Source: Meghimatium bilineatum
Lineage: Eukaryota > Mollusca > Gastropoda > Stylommatophora > Philomycidae
Reading direction: 5' to 3'
DNA: 64,000 bases
NCBI GenBank assembly: GCA_034231615.1
Contig: CM067306.1
Coordinates: 65,747,790-65,811,789 of the forward strand
The position numbers and the translations under genes were made by a program. The notes under the pieces are model-generated. The model ran no database searches and had not been told where the DNA came from. It saw only the letters and a program-made list of their open reading frames with translations. This document shows positions 1 through 64,000 of this stretch, piece by piece. Numbering within the stretch: position 1 is the stretch's first letter; every line of letters starts with the position of its first letter.

Positions 1-268
1 CCCTGAGGGTAGACAAGCCCTCATGTGGACACCCTGAGGGTAGAGGAAAACCAAGCCGTCATGTGGACACCCTGAGTGTAGAGGAAAACGAGGAAGACCT
101 AAAACAACCCTAGAAAATACCATACTTAAAGATGGAGAGATAACAGACTGCAAGACCATACAAGAACTAAAACTGCAGGCAGCAGACCGCAACACATGGA
201 GAATCAAAGCCTCTGCCCTATGTGCCGTCTGCGGCAAGAAAGGAACAAACTCACTCACTCACTCACTG
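1..268 (+). mobile_element. LINE 3'-end relic with (ACTC)n tail
   Basis: The frame from about 60 reads GRPKTTLENT...TWRIKASALCAVCGKKGTN, the same C-terminal region as the LINE at 51593-52585. It ends in an ACTC microsatellite at 249-267. The first 95 bases contain about three tandem copies of the segment around caccctgagggtaga, apparently an internal duplication of this ORF. The window edge cuts it. Confidence 0.65.
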
Positions 269-269
269 C

Positions 270-1384
270 ACAAAACTGAAATCCAACAGGTAAAGCTTGA
301 ACCAGGGTAATGAAGTTTTGCTAATAACTGGAAAAACACATAGTCATCACACAAATCGACGTTTCTACTAAAAGACCTTAATCAAGGTTACATATACATG
401 GAAAAAAAACGACAAGCAGGAAGAACACAACTTGCGTTCACATGGCCTAGTATATTGTGGTTTTAACTTTGTGTATACTGTCAATAGCCAATGAAAATCA
501 CTAGACAAGTCAAATACGTCAGGTTAGAAGGATGATTCTCAATTTAGTACACGTGAATCATGAAACGAAACTTCGTATTATAACCAAGCGAGGGCCTCGT
601 CAATTATACAGGCATGTAGTTTCACCGAATCATACTTTAAAAGTGACGATGTTTGAATTTTCTCATGATTTTCATTGGCTGTCGACACATAGCCTACCCA
701 GTGACCAATATACAACAGGAAAAAAATTCAAATAGTGTCATTTCAGAAGGATGATTCGGTGAGTCCACATGACTCGTATATCAATAAGGGACTCGAACCA
801 AGTCCTTCAGAATAATTTGATTTGTTTGTATGTTTGTTTGTCACTAACCCCAGGAATTGTAATCAGATTGCTATTACTTACTATATGGGGTGGTGTCTCT
901 GAGCTTTCTTTAATATCCAGGACAGAAGTATTTGATAAAACCGAATATAATAATCATTATTTCGAAACTTTGAAAAAGCGGAAGATTTAATAATAGCATT
1001 TCTGTGCATGTATTCTTCAAGGCTTTTCCCAGTAATTTTTCTTGGCTTGGGGAAACTCGTATAATTGGGTAAATTGAATCAATTATGTTCGATATTTTTA
1101 TCCGCCTATAAGTAATAATTTTCTACCGTGTTGGGATCTTCCTTATATGCAATGAGGTCGTGGTAGATAGCTTCAGTTCTGATCAATACCAACTGATGCC
1201 GCTCGTTTCTGACACTGGAGAAATCCGGAAGTTGGGAAGTTGTTCTGGGAGACTAGTGCGGAACTGGTTCTGACAGACCAGGGCACGTTTGAATACGAGG
1301 CCGCTGCAAATTAGTTGCATAATACATGCACTTTTATAATTTGGTTGTAACTAATTTGTAATACGTTCAAGTCAGTAGATTTGG
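270..1384. other. No gene recognised
   Basis: AT-rich sequence with scattered short ORFs of 67-73 codons that show no recognisable motif. I see no exon or RNA gene here. Confidence 0.5.
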
Positions 1385-1434
1385 GGAGGGAGGGGGGGAG
1401 TGTTCAACCCTCTCCACTTTACGAATTCATTCAC

Positions 1435-1530
1435 CGTTCATTCTCAAACTCCCGCTGGATCTCTCTTGTAGCAGGACAATGGTTCTACTATATTTCTCAG
1501 CAGATGTAGCCCAGGTATCTCTCTTGTAGC
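1435..1530 (-). mobile_element. GAA-tailed repeat family, fragment
   Basis: Begins ttcattctcaaactcccgct, the complement of the family's conserved 3' end (gagtttgagaatgaac), then tagcaggacaatgg, which recurs at 1519. Confidence 0.5.
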
Positions 1531-1540
1531 AGGACAATGG

Positions 1541-1790
1541 TCATACTGTGTGAGATATACATAGGAATATGTGAGATATACATAGGGATATGTGAGATAT
1601 ACATAGGAATATGTGAGATATACATAGGCATATGTGAGATATACACACGAATATATGAGATATACATACGAATATGTGAGATATACATACAATATGTGAG
1701 ATATACATAGGAATATGTGAGATATACATACAAATATGTGAGATATACATACAAATATGTGAGATATACATACAAATATGTGAGAATGAC
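1541..1790. repeat. 21-bp minisatellite, about 11 copies
   Basis: The unit is near gtgagatatacataggaata plus t, with variants in the last third. The period is a multiple of three, which yields overlapping repetitive ORFs on the minus strand that are not genes. Confidence 0.92.
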
Positions 1791-1863
1791 ATTTGTTAAG
1801 GCCACCCCTGCCTTCCCAACCCCTTAATTTCACTCAAGACGTATCTACGACCGTGAATACATT

Positions 1864-2110
1864 ATTCTTCTTCTTCTGCTTTCGTTCTCAAACTCTAGCA
1901 GGTTCGCGGGATGTAGTCTGGAGAGTGGAATGCGTTGTGTATTGGTTTACAGCTTAGCTGCGATATCTGCAACTTTCGATTTGACACATATGATTTCAGC
2001 TCGGCGTCTGAATAGCTTTAACACTATGTACACCTTGACAGACATCGAGGGTAAACAGTGTTACTATTCTTTGTTCTTCTTTCGAGCCTCTGCTATATGC
2101 AGGTGAAACT
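1864..2110 (-). mobile_element. GAA-tailed repeat family copy
   Basis: Starts with ttcttcttctgctttcgttc and tctcaaactctagcaggttc, then gatgtagtctggagagtgga and gcgatatctgca. It shares this order with 31325-31620 and, inverted, with 43610-43880. It is about 245 bp long. Confidence 0.65.
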
Positions 2111-2149
2111 AAATTAATCCTACAGACTAAAGTGTTCTATAGATACCAA

Positions 2150-2410
2150 GACCTATGATATGAATATGGGAGCCCTGGTAGTGGTAATACCGATATGTCA
2201 AGGGATATAAAATATGGGAGCCTTTAGTAGTGGAAACAGCGGAATGTCAAGAGATATGAAATGTGGGAGCCCTGCAGTGGTAAAAACGATATGTCAAGGG
2301 ATATGAAATGTGGGAGCCCTTAGTAGTGGAAATAGCGAAATGTCAAGAGATATGAAATATGGGAGCCCTTGCCGTGTTAACACTGGGATGATGTCAAGAG
2401 ATATTGCTCT
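2150..2410. repeat. Degenerate ~60-bp tandem repeat, 4 copies
   Basis: Repeated blocks of gatatgaaatatgggagccc followed by tagtagtgg and an ...atgtcaag stretch recur about every 60 bp with indels. Confidence 0.75.
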
Positions 2411-3004
2411 CGTGTAGGATCGCCGCCTATTGGAGAATGAAAACTCACTGGACGAATCAGTATTATAGAGAGATTTAAGGAATTCGCGATCAATCGTGGG
2501 TGAAGCAGAGGTCAAGAGAGCGGGGTCGAATTAGGACTATGAGAATCAGCGAGCAACTCGATCGAACGATAATCGATCATATTTTTCACCATCTGCTAAT
2601 TGAGACTGAGCATATAACAGATCTTCCCGGAGTACAGTGCCGCCATTTCTTAAATACTTTCACTCGTGTCATCACACGGGTTAGTGTTTTCTTACCCGGG
2701 CCATGTGGCCACTGTGGGGGCAGCGGAGACTTAATTGTGTGGGAGCTGATACTCTTTGTCTCCCCTCCCCCTTCCCACTAATATCTGCTGCCTCGAGGAC
2801 CATGGTTGGGATATTACTACCACACACATGTATCAGCACGTTTCTATGACAACCTTGTTTTACCGGAACTCTTCCATTACGCGATTAATGATTCCTGCAA
2901 CCGTCTCGGCGAAGAGTCAATACACACCCGCCGCCAGTCGACAGATAGGCAGGCTGTCACAGTCTAGGGAAGCCCACTACCAGAATTAAAGGCATGACGC
3001 CGCC
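2411..3004. other. No gene recognised
   Basis: Short ORFs of 73-93 codons without motifs. No splice-supported exon is visible. Confidence 0.45.
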
Positions 3005-3170
3005 GAAGATGGATGTGTCGGGCCATTGGCGCAAATAAAACGACGACACAACGCATTTCCATTCTCTAGACTATATCCTGCTGGAAATCTAATAGGGCCA
3101 TGTCCTACTGCAATAGATATCCAGCAGGAGTTTGAGAATGAACGCTGAAGAAGAAGAAGAAATAAGGCAC
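3005..3170 (+). mobile_element. GAA-tailed repeat family copy
   Basis: Contains gggccattggcgcaaataaa, ctagactatatcctgctgga, gcaggagtttgagaatgaac and a (GAA)n tail at about 3147-3163. The same order is found at 14150-14300. Confidence 0.65.
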
Positions 3171-3239
3171 GACGAAGACGGATGTGCTGGGTCTCTTATG
3201 TCCGGGCCATAAAGTGATCCAACCGTGGTGCAAATAACA

Positions 3240-3500
3240 CAGTTGTACCGTGGAACTGATTCATCTGATAGAGCTTTATCAAGATCAAAAGGCTGCAGTG
3301 AAGTTAGAGGGCGATCTCTCAGAGTGGTTTGAGGTACAGAGTGGAGTAAGGCAGGGATGCACACTCTCCCCATACCTGTTCAACATCTAACAGAAAATAT
3401 TATAAGGAATGTGAGAGAAGTAATACACAATGCTGACTACCACGCTTCGGTGGTTTTGAAATCCCTGAACTACGCTACGCAGACGACATGTTCTTATTTC
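3240..3500 (+). mobile_element. LINE reverse transcriptase fragment
   Basis: Translates to LIELYQDQKAAVKLEGDLSE, then FEVQSGVRQGCTLSPYLFN (RT motif), a stop, and in another frame LRYADDM (catalytic YADD). It is frameshifted and has stops, so it is a relic. Confidence 0.75.
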
Positions 3501-4930
3501 AAATAATATAATGGGATTGGAATTCTAATAAAAAACACAAAGAAATACAGCGAATGACAACACTTTTATTTAAACGAAAGAAAAAAAAAGACAGTGTCAG
3601 CAGACATAACAACACAACAACCAAAATCTCTGGTTATCAGAGAGCGAATACAGAAGATGACGAACAATGATTCCTAAATTCTAAATTAACTTTACCTTCG
3701 TATAAAAAAATACTCGGTTTTATACATCCGGTAATAATAATAATAATTGTAGAAAGTTGCATGATTCTGCTTTTATTTCTGTTATATTTTATGAATAATT
3801 TGAGAATATCTATTGGTTGTTATTGAATATTTGTTAATGAAATAATTGCACAGCTCCCCGGTCAGACCTATTGGTGCTCAATGTTCCTCGGCAGTTGTGG
3901 AAATATATACTAATTATTGCTGCGGTTCGCTGGATGCAGATAAGCCTATTTCTACGATTGATTTGCGAGTATCCTTACTTAATGGCAATGTTGTGTTAGC
4001 ATTTCTGCAAAGTTATCGATCGTCTGTTAGATTTGATTGGCTTATATTGCGAAGGGAATATTTAATAACTTGCGGGTGTGTGAGAGTTTGTGATTGTGTG
4101 CATAGAGATAGTAAATGCGTGTATGTGAAAAATGTTCGTGGGTGTATATAATATTCTCATGTGTGGGAGTGATTGTAGGCTTATGTGTATGTGTGTGTTC
4201 GCGTTTGAGACTATGTTTAATTCATATATTTTACAGATTTAACGGAGATTATTCATTATATTGCTCCAGTCAAACTTAAAAAAAATATATTTGATTAATC
4301 TAGTTTCCGGAATAAAACGACAAATTATATCAGAAGTTGGAGGCAGCGATGTCAAAACTCACAGGACCGGGCCTGTAAAAATGGGAGTGCGTATGTGAGG
4401 AGTGAACACCTCAGGGTTCTCTCTGGTATGAGGGTTACATTTGTCTTATGTTTGGGAGAAGAAATGGGGATTCCGTTGATTAATATACATTCTTCGCATT
4501 TCTATTTTGTCTCATTTTACGGGCTTTCCCAATTTTTCCAGCAATCTCACGCAGTTTTGAGAGCGACCAGGATTTACACTTTTGTTAGTCTTCTGAGTGG
4601 ACGAGATAACTTTAACGCATTAACTATGTCAGATCGTTCCAATGATGTATTTATTGACACTGTGGCCATGCTCGCCAATGAACTGCTCGTTCATCACACT
4701 AAACGCCCGCATGTTCTCAGGATTACATCCTGTGAACATGCAGGAATTTGAGAGCGAGCGAGAAGTAGAAATAGCAGTTCTACAAACAAATAGATATAAT
4801 AGAGGTTTGAATTCATCGTACTCAAGTTTTTTCACACGCAAATTTCACTATTTGACGGGTACTACAAGGCATGTTCATAATTTTCTCTTTTGTAATTTTC
4901 TCTTTTGGTTAAGAAATATTATGACTTTTT
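3501..4930. other. No gene recognised
   Basis: AT-rich. The two ORFs of 101 and 118 codons here (3846-4151, 4395-4751) lack recognisable motifs and overlap antisense ORFs. Confidence 0.45.
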
Positions 4931-4934
4931 TGTA

Positions 4935-5125
4935 AAAAAAATCGTTCAGGGAGGGATTTTATCCATCTTTTGACACTCAGGGAGGGAATTTATCCAATTT
5001 TTTCGTTCATGGGGGATTTTAACCACCTTTTGTCGTTCAAGGAGGGATTTTACCCACCTTTTGTCGTTCAGGGAGGGATTTTACTCACCTTTTGTCGGTC
5101 ATGGAGGGATTTTACCCGACTGTTG
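4935..5125. repeat. ~31-bp minisatellite, 6 copies
   Basis: Unit near tcagggagggattttaccca plus ccttttgtcgt. The copies are diverged. Confidence 0.85.
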
Positions 5126-5689
5126 GCTGTATTTCTAGAACTGAAAGGATTTTCTTATTTTCTAAGTGTGTAGTTTAAACAAAGAGAGATAAGATTGATC
5201 AATCGACGTTGAACTGGAACTGTCAGCCGGCACACTCTGATGGATTTATTGAGACAGGGATGTAAGCAGGTATGGACTTGTCCAGTGTACTATGTTGATA
5301 ACTTGCAGGCATAACTCATAAACAAACCATCACTTCTTTTCTCTCTCTATTTCCTATGTACCAGGATGCTTCAGATGAACATCTTAAATGTGTGATAGAC
5401 ATTTCATAATGGGAGTTCAAAGAATCGGAAGTATCCACATTGGTGAGCTCTTTGACGATCTGTGTCTCTGACGCCGTTTTAATGACACGATAATGTCATC
5501 ATTTTTACTGTTTTCACTGTTTCTTCACTATATCTTGTATTTTAAAAAAGACCTTAAGGTTGAAACGTTGAAACTGTCTTGTATACTTTTATTTGTATTT
5601 TTTTTCAAACACGTTCTCTATAGTCTGATAACCTGTGCGTTCATAAAACTGATCGACCCTTCTCTGTATACCATCTTTATTCTATTCAA

Positions 5690-5945
5690 TTCCTCCTCCT
5701 CTTCTTTATACCATTTTTATTCCCTCTCTCCTCCGTCCTCCACTTTATACCATCTTTATTCCCTCTCTCCTCCGTCCTCCACTTTATACCCTCTTTATTC
5801 CCTCTCTCCTCCCTCCTCCACTTTATACCATCTTTATTCCCTCTCTCCTCCCTCCTCCACTTTATACCATCTTTATTCCCTCTCTCCTCCCTCCTCCACT
5901 TTATACCATCTTTATTCCCTCTCTCCTCCCTCCTCCACTTCATAC
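5690..5945. repeat. 39-bp pyrimidine-rich minisatellite, 6 copies
   Basis: Unit near ttataccatctttattccct then ctctcctccctcctccac. One strand is almost purely pyrimidine. The period of 39 makes ORFs on both strands, which are artefacts. Confidence 0.92.
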
Positions 5946-6055
5946 AATCTTTATTCTCTCTATACCATCTCTTTATGCTATCTCTCTTCTCACTATACCA
6001 TTCCTTTCTATCATCTTTGTTATCTCTTCCTCCCTCTTCCTCTTTATACGATCTT

Positions 6056-6057
<2 letters not shown>

Positions 6058-6092
<35 letters not shown>
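6058..6092. repeat. (CT)n microsatellite
   Basis: Uninterrupted CT dinucleotide run of about 16 units, continuing the pyrimidine-rich tract that begins at 5690. Confidence 0.95.
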
Positions 6093-6093
<1 letters not shown>

Positions 6094-6764
6094 ACGTTAT
6101 AAACAGTACGTATAAATAAGCAAAATTAATTACACTTTCTATAAACATATATGCCCACACTACGCATTCATCTTCCATTACTTTATGTAACATCCTGACT
6201 ACTCCTTTTTACTCCACATCACCTCGTACCCCCCCCCCTTCCTGGAACCAAACATCAACTTCTCAATACACCTTACATCCCTACACGTTTCAGTGCGCGT
6301 GATGTGTCTAGATTCGGCGCTAATAGGACATTTCCGGACTATATCATCGTTCACTATTATTGTGTATTTGTCACTAGCTCGCAGACTTAACGTGGATAAA
6401 ATGACCAAGTATCCAAGAAAGAAATTATCTTTCAGAATCATTGAGATGGATTGCGAGTGTATCATTATTTATCTATAAATCCGACTGGCGTAAGTGACCA
6501 CGCATCCGGATATCGTGAAGGAGAATTGAATTTTAATTTATACTTCCGTAAGGTACACAGAATTCGGAGAATTAGGATCCTGCAACTGCTAAAATAGATG
6601 GCCCAGAGCATACATTTTCGTGATCGTTGTTGGATCAGAACACATATCTTGATGACGTATATTGGTTCAGAGCACACATCTTCATGACTTTTGCTGGCTC
6701 AGATCACACTCCTTTTATAACGCCATATGTTTCTACTCATTTGTTTACGCCACACGTCTGCTCA

Positions 6765-6905
6765 TCCAACTACACCATATATCTACACATCCAACTACAC
6801 CATATATCTACACATCTAACTACACCATATATCTACACATCTAACTACACCATATATCTACACATCCAACTACACCATATATCTACACATCCAACTACAC
6901 CACAC
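6765..6905. repeat. 25-bp minisatellite, about 6 copies
   Basis: Unit near catctaactacaccatatat plus ctaca. Confidence 0.92.
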
Positions 6906-7029
6906 GTCTCTACATGTTGTTTGTTCGTCGCAGTCGACGATTACCATTTAACTCAAATGGGATGACAATGAAGATGATAATGTCTGCGGTGTGCCCGACT
7001 GTGACTAATGAGTGCTACGCGTAATTAGA

Positions 7030-7260
7030 ATTGTCTACCACACTCTGGGCATGCGTGGGAGGAGACTGTGCTCCACTGAGCAGTGCTTGTCTTCTTCTAG
7101 CGCGCTGTTGTTGCGCATCATTGTCTGAGGCTCTGGTGCAGATGCTGCACCACTCTTGATTCTGCGCCGCCAGTCGGATCTGTCTTGTGGAAGATTCTCC
7201 CAAGAATGTGTGTCTCTTTTGGCATGACTCAGTGATGTCTTAAGCAAGAATTTGTGTCTA
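7030..7260 (-). mobile_element. LINE C-terminal relic
   Basis: The minus strand reads SLSHAKRDTHSWENLPQDRS followed by DWRRRIKSGA, the D/R-W-R-x-x-I C-terminal pattern of LINE ORF2 proteins. It is short and damaged. Confidence 0.55.
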
Positions 7261-7335
7261 TTTTGGCGTGACTCAGTGATGTCTTAAGCAAGAATGTGTG
7301 TCTATTTTGGCGTGACTCAGTGATGTCTTAAGAAT
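7196..7335. repeat. ~47-bp tandem repeat, 3 copies, LINE-derived
   Basis: The segment gtgtctattttggcgtgact plus cagtgatgtcttaagcaag occurs three times. The first copy is the LINE coding segment SLSHAKRDTHS, so the array grew from the mobile element. Confidence 0.8.
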
Positions 7336-7539
7336 TTCACAGGCGAAAAGAAGTGATGATATTACAGCTGCTTGGTAAACAATTATTTTGGTAGGTGTTA
7401 TTTCCCTTCTTACCCGTACTTTTTTCCCCGCAGTCTTCCAAGAGTGGCGCTAGATTTCGCTAATCTATTGTTTACCTCAATATGGATGTTTACATCTTGT
7501 GAAAGAGTGCTGCGCAAATAGGTGAAATTATTTGAAACT

Positions 7540-8440
7540 TATAAAAAAATGGGATATAAATGTGTATTATTGTGTGTGGGTTGAAACATGACATCTGTTT
7601 TCTTTGTATTTATGGTGAAGTCAAAGTTGTCGCAGGCTTCAGCAAATTGGTTTAGAGTGACCTGCATAAAAGTGTGAAAGCGACCATAAAGTGTGAAGTA
7701 ACGGAACCATTTCAATCTCTGTTTTTCAGCATATTTGACCACAGATATTGTTTCAACAGTTCTTGTAATCTCTTCATTTCTCACATGATCTCTTCTTGTT
7801 CTGTTTGCTGCTTTTCTTAGACATCTCATTTCACACGTAAATGCTAATGTGAGGTTTACAAATGTTTCGAAAAGTTGTTTTTGGTATTCTTAGAAATTTT
7901 CGTGGAGTTCACGGGCAGCAAAGCTCATATCCATTATCCCCGTGACCAGCACGAAATCTGTAATACTTTCAGGTAGATAAATCTGTGACTATTTGAATAA
8001 GTCAGTTTAATTTTACAGAAGCTATTATTTTACCCTGATATAGGTATCCAAGATATATCAGTCTAGTTGTTACATGACTGTTTATTTCCCCTGATTTGAT
8101 ATAAGTCGACAAATGAGGCATGTTTCAGGTTTTATATTAGTCGACAAATGAGGCATGTTTCAGATTTGATATAAGTCGACAAATGAAACATCTTTCAGGT
8201 TTTAAGTTCTTAATCTCCTGCACGTGACAGAGCACAGAACAAGATCTTGAACACTTTCTGAACAAACACATCTCCTCCTATCTTATAGATGTCTACTGGG
8301 ATGGCATCCATACTAGTAGCTTTCCCATATGAGATTTGGTCTATGGCAGTCGTTACTTCTTGATTTGTTGGTGTTATGTTAAAATCATCTCTGCAGTTGT
8401 GTTGTGGCTGGCGATCTATTGCTTCTTCGCTGTAGACTCA
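7540..8440 (-). mobile_element. Decayed LINE relic
   Basis: Minus-strand pieces include MRCLRKAANRTRRDHVRNEE and AEKQRLKWF (LINE thumb/C-terminal pattern), and further upstream TTAIDQISYGKATSMDAIPV, the segment that precedes the RT domain. Many stops and frameshifts. Confidence 0.65.
8095..8195. repeat. ~35-bp tandem repeat, 3 copies
   Basis: Unit near gatataagtcgacaaatgag plus gcatgtttcagg, inside the LINE relic. Confidence 0.8.
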
Positions 8441-8864
8441 TATTTCAGTTGCTTCGAAATGAACCACATGTCTCTACTCATTTAACTACGCCACAAGTCT
8501 ACTCATTTAACTACGCCATCATGTACTGACTTAAATACTTCATCTTTTGTCGCTCCTGACTGCGACAACATTCATATATCGTGTACAGCTCACAACAGCA
8601 TTCATATCCATGGAAATCAATGATTGAAACCACATCGAATTCATCATACAAATTACAAGTGTGAAATGTTAATAAGCGCAGACATTCAATAATTCAGAAA
8701 TGTAGTGGGCATGTGTCTACGCTGCCAGCGGATGGCAATTCTCAAGTGACTTTTATGAGCCCGAATAAAGACATTTATCCAAATATGGGAATAGTTGCGG
8801 TGAAATAATGAGAGTGGGTGTAATTACAATCAACGTTGAAAGGGTTTTTAACTGCTGAGTAAGT

Positions 8865-9400
8865 CATCATCATCATCATCAGGTGCCATGCCGGCTGGCG
8901 TAGGCGATCATGGCTCTCCACAGCTGTCTGCCTCCAGTATTATGTGTCAAGCTTGCTGATGTTTCCCTGCCGTGCCAGGTTGTTAAACTGTCTAATATTT
9001 TATCACGTTGTCGCCCTCTGTCTCTGTTGTCTTCTTGCCTGTTGTGACTATGTTCTCCAAACCTGCCTGTCTCATGAAGTGACCAAAAAATGAAGATTCT
9101 ATTTTTCTTATATTATTGATTACGGTCCGTTTCGCATTTAACTCTTTCAACATCTCACATTAGTTTTTCTGTCAGTCCATGATATTCTCAGCATTCTTCT
9201 ATAGAACCACATCTCTGTTGCCTCTAATTTTCCACTTTCCAGTTTGTTTATTGTTCAAGACTCGTCGTATCCATATGTTAGTATAGGAGTTATATATCAC
9301 TGCAAACATAGCACCAGCACTCTCTTTCTCACCTCTAATGACAAGAGTAAGTATACAATCGAAAACGTTTTCTACTGAACTAAAACTGAGATCTAATCAG
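8865..9400 (-). mobile_element. LINE 3' half relic with (ATC)n tail
   Basis: On the minus strand it ends WRAMIAYASRHGT-stop followed by a GAT repeat (tcatcatcatcatc at about 8867-8881). Further back are SGKLEATEMW and TYGYDES-like pieces and GHFMRQAGLENIVTTG-like sequence. It is the same family as 26960-27240, 36795-36875 and 63410-63890. Confidence 0.75.
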
Positions 9401-9404
9401 GCAC

Positions 9405-9465
9405 GTAGATATAAAGGGGGGGGGGGGTTTAAGGGGTTCAACATATAACCCCCCCATCCCCAGTT
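9405..9465. repeat. G-run/C-run foldback repeat
   Basis: cgtagatataaa leads into a 13-base G run, then ggggttcaacatataacccc, so G-rich and C-rich arms can pair. Similar pairs occur at 31640-31825 and 45190-45265. Confidence 0.55.
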
Positions 9466-10310
9466 ACATTATGCTTGGATTTATAGGAAAATTACGAAAC
9501 ATGATTTAAACACCAACTTCCTCTTCCTGAATAAATTTTAAAAAGTCGATGTTTCGCCCAAAATGCCTTTGTTAAGAAAGAGAACACAAAATACAACGGG
9601 TAGAAAAAAAAAAAAACATCAAAGGACACAAAAATTTAAAACTACGTTGTTAACAGGTTGAAAGGTTGATGCATGCTGATCATACTACGTGTTAACATTC
9701 GTCCTATGTTGTTCTTTTTTGTGAATAGTTTTCTACCTGTTTTTCTTTGGTTTTTCTTGATAAATACCTTCTGATCGAAACGTCGAATCTGAGCTCATTT
9801 TAATTATTCGTATCATTTTAGTATCCCGTAATTTCAATTTCTAGTGAAATAGTAAGTAAAAGTGTGATAATGTGTAAACAAAAATGGTCATGCACTCTGA
9901 ACCGCTATTTCGAAATGCAAAAAATTGCATACAATCGACGCATAGATAGATCATCGAAGGATCCACGTATGAGAATTGATTTTAGCGCAATAGAAAATCG
10001 ACCCCTTGTACCTACAACTCTAGCCAATTTTCTAACCACATCTCTAACACAATTATCATTTTCACGTGCACATGCCATTCAAAACTTCAAACTGGGACAA
10101 ATGAAAACCAAATTGAAAGTTTCTAATGACAAATGTGACAGAAGCTGGTGATTGGATCTTTGCGAATTTCAGGAACATTCTATAGTAGCGTACCGAAATA
10201 ATTTTTTCTGGATTTTGAAATGTATTACCTAGGGCAAGGGTTGGCAACCAGAACTACGCAGCTTGTAGACATAACATGTGCATATTTAGTTAGATACAGA
10301 TAAATAGATA
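9466..10310. other. No gene recognised
   Basis: Contains a 95-codon ORF (9864-10151, +) with no motif known to me. I see no supporting splice structure. Confidence 0.4.
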
Positions 10311-10311
10311 T

Positions 10312-10822
10312 ATTCCATGACAAGTTATGTGATTCTAGATCAGACTGGAAACTGATAAATTCCATGACAAGTTATGTGGTTCTAGATCAGACTGGAAATT
10401 GATAAATTCCATGACAGGTTATGTGGTTCTAGATCAGACTGGAAATTGATAAATTCCATGACAAGTTATGTGGTTCTAGATCAGACTGGAAATTGATAAA
10501 TTCCATGACAAGTTATGTGGTTCTAGATCAGACTGGAAATTGATAAATTCCATGACAAGTTATGTGGTTCTAGATCAGACTGGAAATTGATAAATTCCAT
10601 GACAAGTTATGTGGTTCTAGATCAGACTGGAAATTGATAAATTCCATGACAAGTTATGTGGTACTAGATCAGACTGGAAATTGATAAATTCCATGACAAG
10701 TTATGTGGTTCTAGATCAGACTGGAAATTGATAAATTCCATGACAAGTTATGTGGTACTAGATCAGACTGGAAATTGATAAATTCCATGACAAGTTATGT
10801 GGTTCTAGATCAGCCTGGAAAT
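10312..10822. repeat. 47-bp minisatellite, 11 copies
   Basis: Unit near attccatgacaagttatgtg, gttctagatcagactggaaa, ttgataa. Starts recur exactly every 47 bp from 10312 to 10782, and the copies differ at only a few positions. Confidence 0.96.
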
Positions 10823-10955
10823 AACATATGGATTATTTTTTAGGAACAATGAATAAGTTTCCAAAACGTGATGACGTAATTTATGGACAGCCCTTTACAG
10901 CATGTCAACATTGTTTTGTTTATCACGCATGTATAAGTGAGGGTTTGTCTGATCG

Positions 10956-11210
10956 TGCCTGTCAATGTTAACATTTCATATACCTGGAATTGTTCCTGTC
11001 AATGTTAACATTTCATATACCTGGAATTGTTCCTGTCAATGTTAACATTTCACATACCTGGAATTGTTCCTGTCAATGTTAACATTTCACATACCTGGAA
11101 TTGTTCCTGTCAATGTTAACATTTCACATACCTGGAATTGTTCCTGTCAATGTTAACATTTCACATACCTGGAATTGTTCCGGTCAATGTTAACATGTTC
11201 TCATACCTAG
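10956..11210. repeat. 37-bp minisatellite, 7 copies
   Basis: Unit near cctgtcaatgttaacatttc plus acatacctggaattgtt. Starts run every 37 bp from 10958 to 11180. Confidence 0.96.
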
Positions 11211-11745
11211 TTACTCATTGCAAACATGAATTAATCTTGATCTTAAACAGTATAGAAGATATGTTCGCAGAATTTATTAGACCTTTATTCGTTACACTTT
11301 TGATTATTCTGTGATTTTCGTTGATCACGATTTATATACTTGGAGTTAATTTGGCTATTTTTATGTGTACGACCCTAAATATATAAAAAGTGTTCAGCGG
11401 AAATTACGAGAATAATTTAAAAAAGTAGCGAATGAAGGCATACGTAATTCTGTACAGAGGTCTTCTAATGCCGAGATGGTCACGATGGTGAGGCATGAAA
11501 TCATGTCCTACTTACTACACCTCAGTCTTGAATTTCGCCAATAGAAGACAAATAACAACAGACACATGCCAACAGAATTACATCAAGTCTGTTGGGTCAT
11601 ATTTTAAATTATTCGTTGGTCGGCGTTAGCAGGTGACACCTGGGGAGTCACAACGTATATAATAGTGACCAACTAAAAACACAACAATAATAAAAAATAT
11701 CACGTAAGAAGGCTGGTTCTACTTTGCTTTTAATCTTCTTGATTC
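11211..11745. other. No gene recognised
   Basis: AT-rich and unique-looking. Nothing identifiable. Confidence 0.45.
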
Positions 11746-11749
11746 TTGA

Positions 11750-11860
11750 TTAGGAACAAGCGTCACAGCACTGGGGGCTTTCCCATATATGCTCTGCTTG
11801 TCCTTCCGTCAGCCATATAAAAGTGTATAAGCTCAGTGTCCCAGTCAGTTGCTGATTACG
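11750..11860 (-). mobile_element. LINE C-terminal fragment
   Basis: The minus strand reads TFIWLTEGQAEHIWESPQCC followed by DAC, the E-H-x-x-x-x-C-P-x-x pattern near the end of some LINE proteins. The same piece is at 30205-30300. Confidence 0.5.
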
Positions 11861-12365
11861 TGTTCTTCTGATCTTTCCGGAGAGGGAGCACTTTCTCCCA
11901 TCGCTTCTAGTCACTCCCATTTCTTCCTTTTTCTGAATATGTACATTGTCACGTTCGACTTCCTCCACGTCTTCAATTCAATCCTGTCTCTTCTTATCTC
12001 GGTGCCGTTCACCAAGGTTTTACCAACCAACACATCGGCTCCTTCGTTTCCCTGACCCCAGCATGCCCTGGACAGTAGGTCCATGTAAACTACTGTTAGT
12101 TATTATTCTGCGATTGGTCATTTTTCAACACTACCAACAAAGAAACAGTACTGCATCCTTGGATACTGTGGCATACTTGGAAATGAAAATGATGATCTCC
12201 TGGCAAGGGAAATAACAAATAGAAAGTGACATGGGCATAAGACTGATAAATGCATAATTTTTTTTTTTAAAGTGGAAAAAAGCACCCAATTGCAGAACCA
12301 AATGACCCCCATACCACAAATTACCCTAGCACAAAATTATACTAGAACCAAATTACCCTAGCACC

Positions 12366-12382
12366 AAATTACCCTAACACCA

Positions 12383-12441
<59 letters not shown>

Positions 12442-13340
12442 TAACAATAGCCATAACCCGTTAGTGTCGTAGTGGTGACACGCTGGAGACATCAGCACAG
12501 CAAGCTCTCCAAATAACTCTATCCTCATACATTCGGAAGATTGTAGAAAAACCACGCCCAGACCATTCCTTAATGTTATCAATCCAGGATCTTCTCAGAC
12601 CTCCTCTCCTCCTTCCACCCTCAGCTGTTTCATGAAGAATAATTTTAGAAGGCGTGCCGTATCTCGTTACATGTTCAAACCAAACAAGTTCACACTGTTT
12701 CACCACTTCCAAAACTGGTTCGTGATAACCTACAATTCTGTTTATTTGCTGCCATACAAATATATTTGTCTTGTGTTCTATATAACTAATTCTTAACAAC
12801 CGTCTGTAGCACTTGTATTCAAAAGCCTGAATCCTTCTTTCTGTGCCTGCACTGAGTGTCCAACTTTCACATCCGTATCAAAGTATAACTAGCACTAGCT
12901 ATCGGAATAGATTGATCTTTACTGTAAAATCTCATTTCTCGAATTGATGCCATCACATAGAACTATTTGGGACTCGAGATATTTGACGGTGGTAACTTCT
13001 TCAAGTTAGTGACCGTTTAACCGGATATTCGTGGAATGTTGTGTGGTTTCACTAGTCACCAATTGTTTTTATCAATACTAATGGCCATGCCATATTTCTG
13101 ACTATCGTCTTCCAACTTTAAGATGAGTTCCTAGAGTTCAGATCCGGAACCAACCGAGAAATCGATATCATCAGCATAACGAAAATTAAATGATCTACCA
13201 CCAATAGCTATTGATGTCTGGATATGACTCCTACATTATATATTCAAGATACATGTTAAAACGTACTGGAGAAAGTATGCATCCCTGATACACTCCTATA
13301 TCCGTCTTGAAAAATTTACCAATGTCACTATTTATGAAAA
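12366..13340 (-). mobile_element. Degenerate LINE RT with (TTA)n tail
   Basis: The minus strand shows an RT core remnant (YADDIDF-like near 13180 and NMYLEYIM-like near 13250), a TLSAGTERRIQAFEYKCYRR thumb segment, then EGGRRRGGLRRSWIDNIKEW, WRACC and SVSPLRH. It ends in a 19-unit TAA repeat at 12383-12439, which is its tail. Frameshifts are present throughout. Confidence 0.8.
12383..12439. repeat. (AAT)n microsatellite, LINE tail
   Basis: About 19 uninterrupted trinucleotide units at the 3' end of the minus-strand LINE. Confidence 0.95.
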
Positions 13341-13985
13341 CACTTTATCACTTCCGGCTAAAATTACGTAGAATAACAACTTAGTTTTTTTTTCTTTCTG
13401 TTTGCCGATAAGTCAAGTTTCAGAGAGGATTTTACCTCCAGATGGCCACTTCTGAACATGATACTGGAAGACGCTGGACAGCGTGCACAGAGCTGAGGTG
13501 CGCGTAGAGTGGCAGTGAGGACACAGCTCTGTAAAAGATACGCCACATAAATATATAGAAGACAATCTGTTTTGATTCAACAGCCTTAGGCTTCCTGTTA
13601 TTCATATGCCATCATATGTAAAACGGAGTCACAATTGCGAACATTATGGAAACCGCTGATCTAAACACAGCATCACGATGCTTGCCGAGAACATCGCACA
13701 GAAACTTAAACTCCGTAGATCAATATTTAAGCGACTTGGATTCTCCGAAAAATTCACAAATAAATATACGTAGGAAGCTTATGACTTTGTGTGCACGGTT
13801 TGAAAGGCTTGATGAAATCGCATCTTTTTTTTTGGAGATGTGGTTAGTCAAGTACGGAAGAACGTGTGTTCAATAGTTGCTAGGCGATTTGGTGCCGTTG
13901 AACGGACTGGTTCAATTCCCGTTAGTCTCAAGAATTTTTGAAAAATTCACAAACAAGACTGCGACCATAGCTCACAAACCATTTC
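13341..13985. other. No gene; possible tRNA-like motif
   Basis: Near 13876-13930 ttgctaggcgatttggtgcc is followed by tggttcaattcccg, which resembles pol III A and B boxes. It is too weak to call a tRNA. The 76-codon ORF at 13646 has no motif. Confidence 0.35.
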
Positions 13986-13989
13986 TGAA

Positions 13990-14083
13990 ATTCTTAGTCA
14001 AGTCTTAGTCAAGTCTTAGTCAAGTCTTAGTCAAGTCTTAGTCAAGTCTTAGTCAAGTCTTAGTCAAGTCTTAGTCAAGTCTG
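13990..14083. repeat. 11-bp tandem repeat, about 8 copies
   Basis: Perfect copies of tcttagtcaag. Confidence 0.96.
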
Positions 14084-14149
14084 GAGTATTTCAATTATTC
14101 AATCATAATATTGTTAATTTTATACTTTCCACAACTATATATATCCAGC

Positions 14150-14305
14150 CGAATACAGATGTATTGGGCCATTGGCGCAAATAAAACTGCAATAGAACGT
14201 ATTTCAATTCTCTGGACTACATCCTGCTGGATATTTAGTAAGATTTTGGTCTTGTTACAAGAGAGATCCAGCGGGAGTTTGAGAATGAACATTGAAGAAA
14301 ACTAT
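14150..14305 (+). mobile_element. GAA-tailed repeat family copy
   Basis: Contains gggccattggcgcaaataaa, ctggactacatcctgctgga and agcgggagtttgagaatgaa, ending near gaagaaa. Closely parallels 3005-3170. Confidence 0.65.
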
Positions 14306-14587
14306 ATACTACTGAACAGGCTAGCGTTTGTGGTTAAGAGCGACGTGCAGCTGCAGAAAATGTCCGCTAAAACAGCTAATATGTCACCTATATTCGACCA
14401 TATCTTCACCACGTTTTCTGTCTCCAAATATTCGATTTAAGAATTATTTTATTTTAAGAATTTCCAGTTTTTGGGTATTTTCCAATATTTATTTTTAAGC
14501 AAAGCTTTTTTGGAAGCTCCAACAGGTTGGTAGGTCACAGGAATTAGATTCTCGTAGAATCCCTACGAGATTTGGTAGTTAAATCAA

Positions 14588-14660
14588 TGACGTCAGGCGC
14601 GTGCGTAGACCAGCTGCCTATATAAAAGACTTCCATGTTCCTGGTAACCAGAGCTTGGAA
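14588..14660 (+). promoter_or_regulatory. Promoter-like CRE plus TATA arrangement
   Basis: A perfect TGACGTCA (14588-14595) is followed 23 bp later by TATATAAAAG (14619-14628). It resembles a pol II promoter. No downstream gene is recognised; a distant 5' exon of the receptor or an element promoter are both possible. Could be chance. Confidence 0.3.
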
Positions 14661-14914
14661 ACACAAAAGGTGAAATAAAATATTGTGATATTTCCTGTTG
14701 TGAAGTATCATGTGCAAGTTAGCGATAGAAAGTTAATACAGATGCTATAATCTAATATCTGAATAATTTTTCTGGTTTGCCGTGTAAGTTGGTATACTTA
14801 ATCACTATTTTAGTACTTGTGTGGTTAGGTTTATTATGAGACGTTGGAGGTTCGGATCTTTCGAAATGTGTAGTTTATTCTCATGGAATAATTTCTCGTT
14901 AATGCTGAAATAGA

Positions 14915-15045
14915 ATGTGTCAGGTCAAAACGTATAGATATCGCTACGAGATGTAAGCTATGATAAAACGCATCTCGGTATCTGGACTACATCCTGCTAA
15001 ACAACGGGAGTTTGAGAACTAACGCAGAGGGGAAAAAAAGGATTC
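14915..15045 (+). mobile_element. GAA-tailed repeat family copy
   Basis: Contains tgtcaggtcaaaacg, gatatcgctacgag, tctggactacatcctgctaa and gggagtttgagaactaacgc. Confidence 0.6.
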
Positions 15046-15799
15046 CTTGCTTGCACAACTCAAATATGCAAATGACTGTTATGAGGGATAAAATAATGTT
15101 ATGCTTCAGTACTAATTAGGTCCGCCCCACCTCCCCAAGGTAGAATGTTTCATCAAAAGGCCTTTGTCAATAAAAATTCTGGTGACAAACATTAAAAAAG
15201 TACAAAGCATTTAAAACATCGGAGGACATGAAATATAAATTTTCGGTTAATTTTTGTTTGAGTTACAGAAACAAATTATGAAACAATAGGGAAGTTTGAG
15301 ATTCCATGACAAAGATCATAGGGTCACACGCAACACCCTAGAGGATGATATCGCGTGAACGTATCTGGTTCGAATCTTAATCTTCTAATTTTTATAACAG
15401 ATACAGAAGAAGAAATAAAAACATTAAAAAATTCAATGACGAAATAAGTGTGAAGAATAGCTTTGAATATTGTATATTCTATGACAACACCGAGGATTTC
15501 TGTGATAGATTATTTAAAAACAGTCAAACCAAATATAATTTCACAATAACAATTCATCACAATTATTTGTAGATTATTAGCGAAAATAGATTTTTCTATT
15601 TCTTGGTGTGACTATATTGATTCTTTTTTGGTGTCTATTAAATGTGTCTATCTTCCTATCTGTTATTCTATCTATCTATATATATCTCTGTTAGATTATC
15701 TTGGTTGACTATTGTGTAGTCACCGGGGATAATTAAAGAAAACTAACGTTAACTAACATAAATTAGTGAATATACAGTTTTTTTTTTTTACAGTAGTCC
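15046..15799. other. No gene recognised
   Basis: AT-rich. One B-box-like ctggttcgaatct lies at about 15370 with no convincing cloverleaf. Confidence 0.4.
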
Positions 15800-15872
15800 T
15801 TAAAACAAGGTGGTTTAATCACATCTCTTTCACCTTACAAACAAGGTGGTTTAATCACATCTCTTTCACCAA
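15797..15872. repeat. ~34-bp direct duplication
   Basis: aacaaggtggtttaatcaca plus tctctttcacc occurs twice in tandem. Confidence 0.9.
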
Positions 15873-15884
15873 ATCTATCTATCT

Positions 15885-16085
15885 ATAAACCCGTAATCCT
15901 TCAGGGTCGTAGAGGTACCACATTGGATGCTTCAGCACACAGAGTCATCCAGCAATTTCTATCCCCAACGATGCGGATGAATGAGGAAACATCTTGTCCT
16001 GTCTATTCCTTTATTTTCTCTCCTCTGCCTCCCCCCACCTTCGACAGTTCCCTTCAATATTGTTTTTGACAAGGATTCATGGTTC
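15885..16085 (-). mobile_element. LINE 3'-end relic with (ATAG)n tail
   Basis: The minus strand reads ESLSKTILKGTVEGGG, then an R/K-rich stretch, RTRCFLIH and the CGTSTTLKDYGF end, next to a tatctatctat tail. Same family as 59650-59935. Confidence 0.65.
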
Positions 16086-16599
16086 CTATTTCACCAAAAA
16101 GGGACTAATGATAAACATAGACAGTGGCTTATTTTAAGTGGCTTTTTATTTGAATGTGACTACTGTTCTAAGAGTGGCTTCTGTTTTAGAGCGACTTTTC
16201 ACTTTTGTAATATGTGGGCAAAACGATAACCAGAAGAGGTAAGCTGATTACGTCCAAAAAATGTTTATGTAAATATTTTTATGTAAAAATGTTTAGGTAA
16301 AAATTAAACTAAAGGATGAAATTATAAATTACTAGTTGCGTATCTAGCAAATAAAAATGAATGTAATTTTCATATTTTTGAAATGTTTATTATGTAGGCC
16401 TGTTGTAACACATTGATAACACAATAACAAAAACACGAACGAATCCCTAGAGGATTAAGTCTATCCCACCTGTACTCACTCACTGTTTATTTCCATGGGT
16501 AATACTAGAATATTGGTCTCTTTTTTTGTTCATAGATATATCTTTATGTCTCTTTAAAATATGTTTGTTGACGGCATCAACGAGATGCCCAGTAGCCAT

Positions 16600-17140
16600 G
16601 TTGTGGGTCCTTATCCAATACACATCTTGTGATTTCTTATCCAGAACCCATGTTGTGGGTCCTTATCCAATACACATCTTGTGATTTCTTATCCAGAACC
16701 CATGTTGTGGGTCCTTATCCAATACACATCTTGTGATTTCTTATCCAGAACCCATGTTGTGGGTCCTTATCCAATACACACCTTGTTATTTCTTATCCAG
16801 AACCCATGTTGTGGGTTCTTATCCAATACATATCTTGTGATTTCTTATCCAAAACCCATGTTGTGGGTCCTTATCCAATACACACCTTGTTATTTCTTAT
16901 CCAGAACCCATGTTGTGGGTTCTTATCCAATACATATCTTGTGATTTCTTATCCAAAACCCATGTTGTGGGTCCTTATCCAATACATATCTTGTTATATC
17001 TTATCCAGAACCCATGTTGTGGGTCCTTATCCAATACACATCTTGTTATTTCTTATCCAGAACCCATGTTGTGGGTCCTTATCCAATACACATCTTGTGA
17101 GTTCATATCCAAAATCCATGTTATGGGTCCTTATTCAGTA
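16600..17140. repeat. 52-bp minisatellite, about 10.5 copies
   Basis: Unit near gtgggtccttatccaataca, catcttgtgatttcttatcc, agaacccatgtt. Starts are every 52 bp from 16603 to 17123. The three overlapping ORFs here are artefacts of a period not divisible by three that happens to lack stops. Confidence 0.96.
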
Positions 17141-17214
17141 ACCACCTTGCAGACTTGTAGTCTGGTAGCTACCGTGTAAACCTTGATTCCCGTATCTGTC
17201 TTGTGAGTCGTGTC

Positions 17215-17402
17215 TGATTTTATGCCAGTAATCGATGTGAAGATGTCATGCCAGTAATCGATGTGAAGATTTTATGCCAGTAATCGAAGTGAAGATTTAA
17301 TGCTAGTAATCGATGTGAAGATTTAATGCTAGTAATCGAAGTGAAGATTTAATGCTAGTAATCGAAGTGAAGATTTAATGCTAGTAATCGATGTGAAGAA
17401 TG
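17215..17402. repeat. 26-bp minisatellite, about 7 copies
   Basis: Unit near gtaatcgatgtgaagattta plus atgcta. Confidence 0.95.
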
Positions 17403-17659
17403 TTAAGTAGAGTGCTAGGATACGATCTAATAAATGGCAGAATCAGAGAAAGACAAACAAAGAAACAAAGAGTGTTCATATCGCTGACGACAAGAAAATC
17501 ATACAATTTATTATCCACGCAAGGGACCTGAAGTTATGGCGATTCATCATCTCCTATGTTAGTAAGACTGACGCAGGAGAGAAAATTACGTATAACTTTG
17601 GCTGTTGGGTGTTTTACTGTTAGTTAGTCCTGAGAAAATGTTAAGTGTGGAATAGATAC

Positions 17660-17836
17660 CGCTCTGACATAGTAGTCAGTAGTCACCACTACGTGTACTG
17701 ACATAGTAGTCAGTAGTCACCACTACGTGTACTGACATAGTAGTCAGTAGTCACCACTACGTGTACTGACATAGAAGTCAGTAGTTACCACTACGTGTAC
17801 TGAAATAGTAGTCAGTAGTCACCACTACGTGTACAT
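17660..17836. repeat. 34-bp minisatellite, 5 copies
   Basis: Unit near ctgacatagtagtcagtagt plus caccactacgtgta. Confidence 0.96.
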
Positions 17837-17879
17837 GTTTGTTAGTTATTTTCCCTGGAAAGAGAAAGCTTATATTTCT

Positions 17880-17960
17880 TACCGTGATTTGAATCTGAGC
17901 CATTATGATTGTGAGGTCGCAGTTCTAGCTACGTCACCATGCGCTGCAGACACATAAGTC
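17880..17960 (-). mobile_element. tRNA-like SINE relic
   Basis: The minus strand has tggtgacgtagctagaact (A-box-like) and cagattcaaatcacgg (B-box-like) at about tRNA spacing. There is no clean cloverleaf, so a tRNA-derived SINE head is more likely than a tRNA gene. Confidence 0.4.
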
Positions 17961-19530
17961 ATAAGTGAGTAAGTTCCAGAAAAGAACAACAGAAAACGTA
18001 GGCATATACGGTGGTATTTCTAAGTCATGAAATATCAATATCCACCTCTTCTTCTTCTTTGGCTCTCTTCCCGTTTTCTTCTTGTGTTCGTCCTTGGAAT
18101 TCTTTTTGTGAGAAAAATGTTTTCCAGAAAACGGAATACGTCGGTTCGTGGTTTACAGATTGACTGCGACGTATGTTCCTTATGCACGCCATATATGGTG
18201 TCAGCAGAGAATGTGTAGATATAGTGTTGCATTTTCTCTTCGATCTTCATTTATTGAATAGAGTGCACTGCTACATCCTGTTATCCAGAGACACCATAGC
18301 GTGAAGGAAAGTCTTGATAGAGCTAGTTCGTGTACCACGAATTCTTGCATCTCAGAAAAAAAACAGACGTGAATATCATATTAGCATATTGCTCTAAATA
18401 AACATCAATTATTCAGATTTATTCCGTTTCAGAATATTGCAGTTATTAAGAGCACTTTCTCAGAACTTCTGACAATCCTAACATAAATGTATACCTTGTT
18501 ACCATGTCACGATAATTTCTTACGCTACAACCAAAATAACATTGTCCAATCCGTGACATTCAATGCAATTAAGAGCTTTGGTAGAACATTTGGGCTTTAT
18601 TGTCAAGGGCTAACTCCAGCTGAAACATCAATCTCGCAGAATCTCGTTCCGTTAGATAACCATTTCCGATATCACATTTCCAGAGATCACATTTCCAAAG
18701 ATCACATTGTCAGAGATCACGCAGTTATTTCAAACGGCTTCTAACAACAGATAACAAAAAGAGAAGCTTGTTGACGTGTTAGATAATGCAAAAGTCAGTC
18801 GCCAAGTTTTGGGTCAAGGGGCAGTAATAGCTGCAATCATGGACGCAAGAACAGTAATCATGCAGTTTTTGTTTACCATTATCAGATTTGTCGTTCCTAG
18901 CACATTACATCTTAATGCTCTTGTCTGCAACAAACGTTATGTACTTGAAATAAACCCATTCTGGAATATGTCATTGGAGTTAATTAACATATGCTGCATA
19001 TACTTGTATGGGTTTGTGTTTTATATGAAGTATCTTTTTCTAAGTTATAGATTAGTGTCGTTTAATACGTTGTTAGACTCTTTTAGTTGACCGATAACAA
19101 GCGTAGAAGTGTTCTGGTGAGCATCAGACCCATCGTCCTTATTTTCCAAAGAAGACACTGTATCGATTTTCTTAAGCTGGATCCACTAAGGATCTACTGG
19201 ATTGACAAATATGCCCTATTTCCACTTTAACTGGAAATCGAACCGTAGACCATCCTACAAAAAAGCTGGTTCAGTAAACTTGGTTACGTAAATGAGGTAC
19301 TCATTTTTCAACCGTGGACGCTAGTCCACTGTGGTTACTTCAGATCTTTACAACAATAAAAAAAATAGTGGTGGTTGCAGTTATGGTAATCCAGTCACCA
19401 TGGTCTCATTAGGCTAGTTAGGTAGCTACAGACCTAATGAGGCTTAATGCAGATTGCACTACGCACCGATCAGAACCCTCCGTCTTATCCCAACAAAATA
19501 AAAATATTTATAGTGACCTGCAGAAGATGT
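17961..19530. other. No gene recognised
   Basis: ORFs of 85 and 104 codons (18487-18744, 18776-19090) have no motifs I recognise. A short triplication of atcacatttccagagatcac-like sequence lies at 18670-18722. Confidence 0.4.
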
Positions 19531-19705
19531 ATATTGATCGTGAAGTCATGAGTGTAGTAACGTGTAGTCATGTTGTGTAGTAATGTGGAATCATGAGTGT
19601 AGTAGTGTGGAGTCGTGGGTGGAGTAACGTGGAGACATGCTGTGTGGTAACGTGGATTCATGGGTGTAGTAATCTGGAGTCATGCGTGTGGTAACGTGGA
19701 GTCTA
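19530..19705. repeat. Degenerate ~24-bp tandem repeat
   Basis: Irregular copies of gtagtaacgtggagtcatgg with changes and indels, about 7 copies. Confidence 0.8.
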
Positions 19706-20320
19706 ACGGCTTTTCCAGTTTGTGTCTGTGTGTGTCAATTTCTAACATGGCGTGGACATAATGGCTGCTGTTGTGAGTCGAGAACATGCTCAGAAAATAT
19801 GTTATTTCCATATTCACAAGGCAGTTAACCCACAGGGGAATCGCAGAATATGAGGACACATTACAGCAGGGACGGAGATATCTCAAACAGAATTGCATCA
19901 ATCAACAAACAAAACACTCCAGACCCCCCCCCTCGCAAATTATCCCGTAGATGACCTGTGATAAAAGTCAAGAACTCTACCGGGATCAAAGGTTAACCGG
20001 TGTCATTATTAAACTTTCCACGAGACAACAATTACGGTGTTAGAGAAAATTGTGTTTCATATTTATTTTTCCAGTTAGACATAACTGGCTATCAGATCTC
20101 AATTTAGGATATATTGTTAGCGTTTTCCATGTTCGAAATGTGCACTGTATTTTGTCATTATATTTTAACCTGGGGGTTCTCTTGGATACTTTGTTCTAGG
20201 GTGGTAAGTCTCAAATGATAAAAGTTATGCTACCGACTGTTGTTGTTATATTTAGAAGATTACTATTCATTGCAAAAATTTAGTAACACGTTTTTAGATA
20301 TAATGAGTTTTCATCATGGT
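19706..20320. other. No gene recognised
   Basis: Contains a short C-run with ccgtagatgacc at 19923-19955, like the foldback repeats elsewhere. Nothing else identifiable. Confidence 0.4.
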
Positions 20321-20324
20321 CAAG

Positions 20325-20460
20325 TGTCGTCTCCGCAACGATGATTGACTGCAACGGACCTCCAATATTCTGTCTCTTTCTTTAGTGGTGCATTCTGCTA
20401 GGCTATAACCTGTCCATCACGCGATGTTGCTCTCCCACGTGTATATCTCCTATCTCTTGC
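20325..20460. mobile_element. Interspersed repeat, copy 1
   Basis: Shares gcattctgctaggctataa, cctgtccatc and a leading gcaacg...ctccaat block with 47920-48035. Probably a decayed LINE end in minus orientation, but not proven. Confidence 0.5.
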
Positions 20461-21134
20461 TTGCCTCCCCTCAACTATGACCTGAAGTCAAGTCTTCAAC
20501 AAGGTGTCAGGTCATGTAAAATATCCAAAATATTTGATTTCTTATATTTTTATTTCCTTTTTGATACGACCTTTGTAATTGTTCGTACATCGTTTTCTTT
20601 TTCTTCTCTGTCCATAAAGTTCTCCCAATTATTCTATCAACAACCCAAATGCATCAATTCTGTCATCTAATTGTTTATTTATGTTATTGAGCCACAACTT
20701 AATGTAGAATAGATGTAACATTTCACAACTCTTGTTTTTCGATTTCTTGTGATTTTTTACGATGTTAATAATAGCGAGTTTTAAATCATTGTCCAAGAAA
20801 TATGCGTTATCTGACGTCAGGGCCCGTGGTGTGGTAGGCCTATATATTCAAACCGATAATATATACCATGTTTATGCTAATCTCCGATAATAACAGAAGT
20901 CGATTTGTTCAGATATCGGTTGAAAATGGATATAATCGCTGATTAAACGTCTGGCATTTCCTTTGATTTACATCGTAGCAGCAGACAGGAGTATGGCGGA
21001 GAAATTCCCAGGAAGCACATTTCATGCTATTTGGGGTTAAATATCGCTCTTTGCAATTCAATGCTCGTTATCTCTGCAATTCAATACTCACATCCCTTGC
21101 AGTTCATTGCAATTGTTATAATTCATTGCTGCTT
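20461..21134. other. No gene recognised
   Basis: AT-rich. tgacgtcagggcccgtgg followed by cctatatat (about 20813-20848) superficially resembles the promoter-like site at 14588. Confidence 0.35.
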
Positions 21135-21218
21135 TTGCAATATATTAGCCACCGTTTTGCAATATATTAGCCAGCGTTTTGCAATATATTAGCCACCGTT
21201 TTGCGATATATTAGCCAC
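21135..21218. repeat. 22-bp tandem repeat, 4 copies
   Basis: Unit near ttgcaatatattagccaccg plus tt. Confidence 0.92.
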
Positions 21219-21527
21219 TATTTCTCAATACCTACTGTGCTCTCAAACAAGTCAGGAAAACTTTAAACACAAATAACTTCATCCATCTTCTTCTTTTTCC
21301 ACCATTTCTAATATTTCTTAGCTACTTATTCTTTAAAAAAAAGTTTGTTCATATATTTTTTGGGGATTTCAGATCAATACACGTTTTTTTCCCCCCATGA
21401 TCACGACAGTCAGACATTACGTTCTGTTTATCTTGACAGTTAACTTCTCTTCTGTAAAACAAGGGGAACCCAAGATAATCTGAAACTAACTGCTTTATAC
21501 ATGACCAATAGTAGACTGGATGTTAAA

Positions 21528-21757
21528 TATTTGATCATAGGCGAAGTTAGCCTCGATCATAGGCGAAGTTACCCTCAATCATAGTCGAAGTTACCCTCAA
21601 TCATAGGCGAAGTTACCCTCAATCATAGGCGAAGTTACCCTCAATCATAGTCGAAGTTACCCTCAATCATAGGCGAAGTTACCCTCAATCATTGGCGAAG
21701 TTACCCTCAAACATAGGCGAAGTTACCCTCAAATATAGGCGAAGTTACCCTCAAAAT
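21528..21757. repeat. 22-bp minisatellite, 10 copies
   Basis: Unit near aatcataggcgaagttaccc plus tc, with single-base variants. Confidence 0.96.
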
Positions 21758-22189
21758 GTATTTGTTCGAGTAGGTTTCGAGTGCTTTCTTTCAAAAATTT
21801 CAAATTACTTTACAGAATTAGTGACTCCATGATTGAACTTAGCCCGTAGTCAGCACTTCGCTACTAAATTTGCAGCAAGTTACTACAAATTAAATTATGC
21901 AATTGAAAATGTACTACTTCACGAACGTAAAGGAAAAATGTAATTAAATTATAAATTCGCATCATAACACGCGTCGTTGTTTTTCCATCAGCGCTCACCT
22001 GTATAGCCAGTTTATTAGCGTATACATGAGACAGGCTTGCAACAGGTGTGTGACTGTCATTGAGTTGTTACAGCATGTGTAGATATTTGCTATGTTCATC
22101 TTGTAGGGTATGTGCTCTATCGTTCTTCTAGATATCTCTCCGTCGAACTTGTACATATCTGTTATAAAGGAGTTTAAGATCGAACTAAC

Positions 22190-22390
22190 ACGATTAAACA
22201 AACTCATAAACAAACAAACTACAAGAAACAAACATATAAGAAACTAACAAATAGATAAACAGACACACACAAACAAAGAAATAAACAAACATACAACAAA
22301 CAAACAAATATATAACAAACACAAATAAACAAACATGTATACGATAAGCAAAGAAACGAACAATCGAACAAACTAAAAACAAATAAACAT
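22190..22390. repeat. AAAC-rich low-complexity tract
   Basis: Irregular aaacaaac runs for about 200 bp. The antisense ORF of F/V/C codons here is not a gene. Confidence 0.8.
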
Positions 22391-22464
22391 TATGTTGACC
22401 ACAGTCAGGAAACTATATCAAGAAAGTGATTAAAGAACAGATCACCCAATTTGAATTCTAAAAG

Positions 22465-22692
22465 TGTTCCCAAAGAAGGACAATGAGAAACTAATGTCTG
22501 TGTTAGACAAAGGACAATGAGAAACTAATGTCTGTGTTAGGCAAAGAAGGACAATGAGAAACTAATGTCTGTGTTAGACAAAGAAGGACAATGAGAAACT
22601 AATGTCTGTGTTAGACAAAGGACAATGAGAAACTAATGTCTGTGTTAGACAAAGAAGGACAATGAGAAACTAATGTCTGTGTTAGACATTAA
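22465..22692. repeat. 32/37-bp alternating minisatellite, about 7 copies
   Basis: Unit near ggacaatgagaaactaatgt plus ctgtgttagacaaa. Some copies include an extra gaag (caaagaagg), giving two length classes. Confidence 0.93.
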
Positions 22693-23900
22693 AATATTAC
22701 TAATCTCAACAGATACCGTCTTAAGTCTAGAATCGATATCTGACACCTGTAAAATAGTTAGTTCCCCATGTGATCCAAATTCAAATGTGAATTGTCAGAC
22801 GGAGCATTGAAACATAAACAAGAAAATGTGCTAAATTTCTGTGGCGAGTCTGCAAAGTAGTGTTGAATGATGCACGCTAACAGAGACTAGTGTGGGGAAA
22901 AAGGAAAGAAGAAAATTATGCCAAGAACTAATAAACAGGTGGAAGAAATACATTAATTGCCAACAGCTTGATTCTGTTAGGAAGTCATACGATTTATGTG
23001 AAGGCGATGATAAGGGAAGCCTCAATTACAGCTAATGATCACATAAATATAGAATAAAAATATAGGATTTAAGTAAATATAGAATTTACATGAAGGTTTG
23101 ATCCATTTTTTTAGCACGTGGATCCCTGTTGGGATAAATTTTCTTCTGTGACCGGGGATGTAGGGATTTCCACGGCCCCCTTCCTTCCATCCGCTTCTTA
23201 AGAAAAAGTCATTGAATTACCTGAAAGGTCACCACTGTTTATTAGTCTTGAAAATGCAATTCTTGTTGTTTATCTTTCAAGTGGCCACCCTGTGCCCTCG
23301 GAAGCTTCTCATCCTCCCCCCCCCGCAAATAATTTCAAATTGTCGTTCTCCATGGCCATCATCAAGTTCCCATGACCCTAACGACGCCATATGAACCACG
23401 GTGAGGATCATTGCTCTAACAATTGAAGATGGACGAAGATTGCTAAAATGGAGAGATCACGCATACAAGAATACATCTAAACATTTGGTACAAGTGATTT
23501 GCACGGAAATAATAAGCTCAGTCACAGAGGACGGAACGATAAAATACCGTTCATGAACACAGAAGTGCTGAGATAGCAATACACTTTAGCATAGTGCATG
23601 TGTGTTCATTATGGTGAAATTGAAGAATCGGTTTGCGTAACGTGCGCAAACAATACTCAATCAGACAACCATCTGCAATTAATCGTGTTCGGTGTAGAAA
23701 AAACATGGCCAGGAGAGATTCATATCTAATGTATTATGAACATCACTCACGCTGAGTTGAATTATAGATGTGTGGCTTGATAGACTATGCATGTCTGTGT
23801 ATTCTTTTATTTTAATTTCTCTTGTTCATTAGTAGAGATGTCCGGACAAGATTTGAAATGCTTGACATAAGTAAAACGTATAAATTTGGGTGGTTTAAAA
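22693..23900. other. No gene recognised
   Basis: Contains C-run fragments at about 23175 and 23318 resembling the foldback repeat. No coding motif. Confidence 0.4.
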
Positions 23901-23904
23901 AGCC

Positions 23905-24200
23905 ACTTATACTAACTAAAGAACGAAAGAGAAAGTTTACTACGTGGAAATGAGATATATCTAAGAAAACTAGCAAACAGAACAAGAAGAGATCATGTGA
24001 GGAATTGCAAGATCTGTTGGAACAACGTTTATAGTCAAATATATATATATAAAACAACAAGATTGAAATAGTTCGGTCACTTAATGAGAATGAACCTTTA
24101 TTGGTCAGCAGCAAGAGCATACAACATGAAAATAGAAACAGCAAGATTCTATTCTTATAGGAAGACCGATAAAAAGGTAGATTGAAGGAGTTACACTCGT
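23905..24200 (+). mobile_element. LINE relic, plus strand
   Basis: Across frames it reads LRKLANRTRRDHVRN, then IVKYI, WFGHLMRMNLYW and IGRPIKRWIEGV, the LINE thumb-to-C-terminus order. Stops and frameshifts present. Confidence 0.65.
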
Positions 24201-24690
24201 TCTTGTCTTGTCCTATTCACAAATGCTTCAAAGCATTGTGGGGAGTCTAAGTCTGCTTTCTAATGCCAAATGTGCAGCATTTTTTGTTGCAATACCATGT
24301 TATTGTAGTATGTCTCTGATGTTATCAATCCATCTTCCTCTAGGTCTTCCTCTCCCTCTGTTTCCACATATTCTTATGTTATAGGCTACAGATGGAAGGC
24401 GATCTGGTTCCATTCTCATAAAGTGATCGAACCACTTAATCTGTTGTCTTTCTATATATTTGAAGCTTTGTACAATTTGATATCAAATTTCTGATGTCAT
24501 CGTTTCTTATACGATGTTTTTTTGACACAAACATTCGTCCTTAGACATCTCATCTCACAGGCTGCTATCTTTCTCTCCTGTGTCTTGGACAGTGTCCATG
24601 ATTGACATTGATAACACACATTTGGTATAAACATACTGCGTATCAATACAAACAATGACGGAACGTTCTGAGACGTCATAATATGACGTC
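24201..24690 (-). mobile_element. LINE relic, minus strand
   Basis: The minus strand gives YQCQSWTLSKTQERKIAACE, MRCLRTNVCVK, then GREEDLEEDG-like and YYNN pieces. It sits tail-to-tail with the plus-strand relic at 23905-24200. Confidence 0.7.
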
Positions 24691-25350
24691 ATGTCAGGCG
24701 ACCAAACGTGTAGCAGCCCAAAAACTGATCGTCATTCAATCCTGCGATGTTTCACGGCAACAGCAGAGCATGGACATTAGAGAAATAGTGAGATATCTAA
24801 CACTACAAGACAATGGTAGTCACAACACCCCCCCCTCCTTTCTCATAACGATAAAATGACTGCTAATATAAGAGCTGTTTGAAAAAGGTCCGCAAAATAA
24901 AGTGAAAAATTATTTGTAGGGTCCCCCCCCCCCCCAGATTAATCGAATCTCCGATAATTAACTCTTAAAATACGATGCTCTACTTGAAGTCAGTTGAAGT
25001 TGTCCCAGTTTTTTTTGTATTTCCAAAAGCCGTATGAAGTGTCTTTCCTAAGTAGTCTCTCAGAAGTAACACGTAACAACATCATCTAGTTGTTTACATC
25101 TTAGGAGCTAATAACTTGCCCAATTAAATTGTCGTAGTTCCTTTACCCAACCCGCGATCTGCGGCACCCGGAATGATTAACCCAACCCACGATCTGCTGC
25201 ACCCGGAATGATTTCCTTTGATAGATATTGTAATGGGTAAATATTTCCTCTAAGTGAAGATATTAGCACGTGAAGTTGTTGAAGTAATGTGATAGCAGTT
25301 TCTTTAATAGCTAGCTTTTAACTCATTTTGTTTTGTTTTTATTTATGTCA
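24691..25350. other. Immediate upstream of receptor exon 1
   Basis: Contains a 33-bp direct duplication (cccaacccgcgatctgcggc... at about 25147-25213) and a C-run at 24919. No TATA-like promoter stands out, consistent with 25352 being an internal splice acceptor. Confidence 0.45.
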
Positions 25351-25351
25351 G

Positions 25352-25616
25352 CTGTGAGTGACTATGATCTGTTGTCGAGACTCAGAGCAGAGAATTGGTA
25401 CCAATACCTAAACACAAACAACGGATCTAATCGGAACGTATTTAGGTTCAGTGAGTTGTCTCCTTGACAACGAAGACGATTTCCGGGTCATTATCAGGCC
25501 CAGGCGATATGACATCAGAAGATTATGAGTACAACGTCACAGAAGCGTCAAGAGACGGGTTTAATGAGACATTTTATTATGGAAACGAGACAGATGATAC
25601 GTACCACTTCTATGAG
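25352..25616 (+). CDS. Receptor exon 1: 5'UTR and extracellular N-terminus
   Basis: A pyrimidine-rich tract ends in an AG at 25350-25351, suggesting a spliced 5'UTR. The start is the ATG at 25509: it is the first in frame after an in-frame TGA at 25452-25454. It encodes 36 residues that are acidic and Tyr-rich with NVT, NET and NET sequons, as expected of a peptide-receptor ectodomain. No signal peptide is seen, which is normal for class A. The donor gag|gtaagc falls in phase 0 after FYE, matching the position just before TM1 in the family. Any earlier non-coding exon is not identified. Confidence 0.72.
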
Positions 25617-28369
25617 GTAAGCTTCAGCCATTTATATTCATATTTATAACTATTTGTTATATCTCTCTTACCCAGGTGATTTAGGATTTGCCTACCAGAG
25701 TGTTAGCTTATCCGTTGTAATTGGACAATGTATGTCTCTGATGATGTAAGATTTCTGAAATAGCCTACTTGTCTGAAGATGCTTTAGACCGAACGCTAAA
25801 AATGAAGCCGTTAATAGTCATAGTTAGCAGCATCTCTTGTCGCAAATACAACTTTTAGTTACCTATAGTTTATTTTATATGAGGAGAGGGGGTAATCAAT
25901 CCCAATAGACGGTAACACAGATCTGGTGGATCTAAAGGATCAATGGGATATAGAGCGATCCTGTAGTGATTTTATGGGCAATACAAATGCCTTCAGTAGT
26001 TTGCTATTGCTTTCTAAACGGTCCGGATGCACAATTTCCTGTAGCGGGATTCGAACCCGGTGCCTTGGCTTTCACAGATGTGATTTGCACCACGCCGTTA
26101 CAGAGCCGTTGAAAATTACTCAATAAATAATGCTAGCAGTCACATGACTCAAACATGGAGTCCGACCTGTAACGGAGCGAATCAGGAGTCTGAATACTAT
26201 TTGCTGGCAATTGCGGTGGTCAAAAACACTACTGTCATTACTGTTCAATCCACTTGCAATATCGGACCGCAGATACTTTCATTACAGTTCACTCCACTTG
26301 CAATATCGGACCGCAGATACTTTCATTACAGTTCACTCCACTTGCAATATCGGACCGCAGATACTTTCATTACAGTTCACTCCACTTGCAATATCGGACC
26401 GCAGATACTTTCATTACAGTTCACTCCACTTGCAATATCGGACCGCAGATACTTTCATTACAGTTCACTCCACTTGCAATATCGGACCGCAGATACTTTC
26501 ATTACAGTTCACTCCACTTGCAATATCGGACCGCAGATACTTTCATTACAGTTCACTCCACTTGCAATATCGGACCGCAGATACTTTCATTACAGTTCAC
26601 TCCACTTGCAATATCGGACCGCAGATACTTTCATTACAGTTCACTCCACTTGCAATATCGGACCGCAGATACTTTCATTACAGTTCACTCCACTTGCAAT
26701 ATCGGACCGCAGATACTTTCATTACAGTTCACTCCACTTGCAATATCGGACCGCAGATACTTTCATTACAGTTCACTCCACTTGCAATATCGGACCGCAG
26801 ATACTTTCATTACAGTTCACTCCACTTGCAATATCCGACCGCAGATACTTCTTGGAATTTATTGCCAGGTTTCAAAATCAACTTTGGGCTGACATCTCGG
26901 ATGTCATAATAACATACCATGGACAGCTAGGAAAACTAATGCAGATGTTCTCATTGATGCTGGCGTAAAAAGATCAATCATATCAAACATTAGGGGCAGA
27001 CAGTCAAGGTTTCTAGGGTATGTGCTGAGAAGAACACAGCTTGAACACTTAATAACCACTGGAAAGATCAAGGGAGAAGAGATAAGGGACGACAAAGAGA
27101 AAAGTTACTAGATGGACTTGTATTGTGACACGGCAGAAACTCACCAACCGAGCTTATTGACAACACAAGAGACAGAGAGTCGTGGAGAAACATGATCGCC
27201 TACGCCAATCGGCATGGCACTTGATTGATTGAACATACGGGTTAAAGCAGCCAATGATGTTTTAGTAAATTTACCCGTTGTAATGTGAATATTTCTCCTT
27301 GGATATATTAATGTTATAGATAGGTTAACATGCGTGCCATTTTATTTTCTCCATGTCCCATATACTATAATTAGGTAGCAAATCCTGAACAGTCTTTCTT
27401 GCGACAATTTTCCTGCTTCTGTTAGTGTCATATTCTGGTGCTCTTTGATGTATTGCGTCCATCTTTCTCTTGGTCTGCATCTTGTTCGTCTCCCTGGCAT
27501 TAACCCCTCCATTATATTCTTCTCTAGGCTGTCATGACGTTATGTTTAATTTAACAGAATAGAAATATATGTAGGAATAATTAAAAAATCCAAATGATAT
27601 TTCTACAATAATGAAAATAAAGAAATACTAAATTGGCACAATTTTTGGAATGCATTAATTCGGAAGAAAGTAAACAACGTATTCGATGTCGTTGTGTCAT
27701 TAATCTAAATTTAATTAATTAAACTAATTATTTTATTAGTGGGTACAATCGATATTGCACAATACGAAGGATCGATATAGACGAAGTCGATTTCAGTAAA
27801 TATTGAAGGAAAATTCCTGTGGAATAATGGCTGAAAATCTCATTTGTACTGGCAGAGACCTGATGGCTTAATGGCACATTTGTCTTTCAAGTCCTCCAGC
27901 CTCAACAAGATATCCTAATTCGTAGTCGAGACGTCATTAATGAGTTTAATTTAATTTTGTTTGTGAAATTCGAGTTCTGTGACGAGTGCAATTTTACAAT
28001 GTAAATAAATGAAAATTAGAGTGTTTTAACTACTTCACTCCGACACGCTGTTAAAACAGCAAGTTATGCAAACTACTTTTGTTGGTAAGCCGTTGGCACC
28101 TCCGTTTTTTTGTAGATACTTATAACTACACTACGGCAACGTATCTTTGGGAGATAAAGAGTCTAGAATTTATTTGTCGGTGTCTTTTTCTCTTCTAGAA
28201 TTGTCCTTCATTTTCCAATTTCCAATCTAGATTTCTACTTATTTTTCCTGCGTTCGTTTTCAAACTCCTGCATGCTAGCAGAATGTAGTCCAAATAGCGG
28301 GAAGCTCTGTGTGCTAGCGGGTTATTTAGTTGGGGGATATTTACAGCAGAAGTCACTGTTCTAAAAGTA

Positions 28370-28411
<42 letters not shown>

Positions 28412-31400
28412 AAGAAAGAGTTTTAAGACATACAATTGACATTCAAACCTCGTTATTTATCTCCCGAATACTTCCCTCATCCTGTATTTCCTGTAACATA
28501 CCTACACCGACGGACGCCATTGATGTACTAGATTACACGTGACCGGTCACGATTAAATCAGGCTTATTTTCTCACAAATTTCAACTCCTTTAATGTAATA
28601 TAATTCCTTAGATTTATGTTAGCAAATGTCACATGAAAAAAAAATATTTGAAATAAATAAATAAATAAAAAAAGAACACGTTACATGGAAATGAAGACAT
28701 CTAGTGTTGATCTTTTGAAAAGCACACTCGGAGGTTACTGACTCGGGGCTCTGCCCTCGTGTAGAATCTTAGAGCTTTGCGGATATGTTACTGACTCGGG
28801 GCTCTGCCCTCGTGTAAAATCTGAGAGCTTTGCGGACATATTACGTTTCTCTATAATGGTTGATTGGTCTGAAGTGATTTATCTCTTGTTAGACTCTTAC
28901 ATGTCATTCACCTTACTCTCTGAGTTGAGTGACTTACAGAGTCTCTCGGAGAAGTATTCATTATCCTTCAATCCTGTGATCCTTCGATCCTTTGATTGAT
29001 TCTTTATTATGAATCCGCAAGATTGCACAAGGGACATGTTTATAAAGTATCTGTTTACCATTCCGTCAGTCAATCATTCCGCCAGTCAGTCATTCCGTCA
29101 GTCAATGATTCAGATAGTCAATCATTCCGTCAGTTAATTATTCCGTCAGTCAATCATTCCGTCAGTCAGTCATTCCGTCAGGCAATGATTCAGATAGTCA
29201 ATCATTCCGTCAGTTAATTATTCCGTCAGTCAATCATTCCGCCAGTCAGTCATTCCGTCAGGCAATGATTCAGATAGTCAATGATTCTGTCAGTTAATTA
29301 TTCCGTCAGTCAATCATTCCGTCAGTCAATCATTCCGTCAGTCAGTCATTCCGTCAGTCAATGATTCAGATAGTCAATCATTCCGTCAGTTAATTATTCC
29401 GTCAGTCAATCATTCCGTCAGTCAGTCATTCTGATAGTCAATGATTCCGATAGTCAATGATTCCGTCAGTTAATTATTCCGTCAGTCAATCATTCCGTCA
29501 GTCAATCATTCCGTCAGTCAGTCATTCCGTCAGTCAATGATTCAGATATTCAATCATTCCGTCAGTTAATTATTCCGTCAGTCAATCATTCCGTCAGTCA
29601 GTCATTCCGTCAGTCAACGATTCCGATAGTCAATGATTCCGCCAGATATCTAAAAGTATATAAACTCAGTGTCAGTATGGAATGAGACTGAATTACTGAC
29701 TGACTGAACCGTTCTCGACTACGAGGAACGAACTCCGTAGCTCTGGTCAATGTTCCGTGTGTTCCGAATGCCAATGATGTTGCTGCTTTCGATCCAAACA
29801 TTTCCTTCATACTTTTCATTAACTCCAGCCATGTTGTTGTGATTATATTCTGAAACTATCTCATGTTGTTGCGTCTCTATACTTTTTAATCTAGAAAATC
29901 TGGCCGCGCTGTTTAAAAAAAAAAAAATAAAAAAAAAAATGTTTGTGCTATTGACCCAAAATAACCAGCCCAAAACTGAAAATAAACCGACTAGTCACGT
30001 GACGTAAAGACAGTATATTTCTATTTGGTGCAGGAGTCTCTTCTGTAGCGATGACAACGTGACCAAATTAATGAAACAGAATTGTGCAAATTATACAATA
30101 TATAATTGGCAAACTGTCGGCAGTATTACATTATAATATGTATTGACATATGGTTATGTAGATAGTCAGTCAGACATGTACATATATATATATTCCACCA
30201 TTCTTCTAGATTAGAAACTGGCCTCACAGCACGTGGGGCATTCCCATAAGTGCTCCGCCCTCTGTTCCAGCAGCCATTCGACTTGATGGTATTTCGAGTC
30301 TAATGCTGCCGAAACAGACGTCGACATCAAGGCACAACTCTGGCCCTGTTTCTTTGTTGTTCCGCCCACCCACGCCATGTCCGTAACTAGTTCAAGCACA
30401 ACGTCGTTCTGTCGGAACAACATGGTAGCTGTTATCGAATGTTACGATTACGGGGGGAAAAACAGATATATATATCAATATACAGAGTTAGTGAAGAGAT
30501 AGATAAATTGATGTTTCTCCTTCGCAATTGAAGATGAGCATGACATTAAAAAAAGGTCAAGTTGATTTGAGATATAGAGAGATAAGAAATTGATAGGTAG
30601 TATATAGGTAAATAGATAAATAGATAGAATCATAGATATATTAATTAATAAATAGAAAGATATATACATATATAGATAAATATAGATTGATTAGATAGAT
30701 AGACTAGATAGATAGACAGATAGATATATAGATAGATAGATAGATAGATAGATTAGATAGACAAATAGAGAAATTAGATAAATAGATAGATGGATAGATA
30801 CAGACATCCACATAGATACATAAAAACATACATATATTCGTCTCTCCAATACCCGAATCTATCTCTCTGTAATTACGGTTTTCACCTCATCATTCCAGCC
30901 TCTCGTAGGAGTGTCTCGCCCCACCTGAACTTATCGATTACCACTATCTTTCTTCTCATTATCCATCACACGCTAATCCCATCCATCTCATTTTCCCAAA
31001 CTCAGATTGCAACGTATTTCAGCCCTCGTGTTTCCCTCAACAAACAACAGTCAACATATGCAAATCTATGTTGTTGTCTTCAGGCATCCTATGTGTGCAA
31101 CACTTGATTGCGTTTCAATTAACGTGCGGGATTGGTGTATTGGGTAAGATGGCGTATTACTTTAAAGTAAATATGGAGAGCCTTGGAGAGAGTTAGAGAG
31201 AGTGAGAGACAAATAACTCAGGGTTACTCAATATACAGATTATATCTTGTCTTTATGAGCTCCTGCACGTTTTAGGGGCCCCAAGACAAGTGATCTGAAT
31301 ACTATATGATTGAATCTGCTTCTTCGTCTTCTGCGTTCGTTCTCGTATTTCTGCAGATTAGCAGGATTTAGTCCGGAGAACGGAATGCGTTTTTTCATGG

Positions 31401-34400
31401 TTTATATATGTGCTGCGATATGTGCGCCTTTCGGTCATACACATCTGACTTCAGCACGGCTTATGTATAACTTTGTCCTTATGTGAGATTGTGCAGTCAA
31501 CTTCACATTAGCTGACTCTTATAACATGCATGGAAGGTAAATAGTGTTGCTATTCTTTGCTTTCATTTCAGACCCCGCCAATGCACATGCGCGTACTATT
31601 TATGAGGAGTGCTTAGATTAACTAGGTACCCCGCACACAAACCCGTAGATAAGGGGGTATTCAACACCCCAACCCCCTCCCGTACTAAGAAATAAAAAAT
31701 AATAAATAAGAATTAAGTCATCAACTTTATCATTAAAAAAAGAAAAAAATATACAAGAAAATGGGCGAATTTATTTATTGTATAGGTAACCCTGCACTCG
31801 CCCCTTACCGAAGACGTGTCTACGGCACTGAAATCACAATATTTATATCTGTGTGTCAATTTACCGGTCCATATACATAGTAACTTGAAAATATACACGT
31901 CGGACGACTTGACATAGCAACTTGAAAATATACACGTCGGACGTCTGGACGTAGTAACTTGAAAGTATACACGCTGGACGTCTTGACTAAAAACGCTCCT
32001 TTTTAATTTTAGAGACGATGATTGTTTTAATATAGAAAACGTGTTGACTAAAGGTTCGAGGCACATAGGTGCACACCAAACGGATCTGGTTTAAATCCTC
32101 TGATTTATGTTTTCTATAATTTCTCGATGTTTAGTTATTATATTGCATATGAAGAAGAACAAAAGAAGCGGATAATTTTTGCTTGTTCCTGCATTATTTT
32201 CCACACGTGGGTCTTGTGGATTTGTGGCACTCAACGTAACTCACATTGACTGTTCCTACTGATACACATTTTTCGTTGTTTATCCAACAAAATTATATTA
32301 GGGACCAGTGGTGAAATCGAATCAGACAGGTTAGTGACACCAGTTCAACCAGTCCGCAGGGCATATAATTCGGGCGAAGGATGTTTCTCGAGTCAGTTTT
32401 GTATTGAATGAAGGAAGCGGCTAGTCTTTCCTCGCATCGCCCGATATAACCAACAAGAGTTGAAATGAGCTTATCTTGAAATACCGAGACGAAACCACCA
32501 GTAAACAATGTTTTTCTTCACACGAAGAAAACAGATTGAGGAAGAGAGAAAACAAAACGAGAGAGCGAAAGATGGAGTTGAAGAAAGGAATAAGTGGATA
32601 GAGATGAGCAGGCTGGGTAAAGACAAAAGTTAGAGAAATGGAGAGAACTAAAGAATACAAAAGAAATAATGCACGATGATATAACAGCGATAAAGTTGAA
32701 GAATAAATAAGTGAGGAATAAACATGGATAGGATATCATGTTGGCTGGTATTTCTCCCCCACAGTAGTTTGTTGCGTGAAGGTGAGTTAAGATGGCGTTG
32801 CGGATGTAAATGAAGGGAAGCAGTAATGGACTGATCACCTGCGTCACACATGTAGGAGATTATGTGTATCTACTGCCCTGGTGATGCTGGAATTCAATGT
32901 AGTGAAAGTGCTGATTAATCAATCACAAGAACACCTGTGATCAACGTTCCTTCTAAGACAAGAGCACCTGTGATCAACGTTCCCTCTAAGACAAGAACAC
33001 CTGTGATCAACGTTCCCTCTAAGACAAGAGCACCTGTGATCAACGTTCCCTCTAAGACAAGTGTCTTTGAGCAAATATCTATCTCCGTGGACTTATCAGT
33101 TGTGTTCATCACTTCTTCTGTGCAAACCTTTTAACCAAAAATATCGCATCTTCTTGAACATGTTCTATTTACACTAGTTATATCTTTTATTATAGCAACA
33201 TTTACATACATTTATATACGCAAGTTTTGTGCGCCTAATCTAAGCTCTGTGCGCCAAGTGTTTAAAAATGTGTGCACTAGCGCACTGTAGCGCAGCTTAA
33301 CGGAGATCGAATCGATGGTTATAGATGGAAGACACATCATGCACACTTTGGGAACCACTTAGACTAGAATACAAGTAATAATCTTTGTGGCCTAATATTC
33401 AGAGAATTATAAAATGTGACCCGGAGAACAGTTGGAGATAACAGAGGAACAATTTGGAGGAAGAATGATAAAAGTGTACAATTAACGAATTGATATGTTT
33501 GGTCTAATTTGCCGATGACTGGACCTGCAGAACCTGGGAGTGTATGCCGCTATGTGGAGATGAAGGAAGCGATTTGTATGTAGAAAGAAAAAAGAAAATG
33601 TAAAGGAAGAAAATCGCAACACAGCAAACGAGATAATCTGAAGGAAGTAGGTGCCATCTTAGCATACCTGGTTCATATCAAGTTTGCCGCTTTCTGATTT
33701 TTCTCCAATGTCTTCGGAGCGTTTTAGCTAAACAATTTATTTCACTGAAATCACACCACGTTTGAACTCATTTTGCACACATTTGTTTAGTCACACCTAG
33801 TTGGAATGTGGTCAAAAAAAAACTCATTTTCTCCTAACAGATCTACACTAAGCCAAATTTCTTGACAGCTTCTTTTATGTAACGAACTTTACGCATTTTC
33901 GCACGATTTAGGAACGGAGTACTCTTAAAATGATATTCGAATTTGAAGATGGGGTTTGTACGGAAAACGCAAATTTTGTTTCGTGCTATCAATTTTGTGA
34001 ATTAAGTTCTTGACTGTACAATTTTATTTTGTGAATTTAGACTTTCAAGCAGCGGTTCTCATAACGTGTGTCTAGGATAGACACCAATTATTGGCTATAA
34101 TATCTATTACAAATTTCTTTGCCCTATCGTAATGTATTTAGAAGTAAATGTAAAAATGAAGATTTTGGCGACTTACAGGTAGAACAGATCTGTTTACCAG
34201 GCCTATTTAGCGGCTTCCTGGGAATAAGAAGTTACAGTCAAACCTTGTTAGTATTTTGAAGGTCAGGTAACTAACTATTCGTGTGTTCCGGCAAGGTTGA
34301 CTCGCGTATTCAAGGTCACATGAGAACTGCAGTAATCTACTCATACTGCATAACGATTCACTGGCTTAGAAACATATAATAACTGTCTACGGAATAGAAC

Positions 34401-37400
34401 TAATTTGTTCATGTTCTTGTATATGTTCTTTAGACTATATCATCTTCTCATGTTCGATTTCACGAAGTATCAATCTCACTAATTTTCTTCTACATTTTCT
34501 CTCCGATGCATCCACATCATTCGCTCACTCTCATCCACTCTCCACTAATGCTAGCTAGCCTTCAACCTCTGTTCCATACTCTCATCCACTCTCCACTAAT
34601 GCTAGCTAGCCTTAAACCTCTGTTCCATACTCTCATCCACTCTCCACTAATGCTAGCTAGCCTTCAACCTCTGTTCCATACTCTTATCCACTCTCCACTA
34701 ATGCTAGCCTTCAACCTCTGTTCCATACTTCCTATTTCTCGCTCTATTCTAAGATATTTCTAAATTTGAGAGTCTATTTCGAGTTTCCTTTCATAATTTG
34801 AAAACAATTTTAACTCACTGCCAGAAACATGTTCAAATTCGACTCAACCTAAAGCGCAAGTCTATTTCAAGACATTTTCGGTGTAGATGCTTCACTATTT
34901 TCGATCTTGCTAAAATTAGATTAGGGAATCCCCTGCCAAGACGTCACTCTCACAATCGATGTATCATTGAATGTGACATGGAGATCATTGGCTGTACATG
35001 AGATCACGGCCGCCTATGCTGCGTGGCGCTTGGTGATGAGAGATTATTGGTGCAAATTTCATTGAATGAGATTGTCCTTTTAGAATCCTTCCTCTTTGTG
35101 TGCTTAAAAGTCAGACGTCAGACTTGAATATTTCTAAGTAAATCATTGGCTATTCGGAACTAGAATTTTTTGGGGGATATAACATGTCCAAGTATAGCTG
35201 TTATGACGGCCATGTACTATTTTAAAACTAGATTCATTTCTGTGGCAATTATGTACATTTGCAGTTTATATTTGAAGTTTTGTGAGTGTGTTGTGTTTAA
35301 ATATAATGTGACCTGTTCAGTTTTAAGATGATTCATTATTCTTGCCTTGATCTGGTGTTAATTACACTTTTTTCTGGTGACCTGAATTTTCTATTTTCAG
35401 TCTTTGAACAAATGTTAGCTTTGTCTCTTTCGAAGTTTTAAGTCTGTCAGATGCGGAAGTTGTTTCGCGAATGGCATTGTGGGTAGCTCGAGGTTCAAGA
35501 TAGAGTTCGGTCACTCCACGTTGCATTGACCATTCTGCTGATGGTCGAAACTTAATAGTTGAACAAGCAGGTTTTGTTCGTGGCATACATCAGTTTTTAT
35601 TTATTTGCCAGCAATGATGTGAAAACTAATAATATATCTATATTCCATCGAAGAGTGAGGCAACTTGACAGGGGAGCCAGGCAGGACGCCAAGGGCGGAA
35701 GCGCCAAAAGCAATATCCAGGGCGTCACAGGAAAAAATAAAACTAATGAATGTAGAGGGAAAGAGGGAATTTTGTAGAGGGATTAATGGAGAGGCAAACA
35801 CATTTTGTGAAATATTGTCTGAAAACATCCAAATGTTATTCGTGTGATATTTCAGCAAGGAAAGTGTTCACATGTTTACATCACATCCATATTTCAGCAA
35901 GGAAAATATTGATAGGTATAACATCAGATCGATCATTTATATTAGAATAACCTTAAAACGAAGAGTAGAGACGTAGATGTGTTTTCATTAAGGATGGGGT
36001 TTTGCATAATGAAAAACTCGTCCTTATTCGTGTGTAATTCCCTCTTTTTTTCATAAAGAATGTGGTGGCAGTTTTGTGATAAAATCGTTACGATATGGGG
36101 TTTTTTTTAACCCAATCTTTTCGCCGCATTCCTAGAACTGGAAGTCAAGTTTTGTATCCATAAAGGGAGGGGGAGGGGGGTTGAACATCCCATCAACTAA
36201 CTCTTATCTTGACCACCAGTTAATGGATAAAGATATAATTTAACAATGAAAAGATAACTTGTATAAACAGGTGTACCACATTGGTTTTTTTTTCATTCTC
36301 CTTAGATATGTCTTGAAATTCGCCATTTTCGACACAAGAATGTGCCCACCCAACTCGTCTTTTCTAAGAAGGGGGAGTAATCATAATGGCGTTCTCCGTT
36401 CTTTAAATAAAATATTATTTTTTTAAAAATGAAGCTTATTATAGTTTTTTTTCAGCGTGTTGTTTATGAGTTCCCACCGAAAAAAATATTTTTTGCTGAA
36501 TAATTTTTTCTGTATTAGCCATTGGCTGGCTAATCCTCACCAAAACGCGTAAATCAATCACGTGATTAGATTATTTTCTAATGCTATAAATCTCGGCGTT
36601 TCTTCTGTAATAGCTGGTGCACATGATGGTGCTAAGTCGCTGTAGTCGAGTCAGCTACAAGGTTAGTCTAGGTCCGCGCTGTCTGTCTTCTCGCCTACAC
36701 ATTAGTCAATGGTATATGCTTGACTGGTGAAGTTCTTGTGGAGGAGAATTCGTTGTCAAGGACGGGGACACAGGAAAAATACAATAACGGCTCTCAATCA
36801 CTCACATGCCATGTCGAGTGGCATAGGCGATCATGTTTCTCTACACCTCTCTGTCTTCTGTGTTGTTAATTAGTACATTTGGTGACATCGTTTTGTGCCA
36901 CAGTGACAATCTATACATACATTTCTCTCTATGTCAGTTCTATGTTCGTTTATTTGCAAACCAATAGCAACGATGATGATTTGTCTTCTCAAGAATTGAT
37001 AAACATAGAAACTACTATATGTCAGCAATGGGTACGTTTAATTCTCTCTGCTGGTAGTTATTCTTGTGTCTCGTCCATGTGTTATGATTGGTCTAGGATT
37101 ATTCTCGTGTCTCGTCCATGTGTTATGATTGGGCTAGGATTATTCTTGTGTCTCGTCCATGTGTTATGATTGGTCTAGGATTATTCTCGTGTCTCGTCCA
37201 TGTGGTATTATTGGGCTAGGATTATTCTTGTGTCTCGTTCATGTGGTATTATTGGGCTAGGATTATTCTTGTGTCTCGTTCATGTGTTATGATTGGGCTA
37301 GGATTATTCTTGTGTCTCGTCCATGTGTTATGATTGGTCTAGGATTATTCTCGTGTCTCGTCCATGTGGTATTATTGGGCTAGGATTATTCTTGTGTCTC

Positions 37401-40400
37401 GTCCATGTGGTATTATTGGGCTAGGATTATTCTTGTGTCTCGTTCATGTGGTATTATTGGGCTAGGATTCTTCTTGTGTCTCGTCCATGTGTTATGATTG
37501 GTCTAGGATTATTCTCGTGTCTCGTTCATGTGGTATTATTGGGCTAGGATTATTCTCGTGGCTAGTCCATGTGTTATGATTGGCCTAGGATTAGATATAT
37601 AAAAACAATAGTTTTTTTGCTGGCTGTAACAACTACAATTACCGCTCCTTTCTTGATCAGATCGACATATCAACATCCTGTCTTAGCCCGGCCTTGACAT
37701 TGTTAGCATACATCTAAATAACGTATGCATTTATGTTGACTAAGATAAACATGTTAAAATAGAAATGTGTACTGTAAACAAAATAATTGCTTTCTATAAA
37801 TGAGGGCTGCAGTTGCACCGCTACGGTGACAATGCAATTTGCGTCAGTGGGATGCTTTTATTGGTCTAATTTATACGGTGTTCACTCAATTTGTATCAGC
37901 TGTTAGAATTAATGGAATTTTAAACCCAAGAAATGGAATATGATATTTGAGTCTGCCCCATATTGAGAACATGCTATTCAAATATCTGTCAAAGGCATTA
38001 TTGAACCATAAGAATACACGTTATTTCTATTCTGGAGTAATATCTACCAAATAAGAGTCAAATTGAGTCATGTGAATGTCTTAAACCCTATACAAGGCAA
38101 CAGTTTCGACAAAAATGTGCATGTAATGCTCAGTTAAGACATGCATACGATGGTTGAATATCCTATTTAAGACGTGTTTATTACTAGAATATCGTGACTA
38201 ATGATATTCTAGGCAATAATTACTTCCATTAGGTTGCTGTTGTTGTCTGATTACTCTGATTTCTCAGCAGCCATCAGTAGAAATTAGATCTGTTACTTTA
38301 TGTGTCTGAGATGATCTCACTATCTGCAGGCGTTGAACCGGATATTGTATGAGATTCTAGAATAATACCCAATTTTAAAAATGTGTACTAGAGTTTTCCG
38401 TGAAATATGTTAATTATCCGCTAATGAATCATTGTGCACATGTTTTTATATAATATTTATAATATATTTATAATAATATAGTGGTATATTAATACAATTT
38501 TAAAATCATGTGTCAGTGTAAAGTAACACTGTGGGCTCACGTTTTCAAAACACGCTCTTTTTCTACGTATTCGCACTATCAAGTACACCAATTACGCGCT
38601 ACGGAAACCCGTATACGAACATTTTCACATTTGGATATTAATTTAGAGCCACGTACTCATGATCTATATAGAAAGTTATAAGTAAATTTTTCTTCCCCCC
38701 CCCCCACACACATAAGCTGAGGTGTATTGATAAATACGGTGCTAGGCCTTTATTTTTCATTGAGCAACAGCATACCTAAGGATGATGTGGTCACTATCCG
38801 TTGCCCTAACTTTTCCAGAAGATCTGGTACCACAATATTGTTCAATTTCTCTAGATGTTTCCATCGACGCTACGTTTTAGAATAACAATCTTTCATTTAT
38901 ATAAAACTGTACCGTTATTCTTCTTGAACTCCACGTATATTAACTATCTATGTCTTATAAGTTTTCCGTAGACTTTTATAGTTAGAAGTGCTTTTATATT
39001 TATTTCTTAACACTTTACAACAAGGTTGCCATTAAGTATATGAAGTAACTATATAATGAATGTTTGGGTGACTTACCGGCAGAAAGACTTAGCTTAAGTA
39101 GCTGTTTTGTTGGTTTGTCTGACAAGAGGAGTTAAAACACGCCGATTATTTCCCGAGTTAAACCTTCCAATTTCCACATTATGGGAAAAAAACAATATTT
39201 CTACTTTCATCATCTGTAATGAATTCATACAGAATGTTGACATTTTCTTTTACCAGTTACGGTCAACTGGAAGTCATATGAAATGTTTACGGGTCCTAAA
39301 TTCAATACAAAGGAAGAACATTTTACAAATTAGGCTTCAACTTGATTTCAATCACAAGTCATGAACACAACAGAATGTATGCAAGTTGTAAAAAGTACAA
39401 AAAAGCACGCAGTCGAAATTGTGCCCTAAGATTGTAATGAATGTTGTTTCATTCCTTACTTTGATAAAATAACTTACAGAGTATACATAACTTAATTAAC
39501 ATTGTTTTACTGGTTCAAGCAACGATACTTGCTAGTTATTGTTTGTTTGTTACATTCTCCCAAGAATTACTAACGATTACCTCTGGTTTCACATGTACAA
39601 TCTAGTGTGGTTCCCTCAGCTGTTAATTGTACCAAAATTACTACACCCTGCACAGAAACCGAATTGCTCCAATTAACTCCGCATATTTGGAATATGTGTC
39701 CCAACATTCTTGAAACTCATAGTAGCACTGATATATAAGCACTTTTCATTGAACCGTTGTTATACTTTCATGCATTTCATTATATACACATTCTGTGCTG
39801 TAATCCTCCTTTTTTTGTTGCATTTCTGTACTTTGCTATTTTTTGTGCATGTTATAGGAGACGCATCAACTGACGTTTACGGCAAAACATATTTACTTAA
39901 GAAAAACAATGTATAATTGGTTTCAGCATTACGCAATGTTCTCTCCTTATTTTTAACAAACAAATGGGAAACAAAAACACATGTAACTATCCCAGGCCCG
40001 AGATGGTTTGGGGGGGGGGGGGGGTGATATTTGATTTTTCTAGGTTACCCTCCCTCCATTAAATAAAATTTTTCCACGGCCCTGAACGATTCCCAGCTAC
40101 GACTGTTGGATTATAATGTTAACATGTAATATTCAATGTTAACACGTAGTAGTAAATATTAACATATGATTCTGATAGCTGGAAAGTAACAAGGTAAATG
40201 CAGAGGAAATTAATTTCATGTGAAAATAAATGTCGTAGAAAACTCTTAAATATTGATTCTTAAATATTGGTTGGGAAGAATTCAAATCAAAATATCAAAT
40301 AAGAGAAGACACCAAACAGCAATATGTTTCTACAACAATAACGCGAAAACTGTGAACTTATATCGGACTTGTACTTAGTTTGTCTTTATTTTTTGTTGTA

Positions 40401-43400
40401 ATTTCGCTTTCATTGTCTCCCTTCGACACGTGATAAAGTAGAATGAGAACTATTGTTACTAAGTAGATTCCCTCTATAGCGCATCCTTGTATAACACATT
40501 TCCTTATATAACAACACTGTTCAAAATCCTCAGTTATATTTATTCTATATTGTTTGTACTGTATATAACGAATTTCTGTTCTTACATGTATATTTCATCG
40601 GCCTAGACCACGTTGTTATAGCGAGATTGGACCCTATCAAACAAGTTGTTATACTGGGATTTGACCGTACCAAACAGGCGTTATAACGGGATTGGACCCT
40701 ATCAAACAAGTTGTTTATAAAACCATGTCCTTGTATTCCCCAGGTCCCACAGATTGTGCTCGTCTCCATCCTATGCTTGTTGATAATCGTCGGCAACTCA
40801 TGTGTCCTGGCAGCTATCCGATTGTCACAGAGTGGAAGGAAGTCCAGGATGAACTTTTTCATTATGCACCTGGCTTTAGCAGGTGTGTATTACCTGCCAT
40901 TATTATATTATGTCTCGATATCATTATGTTTTTGATAATCATATCATACAAGTTGTTAGGTAAATTATGCACCTGACTTTAAGCGGTGTAGATTGACTTT
41001 TCATTATCATGTTTGTCCTTGATATCATTATCATGTTTCTCCTTGATATCATTATCATGACAGTTGTTACTATCATCATCCTGGACTAACTATCATCTAT
41101 CACATCTTTGTCATTATCTAACATAGAACTACTTATTATATTCTAATTCCTATTCTTGAACTGATTCTCTACCCCGTTATTCCTTTCTTTTCCATACTTG
41201 CTGATCACTTAAATCCGCCCAGATTAATCTCTCCACACAAATAATCTACTTCATCTCTCCACACAATTAATCTACTTTATCTCTCCACACAACTAATCTA
41301 CTTCATCTCTCCACACAACTAATCTACTTCATTTCAATCTTCCCCCAGATCTACTTGTTGGTGTCATGGTATGTCTAGCAGATTTGGCCAGCAAGATCAC
41401 CATCGAATGGTACGCTGGAAATGTGATGTGCAAGATTATGCAATATCTGCAAGCTGTGGTCACCTACGCCTCAACATATATGCTGGTCAGTCTCTCCATT
41501 GACCGCTACGACGCTGTGGCTAGACCAATGAACTTCTCTAGAAGCGGTAAGTACATTCCCCAAATATGTATATTTCAAAATCTCTCTCATTGACCCACTT
41601 ACTACCAATAAACGAGAAAACGTTAGCAAAATTTTCACAAAAACATAATGGTAACCTCTATTTACGCATGCGCTGCAAGGCCAGTACAGCGGACACTAAT
41701 TACACTAGAAACTACGCCTCTGCACTCGTAATGAAGAGCATATTAGGGTGTTTACTAAATGAACTTGGGTATGAATTTGATAGTCATAGATAAAAACATA
41801 CACGAGAAAATGCATATACAACTGGAAGATGTAAAATATTTACTAAGCAGATGACATTCAAAATGGACATCTTTGAGATGGCATGATTGCAGGCGGTTAA
41901 TGTTTGCAGAAATGTATTACTGGTTTTATTCTCTGATATTTTCAAAGCGGTTGGATGCGTGTTTAATATCCGGTCATAACACACGTTCTTAATTTATGAT
42001 GTATGGACATCCTTAAGTCAAACGTTATAATCTGTGTTTCATTCATTTCTAGGTTACCAAGGTCGATGTTTGGTATACACTGCATGGCTAGTCTCATTCG
42101 TCTTTGCTCTTCCAGCTCTTTTCATCTACAAGGAAGAAATGCCAGGTGGAAGAAAACAGTGTTGGGTTGACTTTCCGCTGCTGTGGCACTGGCAGGTACA
42201 TATTAATTGTGTCATCATAAACCTCATCTACACAATCATTATTATCATCAACATAATTATAGTCATCATTACCACTGTCATTATAATCTTCATTATCCGC
42301 AGATCATCGCCGTAAGCAGCATCAGTATTGTCGCTACCATCACTAACACTGTCATTATATATTTGTTGTCGTTACCACTGTAATTGTCATAATCATCATT
42401 TCGTCATTGCCACACACACCCCACATGATCATAATCATAACTAATATCTTATTGTAACCACCCACATCATCGTAAATATTATCATCGTCGTCATCACCCC
42501 ATCATCACACAACCATCACACAACCATCACACAACCATCACACAACCATCACAACAATTTTCAGCAGTTATGGTATCCTTTAAAAATATCATACTTTCTG
42601 ATGATTATTGATTGGTATATGATTATTGATTGATCAGTGATTATTGATTGATCAGTGATTATTGATTGATCAGTGATTATTGATTGATCAGTGATTATTG
42701 ATTGATCAGTGATTATTGATTGATCAATGATTAGTATCTGACTTCACTTCGCTCCTATGAGCAAACTTATAGGTTACATATTCTTCCAGATCAAATATCA
42801 TAGTGTATGCATACTGATGGCACATTTTATTGTTATCAAAAGATTATATCGTGGTCATCATTATTATCAGCATCACTGACAACATCATCGTCATCTTCAC
42901 CACCATTTTGATTAGTGTAACTAAAATACAATTTTCATCATCATTAACATGGAAATAGCAGACAGCAACAACACCAGGCACAAAAAAACCAAACGACACC
43001 GCGCATACGTTTAGCAGAACACGACCTCGTCCCCAGGGGCCATTACTTCTGCACTCTGAATCTATAATTGATCTCCCATCTGATCTCAAAGTTACTAAAT
43101 GGTGGAAATTTAACGGATGCTAAATCTAAACAAGGATATAAGTCCCACCTTCAGCGTTTTTATATCACTCTTTGATGGTGTAGTTTTGTGACACATTAAT
43201 TCTGATACTTTGTCTGTCTGTCGTTATTTCAATCTGGGTCCATTTTCTAGTCTGTGGTACCGTCTCTTTTATATTTGATATTCTCAGTTCCCCAATCTAC
43301 AAATGTATCTGTAACATTGAGGCTCAATCTACAAATGTATCTGTAACATTGAGGCTCAATCTACAAATGTATCTGTAACATTGAGGCTCAATCTACAAAT

Positions 43401-46400
43401 GTATCTGTAACATTGAGGCTCAATCTACAAATGTATCTGTAATATTGAGGCTCAATCTACAAATGTATCTGTAACATTGAGACTCAATCTACAAATGTAT
43501 CTGTAACATTGAGGCTCAAGATATGAGTTGACAAGTGCTAAAAGCATTAGCTGATGAAGAGGATTGCCTCATGAGCTACAGATTTATAATAAATTAGGTT
43601 GCTCATGTGTTGTCAGGGGCAGAAAGGGGAGCAACGAATATTAACACTGTTTACCTTCCATGCATGTGGTTAGAGGCGACGAAAGAGGTTATAGGATGGA
43701 GTTGGCTATTTCATCCCATATAGTCTTAGAAATGACTTAGAAGCTATGCTTAAGGTTGGATATGTCAGGCCAAAATGTGCAGATATCGCAGCAAAGTTGT
43801 AAACCATGGCACCGCATTAAATTCTCTGAACTACACTCGGCTGATTTGCATGAGTTTGAGAAGGCATGCAAAAAAAGATAAGAAAACTGATGTCTTTTGT
43901 CCCTATACAGAGACATAACAGCATGGAAAAAGTAACAATGGAAGGCATGATTTCTGGAAATAAGTGAAAGGGTCGCACAATAAAACGATAAGGAAGAGAA
44001 ATTTCATAATGTTTAGTGGAAGAGACATGTCAATAGGCAAAAAGTAATGCACATAGAATATAATTCATGAAAATTGCCAATCTGAAGCAGAAAGTAGATC
44101 TTCCATAATAATAACATCAACAACAATAATAATAGTAACAAAAACACCAGCAGCAGCACCAACACTAATAATAATAACAATAAGAGATTAAGATAAGAAA
44201 TACTTATAGCCGATAATTCAAAGACAACTGTCACAAGAAGCAGAAGAGAACAAAATACAAACGATAACTTACGTTGAAAGTTTAGTAATCAATGATTGAA
44301 CGATAACCAATTCTCTTCTACAGCTGTTTTTCACTGCTGTGACTGTTGTAACATTCCTAATGCCGGCCCTCATCATCGCCTCCTGCTACATATCTATTAT
44401 CTACATAATTTGGTCTAAGGGTCAAAGTCACGAGCCTCATCGTCCACCAGAAAGGATGGTTCTACATCACGGAGGTGAGGCTAAGTTTATACACGTGACT
44501 CGTTCATGTTTACTCAGACTTTTGCTTAATTCTATTTAATATACATAATTAATAAATATTTACCGGGAACAATGATAATTATATAGAACAATTATTGTAA
44601 TTCCGGGTGCTATTCAACTTAATCACCATAGAACGCGAACTTGTGTCCATTTAGAGGGGTGTAACTCTTTCAATGATTCAGTGCAATACACTATGACATA
44701 ATTCTAGGCCGAAGTGACATCTTCGTGACCTATCACTTGTGTGGAAATGTATATTAACTTGTGAATTGTGTGTGTTGGGTTGACAATTGGTATATTTACT
44801 GATTTCACGTAGGGGTTGGTATGATGATATATAAAGTACAGTACAATTTTCAATTTCTCACGTTATTGAGGCGTTTTGGGGAATACGGTGAAGGCCCCGT
44901 ACTTTTCATTGACCCGACATACCTGGGCATGCAGTGGTCGACATCACGATGACTTTATTAATTTCTCATGCGCTTTGTTATGATGATGCATGGATGTGTT
45001 TGAAACGTACTGATGTGCTCAGCTAGCAATGTGTTCTGCCAGCAATGAGCTCAGCCAGCAATGGCAATGTGCTCAGCCAGTAATGTGCTCAGCCAGTAAT
45101 GTGCTCAGCCAGTAATGTGCTCAGCCAGTAATGTGCTCAGCCAGTAATGTGCTCAGATGAATACGTTCTCAGATTATTGGTAATCAACACAAGCCTGTAG
45201 ATAAGAGGTTTGGGGTTCAACCCGCATCTACGACCAGGGGGTTCACCCACATCTACAGCCATGTATTAACGTTTCTAATTGAATGAAGTCAATCTTATAA
45301 TCTTATATTCACCTGCAACCTTTATTAGGAACTGTGATGTTGTCATTGCATGAATCAAATAACTAAATTATGAATGAAAAAACATTATAAACAAACTAGT
45401 GAAATCATAACCAAATTAGTTAATTAACGAACAAATTAGTTAATTAAGGAAAAAAATAGTTAATTAATGAACGAATTAGTTAATTAACAAACACGTTAGT
45501 TAATAATGAACAAATTAGTTAATTAATAAACAATTTAAAAAGTAGTGAATTCATTAACTTTGACAGGAACATCGGCACCAACACTCATGACATTCAGAGA
45601 CAGGCGTCAAGAGACTGGCCGTGGTATTATCCCTCAGGCGAAAATAAGGACTATCAAGATGACTCTTATCATCGTTATTGGTGAGTTCCGCTGATGTTCT
45701 CTTGATATTACAATAGCCATCATTGCGATCGTCAACATTTTAGAGGTTGTTATTCTTCTTCTTCCAAATTTGAGCTCTATGACGAATAAAAACCTTCAAC
45801 AATTATCTTCAATATATTTTCTCTGTCATTTACTGATCTCTCTTCATGCAATGGAATCCTTCTATACGGCATATCCTTTTATATATTTCCATATTTAACA
45901 ACAATTTTCAAAATCTCAAATTATATTTATTATTTTACAATATATATATATATATAGTTCACCTTAGAAAAAACATATTATTACTGGAGGTTTTGCATCA
46001 ATTTCTTGCTTTTGTCTTCTGCCTTACTTATTCACCCGCTGCCTAATGAGTTAGCACAGGAGTGCATTAGGCTAGGGGAGTAAACCCCCAGCAAAAAATC
46101 CGGAGAGGATACCCTAAGGTGTCCATGGTGTATTAAACCACCTTCTGGCATCTGCTGCAGTTCTATTTATTTCCAAGCTTACTGACGTTGCATTTCTTTT
46201 GGAACTAATTAACAGACTGCGTTAGTGCAAACTCATAAGGCATTTTCTCGATAAAACCTAGTCACCAAGCAAGCATATTCATGTATGAAACATAGAAGCT
46301 ATGTGTCTGGACAGCTTATACAGGCCTGCTTAAAGACATAAACGGCGATCATCATTATCGTCATCATCGTCGTCATCATCATCATCATCATCATCATCGT

Positions 46401-49400
46401 ACTGCATATAGCGAATTTATTTTATTACATAAATATTTATTTCGGTATGACCAACTTGTTATAGTAGGTTATGGCTGTATAATAATCACAAATGTATATT
46501 TTTCCAACTTCCAATCCCATTTATCACCGAAATTGATAAGATCTGAAATGTTCAGGCAAGCCAATAAATCATCAATTTATCTGACTACTAAATATATTTC
46601 CGAACAATTCACTTTAATAGTTCAGCTATCGTAACCAATAAATACCGAGAAATAGTTCTCTAGGGTCATTTCTAAGAAAATTATACGCCAAGGAAATTGA
46701 GTCTGATTGGGGAATTCCCAATAGGCTACTGTCATTTGGCGTAAATTATGGCATTGAGTATCGCGCGTAACCTATGACTTTTGGCAAGTTCTGTGAATTG
46801 GTTGGTGGAATGAAGAGAAAGACTACGATTGAGATAGGTTAAAATGTGTTATCGATGAGAGCTACAGAAGCAGCTACAATCGATTGGTTGATCTAAAGTG
46901 TGAAAAATAAAATTGAAAAGGTTAAAGAATATGGAAAATGTGTGTCTCTTAACAATAACGTTTGTGGTCCCTAGCAAAATGAATGTTTAAATTAATTATT
47001 GAATAATTTTCAATGTAATTGTTTATATTAATTAAACCTAAAATAATCAAGCAGGCACGTATTTCAACCAAGAACCGTAAATCCTATCCTAACTTCAATA
47101 GAGTAGACATTACTTTATTTTTTTTTTACTGATTATATTTATTAATATAACTACAGTGGATTTCTATCTATGGTTGAAAAAAAAACGTGCCTCATTTAAA
47201 GAGGCTTTAATCACATACTTACCAGGAGCTTTCATATGTTGATATTCAATAGCAAAAAGTATAGAATTGTTCCCCTTTGTTCGATATTTATAGTTATCTC
47301 CCATAATGTAGATAAATACATTTTATAATTATCTCCCACAACGTAAATATATAAGGTGTTCTATTGTAATTATCTCCCATACTGTAAATATATAAAGTTT
47401 ATATTTTTATATTTTCACAGTTTTTATCGTGTGTTGGAGTCCGTACTTCGTGTACAATCTGTTGGACGTCTATGAACTCATACCTTTCAGCAATCCTATA
47501 TCAACCTTAATCCAGTCCGCAGCACCTCTCAACTCAGCTGCCAACCCGATCATTTACGGAATCTTCAGCACACGGATATGCAAAAATTTAAGGTAATGTC
47601 AGGTATGCAGCTGATGTTAGAGTGTGGCTGGTGCCATAACACGGTCGAATAGATATTCAAGGCCTTTGAATGTGTCACTCCAGTAGGATGGTCCGTGTTT
47701 TTAATTGATTTGCGAGAACAATATACTCAAGGTTAACAATGACAAGTACGGATCATCCACCGGAAGTGACCAGTTCGAAGGACTTGTATCTCTACTCAGT
47801 TGAATCAAGAGCATGTGAACATCTATAAATAGCTTATTAACGGGAATTTCCATTGACTCATTTTTGTGTAATTAGTGATAAGGATTAAGTAACTCATCCT
47901 TAGCTGCTGTCCCCACATCTAAGGCTGGTTGCAACGAACATCCAACAGCGTCTTTCTCTTACCTTGGTAGTGCACTCTGCTAGACTATAATATGTCCATC
48001 TCACAATAATTCCCTCTCACTTATATTTCTGCCTACCCATTGAACAAATCCTTCAAGTTATCTATCATATAAAACAGATTGAAAAGTTACGGATATAGTG
48101 TTGAGATTGTAGTTAGGAGAGGATGGATATATAGTGTTGAGATTGTAGTTAGGAGAGGATGGATATAGTGTTGGGATTGTAGTGAGGAGATGACGGATAT
48201 AGTGTTGAGATTGTAGTGAGATGACGGATATAGTGTTGAGATTGTAGTTAGGAGAGGATGGATATAGTGTTGAGATTGTAGTTAGGAGAGGATGGATATA
48301 GTGTTGAGATTGTAGTTAGGAGAGGATGGATATAGTGTTGGGATTGTAGTGAGGAGATGACGGATATAGTGTTGAGATTGTAGTGAGATGACGGATATAG
48401 TGTTGAGATTGTAGTGAGATGATGGATATAGTGTTGAGATTGTAGTTAGGAGAGGATGGATATAGTGTTGAGATTGTAGTTAGGAGATGACGGATATAGT
48501 GTTGAGATTGTAGTGAGGAGATGACGGATATAGTGTTGAGATTGTAGTAAAGTTGGCATGGATATAGTTTTGATATTTTAGCGAGAAAGTAGCTGAGAAA
48601 TAAAGTGTGACAATAGAAAAAAACAAGCAGAAAGAAAAGACAATGCATGACATTTATCAGATACTGGGCAGTTCAACAGTTAGGAAGAAAGTCAGTAACA
48701 AAATCTGATGAGATCATTAAGATAAGCTGTGATGACAGCATGAATCAATCTTAACACAGCACATAGTGTTGGCAGCCGCGGTGTGATGTACAAGATTGTT
48801 GGCAGCCGCGGTGTGATGTACAAGTTTGTTGGTAGCCGCGGTGTGATGTACAAGTTTGTTGGTAGCCGCGGTGTGATGTACAAGTTTGTTGGCAGCCGCG
48901 GTGTGATGTACAAGTGTGTTGGTAGCCGCTGTGTGATGTACAAGTTTGTTGGTAGCCGCGGTGTGATGTACAAGTTTGTTGGTAGCCGCGGTGTGATGTA
49001 CAAGTTTGTTGGCAGCCGCGGTGTGATGTACAAGTTTGTTGGTAGCCGCGGTGTGATGTACAAGTTTGTTGGCAGCCGCGGTGTGATGTACAAGTGTGTT
49101 GGTAGCCGCGGTGTGATGTACAAGTTTGTTGGTAGCCGCGGTGTGATGTACAAGTTTGTTGGTAGCCGCGGTGTGATGTACAAGTTTGTTGGCAGCCGCG
49201 GTGTGATGTACAAGTGTGTTGGTAGCCGTGGTGTGATGTACAAGTTTGTTGGCAGCCGCGGTGTGATGTACAAGTTTGTTGGTAGCCGCGGTGTGATGTA
49301 CAAGTGTGTTGGTAGCCGCGGTGTGATGTACAAGTTTGTTGGTAGCCGCGGTGTGATGTACAAGTTTGTTGGCAGCCGCGGTGTGATGTACAAGTTTGTT

Positions 49401-51110
49401 GGTAGACGCGGTGTGATGTACAAGTTTGTTGGTAGCCGTGGTGTGATGTACAAGTTTGTTGGTAGCCGCGGTGTGATGTACAAGTGTGTTGGTAGCCGTG
49501 GTGTGATGTACAAGTGTGTTGGTAGCCGCGGTGTGATGTACAAGTGTGTTGGTAGCCGCGGTGTGATGTACAAGTTTGTTGGTAGCCGCGGTGTGATGTA
49601 CAAGTTTGTTGGTAGCCGCGGTGTGATATAAAAGTGTGTAGGTAGCCGCGGTGTGATGTACAAGTGTGTAGGTAGCCGCGGTGTGATGTACAAGTGTGTA
49701 GGTAGCCGCGGTGTGATGTACAAGTGTACGGGACTCATTGAGTTGCAACTTAACTCTAGAACTATTCTTTGAGCTGCATTCAACATTAACTGCTTCAAAA
49801 ATGAATTGCAATACTGTTTCCATTTCATCAGAGCCATGATTATTGCAAAGAATGTTGTAAAGTTTATGGAAGCTTACATTTATACATAATGCAGTTGATG
49901 TCTGATAAGTTATGTAATATTTTTTCTTCAAATATTGAGTTCATATTGACAGCAAATTTATTTGGTCTTTCTTTATTTTTCTTGCAGACGAATCCCCATG
50001 CCGTCTTGTCTACGTGAGATGGTATGCCGCTGCAAGGAAACCAAAAAATGCAATAGACTGACCTTCAGGGGTCGGAATCACAAATTTATGGCAAGCCAGA
50101 CTACAGATCCGACAGTGACAACATTCGAAGCACAGAAGAGAAGCAACCAGTGTCAAGCAGAAACTCGCTTATCTCCCTTGAAGCCAAGCGACCGTCGCTA
50201 TGCGACATTGATTACAAAACGCTTCCTTGACCGGACAATTTTCGCTGAAACTGCTGGCGATCTTCTAAGACAAAGAGATCTGAATAAAAAACAGAGAGTT
50301 TTCAAGATTCCACGACACAAGTGGATTTCTGACAAGATTCGCTGTGAATACGAAATGGCGGTCATCACGAAAAAGACTTTAGCACGCCATGTTGTCAGCA
50401 GCGGAAGTGATGACTCCACAGGAACTACAGATTCTAGCGGGCGCACAGTACAATTTCACAGTTCAAAACTTATTTTGGAAAAAGTTTTGTCAGAAAAAAA
50501 GGACAAAACTATCTCATCAGTTATAAAACCCCCAAAAAGTAAAAGTATCAAAAAATTTAGTGGAGACTGTGATAGGAAAGAGGATATTTTTGTTGATAAA
50601 AACGTTCTTCCAAAAAATTGTGAAAAAATTGACAAATTTCACCAAAACAAATTACAGGTTTCTACCACAATTTCTGCTGCTGATAAAATGTCTGAAACTT
50701 CTGAAATGCAGAGTGAAAGTAAAGAACTTAATATTCCTATCAAAGTTGTAGAAAATCCACGTGTGCTAGGCACGTGCGAACTCAAGTTGGAACAAGAATC
50801 AAAGTACATTTCTGACAAAGGGAATGAACTCGTTAATAATTTATTAAGGGACAAAACCCCTTCATGTAGCAATATCAATAGATCAGTTGTTAATTTTGTT
50901 GGGATTGTTAAAAGTAAATCAACAGAAATGCAAAGCGATGCTCCTGAAAAACACTTAGCAAATAGACGCCCATCTGGTGTTCCAACCGTCAGACGGCGAT
51001 TAACATCGGACGAGAATGAAATTTTAAATAACGCGGCGGAAAAATGGCTGATTAATGAGGTCAAGGCTGATGAATCTAGTGTCCTCTGATCTGGGTTTAA
51101 AAATAAAACT
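25352..51110 (+). CDS. CCAP receptor-like GPCR gene, 8 coding exons
   Basis: Joining 25509-25616, 40744-40882, 41349-41546, 42053-42195, 44324-44474, 45567-45680, 47421-47592 and 49988-51089 gives 2127 nt, 708 residues and a TGA. All introns are GT/AG and phases match. The product is a plasma-membrane class A peptide receptor. Visible landmarks are three N-glycosylation sequons (N9, N19, N26), TM1 GN (N54), TM2 LAD (D83), TM3 Cys110, DRY 134-136, TM4 Trp160, ECL2 Cys185-Trp186, TM5 Pro210, CWSP 289-292 and NPIIY 326-330. The ECL2 CWVDFP...WHW block, SPYFVYNLLDVY in TM6 and APLNSAANPIIY in TM7 are the pattern I know from arthropod and mollusc CCAP receptors and vertebrate NPSR. The ligand is inferred from family. 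Family members are usually about 400-500 residues; here a 367-residue tail makes it longer. A conopressin/vasopressin-type receptor is a weaker alternative. Confidence 0.85.
25885..26115 (-). mobile_element. tRNA-derived SINE
   Basis: The minus strand begins with a tRNA-like head (about 26112-26036): ctgtaacggcgtggtgcaaa as A-box region and accgggttcgaatcccgc as a strong B box. A body follows with gaaagcaatagcaaactact and cccattgatcc. The head lacks a clean acceptor pairing, so it is a SINE and not a functional tRNA. It lies in receptor intron 1. Confidence 0.65.
26236..26850. repeat. 44-bp minisatellite, 14 near-identical copies
   Basis: Unit tccacttgcaatatcggacc, gcagatactttcattacagt, tcac. 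Starts run every 44 bp from 26249 to 26821. Only the first and last copies differ. As 44 is not a multiple of 3 and no stop occurs, all three + frames are open for over 600 bp; these are not genes. Confidence 0.98.
26960..27245 (+). mobile_element. LINE 3'-end relic with TGAT tail
   Basis: The plus frames read SIISNIRGRQSRFLGYVLRR, TQLEHLITTGKI, DKGRQREKLLDGL, WRNMIAYANRHGT-stop and a ttgattgattg tail. Same family as 63410-63890. Confidence 0.75.
27380..27550 (-). mobile_element. LINE C-terminal relic
   Basis: The minus strand reads IMEGLMPGRRTRCRPRERW, IKEHQNMTLTEAGKLSQ, the linker that follows the RT thumb in several LINE families. Confidence 0.6.
27551..28250. other. Intron 1, nothing recognised
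   Basis: AT-rich unique-looking intron sequence. Confidence 0.5.
28255..28330 (-). mobile_element. GAA-tailed repeat family fragment
   Basis: gcgttcgttttcaaactcct, gctagcagaatgtagtcc and aatagcgggaag match the end of the family on the minus strand. Confidence 0.55.
28373..28420. repeat. (AG)n then (AAAG)n microsatellite
   Basis: About 17 AG units followed by aaagaaagaaag. Confidence 0.95.
28725..28845. repeat. ~57-bp direct duplication
   Basis: ttactgactcggggctctgc, cctcgtgtagaatcttagag, ctttgcggatat occurs twice with two or three changes. Confidence 0.9.
29060..29640. repeat. 16-bp repeat with higher-order structure
   Basis: The basic unit is tcattccgtcagtcaa. Variants (gattcagatag, attattccgtcagtta) recur in the same order, making a higher-order unit of about 100 bp. 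Confidence 0.92.
30205..30310 (-). mobile_element. LINE C-terminal fragment
   Basis: The minus strand reads VEWLLEQRAEHLWECPTCCE, parallel to QAEHIWESPQCCDAC at 11750. Confidence 0.5.
30590..30800. repeat. (GATA)n-like tract
   Basis: Imperfect gata/tagata repeats for about 200 bp. Confidence 0.9.
30801..31324. other. Intron 1, nothing recognised
   Basis: A 105-codon ORF at 30790-31107 has no motif and sits next to low-complexity sequence. Confidence 0.4.
31325..31625 (-). mobile_element. GAA-tailed repeat family, longest copy
   Basis: Starts cttcttcgtcttctgcgttc and runs through gcaggatttagtccggagaa, gctgcgatatgtgcgc, cttcagcacggct, and a block with tggaaggtaaatagtgttgc shared with the complement of 43630-43665. 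Confidence 0.68.
31640..31830. mobile_element. Foldback/MITE-like repeat
   Basis: cccgtagataagggggtatt at the left and cgccccttaccgaagacgtg plus tctacgg at the right form imperfect inverted ends about 190 bp apart. caccccaacccccctc-like sequence is internal. Confidence 0.45.
31868..31990. repeat. ~36-bp tandem repeat, 3 copies
   Basis: Unit near agtaacttgaaaatatacac plus gtcggacgtcttgac. Confidence 0.9.
31991..32924. other. Intron 1, nothing recognised
   Basis: A purine-rich stretch at 32520-32720 gives overlapping antisense ORFs (67-109 codons) that look like composition artefacts. Confidence 0.4.
32928..33068. repeat. 33-bp minisatellite, about 4 copies
   Basis: Unit near acctgtgatcaacgttccct plus ctaagacaagagc. 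The period of 33 keeps frames open on both strands. Confidence 0.96.
33069..34515. other. Intron 1, nothing recognised
   Basis: No coding motif or repeat structure seen. Confidence 0.45.
34520..34730. repeat. ~54-bp minisatellite, about 4 copies
   Basis: Unit near ctctcatccactctccacta, atgctagctagccttcaacc, tctgttccata. The last copy loses one gctag. Confidence 0.95.
34731..36790. other. Intron 1, nothing firm
   Basis: Contains a G-run with ggttgaacatccc at 36165-36195, like the foldback repeats, and a tataaatctcgg element at about 36583 with no attached gene. ORFs of 60-85 codons lack motifs. Confidence 0.35.
36795..36880 (-). mobile_element. LINE 3'-end fragment
   Basis: cacatgccatgtcgagtggc and ataggcgatcatgtttctct are the complement of the WRNMIAYATRHGM end of the 63410-63890 family. 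Confidence 0.65.
37050..37600. repeat. 42-bp minisatellite, about 13 copies
   Basis: Unit near tgattgggctaggattattc, ttgtgtctcgtccatgtgtt. At least three variant types (ggtctag/gggctag, tcgtcc/tcgttc, gttatg/ggtatt) alternate along the array. Confidence 0.96.
37601..40740. other. Intron 1 distal part, nothing recognised
   Basis: AT-rich. Holds a 12-base C-run at 38695, a 14-base G-run at 40010, and a ~32-bp near-repeat of attggaccctatcaaacaag just before exon 2 (40625-40710). No coding motif. Confidence 0.45.
40744..40882 (+). CDS. Receptor exon 2: TM1, ICL1, start of TM2
   Basis: The acceptor is ccccag at 40738-40743 and the donor is g|gtgtgt at 40883, phase 0 in and 1 out. It encodes 46 residues with a hydrophobic TM1 carrying the GN signature (N54), a basic ICL1 (SGRKSR), and FFIMHLALA, the start of TM2. 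The Asp of LAD is split across the next intron. Confidence 0.88.
41210..41340. repeat. 26-bp minisatellite in intron 2, about 4 copies
   Basis: Unit near atctctccacacaactaatc plus tacttc. It ends 9-10 bp before the exon 3 acceptor and so forms most of its pyrimidine tract. Confidence 0.93.
41349..41546 (+). CDS. Receptor exon 3: TM2, ECL1, TM3, DRY
   Basis: The acceptor is cccccag at 41342-41348 and the donor is gcg|gtaagt at 41547. It encodes D83 to S148: the rest of TM2, ECL1 with Trp103, the conserved Cys110, and TM3 with TYASTYMLVSLSIDRYDAV. The run Q-V-V-T-Y-A/S-S-T-Y-x-LVSLSIDRY is the strongest marker for the CCAPR/NPSR clade in this gene. Confidence 0.92.
42053..42195 (+). CDS. Receptor exon 4: TM4 and ECL2
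   Basis: The acceptor is tttctag at 42046-42052 and the donor is cag|gtacat at 42196. It encodes residues 149-196: TM4 with Trp160 and Pro169, then ECL2 with the disulphide Cys185 in KQCWVDFP and an aromatic WHW just before TM5. Phase is 1 in, 0 out. Confidence 0.9.
42505..42560. repeat. 11-bp tandem repeat, 5 copies
   Basis: Unit acaaccatcac. Confidence 0.92.
42600..42732. repeat. 18-bp minisatellite, about 7 copies
   Basis: Unit gatcagtgattattgatt, in receptor intron 4. Confidence 0.95.
43292..43520. repeat. 32-bp minisatellite, 7 copies
   Basis: Unit near ctcaatctacaaatgtatct plus gtaacattgagg. Very homogeneous, in intron 4. Confidence 0.96.
43610..43885 (+). mobile_element. GAA-tailed repeat family copy
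   Basis: Contains tgtttaccttccatgcatg, tatgtcaggccaaaatgtg, cagatatcgcagc, ctgaactacactcggctgat and tgagtttgagaaggc, the complement of 31325-31625 in the same order, in intron 4. Confidence 0.65.
44324..44474 (+). CDS. Receptor exon 5: TM5 and ICL3 start
   Basis: The acceptor is cttctacag and the donor is gag|gtgagg at 44475. It encodes residues 197-246: TM5 with Pro210, the IIASCYISIIYIIWSK block typical of the family, then a His/Pro/Arg-rich start of ICL3. Confidence 0.9.
45010..45160. repeat. 16-bp minisatellite, about 9 copies
   Basis: Unit agccagtaatgtgctc, in intron 5. Confidence 0.95.
45190..45270. repeat. G/C-arm foldback repeat
   Basis: ctgtagataagaggtttggg, gttcaacccgcatctacg, cagggggttcacccacatct. 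Short inverted pieces like 9405-9465 and 31640-31830. Confidence 0.5.
45400..45542. repeat. ~20-bp AT-rich tandem repeat, about 6 copies
   Basis: Unit near ttagttaattaacgaacaaa, just before the exon 6 acceptor at 45566. Confidence 0.9.
45567..45680 (+). CDS. Receptor exon 6: ICL3 and TM6 start
   Basis: The acceptor is tttgacag and the donor is g|gtgagt at 45681. It encodes residues 247-284: the Arg-rich ICL3 (RDRRQETGRGIIPQAKIRTIK) entering TM6 with KMTLIIVI. Lys/Arg before TM6 and the IPxAKxRTIKMT pattern are as expected for the CCAPR clade. Confidence 0.88.
45681..47420. other. Receptor intron 6
   Basis: Holds an AT run at 45940-45956, an (ATC)n run at about 46360-46398, and a 140-bp stretch at 46040-46180 (cgctgcctaatgagttagca, cctaaggtgtccatgg) that looks like an unassigned interspersed repeat. 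Confidence 0.5.
47421..47592 (+). CDS. Receptor exon 7: TM6, TM7, helix 8
   Basis: The acceptor is ttttcacag and the donor is ag|gtaatg at 47593, phase 1 in, 2 out. It encodes residues 285-341: VCWSPYFVYNLLDVY (CWxP motif), ECL3, then TM7 with PLNSAANPIIYGIFSTRIC. Helix 8 follows, with Cys338 a possible palmitoylation site (inference). Confidence 0.92.
47920..48035. mobile_element. Interspersed repeat, copy 2
   Basis: Matches 20325-20460: ggttgcaacgaacatccaac, gtgcactctgctagactata, tgtccatct, in the same order and orientation. Confidence 0.5.
48078..48570. repeat. 33-bp minisatellite, about 14 copies
   Basis: Unit near gatggatatagtgttgagat plus tgtagttaggaga. Variant copies with gatgacgg and a shortened form. 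In receptor intron 7. Confidence 0.95.
48765..49730. repeat. 30-bp minisatellite, about 32 copies
   Basis: Unit near ggtagccgcggtgtgatgta plus caagtttgtt, with point variants (ggcagcc, gtgtgtt). The period of 30 keeps three frames open, two of them on the minus strand and one on the plus; none is a gene. GC-rich CCGCGG in each unit contrasts with the AT-rich surroundings. It ends about 260 bp before the exon 8 acceptor. Confidence 0.98.
49988..51089 (+). CDS. Receptor exon 8: very long cytoplasmic tail
   Basis: The acceptor is ttttcttgcag at 49977-49987, and phase 2 is matched to exon 7. It encodes R342 to L708 without interruption, stopping at TGA 51087-51089. The first 30 residues are Cys/Arg-rich (PSCLREMVCRCKETKKC), as after helix 8. 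The rest is Lys, Ser, Thr, Glu and Asn-rich and looks disordered, with many possible phosphorylation sites. No domain is recognised. The final residues ESSVL fit a class I PDZ ligand (S/T-x-hydrophobic). CCAPR tails known to me are usually far shorter. Confidence 0.85.
51102..51107 (+). promoter_or_regulatory. Candidate polyadenylation signal AATAAA
   Basis: An AATAAA hexamer lies 13 nt after the receptor stop codon. This would give a very short 3'UTR, so downstream signals could be used instead; only transcripts can decide. Confidence 0.35.
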
Positions 51111-51579
51111 CTAAAACTTGGTATCCATTATGGATCGACTACATTTTATAAGTATAAGATACGATCTATTTAAACAGTGAGAACTAGATTCTGCCTGAAA
51201 TTAAGCTCGTTAAAAATTGGCTTCATATCAATGTGAAAAACTTTACATTCAACGTGCAATCTCAAGTGACTATAACACTATAAGCACAACCCGGTGTAAG
51301 ATTAAGGAAAGTGGCTACATCTATTCTTCCAACAGAAACATAGATTATATTTGTAATCGTATATGCACTGCTATGAGGGGGATATAGATCACTTATACAT
51401 AATCATTTAAGGAAATATAACTGCATCTCCATATATGGAATTCTGTAATTACTGAATTATCTCTCTTGTGCTAACAATATTTTTGAATTTTGGGTTCCTT
51501 GTCAACACATCAGGGTCACCCCCATTGATTTCTTTTTTAATTATGTCACAAATGTCTCTCATAAACAATTTTAAGCAGA

Positions 51580-52590
51580 GAAGTATGTTATGTTATGTTC
51601 CTCCAGAGCCATAGGTGGCGCATAGGGCAGAAACCATAGCCTTCCATTTCTGTCTTTGTGTTGCCAGGTCTTTCAATTGTTGCGTGTTGTTTAGGTTCAT
51701 TGACATGCCTTCTCTATTAATGGTTCTTCGTAGAGTTTCTCTAGGTCTCCCTCTTCTTCTTACTCCGGGTGGCACCCAATATAGTGACTGATGGGGAATT
51801 CTTAGGTTGTTCATTCTGAGAACATGGCCGATGTAAGTCCAACGCCTTTGTCTAATGAAGGAAGATATATAGGTTTGTTTGCTTTCCTCTCTTATAGTAG
51901 TGTTAGATTTAAAGTCACTCCACTTAACGTTCAGAATGGTACGTAGGCATTTGTTTTCAAAGGAGTCGAGTCTTTTATCTGTGGCTTTTGTGGCTTTCCA
52001 ACTTTCGCATCCATATGATAGAATAGGGATGATGTTGGAGTTAAATAACTTGAGTTTTGTGGTGTTTCTTAGTGTGTTTGACGTCCATATGTTGCGTAGT
52101 TTATTGAAAGCACCCGCTGCAAGGGCAATACGGTGTAAAATTTCTTTTGATGAGTCTCCATCCAATGCTAGATTGGTGCCTAAATATGTAAAATTGTTGA
52201 CTTTTAATAATGGAACATTTTGAATTTCTATGTTGTCGTTGGATCTCGTAAAATCTAGTATATGAGTTTTTGATGTGTTGATTTTCAACCCTATCTGATT
52301 TGAGTAGTGTTGGAGATTGTCAAACTTAGATTGAGCATCTGTGTGGTTTGCGCTCAAAAGGGCCAGGTCATCTGCGTAGTCAAGATCTTCGAGAACGGTA
52401 TTATTAATCCATTTTATTCCTGTCAGCTCATTTTCAGTGCTCTTTCTCATGACCCAATCAATAGCGACGCAGAAAAGTAATGGGGACATGATGCATCCTT
52501 GTTTAACGCCCGTAACAACTTGGAACCATTCTGACTTCTCAGTGTTTATGAAAAGTATGAAGAACAATATTATTGTTTTCAACATTTTCT
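51580..52590 (-). mobile_element. 5'-truncated LINE with open reverse transcriptase ORF
   Basis: On the minus strand an open frame of about 330 codons ends at 51593. It contains RT motifs GVKQGCIMSPLLFCVAIDW and YADDLALLSAN (catalytic YADD), a thumb-like region with FTYLG and GCESWK, then GHVLRMNN and the RRRGRPR basic motif near the end. The first 20 or so residues look like non-element sequence joined to NTEKSEWFQVVTG, so the element is 5'-truncated near 52560 and lacks the endonuclease and fingers. The 3' end carries a short AACAT repeat (TTATGTTATG on +). The frame is free of stops, so this is probably a recent insertion. It lies tail-to-tail with the receptor gene. Confidence 0.85.
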
Positions 52591-53400
52591 AAAAATGTTT
52601 GCTATTCAAACAATTTAATTAGTTTTTAAAATTAGTGTTGTTGACATTAACTTTTATCAACTTTTCCCCTTCCTCTTGTCAACAAATGACAAACATTATT
52701 CACGGATGCCCTACCCCCTAAATATTGACGTAGTTTATAGACATCAATTTTCACTGTTTCTACAGAAATGATTAGGTCTTGGAAGTAATTTACAATTAGC
52801 GAGGGCCCGAGACCCTCGTCCTTTATAGCCATGTAAAATAACCGGCTCACCATCTTGCAAATGTGACGTTATTTGAAATTTTCAGTTGTTTTCATTGGTT
52901 GGCGACATAAAGTATACATAAATTGACCAATGAAAACACAGAAACAGACACATACTGTGATTTTAGAAAGTAATTCAGATGAGTCCATAGAACTGTATAA
53001 TTGACAAGTGACAAAATCGTAGATATAAAAGACAAAAATCATAACACAATTTGAAGTTAAGGTAATGTTATAGAATATTCTTAATGGAAGGTTCTCATAA
53101 TATGAAATAATTGCCCACAGCTTCCTAGATTGATTGCAAACATTATCGCAAACTTTATCTCTATTATGTTGTCTATTTATTCAAATGCATATATCGCTCT
53201 GCCACTATTAGTTTGTATATGTCTGCTTGATACTAGATTACTGCAATGTTGATTATAAATGGTTTAATTTTCCCTTATGAGCACAGAGTTCTCACAATAT
53301 TTTACTGCTTGACGCATTTATCAATGGCTTCCACAAATTGCAGATAATTCTTGCTTAAATTTTCCTAATATATAAACTTGTGCGGCTTATAATATATTAC
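52591..53400. other. No gene recognised
   Basis: AT-rich intergenic sequence downstream of the LINE. Confidence 0.45.
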
Positions 53401-53404
53401 AACT

Positions 53405-53545
53405 TTCTTGTAACACACCCTGGAACAGGTTCCTGTACACATGATTGTACCCTGGAACAGGTACATGTACAAATGATTGTACCCTCGAATAGGTGCATGT
53501 ACACATGATTGTACCCTGGAACAGGTGCATGTAAATAGGATTGTA
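53405..53545. repeat. 32-bp minisatellite, about 4 copies
   Basis: Unit near ccctggaacaggtgcatgta plus cacatgattgta. Confidence 0.94.
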
Positions 53546-54175
53546 CGACTCAATACTTGCAAACAGTTACAATTATTGTTATTATAGTGTAAATTTGACA
53601 GTGTAAATAAAGAAGCGAAATATGTGATACATTCACAATATAATTATTGATTCTAATTTTTATATTACCAGAGATCATTGTTTTGCTATGAAATTGTATA
53701 TGTGCTCATATGCGGGAGTGTATATACGTATAAAGTTTGTTTCGGTTTTAATTGACTGTTAGTCTTTCATTTTTTATGTATGTAAGAATGATAAAACAAT
53801 TATTTGAGAAACGAAAGAATATATTTTATAGCAGTTAATTCTATTTTGGGGCCTGGAACTTACACTGTGGTCTGCTAGGGGTTGGAAATTAAAATGTGGT
53901 CTACTGGTATTATCAACCAAAGCTGATATCAAACTGCACGAATACAAGAGGAGAAAATTGACCTCATAGTAATGCTATTTTGCTGATAACTGGAAACACG
54001 CAGGGAAATAGACATTTTCACGTTGTGACTAAATAAGTACTTCTCGAATACAACATAGCGCACAACATACACCACAGTGCATGATGAGTGAAGGACGGCA
54101 TTGTCAATGACAACATGCTCCTTTTGAATCATAGTCTTACTGCAGTTATATACTATTATCTAGTTTAATGTGAAG
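53546..54175. other. No gene recognised
   Basis: AT-rich; no motif. Confidence 0.45.
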
Positions 54176-54179
54176 CTAT

Positions 54180-54420
54180 TGTGACATGTGGCGTATTCTC
54201 TCCAGAATGTTGTCTTCCCAATGAACTCCCTGAACCCTTCTCTGTCTTGGGTTATACGGCTTGCATTTTCTAGCGATGTATTCATGTTATCTTTAATGTT
54301 ATCAGTCTATCATCTTCTTAGTCTGCCATTTCTCCTCTTCCCGGGTACTCTTCCCTTCATTATTTGTCTGTCTAAACAGTTGTGTCTCTTTATATGACCA
54401 AACAGGTGTAGTTTTCTTTT
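54180..54420 (-). mobile_element. LINE C-terminal relic
   Basis: The minus strand gives KRHNCLDRQIMKGRVPGKR and KWQTKKM-like pieces, the GHIKRH...ImxGxVPGKRxRGRxR order of LINE C-termini. Damaged. Confidence 0.55.
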
Positions 54421-54689
54421 TGTTATTGTGTTTAGTAACCAATACTGGAATCTTCAATTTGTTTATATCTCAGTTTCTCTTCTTGATTTCTATGCTATTA
54501 TGTGACATTAATATTATCATGAACACAAGATAACGACAGATAGAAACGTTGTTGTTATCTGGGAAGATCGTGTGTGTCTATCATTGGCTGATTTACTCAA
54601 AGACAATGACGTGTTTCATATTCGTATTGAAGATGTAGGACGGAGGTTCTGCTCGAGTTGAAATGATTGATTCTTCAAGTGAAGATTAA

Positions 54690-54857
54690 CATGTCCTGAA
54701 TGATCAGTAGAGATGAAATGTGCAGACAAGTGTAGCTAGAGTGGGTTAACTTGTAGTAAACAAGCCGTAAAATATGTCCTGAATGATCAGTAGAGATGAA
54801 ATGTGCTGACAAGTGTAGCTAGAGTGGGTTAACTTGTAGTAAACAAGCCGTAAAATC
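54690..54857. repeat. 83-bp direct duplication
   Basis: atgtcctgaatgatcagtag starts at 54691 and again at 54774. The two copies are nearly identical. Confidence 0.95.
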
Positions 54858-55004
54858 ATGATATATTAATACTTTAACATCTTAGCCAGATCCACTATTT
54901 CAAACCTTTGGTATACTGTCATCATGAAGTTTATCATGATAAAAATATGTAAATCAAGTTATCACCAGAGTATACTTTAAGCAAATGTTTGATATGTGAG
55001 ATAG

Positions 55005-55692
55005 ATGTATTTATATGTGAATTACGTATGTGAATATTTATATGTGAATTACGTATGTGAATATTTATATGTGAATTACGTATGTGAATATTTATATGTG
55101 AATTACGTATGTGAATATTTATATGTGAATTACGTATGTGAATATTTATATGTGAATTACGTATGTGAATATTTATATGTGAATTACGTATGTGAATATT
55201 TATATGCGAATTACGTATGTGAATATTTATATGTGAATTACGTATGTGAATATTTATATGCGAATTACGTATGTGAATATTTATATGCGAATTACGTATG
55301 TGAATATTTATATGTGAATTACGTATGTGAATATTTATATGCGAATTACGTATGTGAATATTTATATGTGAATATTTATATGCGAATTACGTATGTGAAT
55401 ATTTATATGTGAATTACGTATGTGAATATTTATATGTGAATTACGTATGTGAATATTTATATGTGAATTACGTATGTGAATATTTATATGTGAATTACGT
55501 ATGTGAATATTTATATGTGAATTACGTATGTGAATATTTATATGTGAATTACGTATGTGAATATTTATATGCGAATTACGTATGTGAATATTTATATGCG
55601 AATTACGTATGTGAATATTTATATGCGAATTACGTATGTGAATATTTATATGTGAATTACGTATGTGAATATTTATATGTGAATTACGTATG
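55005..55692. repeat. 27-bp minisatellite, about 25 copies
   Basis: Unit tatgtgaatatttatatgtg plus aattacg, with tgtg/tgcg variants and one shortened unit near 55365 that shifts the frame. It would encode a 9-residue repeat, but composition and lack of gene context argue against coding. Confidence 0.97.
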
Positions 55693-56354
55693 ATCTAAGG
55701 ATATTAAATACATGATGTTGATGAAATAATCCCCTTTAGCTGTGAGAAGGTAGCTTTTAACAGCTTATAGCCTTTCTGACAAAAACTGTTGTGTAACAGA
55801 GAAGACACCCGTTATTATTGGTTTTGATTGCGTGTTTAGTCTCTGAAAAGAGGCCTTCCAGTGCTGCAATATCCCAGAAGACATCTAGCCAGATGCGCAG
55901 TAAACACTTCCTGGACCAACTATTTCATCACTCTTTTTTCAGCTTTGTTGACCCATCTGCAGTGATGGCGCATCTAGCGTCTCACGTCTTCTACAAGTCT
56001 GTCACAAAAGGGCAAAGAGCAATAGCTTCTGTCCCGCATCTTATCATCATTCATTGGAGTCATGCGATAGAAGGCACAAGTCAGAAATCAAGACAATACA
56101 TGCTGTAACAATGATGAGTTATTTCACAGATGACAGGTTGTCAGCTCACACCCCAACTTTCATTAGTCTCCTCCTACGAAGTGTCTTCTTTCCAGACATG
56201 CTCTATTCTTTACATCCCGAACTATAAGTTTAGGACCAGCTTTCCACTCGGCCCGCTGCCCACTTGGCCCACTTTCCACTCGGTCTGCTATCTACACGGA
56301 TGGTTAAACATATGATAAAATATATTAAAAATATTAACGTTTACATCATATATT
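55693..56354. other. No gene recognised
   Basis: A 96-codon ORF at 55818-56108 has no motif known to me and could be antisense to a decayed mobile element. Confidence 0.4.
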
Positions 56355-58154
56355 CATGACTGAAGCAGCTTACATATAAGTTTGGATGTACATGTAGGCA
56401 TGACTGAAGCAGCTTACATATAAGTTTGAATGTACATGTAGGCATGACTGAAGCAGCTTATACATAAGTTTGGATGTACATGTAGGCATGACTGAAGCAG
56501 CTTACATATAAGTTTGGATGTACATGTAGGCATGACTGAAGCAGCTTACATATAAGTTTGGATGTACATGTAGGCATGACTGAAGCAGCTTACATATAAG
56601 TTTGGATGTACATGTAGGCATGACTGAAGCAGGTTACATATAAGTTTGGATGTACATGTAGGCATGACTGAAGCAGGTTACATATAAGTTTGGATGTACA
56701 TGTAGGCATGACTGAAGCAGCTTACATATAAGTTTGGATGTACATGTAGGCATGACTGAAGCAGCTTACATATAAGTTTGGATGTACATGTAGGCATGAC
56801 TGAAGCAGGTTACATATAAGTTTGGATGTACATGTAGGCATGACTGAAGCAGCTTACATATAAGTTTGGATGTACATGTAGGCATGACTGAAGCATCTTA
56901 CATATAAGTTTGGATGTACATGTAGGCATGACTGAAGCATCTTACATATAAGTTTGGATGTACATGTAGGCATGACTGAAGCAGCTTACATATAAGTTTG
57001 GATGTACATGTAGGCATGACTGAAGCAGCTTACATATAAGTTTGGATGTACATGTAGGCATGACTGAAGCAGGTTACATATAAGTTTGGATGTACATGTA
57101 GGCATGACTGAAGCAGGTTACATATAAGTTTGGATGTACATGTAGGCATGACTGAAGCAGGTTACATATAAGTTTGGATGTACATGTAGGCATGACTGAA
57201 GCAGGTTACATATAAGTTTGGATGTACATGTAGGCATGACTGAAGCAGGTTACATATAAGTTTGGATGTACATGTAGGCATGACTGAAGCAGGTTACATA
57301 TAAGTTTGGATGTACATGTAGGCATGACTGAAGCAGGTTACATATAAGTTTGGATGTACATGTAGGCATGACTGAAGCAGGTTACATATAAGTTTGGATG
57401 TACATGTAGGCATGACTGAAGCAGGTTACATATAAGTTTGGATGTACATGTAGGCATGACTGAAGCAGGTTACATATAAGTTTGGATGTACATGTAGGCA
57501 TGACTGAAGCAGGTTACATATAAGTTTGGATGTACATGTAGGCATGACTGAAGCAGGTTACATATAAGTTTGGATGTACATGTAGGCATGACTGAAGCAG
57601 GTTACATATAAGTTTGGATGTACATGTAGGCATGACTGAAGCAGGTTACATATAAGTTTGGATGTACATGTAGGCATGACTGAAGCAGGTTACATATAAG
57701 TTTGGATGTACATGTAGGCATGACTGAAGCAGGTTACATATAAGTTTGGATGTACATGTAGGCATGACTGAAGCAGCTTACATATAAGTTTGGATGTACA
57801 TGTAGGCATGACTGAAGCAGCTTACATATAAGTTTGGATGTACATGTAGGCATGACTGAAGCAGCTTACATATAAGTTTGGATGCACATGTAGGCATGAC
57901 TGAAGCAGGTTACATATAAGTTTGGATGCACATGTAGGCATGACTGAAGCAGGTTACATATAAGTTTGGATGCACATGTAGGCATGACTGAAGCAGCTTA
58001 CATATAAGTTTGGATGCACATGTAGGCATGACTGAAGCAGGTTACATATAAGTTTGGATGTACATGTAGGCATGACTGAAGCAGCTTACATATAAGTTTG
58101 GATGCACATGTAGGCATGACTGAAGCAGCTTACATATAAGTTTGGATGCACATG
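56355..58154. repeat. 44-bp minisatellite, 41 copies
   Basis: Unit catgactgaagcagcttaca, tataagtttggatgtacatg, tagg. Starts run every 44 bp from 56355 to 58115. Variants cluster in blocks: cagctt copies at both ends, a long run of caggtt copies in the middle, two catctt copies, and gatgcacatg copies only near the right end. Confidence 0.98.
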
Positions 58155-58209
58155 AGATTATTTGAAAAGCTGTGTCAAGTGTAGCACATAGGAATATTTA
58201 GAATTACAG

Positions 58210-58448
58210 CTTCTTTGATATAGCTTTGTTGTCATAGTTACCATTGTTATTTGGTCGAGCTTGTTGTCATAGTTACCATTGTTATTTGGCCGAGCTTGTT
58301 GTCATAGTTACTATTGTTATTTGGCCGAGCTTGTTGTCATAGTTACCATTGTTATTTGGCCGAGCTTGTTGTCATAGTTACCATTGTTATTTGGTCGAGC
58401 TTGTTGTCATAGTTACCATTGTTATTTGGCCGAATTGTTGTCATAGTT
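58210..58448. repeat. 35-bp minisatellite, about 7 copies
   Basis: Unit near gttgtcatagttaccattgt plus tatttggccgagctt. Begins about 55 bp after the 44-bp array. Confidence 0.95.
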
Positions 58449-58896
58449 ACGACTGTTATTTATTCATTAATTAAGTTTGAGATTAACTTAATAATTTGCA
58501 ATTCAGTGTCAAGGCCTTACGATGTAAATATTCTATCACATACTATACCATATGAGATATTTGTATTTATACATCATGAGATTATGAAATAAATCAGTAA
58601 TTATATCAACTATTCTTGTGTAGAGAAGTTACATAAATGTTTTTGTTGTGTAGATTGTTTGAAATGTATATCTGGTGGTTGATTGGTTGCTGTTCGAGCT
58701 GTCCATTGGCGCATGCGCAGTGACTGAAATGCCATTGTGTGGTACAATAACGTGTTTGTGAGCTCTTGTTTTGTTGCATATAAGATATATATGGTCGTAG
58801 AATATGGTTGTAGTGGTATTGCATCGGACGTATGAACAGAGTCCGCCAACGATAACTACGCGTAACTTCGGGAATAACCTACATGTTGAGGACTTA
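58449..58896. other. Downstream of the C1q gene
   Basis: No gene. Two overlapping minus-strand ORFs of 72-79 codons (58606-58849) lack motifs and lie beyond the C1q polyadenylation signals. Confidence 0.45.
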
Positions 58897-58918
58897 TTTA
58901 TTTATTATGCCATTTATT
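58897..58918 (-). promoter_or_regulatory. Polyadenylation signals of the C1q gene
   Basis: Three overlapping or adjacent TTTATT hexamers on the + strand (58897, 58901, 58913) are AATAAA on the minus strand, starting about 63 nt after the C1q stop codon. This supports 58981-59393 being a real last exon. Confidence 0.55.
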
Positions 58919-58980
58919 TCAATTCACTTCATCACTATCAAAAACATGTATGCTAGAATGTTCTAGTACTTGTATTTTTC

Positions 58981-59393
58981 TCAACCAATCTTGAAAACAG
59001 AAAAATTTACCGATCCAAAGTTTAATCGTTTTACATCAATTCCAAAAATTTCTGCATAGAGTTTATCACCTGCCTTTATTGCAACTATGCCAAGGACACT
59101 TGACTGAAGTCTCAGTGCACTTGCTGATGTTTCGCAAACATTAAACCTTTTTTTACCATCAAAATATATAACAAAAATGTGACCGTTAAATTTATCTCTC
59201 TCACTTCGTGTAAATATGAGACTGACAACATATACTCCAGCGTGAGGTGCTGTAAACACTCCAGATGTTGCATTAAAGTGACCACCGATATTACATTCAA
59301 TTTTATATGAAGATACAGTTGATGTACGTGTGTCTACTTTTATTGGGGATGAACTTGCAGAAACACCAACACATTCTCTCGACGACAGAGTCT
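58981..59393 (-). CDS. Terminal exon of a C1q-domain protein
   Basis: Read on the minus strand, an acceptor tgtatttcag ends at 59394 and is followed by an open frame (phase 2 in) of 136 residues to TGA at 58981-58983. The reading frame carries C1q globular-domain marks: SGVFTAPHAGVYVVSL (beta strands with the F-x-x-P-x-x-G-x-Y core), a central strand pair, AIKAGDKLYAEIFG, and the closing FSVFKIG. A sequon NAT and Cys residues lie upstream. C1q-domain proteins are secreted or surface lectin-like molecules used in innate recognition, and are very numerous in molluscs. Earlier exons, with signal peptide or coiled coil, should lie at higher coordinates but I could not identify them. AATAAA signals follow on the same strand. 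Confidence 0.78.
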
Positions 59394-59649
59394 CTGAAAT
59401 ACATAAATAATTGTGTCACAAAACAATAAGGATCTTTTGTCCTTCTTTAAAATACAACATTATTGTCAATGCAAACTAACTTTCTTGTTATTCGTGTATA
59501 CAGTCAAATCCCTGGTCATACTTTCGCAGATTTCTATCCCAGTGTTTTGCCATTGTTTATATGTTCAGCCCATATTTTCCATTAACAAATATGTTAATAT
59601 TTGGAAATCTAGTAGGACCATTGTCCTCAGGTGTTCAGGAGCCATTTCT

Positions 59650-59940
59650 ATCAATAGTGAAACAACGAAAATAAACATGGTTCGGACATGTATGCAGGCA
59701 GGATTCCTTGTCAAAAACAATACTGCAGGGAACTATCGAGGGTGGAAGAAGCAGAGGAGGACAAATAAAGGCATGAACAGACAGCATCAATGAATGGACG
59801 GGGCAAGATATTTCCGCACTCATCCGCATCGCTGAGGATAGAATTCGCTGGAGGACTCTGTGTACTGAAGCTTCGAATGTGGTACCCCTACGACCCTGAA
59901 GGGTTACGGGTTTATTGATTGATTGATTGATTAACAAATA
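59650..59940 (+). mobile_element. LINE 3'-end relic with TTGA tail
   Basis: The plus frames read FLVKNNTAG / DSLSKTILQGTIEGGRSRGG, TDSINEWTGQDIS, AEDRIRWRTLCTEASNVVPL, then a ttgattgattgattgatt tail. Probably within an intron of the C1q gene, opposite strand. Confidence 0.75.
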
Positions 59941-60445
59941 TCAACATTTTTTAACTGTGTACATGGTCGTTAGTGTGCATGGCTATCCTTGTCTTGCTCC
60001 TTTCTTCGCTAGTTTTGGCTGTCTTGTCAGTGTCATATTTTTTTGAGTGGGCAGTAATTCATTGCATAACAATACTGACGTCATGAGAGATGTAAGCAGC
60101 TGGTTGTCATGGTAATATACCTGAACTAATTCAAGATTCCATTCACAATCTAGAGCTTATAACGTGGACATCAATTCTGTAAAGATAACCATGTTTTGGA
60201 TTTTTAATGAAAAGGCACCACATATGGTCTTCGTGTGGTACAAGGTAACTTCTGGGGCTGTTATTTAGCTTCATAGCTGGAACATATCTCCCCACGGGTG
60301 GCTTTGAAAGAAGTTCTACCAGTATAGACATGAATTCGATGTTCTGAGTAGGTGTCTATTGTTTTTTTGTTGCTTTCATAAGACTGAATTTTTAATTGTA
60401 TTATCTCTTAATTGTGTCATGGTTTTTGGAAAATGAAAACGTGTG
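59941..60445. other. Unassigned sequence
   Basis: A 62-codon minus-strand ORF (60143-60331) has protein-like composition but no family I recognise. Confidence 0.35.
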
Positions 60446-60449
60446 TGTG

Positions 60450-60850
60450 TACTGGTAATAATATATCGACACATTCAGCGATTCTGTTCGACAGACTCCC
60501 AGGATGTGTCGTCCATGTTGAAGATCTTTAGAGACACACCTTGACAGTGTCCTCGAAGCGTTTCTTCTGTCCATCCTATCGTTTCCCTTTAAGAAGCTCA
60601 CAATTCATCAGCTGTTTTGAGATGCATTTGTCAGAAATACGCACAACATGCTTAGTGCAACTCAATTTTGCTATCTTCAGCATTTTCTGAATACTTGGGA
60701 TGATGGCTCTAGTAGTGAGAACTTCAGTATCAGGTACTTTATCGTGCCATTTTATCATCAGAAGTCTGTGGATGCAGTATGTATGCAAGTTATCTAGCAC
60801 TCTAGCATGTCTGCTGTACAATGTCCAGGTCTCACAAGCTAGTAGCAAGC
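60450..60850 (-). mobile_element. LINE RT C-terminal relic
   Basis: The minus strand reads LLACETWTLYSRHARVLDNL, HRLLMIKWHDKVPDTEVL, KHVVRISDK, QLMNCELLKGKR, then in frame after a stop DGQKKRFEDTVK. The order is that of RTE/CR1-like LINE C-termini. Stops present. Confidence 0.75.
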
Positions 60851-61032
60851 TAGTGAGGACAACGTCCAGAACTCACAAGCTAGTGAGCACAATGTCCAGA
60901 ACTCACAAGCTAGTGAGCACAATGTCCAGGATTCATAAGCTAGTGAGCAAAATGTCCAGAACTCACAAGCTAGTGAGCACGATCTCCAGGACTCACAAGC
61001 TAGTTAGCACAATGTCCAGGACTAAAAAGCTA
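60843..61032. repeat. 30-bp minisatellite, about 6-7 copies, LINE-derived
   Basis: Unit near gaactcacaagctagtgagc plus acaatgtcca. The first copy overlaps the LINE codons for LLACETWTL, so the array arose from that segment. Confidence 0.93.
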
Positions 61033-61870
61033 GTTTTCATGAGACCCAGCTTAATGTACAAGGGTGGAACAAAATCTGGCTACTTTCAACAAGCGCTGGA
61101 TTCTCCACGTTCTTAATGCCACGCTGTAATGACTGCCTGATTGGCCAATGCCTTCTGATGTAATGGTCACTTCGTACACGACTATCCAACTCACATAGAC
61201 AGCAACAGTACTTGGGTATCTACCCTGTAGTCCAATCAAAAGAGCTACCACTTTTAGGTCCCCATAAATTGACCAATGATGACGATCGTAGTTTATAGAC
61301 TTCAAAAGTTGCTTCATGTTTTCATACATTTCTTTCATATAAAGTCAATCAACAACTGGAACTGACGGTAGAACATGAATATTATTCACTAAAACAGCTT
61401 TAAAACGATTCTTGGATGAATCAATGAAAAGCCTCCACTCTTCAGGTTTGTAAATTGATATTGAGGGCTGCCATTAAACCAGAAATGATGTGGCACACAG
61501 ACAGATCACCCTTTTTTTTAAAAAAAAAGGAACTTAGTAAGCAGCTTCTGGCGGTTCCCAAACACAGAAATTTTAACATCTTCTGCTATAATTCAACTGT
61601 TGTAATCTGTAACCCAGAAGCCCCGTCTTGCTCTGGGATAAACTCAAGTCTCTTACAAGATTATTCAGTTCACTTTAAGTAATTAAGCGTGGTCTGTAGA
61701 TATAGCGTGTTCAAATTCTGGGTCTTTTGAGGTTGATGGCTCAGAAATATCCTCTTCTTCATCATCGGAATCAGCTGAAAATGATTCTGGCACTTCGGAA
61801 CTGGTAGGGCATCGTCATGCAGTACCGGACGTATTGCAGAGGGGATCCCTGGATATTGCAGAGTCTATTT
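61030..61870 (-). pseudogene. Relic of an uncharacterised repeated gene family
   Basis: Minus-strand blocks in order from the right: KTQNLNTLY near 61715, EDVKISVFGNRQKLLTKF near 61560, SVCHIISGLMAALNIN near 61480, YKPEEWRLFIDSSKNRFKAV near 61440, then after an in-frame stop YMKEMYENMKQLLKSINYD, HHWSIYGDLKVVALLIGLQG and, shifted, LYIKLGLMKTS near 61040. I recognise this order from many near-identical uncharacterised proteins in arthropod and mollusc genomes, probably carried by a mobile element. This copy has frameshifts, a stop after VPVVD and a lost Cys-rich stretch, so it is dead. Confidence 0.6.
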
Positions 61871-62406
61871 TTTTCTTCTTTAATATTCCTTTCCCAATTG
61901 GAGACACTGTGTAAAAGTAACAGTTGTTGATATGATCATTGGAACTGCAAATCTCATAGCTTGTATTTTGCCAACAAACCACAGTTTAAGGTATGCAGCG
62001 CATGTATGCCTAGTGTTGCACAAGTGTGTCTGGTGTCCAACTCTTATCTTGATCTCCTATCCTGCAGCCAAATTACAAGATTTAGGATTTCCTAATCATT
62101 TTAGAGATATTTTGTCTTTGTGATAGAAAAGTCACTTCCCCACAGAAACGTCATGATAATATATAATATAAATTATTCGCACTATTGACACATGTCCTGG
62201 ACATTTCTAACAAAGAAAGTTTTGAAAAGGAAAATGCAATACTAATAACGAAATGTAATCAAAAATAAGATGTTAAGATATTTATACGCAAACGTGACGT
62301 AATACCAGGTAGGATTGTATCATATGCTTCTAACTACATTTTTATTGATCAGAATCAATAATTCAGTCTACCACAGCTGTTACAATATATATATATATAC
62401 GGTAAC
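61871..62406. other. No gene recognised
   Basis: Holds a 63-codon ORF without motif and a (TA)n run at about 62384-62399 just before the mariner element. Confidence 0.45.
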
Positions 62407-62408
62407 TA

Positions 62409-63324
62409 CGAGGCGTGTTCAAATGAAAACGGGACTTGTGGATTTATTTAAAAAGTATCATACGCAATTTAATATTTTCAACGGAATTGAACAAAGCAAC
62501 CACTTGTGAATAAGAATGCACCTGGGTTCATCAGAAAAAATCTCCGTATGCATTTAGGCAAGCATCCCACTGTTTAGGTAGACGTCGAATGCCGTCCGAG
62601 AAAAAGTTGCGTGGCTGTTCTCTGAACCATGTGGTCACCGCTGTCTTCACGTCTGCGTCGCTGTTGAAACGCTGTCCCTTTAGTGCTTTCTTCAACGGTC
62701 CGAACAAATGGAAATCACACGGGGATAAATCGGGACTATAGGCTGGGTGATGAAGAACTTCCCAATTCTTCTTTGCCAATGTTTCCTGCACAATTTTTGC
62801 GACGTGTCAACATCAATGCCGCCCATTATAAAGACACTTTAGACAAGCTGCATAAGGCCATCAAGGCTAAGCGACCAGGCAGACTTTCTCAAGGTGTGAT
62901 TCTTCTCCACGACAACGCTCGTCCGCACGTCGCAAAAATTGTGCAGGAAACATTGGCAAAGAAGAATTGGGAAGTTCTTCATCACCCAGCCTATAGTCCC
63001 GATTTATTCCCGTGTGATTTCCATTTGTTCGGACCGTTGAAGAAAGCACTAAAGGGACAGCGATTCAACAGCGACGCAGACGTGAAGACAGCGGTGACCA
63101 CATGGTTCAGAGAACAGCCACGCAACTTTTTCTCGGACGGCATTCGACGTCTACCTAAACAGTGGGATGCTTGCCTAAATGCATACGGAGATTTTTTCTG
63201 ATGAACCCAGGTGGCATTCTTATTCACAAGTGGTTGCTTTGTTCAATTCCGTTGAAAATATTAAATTGCGTATGATACTTTTTAAATAAATCCACAAGTC
63301 CCGTTTTCATTTGAACACGCCTCG
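62409..63324 (+). mobile_element. Palindromic mariner derivative with TA duplication
   Basis: Flanked by TA at 62407-62408 and 63325-63326. The left arm 62409-62806 is the reverse complement of the right arm 62926-63324, with one substitution and a one-base indel in about 398 bp. The 119-bp middle continues the right-arm reading frame. The right part (about 62808-63201, +) encodes the C-terminal half of a mariner transposase: ILLHDNARPHVA, then 34 residues to the Asp of PCDFHLF (the D34D spacing), ending GDFF-stop. The left arm carries the same C-terminus on the minus strand (62531-62791). The N-terminal half, with the DNA-binding domain and first catalytic Asp, is absent, so it cannot encode its own transposase. 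Both ends carry what should be the 3' terminal repeat, so it may still be mobilised in trans. Confidence 0.85.
62807..63201 (+). pseudogene. Mariner transposase, C-terminal half only
   Basis: The open frame from the loop of the palindrome to TGA 63199-63201 holds catalytic Asp 2 (HDNARPH) and Asp 3 (SPDLFPCDFHL) of a mariner DD34D transposase. It is not preceded by the N-terminal half; the upstream frame is antisense arm sequence. A Ser-to-Phe difference separates the two arms in the SPDLxPCDF motif, where the left arm keeps the Ser. Confidence 0.8.
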
Positions 63325-63339
63325 TAACAAAACACAATT

Positions 63340-63366
63340 TTCATATATATATATATATATATATAA
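63340..63366. repeat. (AT)n microsatellite
   Basis: About 12 AT units to the right of the mariner element. Confidence 0.92.
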
Positions 63367-63409
63367 TACAGGCAAAAATAACATTCACAAAAATGAAAAA
63401 TATACTGTG

Positions 63410-63895
63410 TAATATGACCTTGACATTAGAGAAGAGAAAGTTCTCTAGTGCTATGTAACCCCTATACTAACATATGGATGCGAGTCTTGGACAATAAACA
63501 AACCGGAAAGTGGGAAATTAGAGGCAACAGAGATGTGGTTCTACAGAAGAATGCTTAAAATACAATGGACTGCCAGAAAAACTAATGTAGAGGTGTTGAA
63601 AGAGTCAAATGCGAAACGGACCTTAATCAACAATATAAGAAAAAGGCAATTTTCTTTTTTCTGGGCCACTTCATGAGACAGGCAGGTTTAGAGAACACAG
63701 TCACAACAGGCAAAATTGAACGCAACAGAGACAGAGGGCGACAACGTGAGAAAATATTAGACAGTTTGATAACCTGGTACGACAAGGAAACAACACCGAC
63801 CTTGATACATAATACTGTGGACAGAGAGCTGTGCAGAGCCATGACTGCATACGACAGCCGGCATGGCACCTAATGATGATTTATATATATATATA
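63410..63895 (+). mobile_element. LINE 3' half relic
   Basis: The plus frames read PILTYGCESWTINKPESGKL, EATEMWFYRRMLKIQWTARK, NVEVLKESNAKRTLINNIRK, then after a +1/-1 slip GHFMRQAGLENTVTTGKIER, RGRQREKILDSL, LCRAMTAYDSRHGT-stop, and a TGAT plus (TA)n tail. Only a frameshift in the poly-T/C region near 63650 breaks it. Confidence 0.8.
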
Positions 63896-63921
63896 TACAG
63901 CAATTAAAAAACACAAAAGTT

Positions 63922-63952
63922 GCATATATATATATATATATATATATATACA
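63922..63952. repeat. (AT)n microsatellite
   Basis: About 14 AT units; a shorter run lies at 63878-63896. Confidence 0.92.
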
Positions 63953-64000
63953 AAATTAGAGCAAATGAACATTTTAAAATATAATTTTCGTTCCCAGCAC

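Follow-up and report, generated by a model that had tools for sequence, protein, structure and literature searches.

Transposon derivatives that form hairpins are suspected triggers of silencing, and the classic case is one rearranged locus, Mu killer. This derivative of the maize element MuDR is internally deleted and partially duplicated; both of its terminal inverted repeats (TIRs) come from the same end, and two partial copies of the transposase gene meet in inverted orientation. Mu killer silences its parent genetically and is described as a single locus, each half of which has 1.298 kb of the mudrA end, with an unsequenced centre (PMC3440606). MariN1, a mariner-derived MITE of the tree shrew, is present in high copy number and forms hairpins; it is described as comprising terminal inverted repeats, and its small-RNA reads are reported on the self-complementary strands and not on the loop (PMC4408798). 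Galileo and the other Foldback elements, which belong to the P superfamily, have long, internally repetitive TIRs that are nearly identical within a copy (98-100% in Galileo, PMC3573991), with target duplications of 7-8 bp for Galileo (PMC4168063). A palindromic, transposon-related repeat is also on record from C. elegans (Dreyfus and Emmons 1991, as cited in PMC3212995).

The window (the whole 64,000-nucleotide stretch of Meghimatium bilineatum DNA that we analysed) contains a palindrome that is very probably a member of a family of palindromic mariners that are mobile and non-autonomous. Like Mu killer, it has two copies of one TIR and an inverted partial transposase gene, in another superfamily and another host. 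Whereas Mu killer is described as a single locus and silences its parent, the palindrome is scattered over the genome in at least 74 copies, with TAs at their flanks, and is likened to Mu killer in architecture. It shares with MariN1 a mariner origin, a high copy number and the capacity to form a hairpin, but its arms carry 91 transposase codons. Membership of the Foldback group (Galileo/FB type) was considered and rejected, as the palindrome is flanked by TA only, encodes part of a mariner transposase, and has arms that hold no direct repeats of at least 20 nt. In the literature on palindromic, hairpin and foldback elements and on Mos1 ends, mainly open-access, we found no description of this exact make-up. 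Set against what is known, the new element is a palindromic mariner that is mobile and present in many copies, and its arms, which include transposase code, seem to overwrite one another.

Features of the palindrome are listed in Table 1.

Table 1. Coordinates of the palindromic mariner and its parts in the window
Feature	Position	Strand	Basis
TA target-site copy, left	62407..62408	.	Sequence; TA on both sides in 66/69 two-ended copies
Left arm, inverted copy of the mariner 3' end	62409..62806	-	Parent alignment
Left-arm content: TIR, 3' UTR and last 91 transposase codons (antisense)	62409..62806	-	
31-bp terminal inverted repeat, left	62409..62439	+	Same 31 bp at both ends in 7/8 parents
GTG microhomology at the arm/loop breakpoint	62804..62806	+	Parent GGTG/TCAAC versus inverted arm CGACGTG/CGG
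Loop, transposase code that immediately precedes the right arm, as in the parent	62807..62925	+	
C-terminal part of the transposase, about 130 of 354 codons up to the stop	62806..63201	+	
Right arm, original mariner 3' end	62926..63324	+	Comparison with parent
31-bp terminal inverted repeat, right	63294..63324	-	
TA target-site copy, right	63325..63326	.	

The element, from 62407 to 63326, is bounded by TA on each side and consists of two inverted arms, 398 nt (left) and 399 nt (right), around a loop of 119 nt; with their TAs the arms measure 400 nt (62407-62806) and 401 nt (62926-63326). The alignment of the arms bears out the inverted arms of about 398 bp and the 119-bp loop that an earlier note had read from the sequence. 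That note counted one substitution and one indel between the arms: the single-base indel stands, while there are two substitutions, for an identity of 99.25%. The TA it saw at each terminus is present, and the sequences beyond the two TAs are unlike each other. Comparison with the parent described below upholds its view that both termini are the same mariner 3' end. Read together, loop and right arm give a mariner's 3' half in its usual order, with the open reading frame ending at 63201, and the left arm repeats the final ~400 bp of this half in inverted orientation.

The last 130 residues of the frame match the Mos1 transposase (best E-value 3.3e-31), and the frame contains a match to the Pfam family DDE_3. 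Of the three catalytic aspartates, the right half retains the second and third; the first is absent together with the N-terminal part, so the fragment would not make a working transposase. With no intact transposase, many copies and ends in common with its parent, the element qualifies as non-autonomous and as a MITE, in agreement with the earlier description of half a mariner. It is longer than most MITEs. We found no significant match to other mariner pieces in the window, and a scan against viral contigs, in which only close relatives are detectable, gave no match confirmed by tblastn. Elsewhere in the window, a 331-aa open frame (51593-52588, minus strand) matches the reverse transcriptase family RVT_1 and DUF6451, and there are many minisatellite arrays, at 56355-58154, 48767-49725, 26230-26850 and 10302-10822; examples are a 44-bp unit in 41 copies and a 30-bp unit in 32 copies, the latter with a strong GC skew at 48-50 kb.

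We searched the window's own genome (1.61 Gb, 32 contigs) for further copies, as the earlier note had advised. An exact match to the 31-nt arm/loop junction is found at 73 genomic places, against none for the reversed control pattern, which excludes chance. A whole-element search yielded 1317 candidates at first look; 40 were scored, and every one of these proved to be a near-complete copy. Our analysis covers 74 copies, the 73 exact junctions and one copy with a change in the junction (L028). Both ends are kept in 69 of them, the truncated ones being L034, L064, L083, L084 and L094, and the two-ended copies are mostly ~919 or ~910 nt long, with a few shorter.

Palindromes are a known class of artefact, and one rival reading is that the palindrome is an assembly artefact, a hairpin or chimaera made during sequencing. 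We give this explanation next to no credence and reject it: 74 copies sit at distinct places with one junction, private mutations and distinct length classes, and empty sites exist. A second possibility is that two mariners inserted tail to tail and then suffered a deletion, separately at each locus, which would be expected to yield the same gross layout. This is very improbable and was likewise rejected, because the breakpoint is identical at 73 places, the arms end at TA and the flanks differ. The mobile palindromic family is characterized by two 3' TIRs per unit and by many separate TA sites with a single common breakpoint.

Among the 69 two-ended copies, 66 start and end with TA (the exceptions are L016, L068 and L085). 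The third nucleotide beyond the TA of these 66 copies is A or T in every case on the left and in 65 on the right. We compared the joined flanks of the 69 copies with the loci fetched. L095 has the clearest empty site, found in the window itself at 63370-63653 (284 bp, 93.7% identity, ungapped, a single TA), in a repeat adjoining the window's palindrome. For L015, empty sites are found in L034 (89%) and L090 (88%), with one TA at the join and gaps elsewhere; the empty site of L090 in L034 has TC where TA is expected. These TA sites and empty sites form the pattern of mariner insertion and are unlike an assembly artefact, and together with the 31-bp TIR they are the target and ends of a mariner. 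Neither outcome that the earlier note had named as refuting was seen: other copies and a parent exist, and the paralogous empty sites speak against an artefact. A repeat is common to L015, L034 and L090. L005, L018, L068 and L081 sit within arrays of one related tandem repeat, on different contigs or at different places, so these four may not all be independent insertions. Two inverted repeat copies occur in the window at 63447-63880 and 8872-9301 (86% identical); by eye they resemble the end of a LINE-type reverse transcriptase, and the first contains the L095 empty site.

The parent, which the earlier note had proposed to seek, is a Mos1-like DD34D mariner of ~1348 bp found as full-length elements. 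In an exact-pattern search of the genome, the loop has a different upstream neighbour at 565 places; among the matches listed, this neighbour is GAACCTGGTG, in one case GAACTTGGTG, preceding TCAACATC. We sampled 20 of these 565 loci, all on contig C1 because the list follows contig order. The distance between ends is 1345-1355 bp in eight and 883-932 bp in nine; three were unassigned, one of which (L055) has an end at the full-length distance under a looser pattern. Six of the parent loci (L036, L047-L049, L052 and L054) represent a 932-bp non-autonomous derivative with one internal deletion. An open frame of 354 aa is found in five of the 20 loci and one of 353 aa in another. An open frame does not equal activity here, since two of the five (L038 and L050) have changes at otherwise conserved residues. 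The protein of L040 (P0001) matches Mos1 of Drosophila over residues 5-354 (E-value 1.1e-49) and the Pfam families Transposase_1 and DDE_3, while no HTH family scored above the cut-off in the Pfam search. Its HDN-to-PCD spacing, counted by eye, is 34, which places it in the DD34D group of the Tc1/mariner superfamily. The TIRs, compared in eight copies chosen from the 20 fetched, are identical at both ends over 31 bp in seven; their sequence is unlike that of the Mos1 TIRs given in PMC3419177.

Exact patterns gave 411 places for the central part of the parent, 231 for the junction of the ordinary, 932-bp internal-deletion derivative, 73 for the palindrome and 1775 for 3' subterminal ends, all of them lower bounds since exact patterns undercount. 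The 3' ends thus counted far exceed the sum of the full-length, deletion and palindrome classes by the same kind of count, and further short derivatives or mutated copies of the parent probably exist. When 100 of the 1775 ends, on C1, were inspected by eye, three inverted pairs within 2 kb were seen, all with the known junction.

How might the palindrome have arisen? At the breakpoint the parent reads ...GGTG/TCAACATC and the inverted strand of the arm ...GCGACGTG/CGGACG, while the palindrome reads ...GCGACGTG/TCAACATC, so that GTG is common to both as a 3-nt microhomology. The natural reading, which rests on these 3 nt, is that the template was switched while the element was being copied or a gap repaired. 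In the sequence of events that we infer, a strand copying inward from the 3' end of a full-length mariner would have switched at the GTG match and then copied back, leaving the 3' half joined to its own final ~400 bp in inverted orientation. The product may since have been mobilized by the transposase of full-length relatives. In the 519-bp right half, divergence from their own consensus has a median of 0.19% and a mean of 0.19% in the 20 parents, and a median of 0.20% and a mean of 0.31% in the 69 palindromes, in samples that were picked by exact patterns and are thereby biased towards young copies. The two consensus sequences differ at one site over this half. The low divergence agrees with the young age assigned earlier. 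In two copies, L008 and L009, each arm is identical to the parent consensus; judging from the alignment, these copies represent the founder state.

We aligned the arms of the 69 copies with those of the 20 parents. At column 270 of this alignment all 20 parents have T, and the palindromes (arm/arm) are A/A in 50 copies, A/T in seven, T/A in six, T/T in five and A/gap in one. The T/A state is found both with and without a deletion of nine bases, which 25 of the 69 copies show in the right arm (three of them through a larger deletion); 22 copies lack the nine bases in the right arm only and three in both arms. Among 135 rare changes, defined as those seen in no more than two copies, 14 are present in both arms of one copy, across 10 copies. 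The positional chance expectation is 0.10, and when right arms were shuffled among copies the mean was 0.40 and the maximum 7, with 14 reached in none of 2000 shuffles. Since four of the 14 lie together as a single block in L095, the number of separate symmetric events is about 11. This block, which both arms of L095 contain, appears to have been copied from sequence ~20 nt distant within the arm.

Derived changes that recur in both arms indicate that the arms appear to have been copied onto each other. The arms may overwrite each other within an element, by gene conversion or hairpin repair, and near-identity would be maintained in this way. The main rival to conversion is that symmetric changes are polishing or consensus errors, which may have carried some of the changes from one arm to the other. 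Short reads cannot distinguish the arms, and one-base indels are among the symmetric changes (L086 and L091). We nevertheless consider it unlikely that such errors explain the symmetric changes as a whole: the loss of nine bases, shared by both arms in three copies and confined to the right arm in 22, tells against it, and the 121 of 135 rare events that are retained in one arm only speak against wholesale homogenization. These same one-arm events mean that conversion, if it is the cause, is far from complete, and nine of the 69 copies have identical arms by the rare-change analysis.

A possible reason for the spread of the palindrome is that two 3' ends make a better substrate for the transposase. 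Mos1 with two right ends (IRR) was 26 times more active in vitro than the natural arrangement (PMC4505599), and its maximum rate was 5e-4 for 3T3 versus 2e-5 for 5T3 (PMC3419177). However, with parent TIRs identical over the first 31 bp in seven of eight copies, only subterminal sequence could differ between the parent's ends and 'two strong ends' is no simple explanation; moreover, the ordinary deletion derivative is about three times commoner than the palindrome by exact junctions (231 versus 73). We therefore regard this explanation as improbable. The main 'function' of the palindromic mariner is most likely selfish spread.

Could the palindrome also act on its parent? Its RNA has a predicted fold of -797.7 kcal/mol with 427 pairs, and a read-through transcript would be a long hairpin with 91 codons of the parent's transposase. 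Since the arms include these codons, any siRNAs would match the parental mRNA, and it is a plausible hypothesis that the hairpin could dampen the parent by RNA interference. A stronger form of this idea, in which the hairpin RNA is made and diced, the parent transposase is lowered and the element is a spreading regulator of the Mu killer kind, can be held only tentatively and strikes us as unlikely. In its favour are the shared architecture of Mu killer, with two copies of one TIR and an inverted partial transposase gene (PMC3440606), the siRNA-like reads of the mariner-derived hairpin MITE of tree shrew (PMC4408798), and the near-identical 400-nt arms made up largely of transposase code. On the other side, open-frame parents with ~0.2% divergence are found at five of the 20 sampled loci, so any silencing has not purged the parent family, and a short-lived parasite requires no such role.

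The earlier interpretation, which included such silencing, is partly supported as a whole, and holds for structure, origin and youth. Beyond it, the palindrome belongs to a mobile family in which at least 74 copies have a breakpoint in common, and its arms appear to be copied onto each other. Taken to its full extent, the idea becomes that of a transposon-borne silencer spread by its target's own machinery, in which arm conversion would keep a good Dicer substrate in place with the parent still active. We consider this improbable; if true, it would amount to a mobile Mu killer. As it stands, the palindrome has the architecture of Mu killer, yet it is mobile, young and multicopy, with copies in the putative founder state and a possibly active parent in one genome. 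This combination makes it possible to test directly if a hairpin that silences is able to spread in the manner of a transposon, and at what frequency one arm of a mobile palindrome is overwritten by the other.
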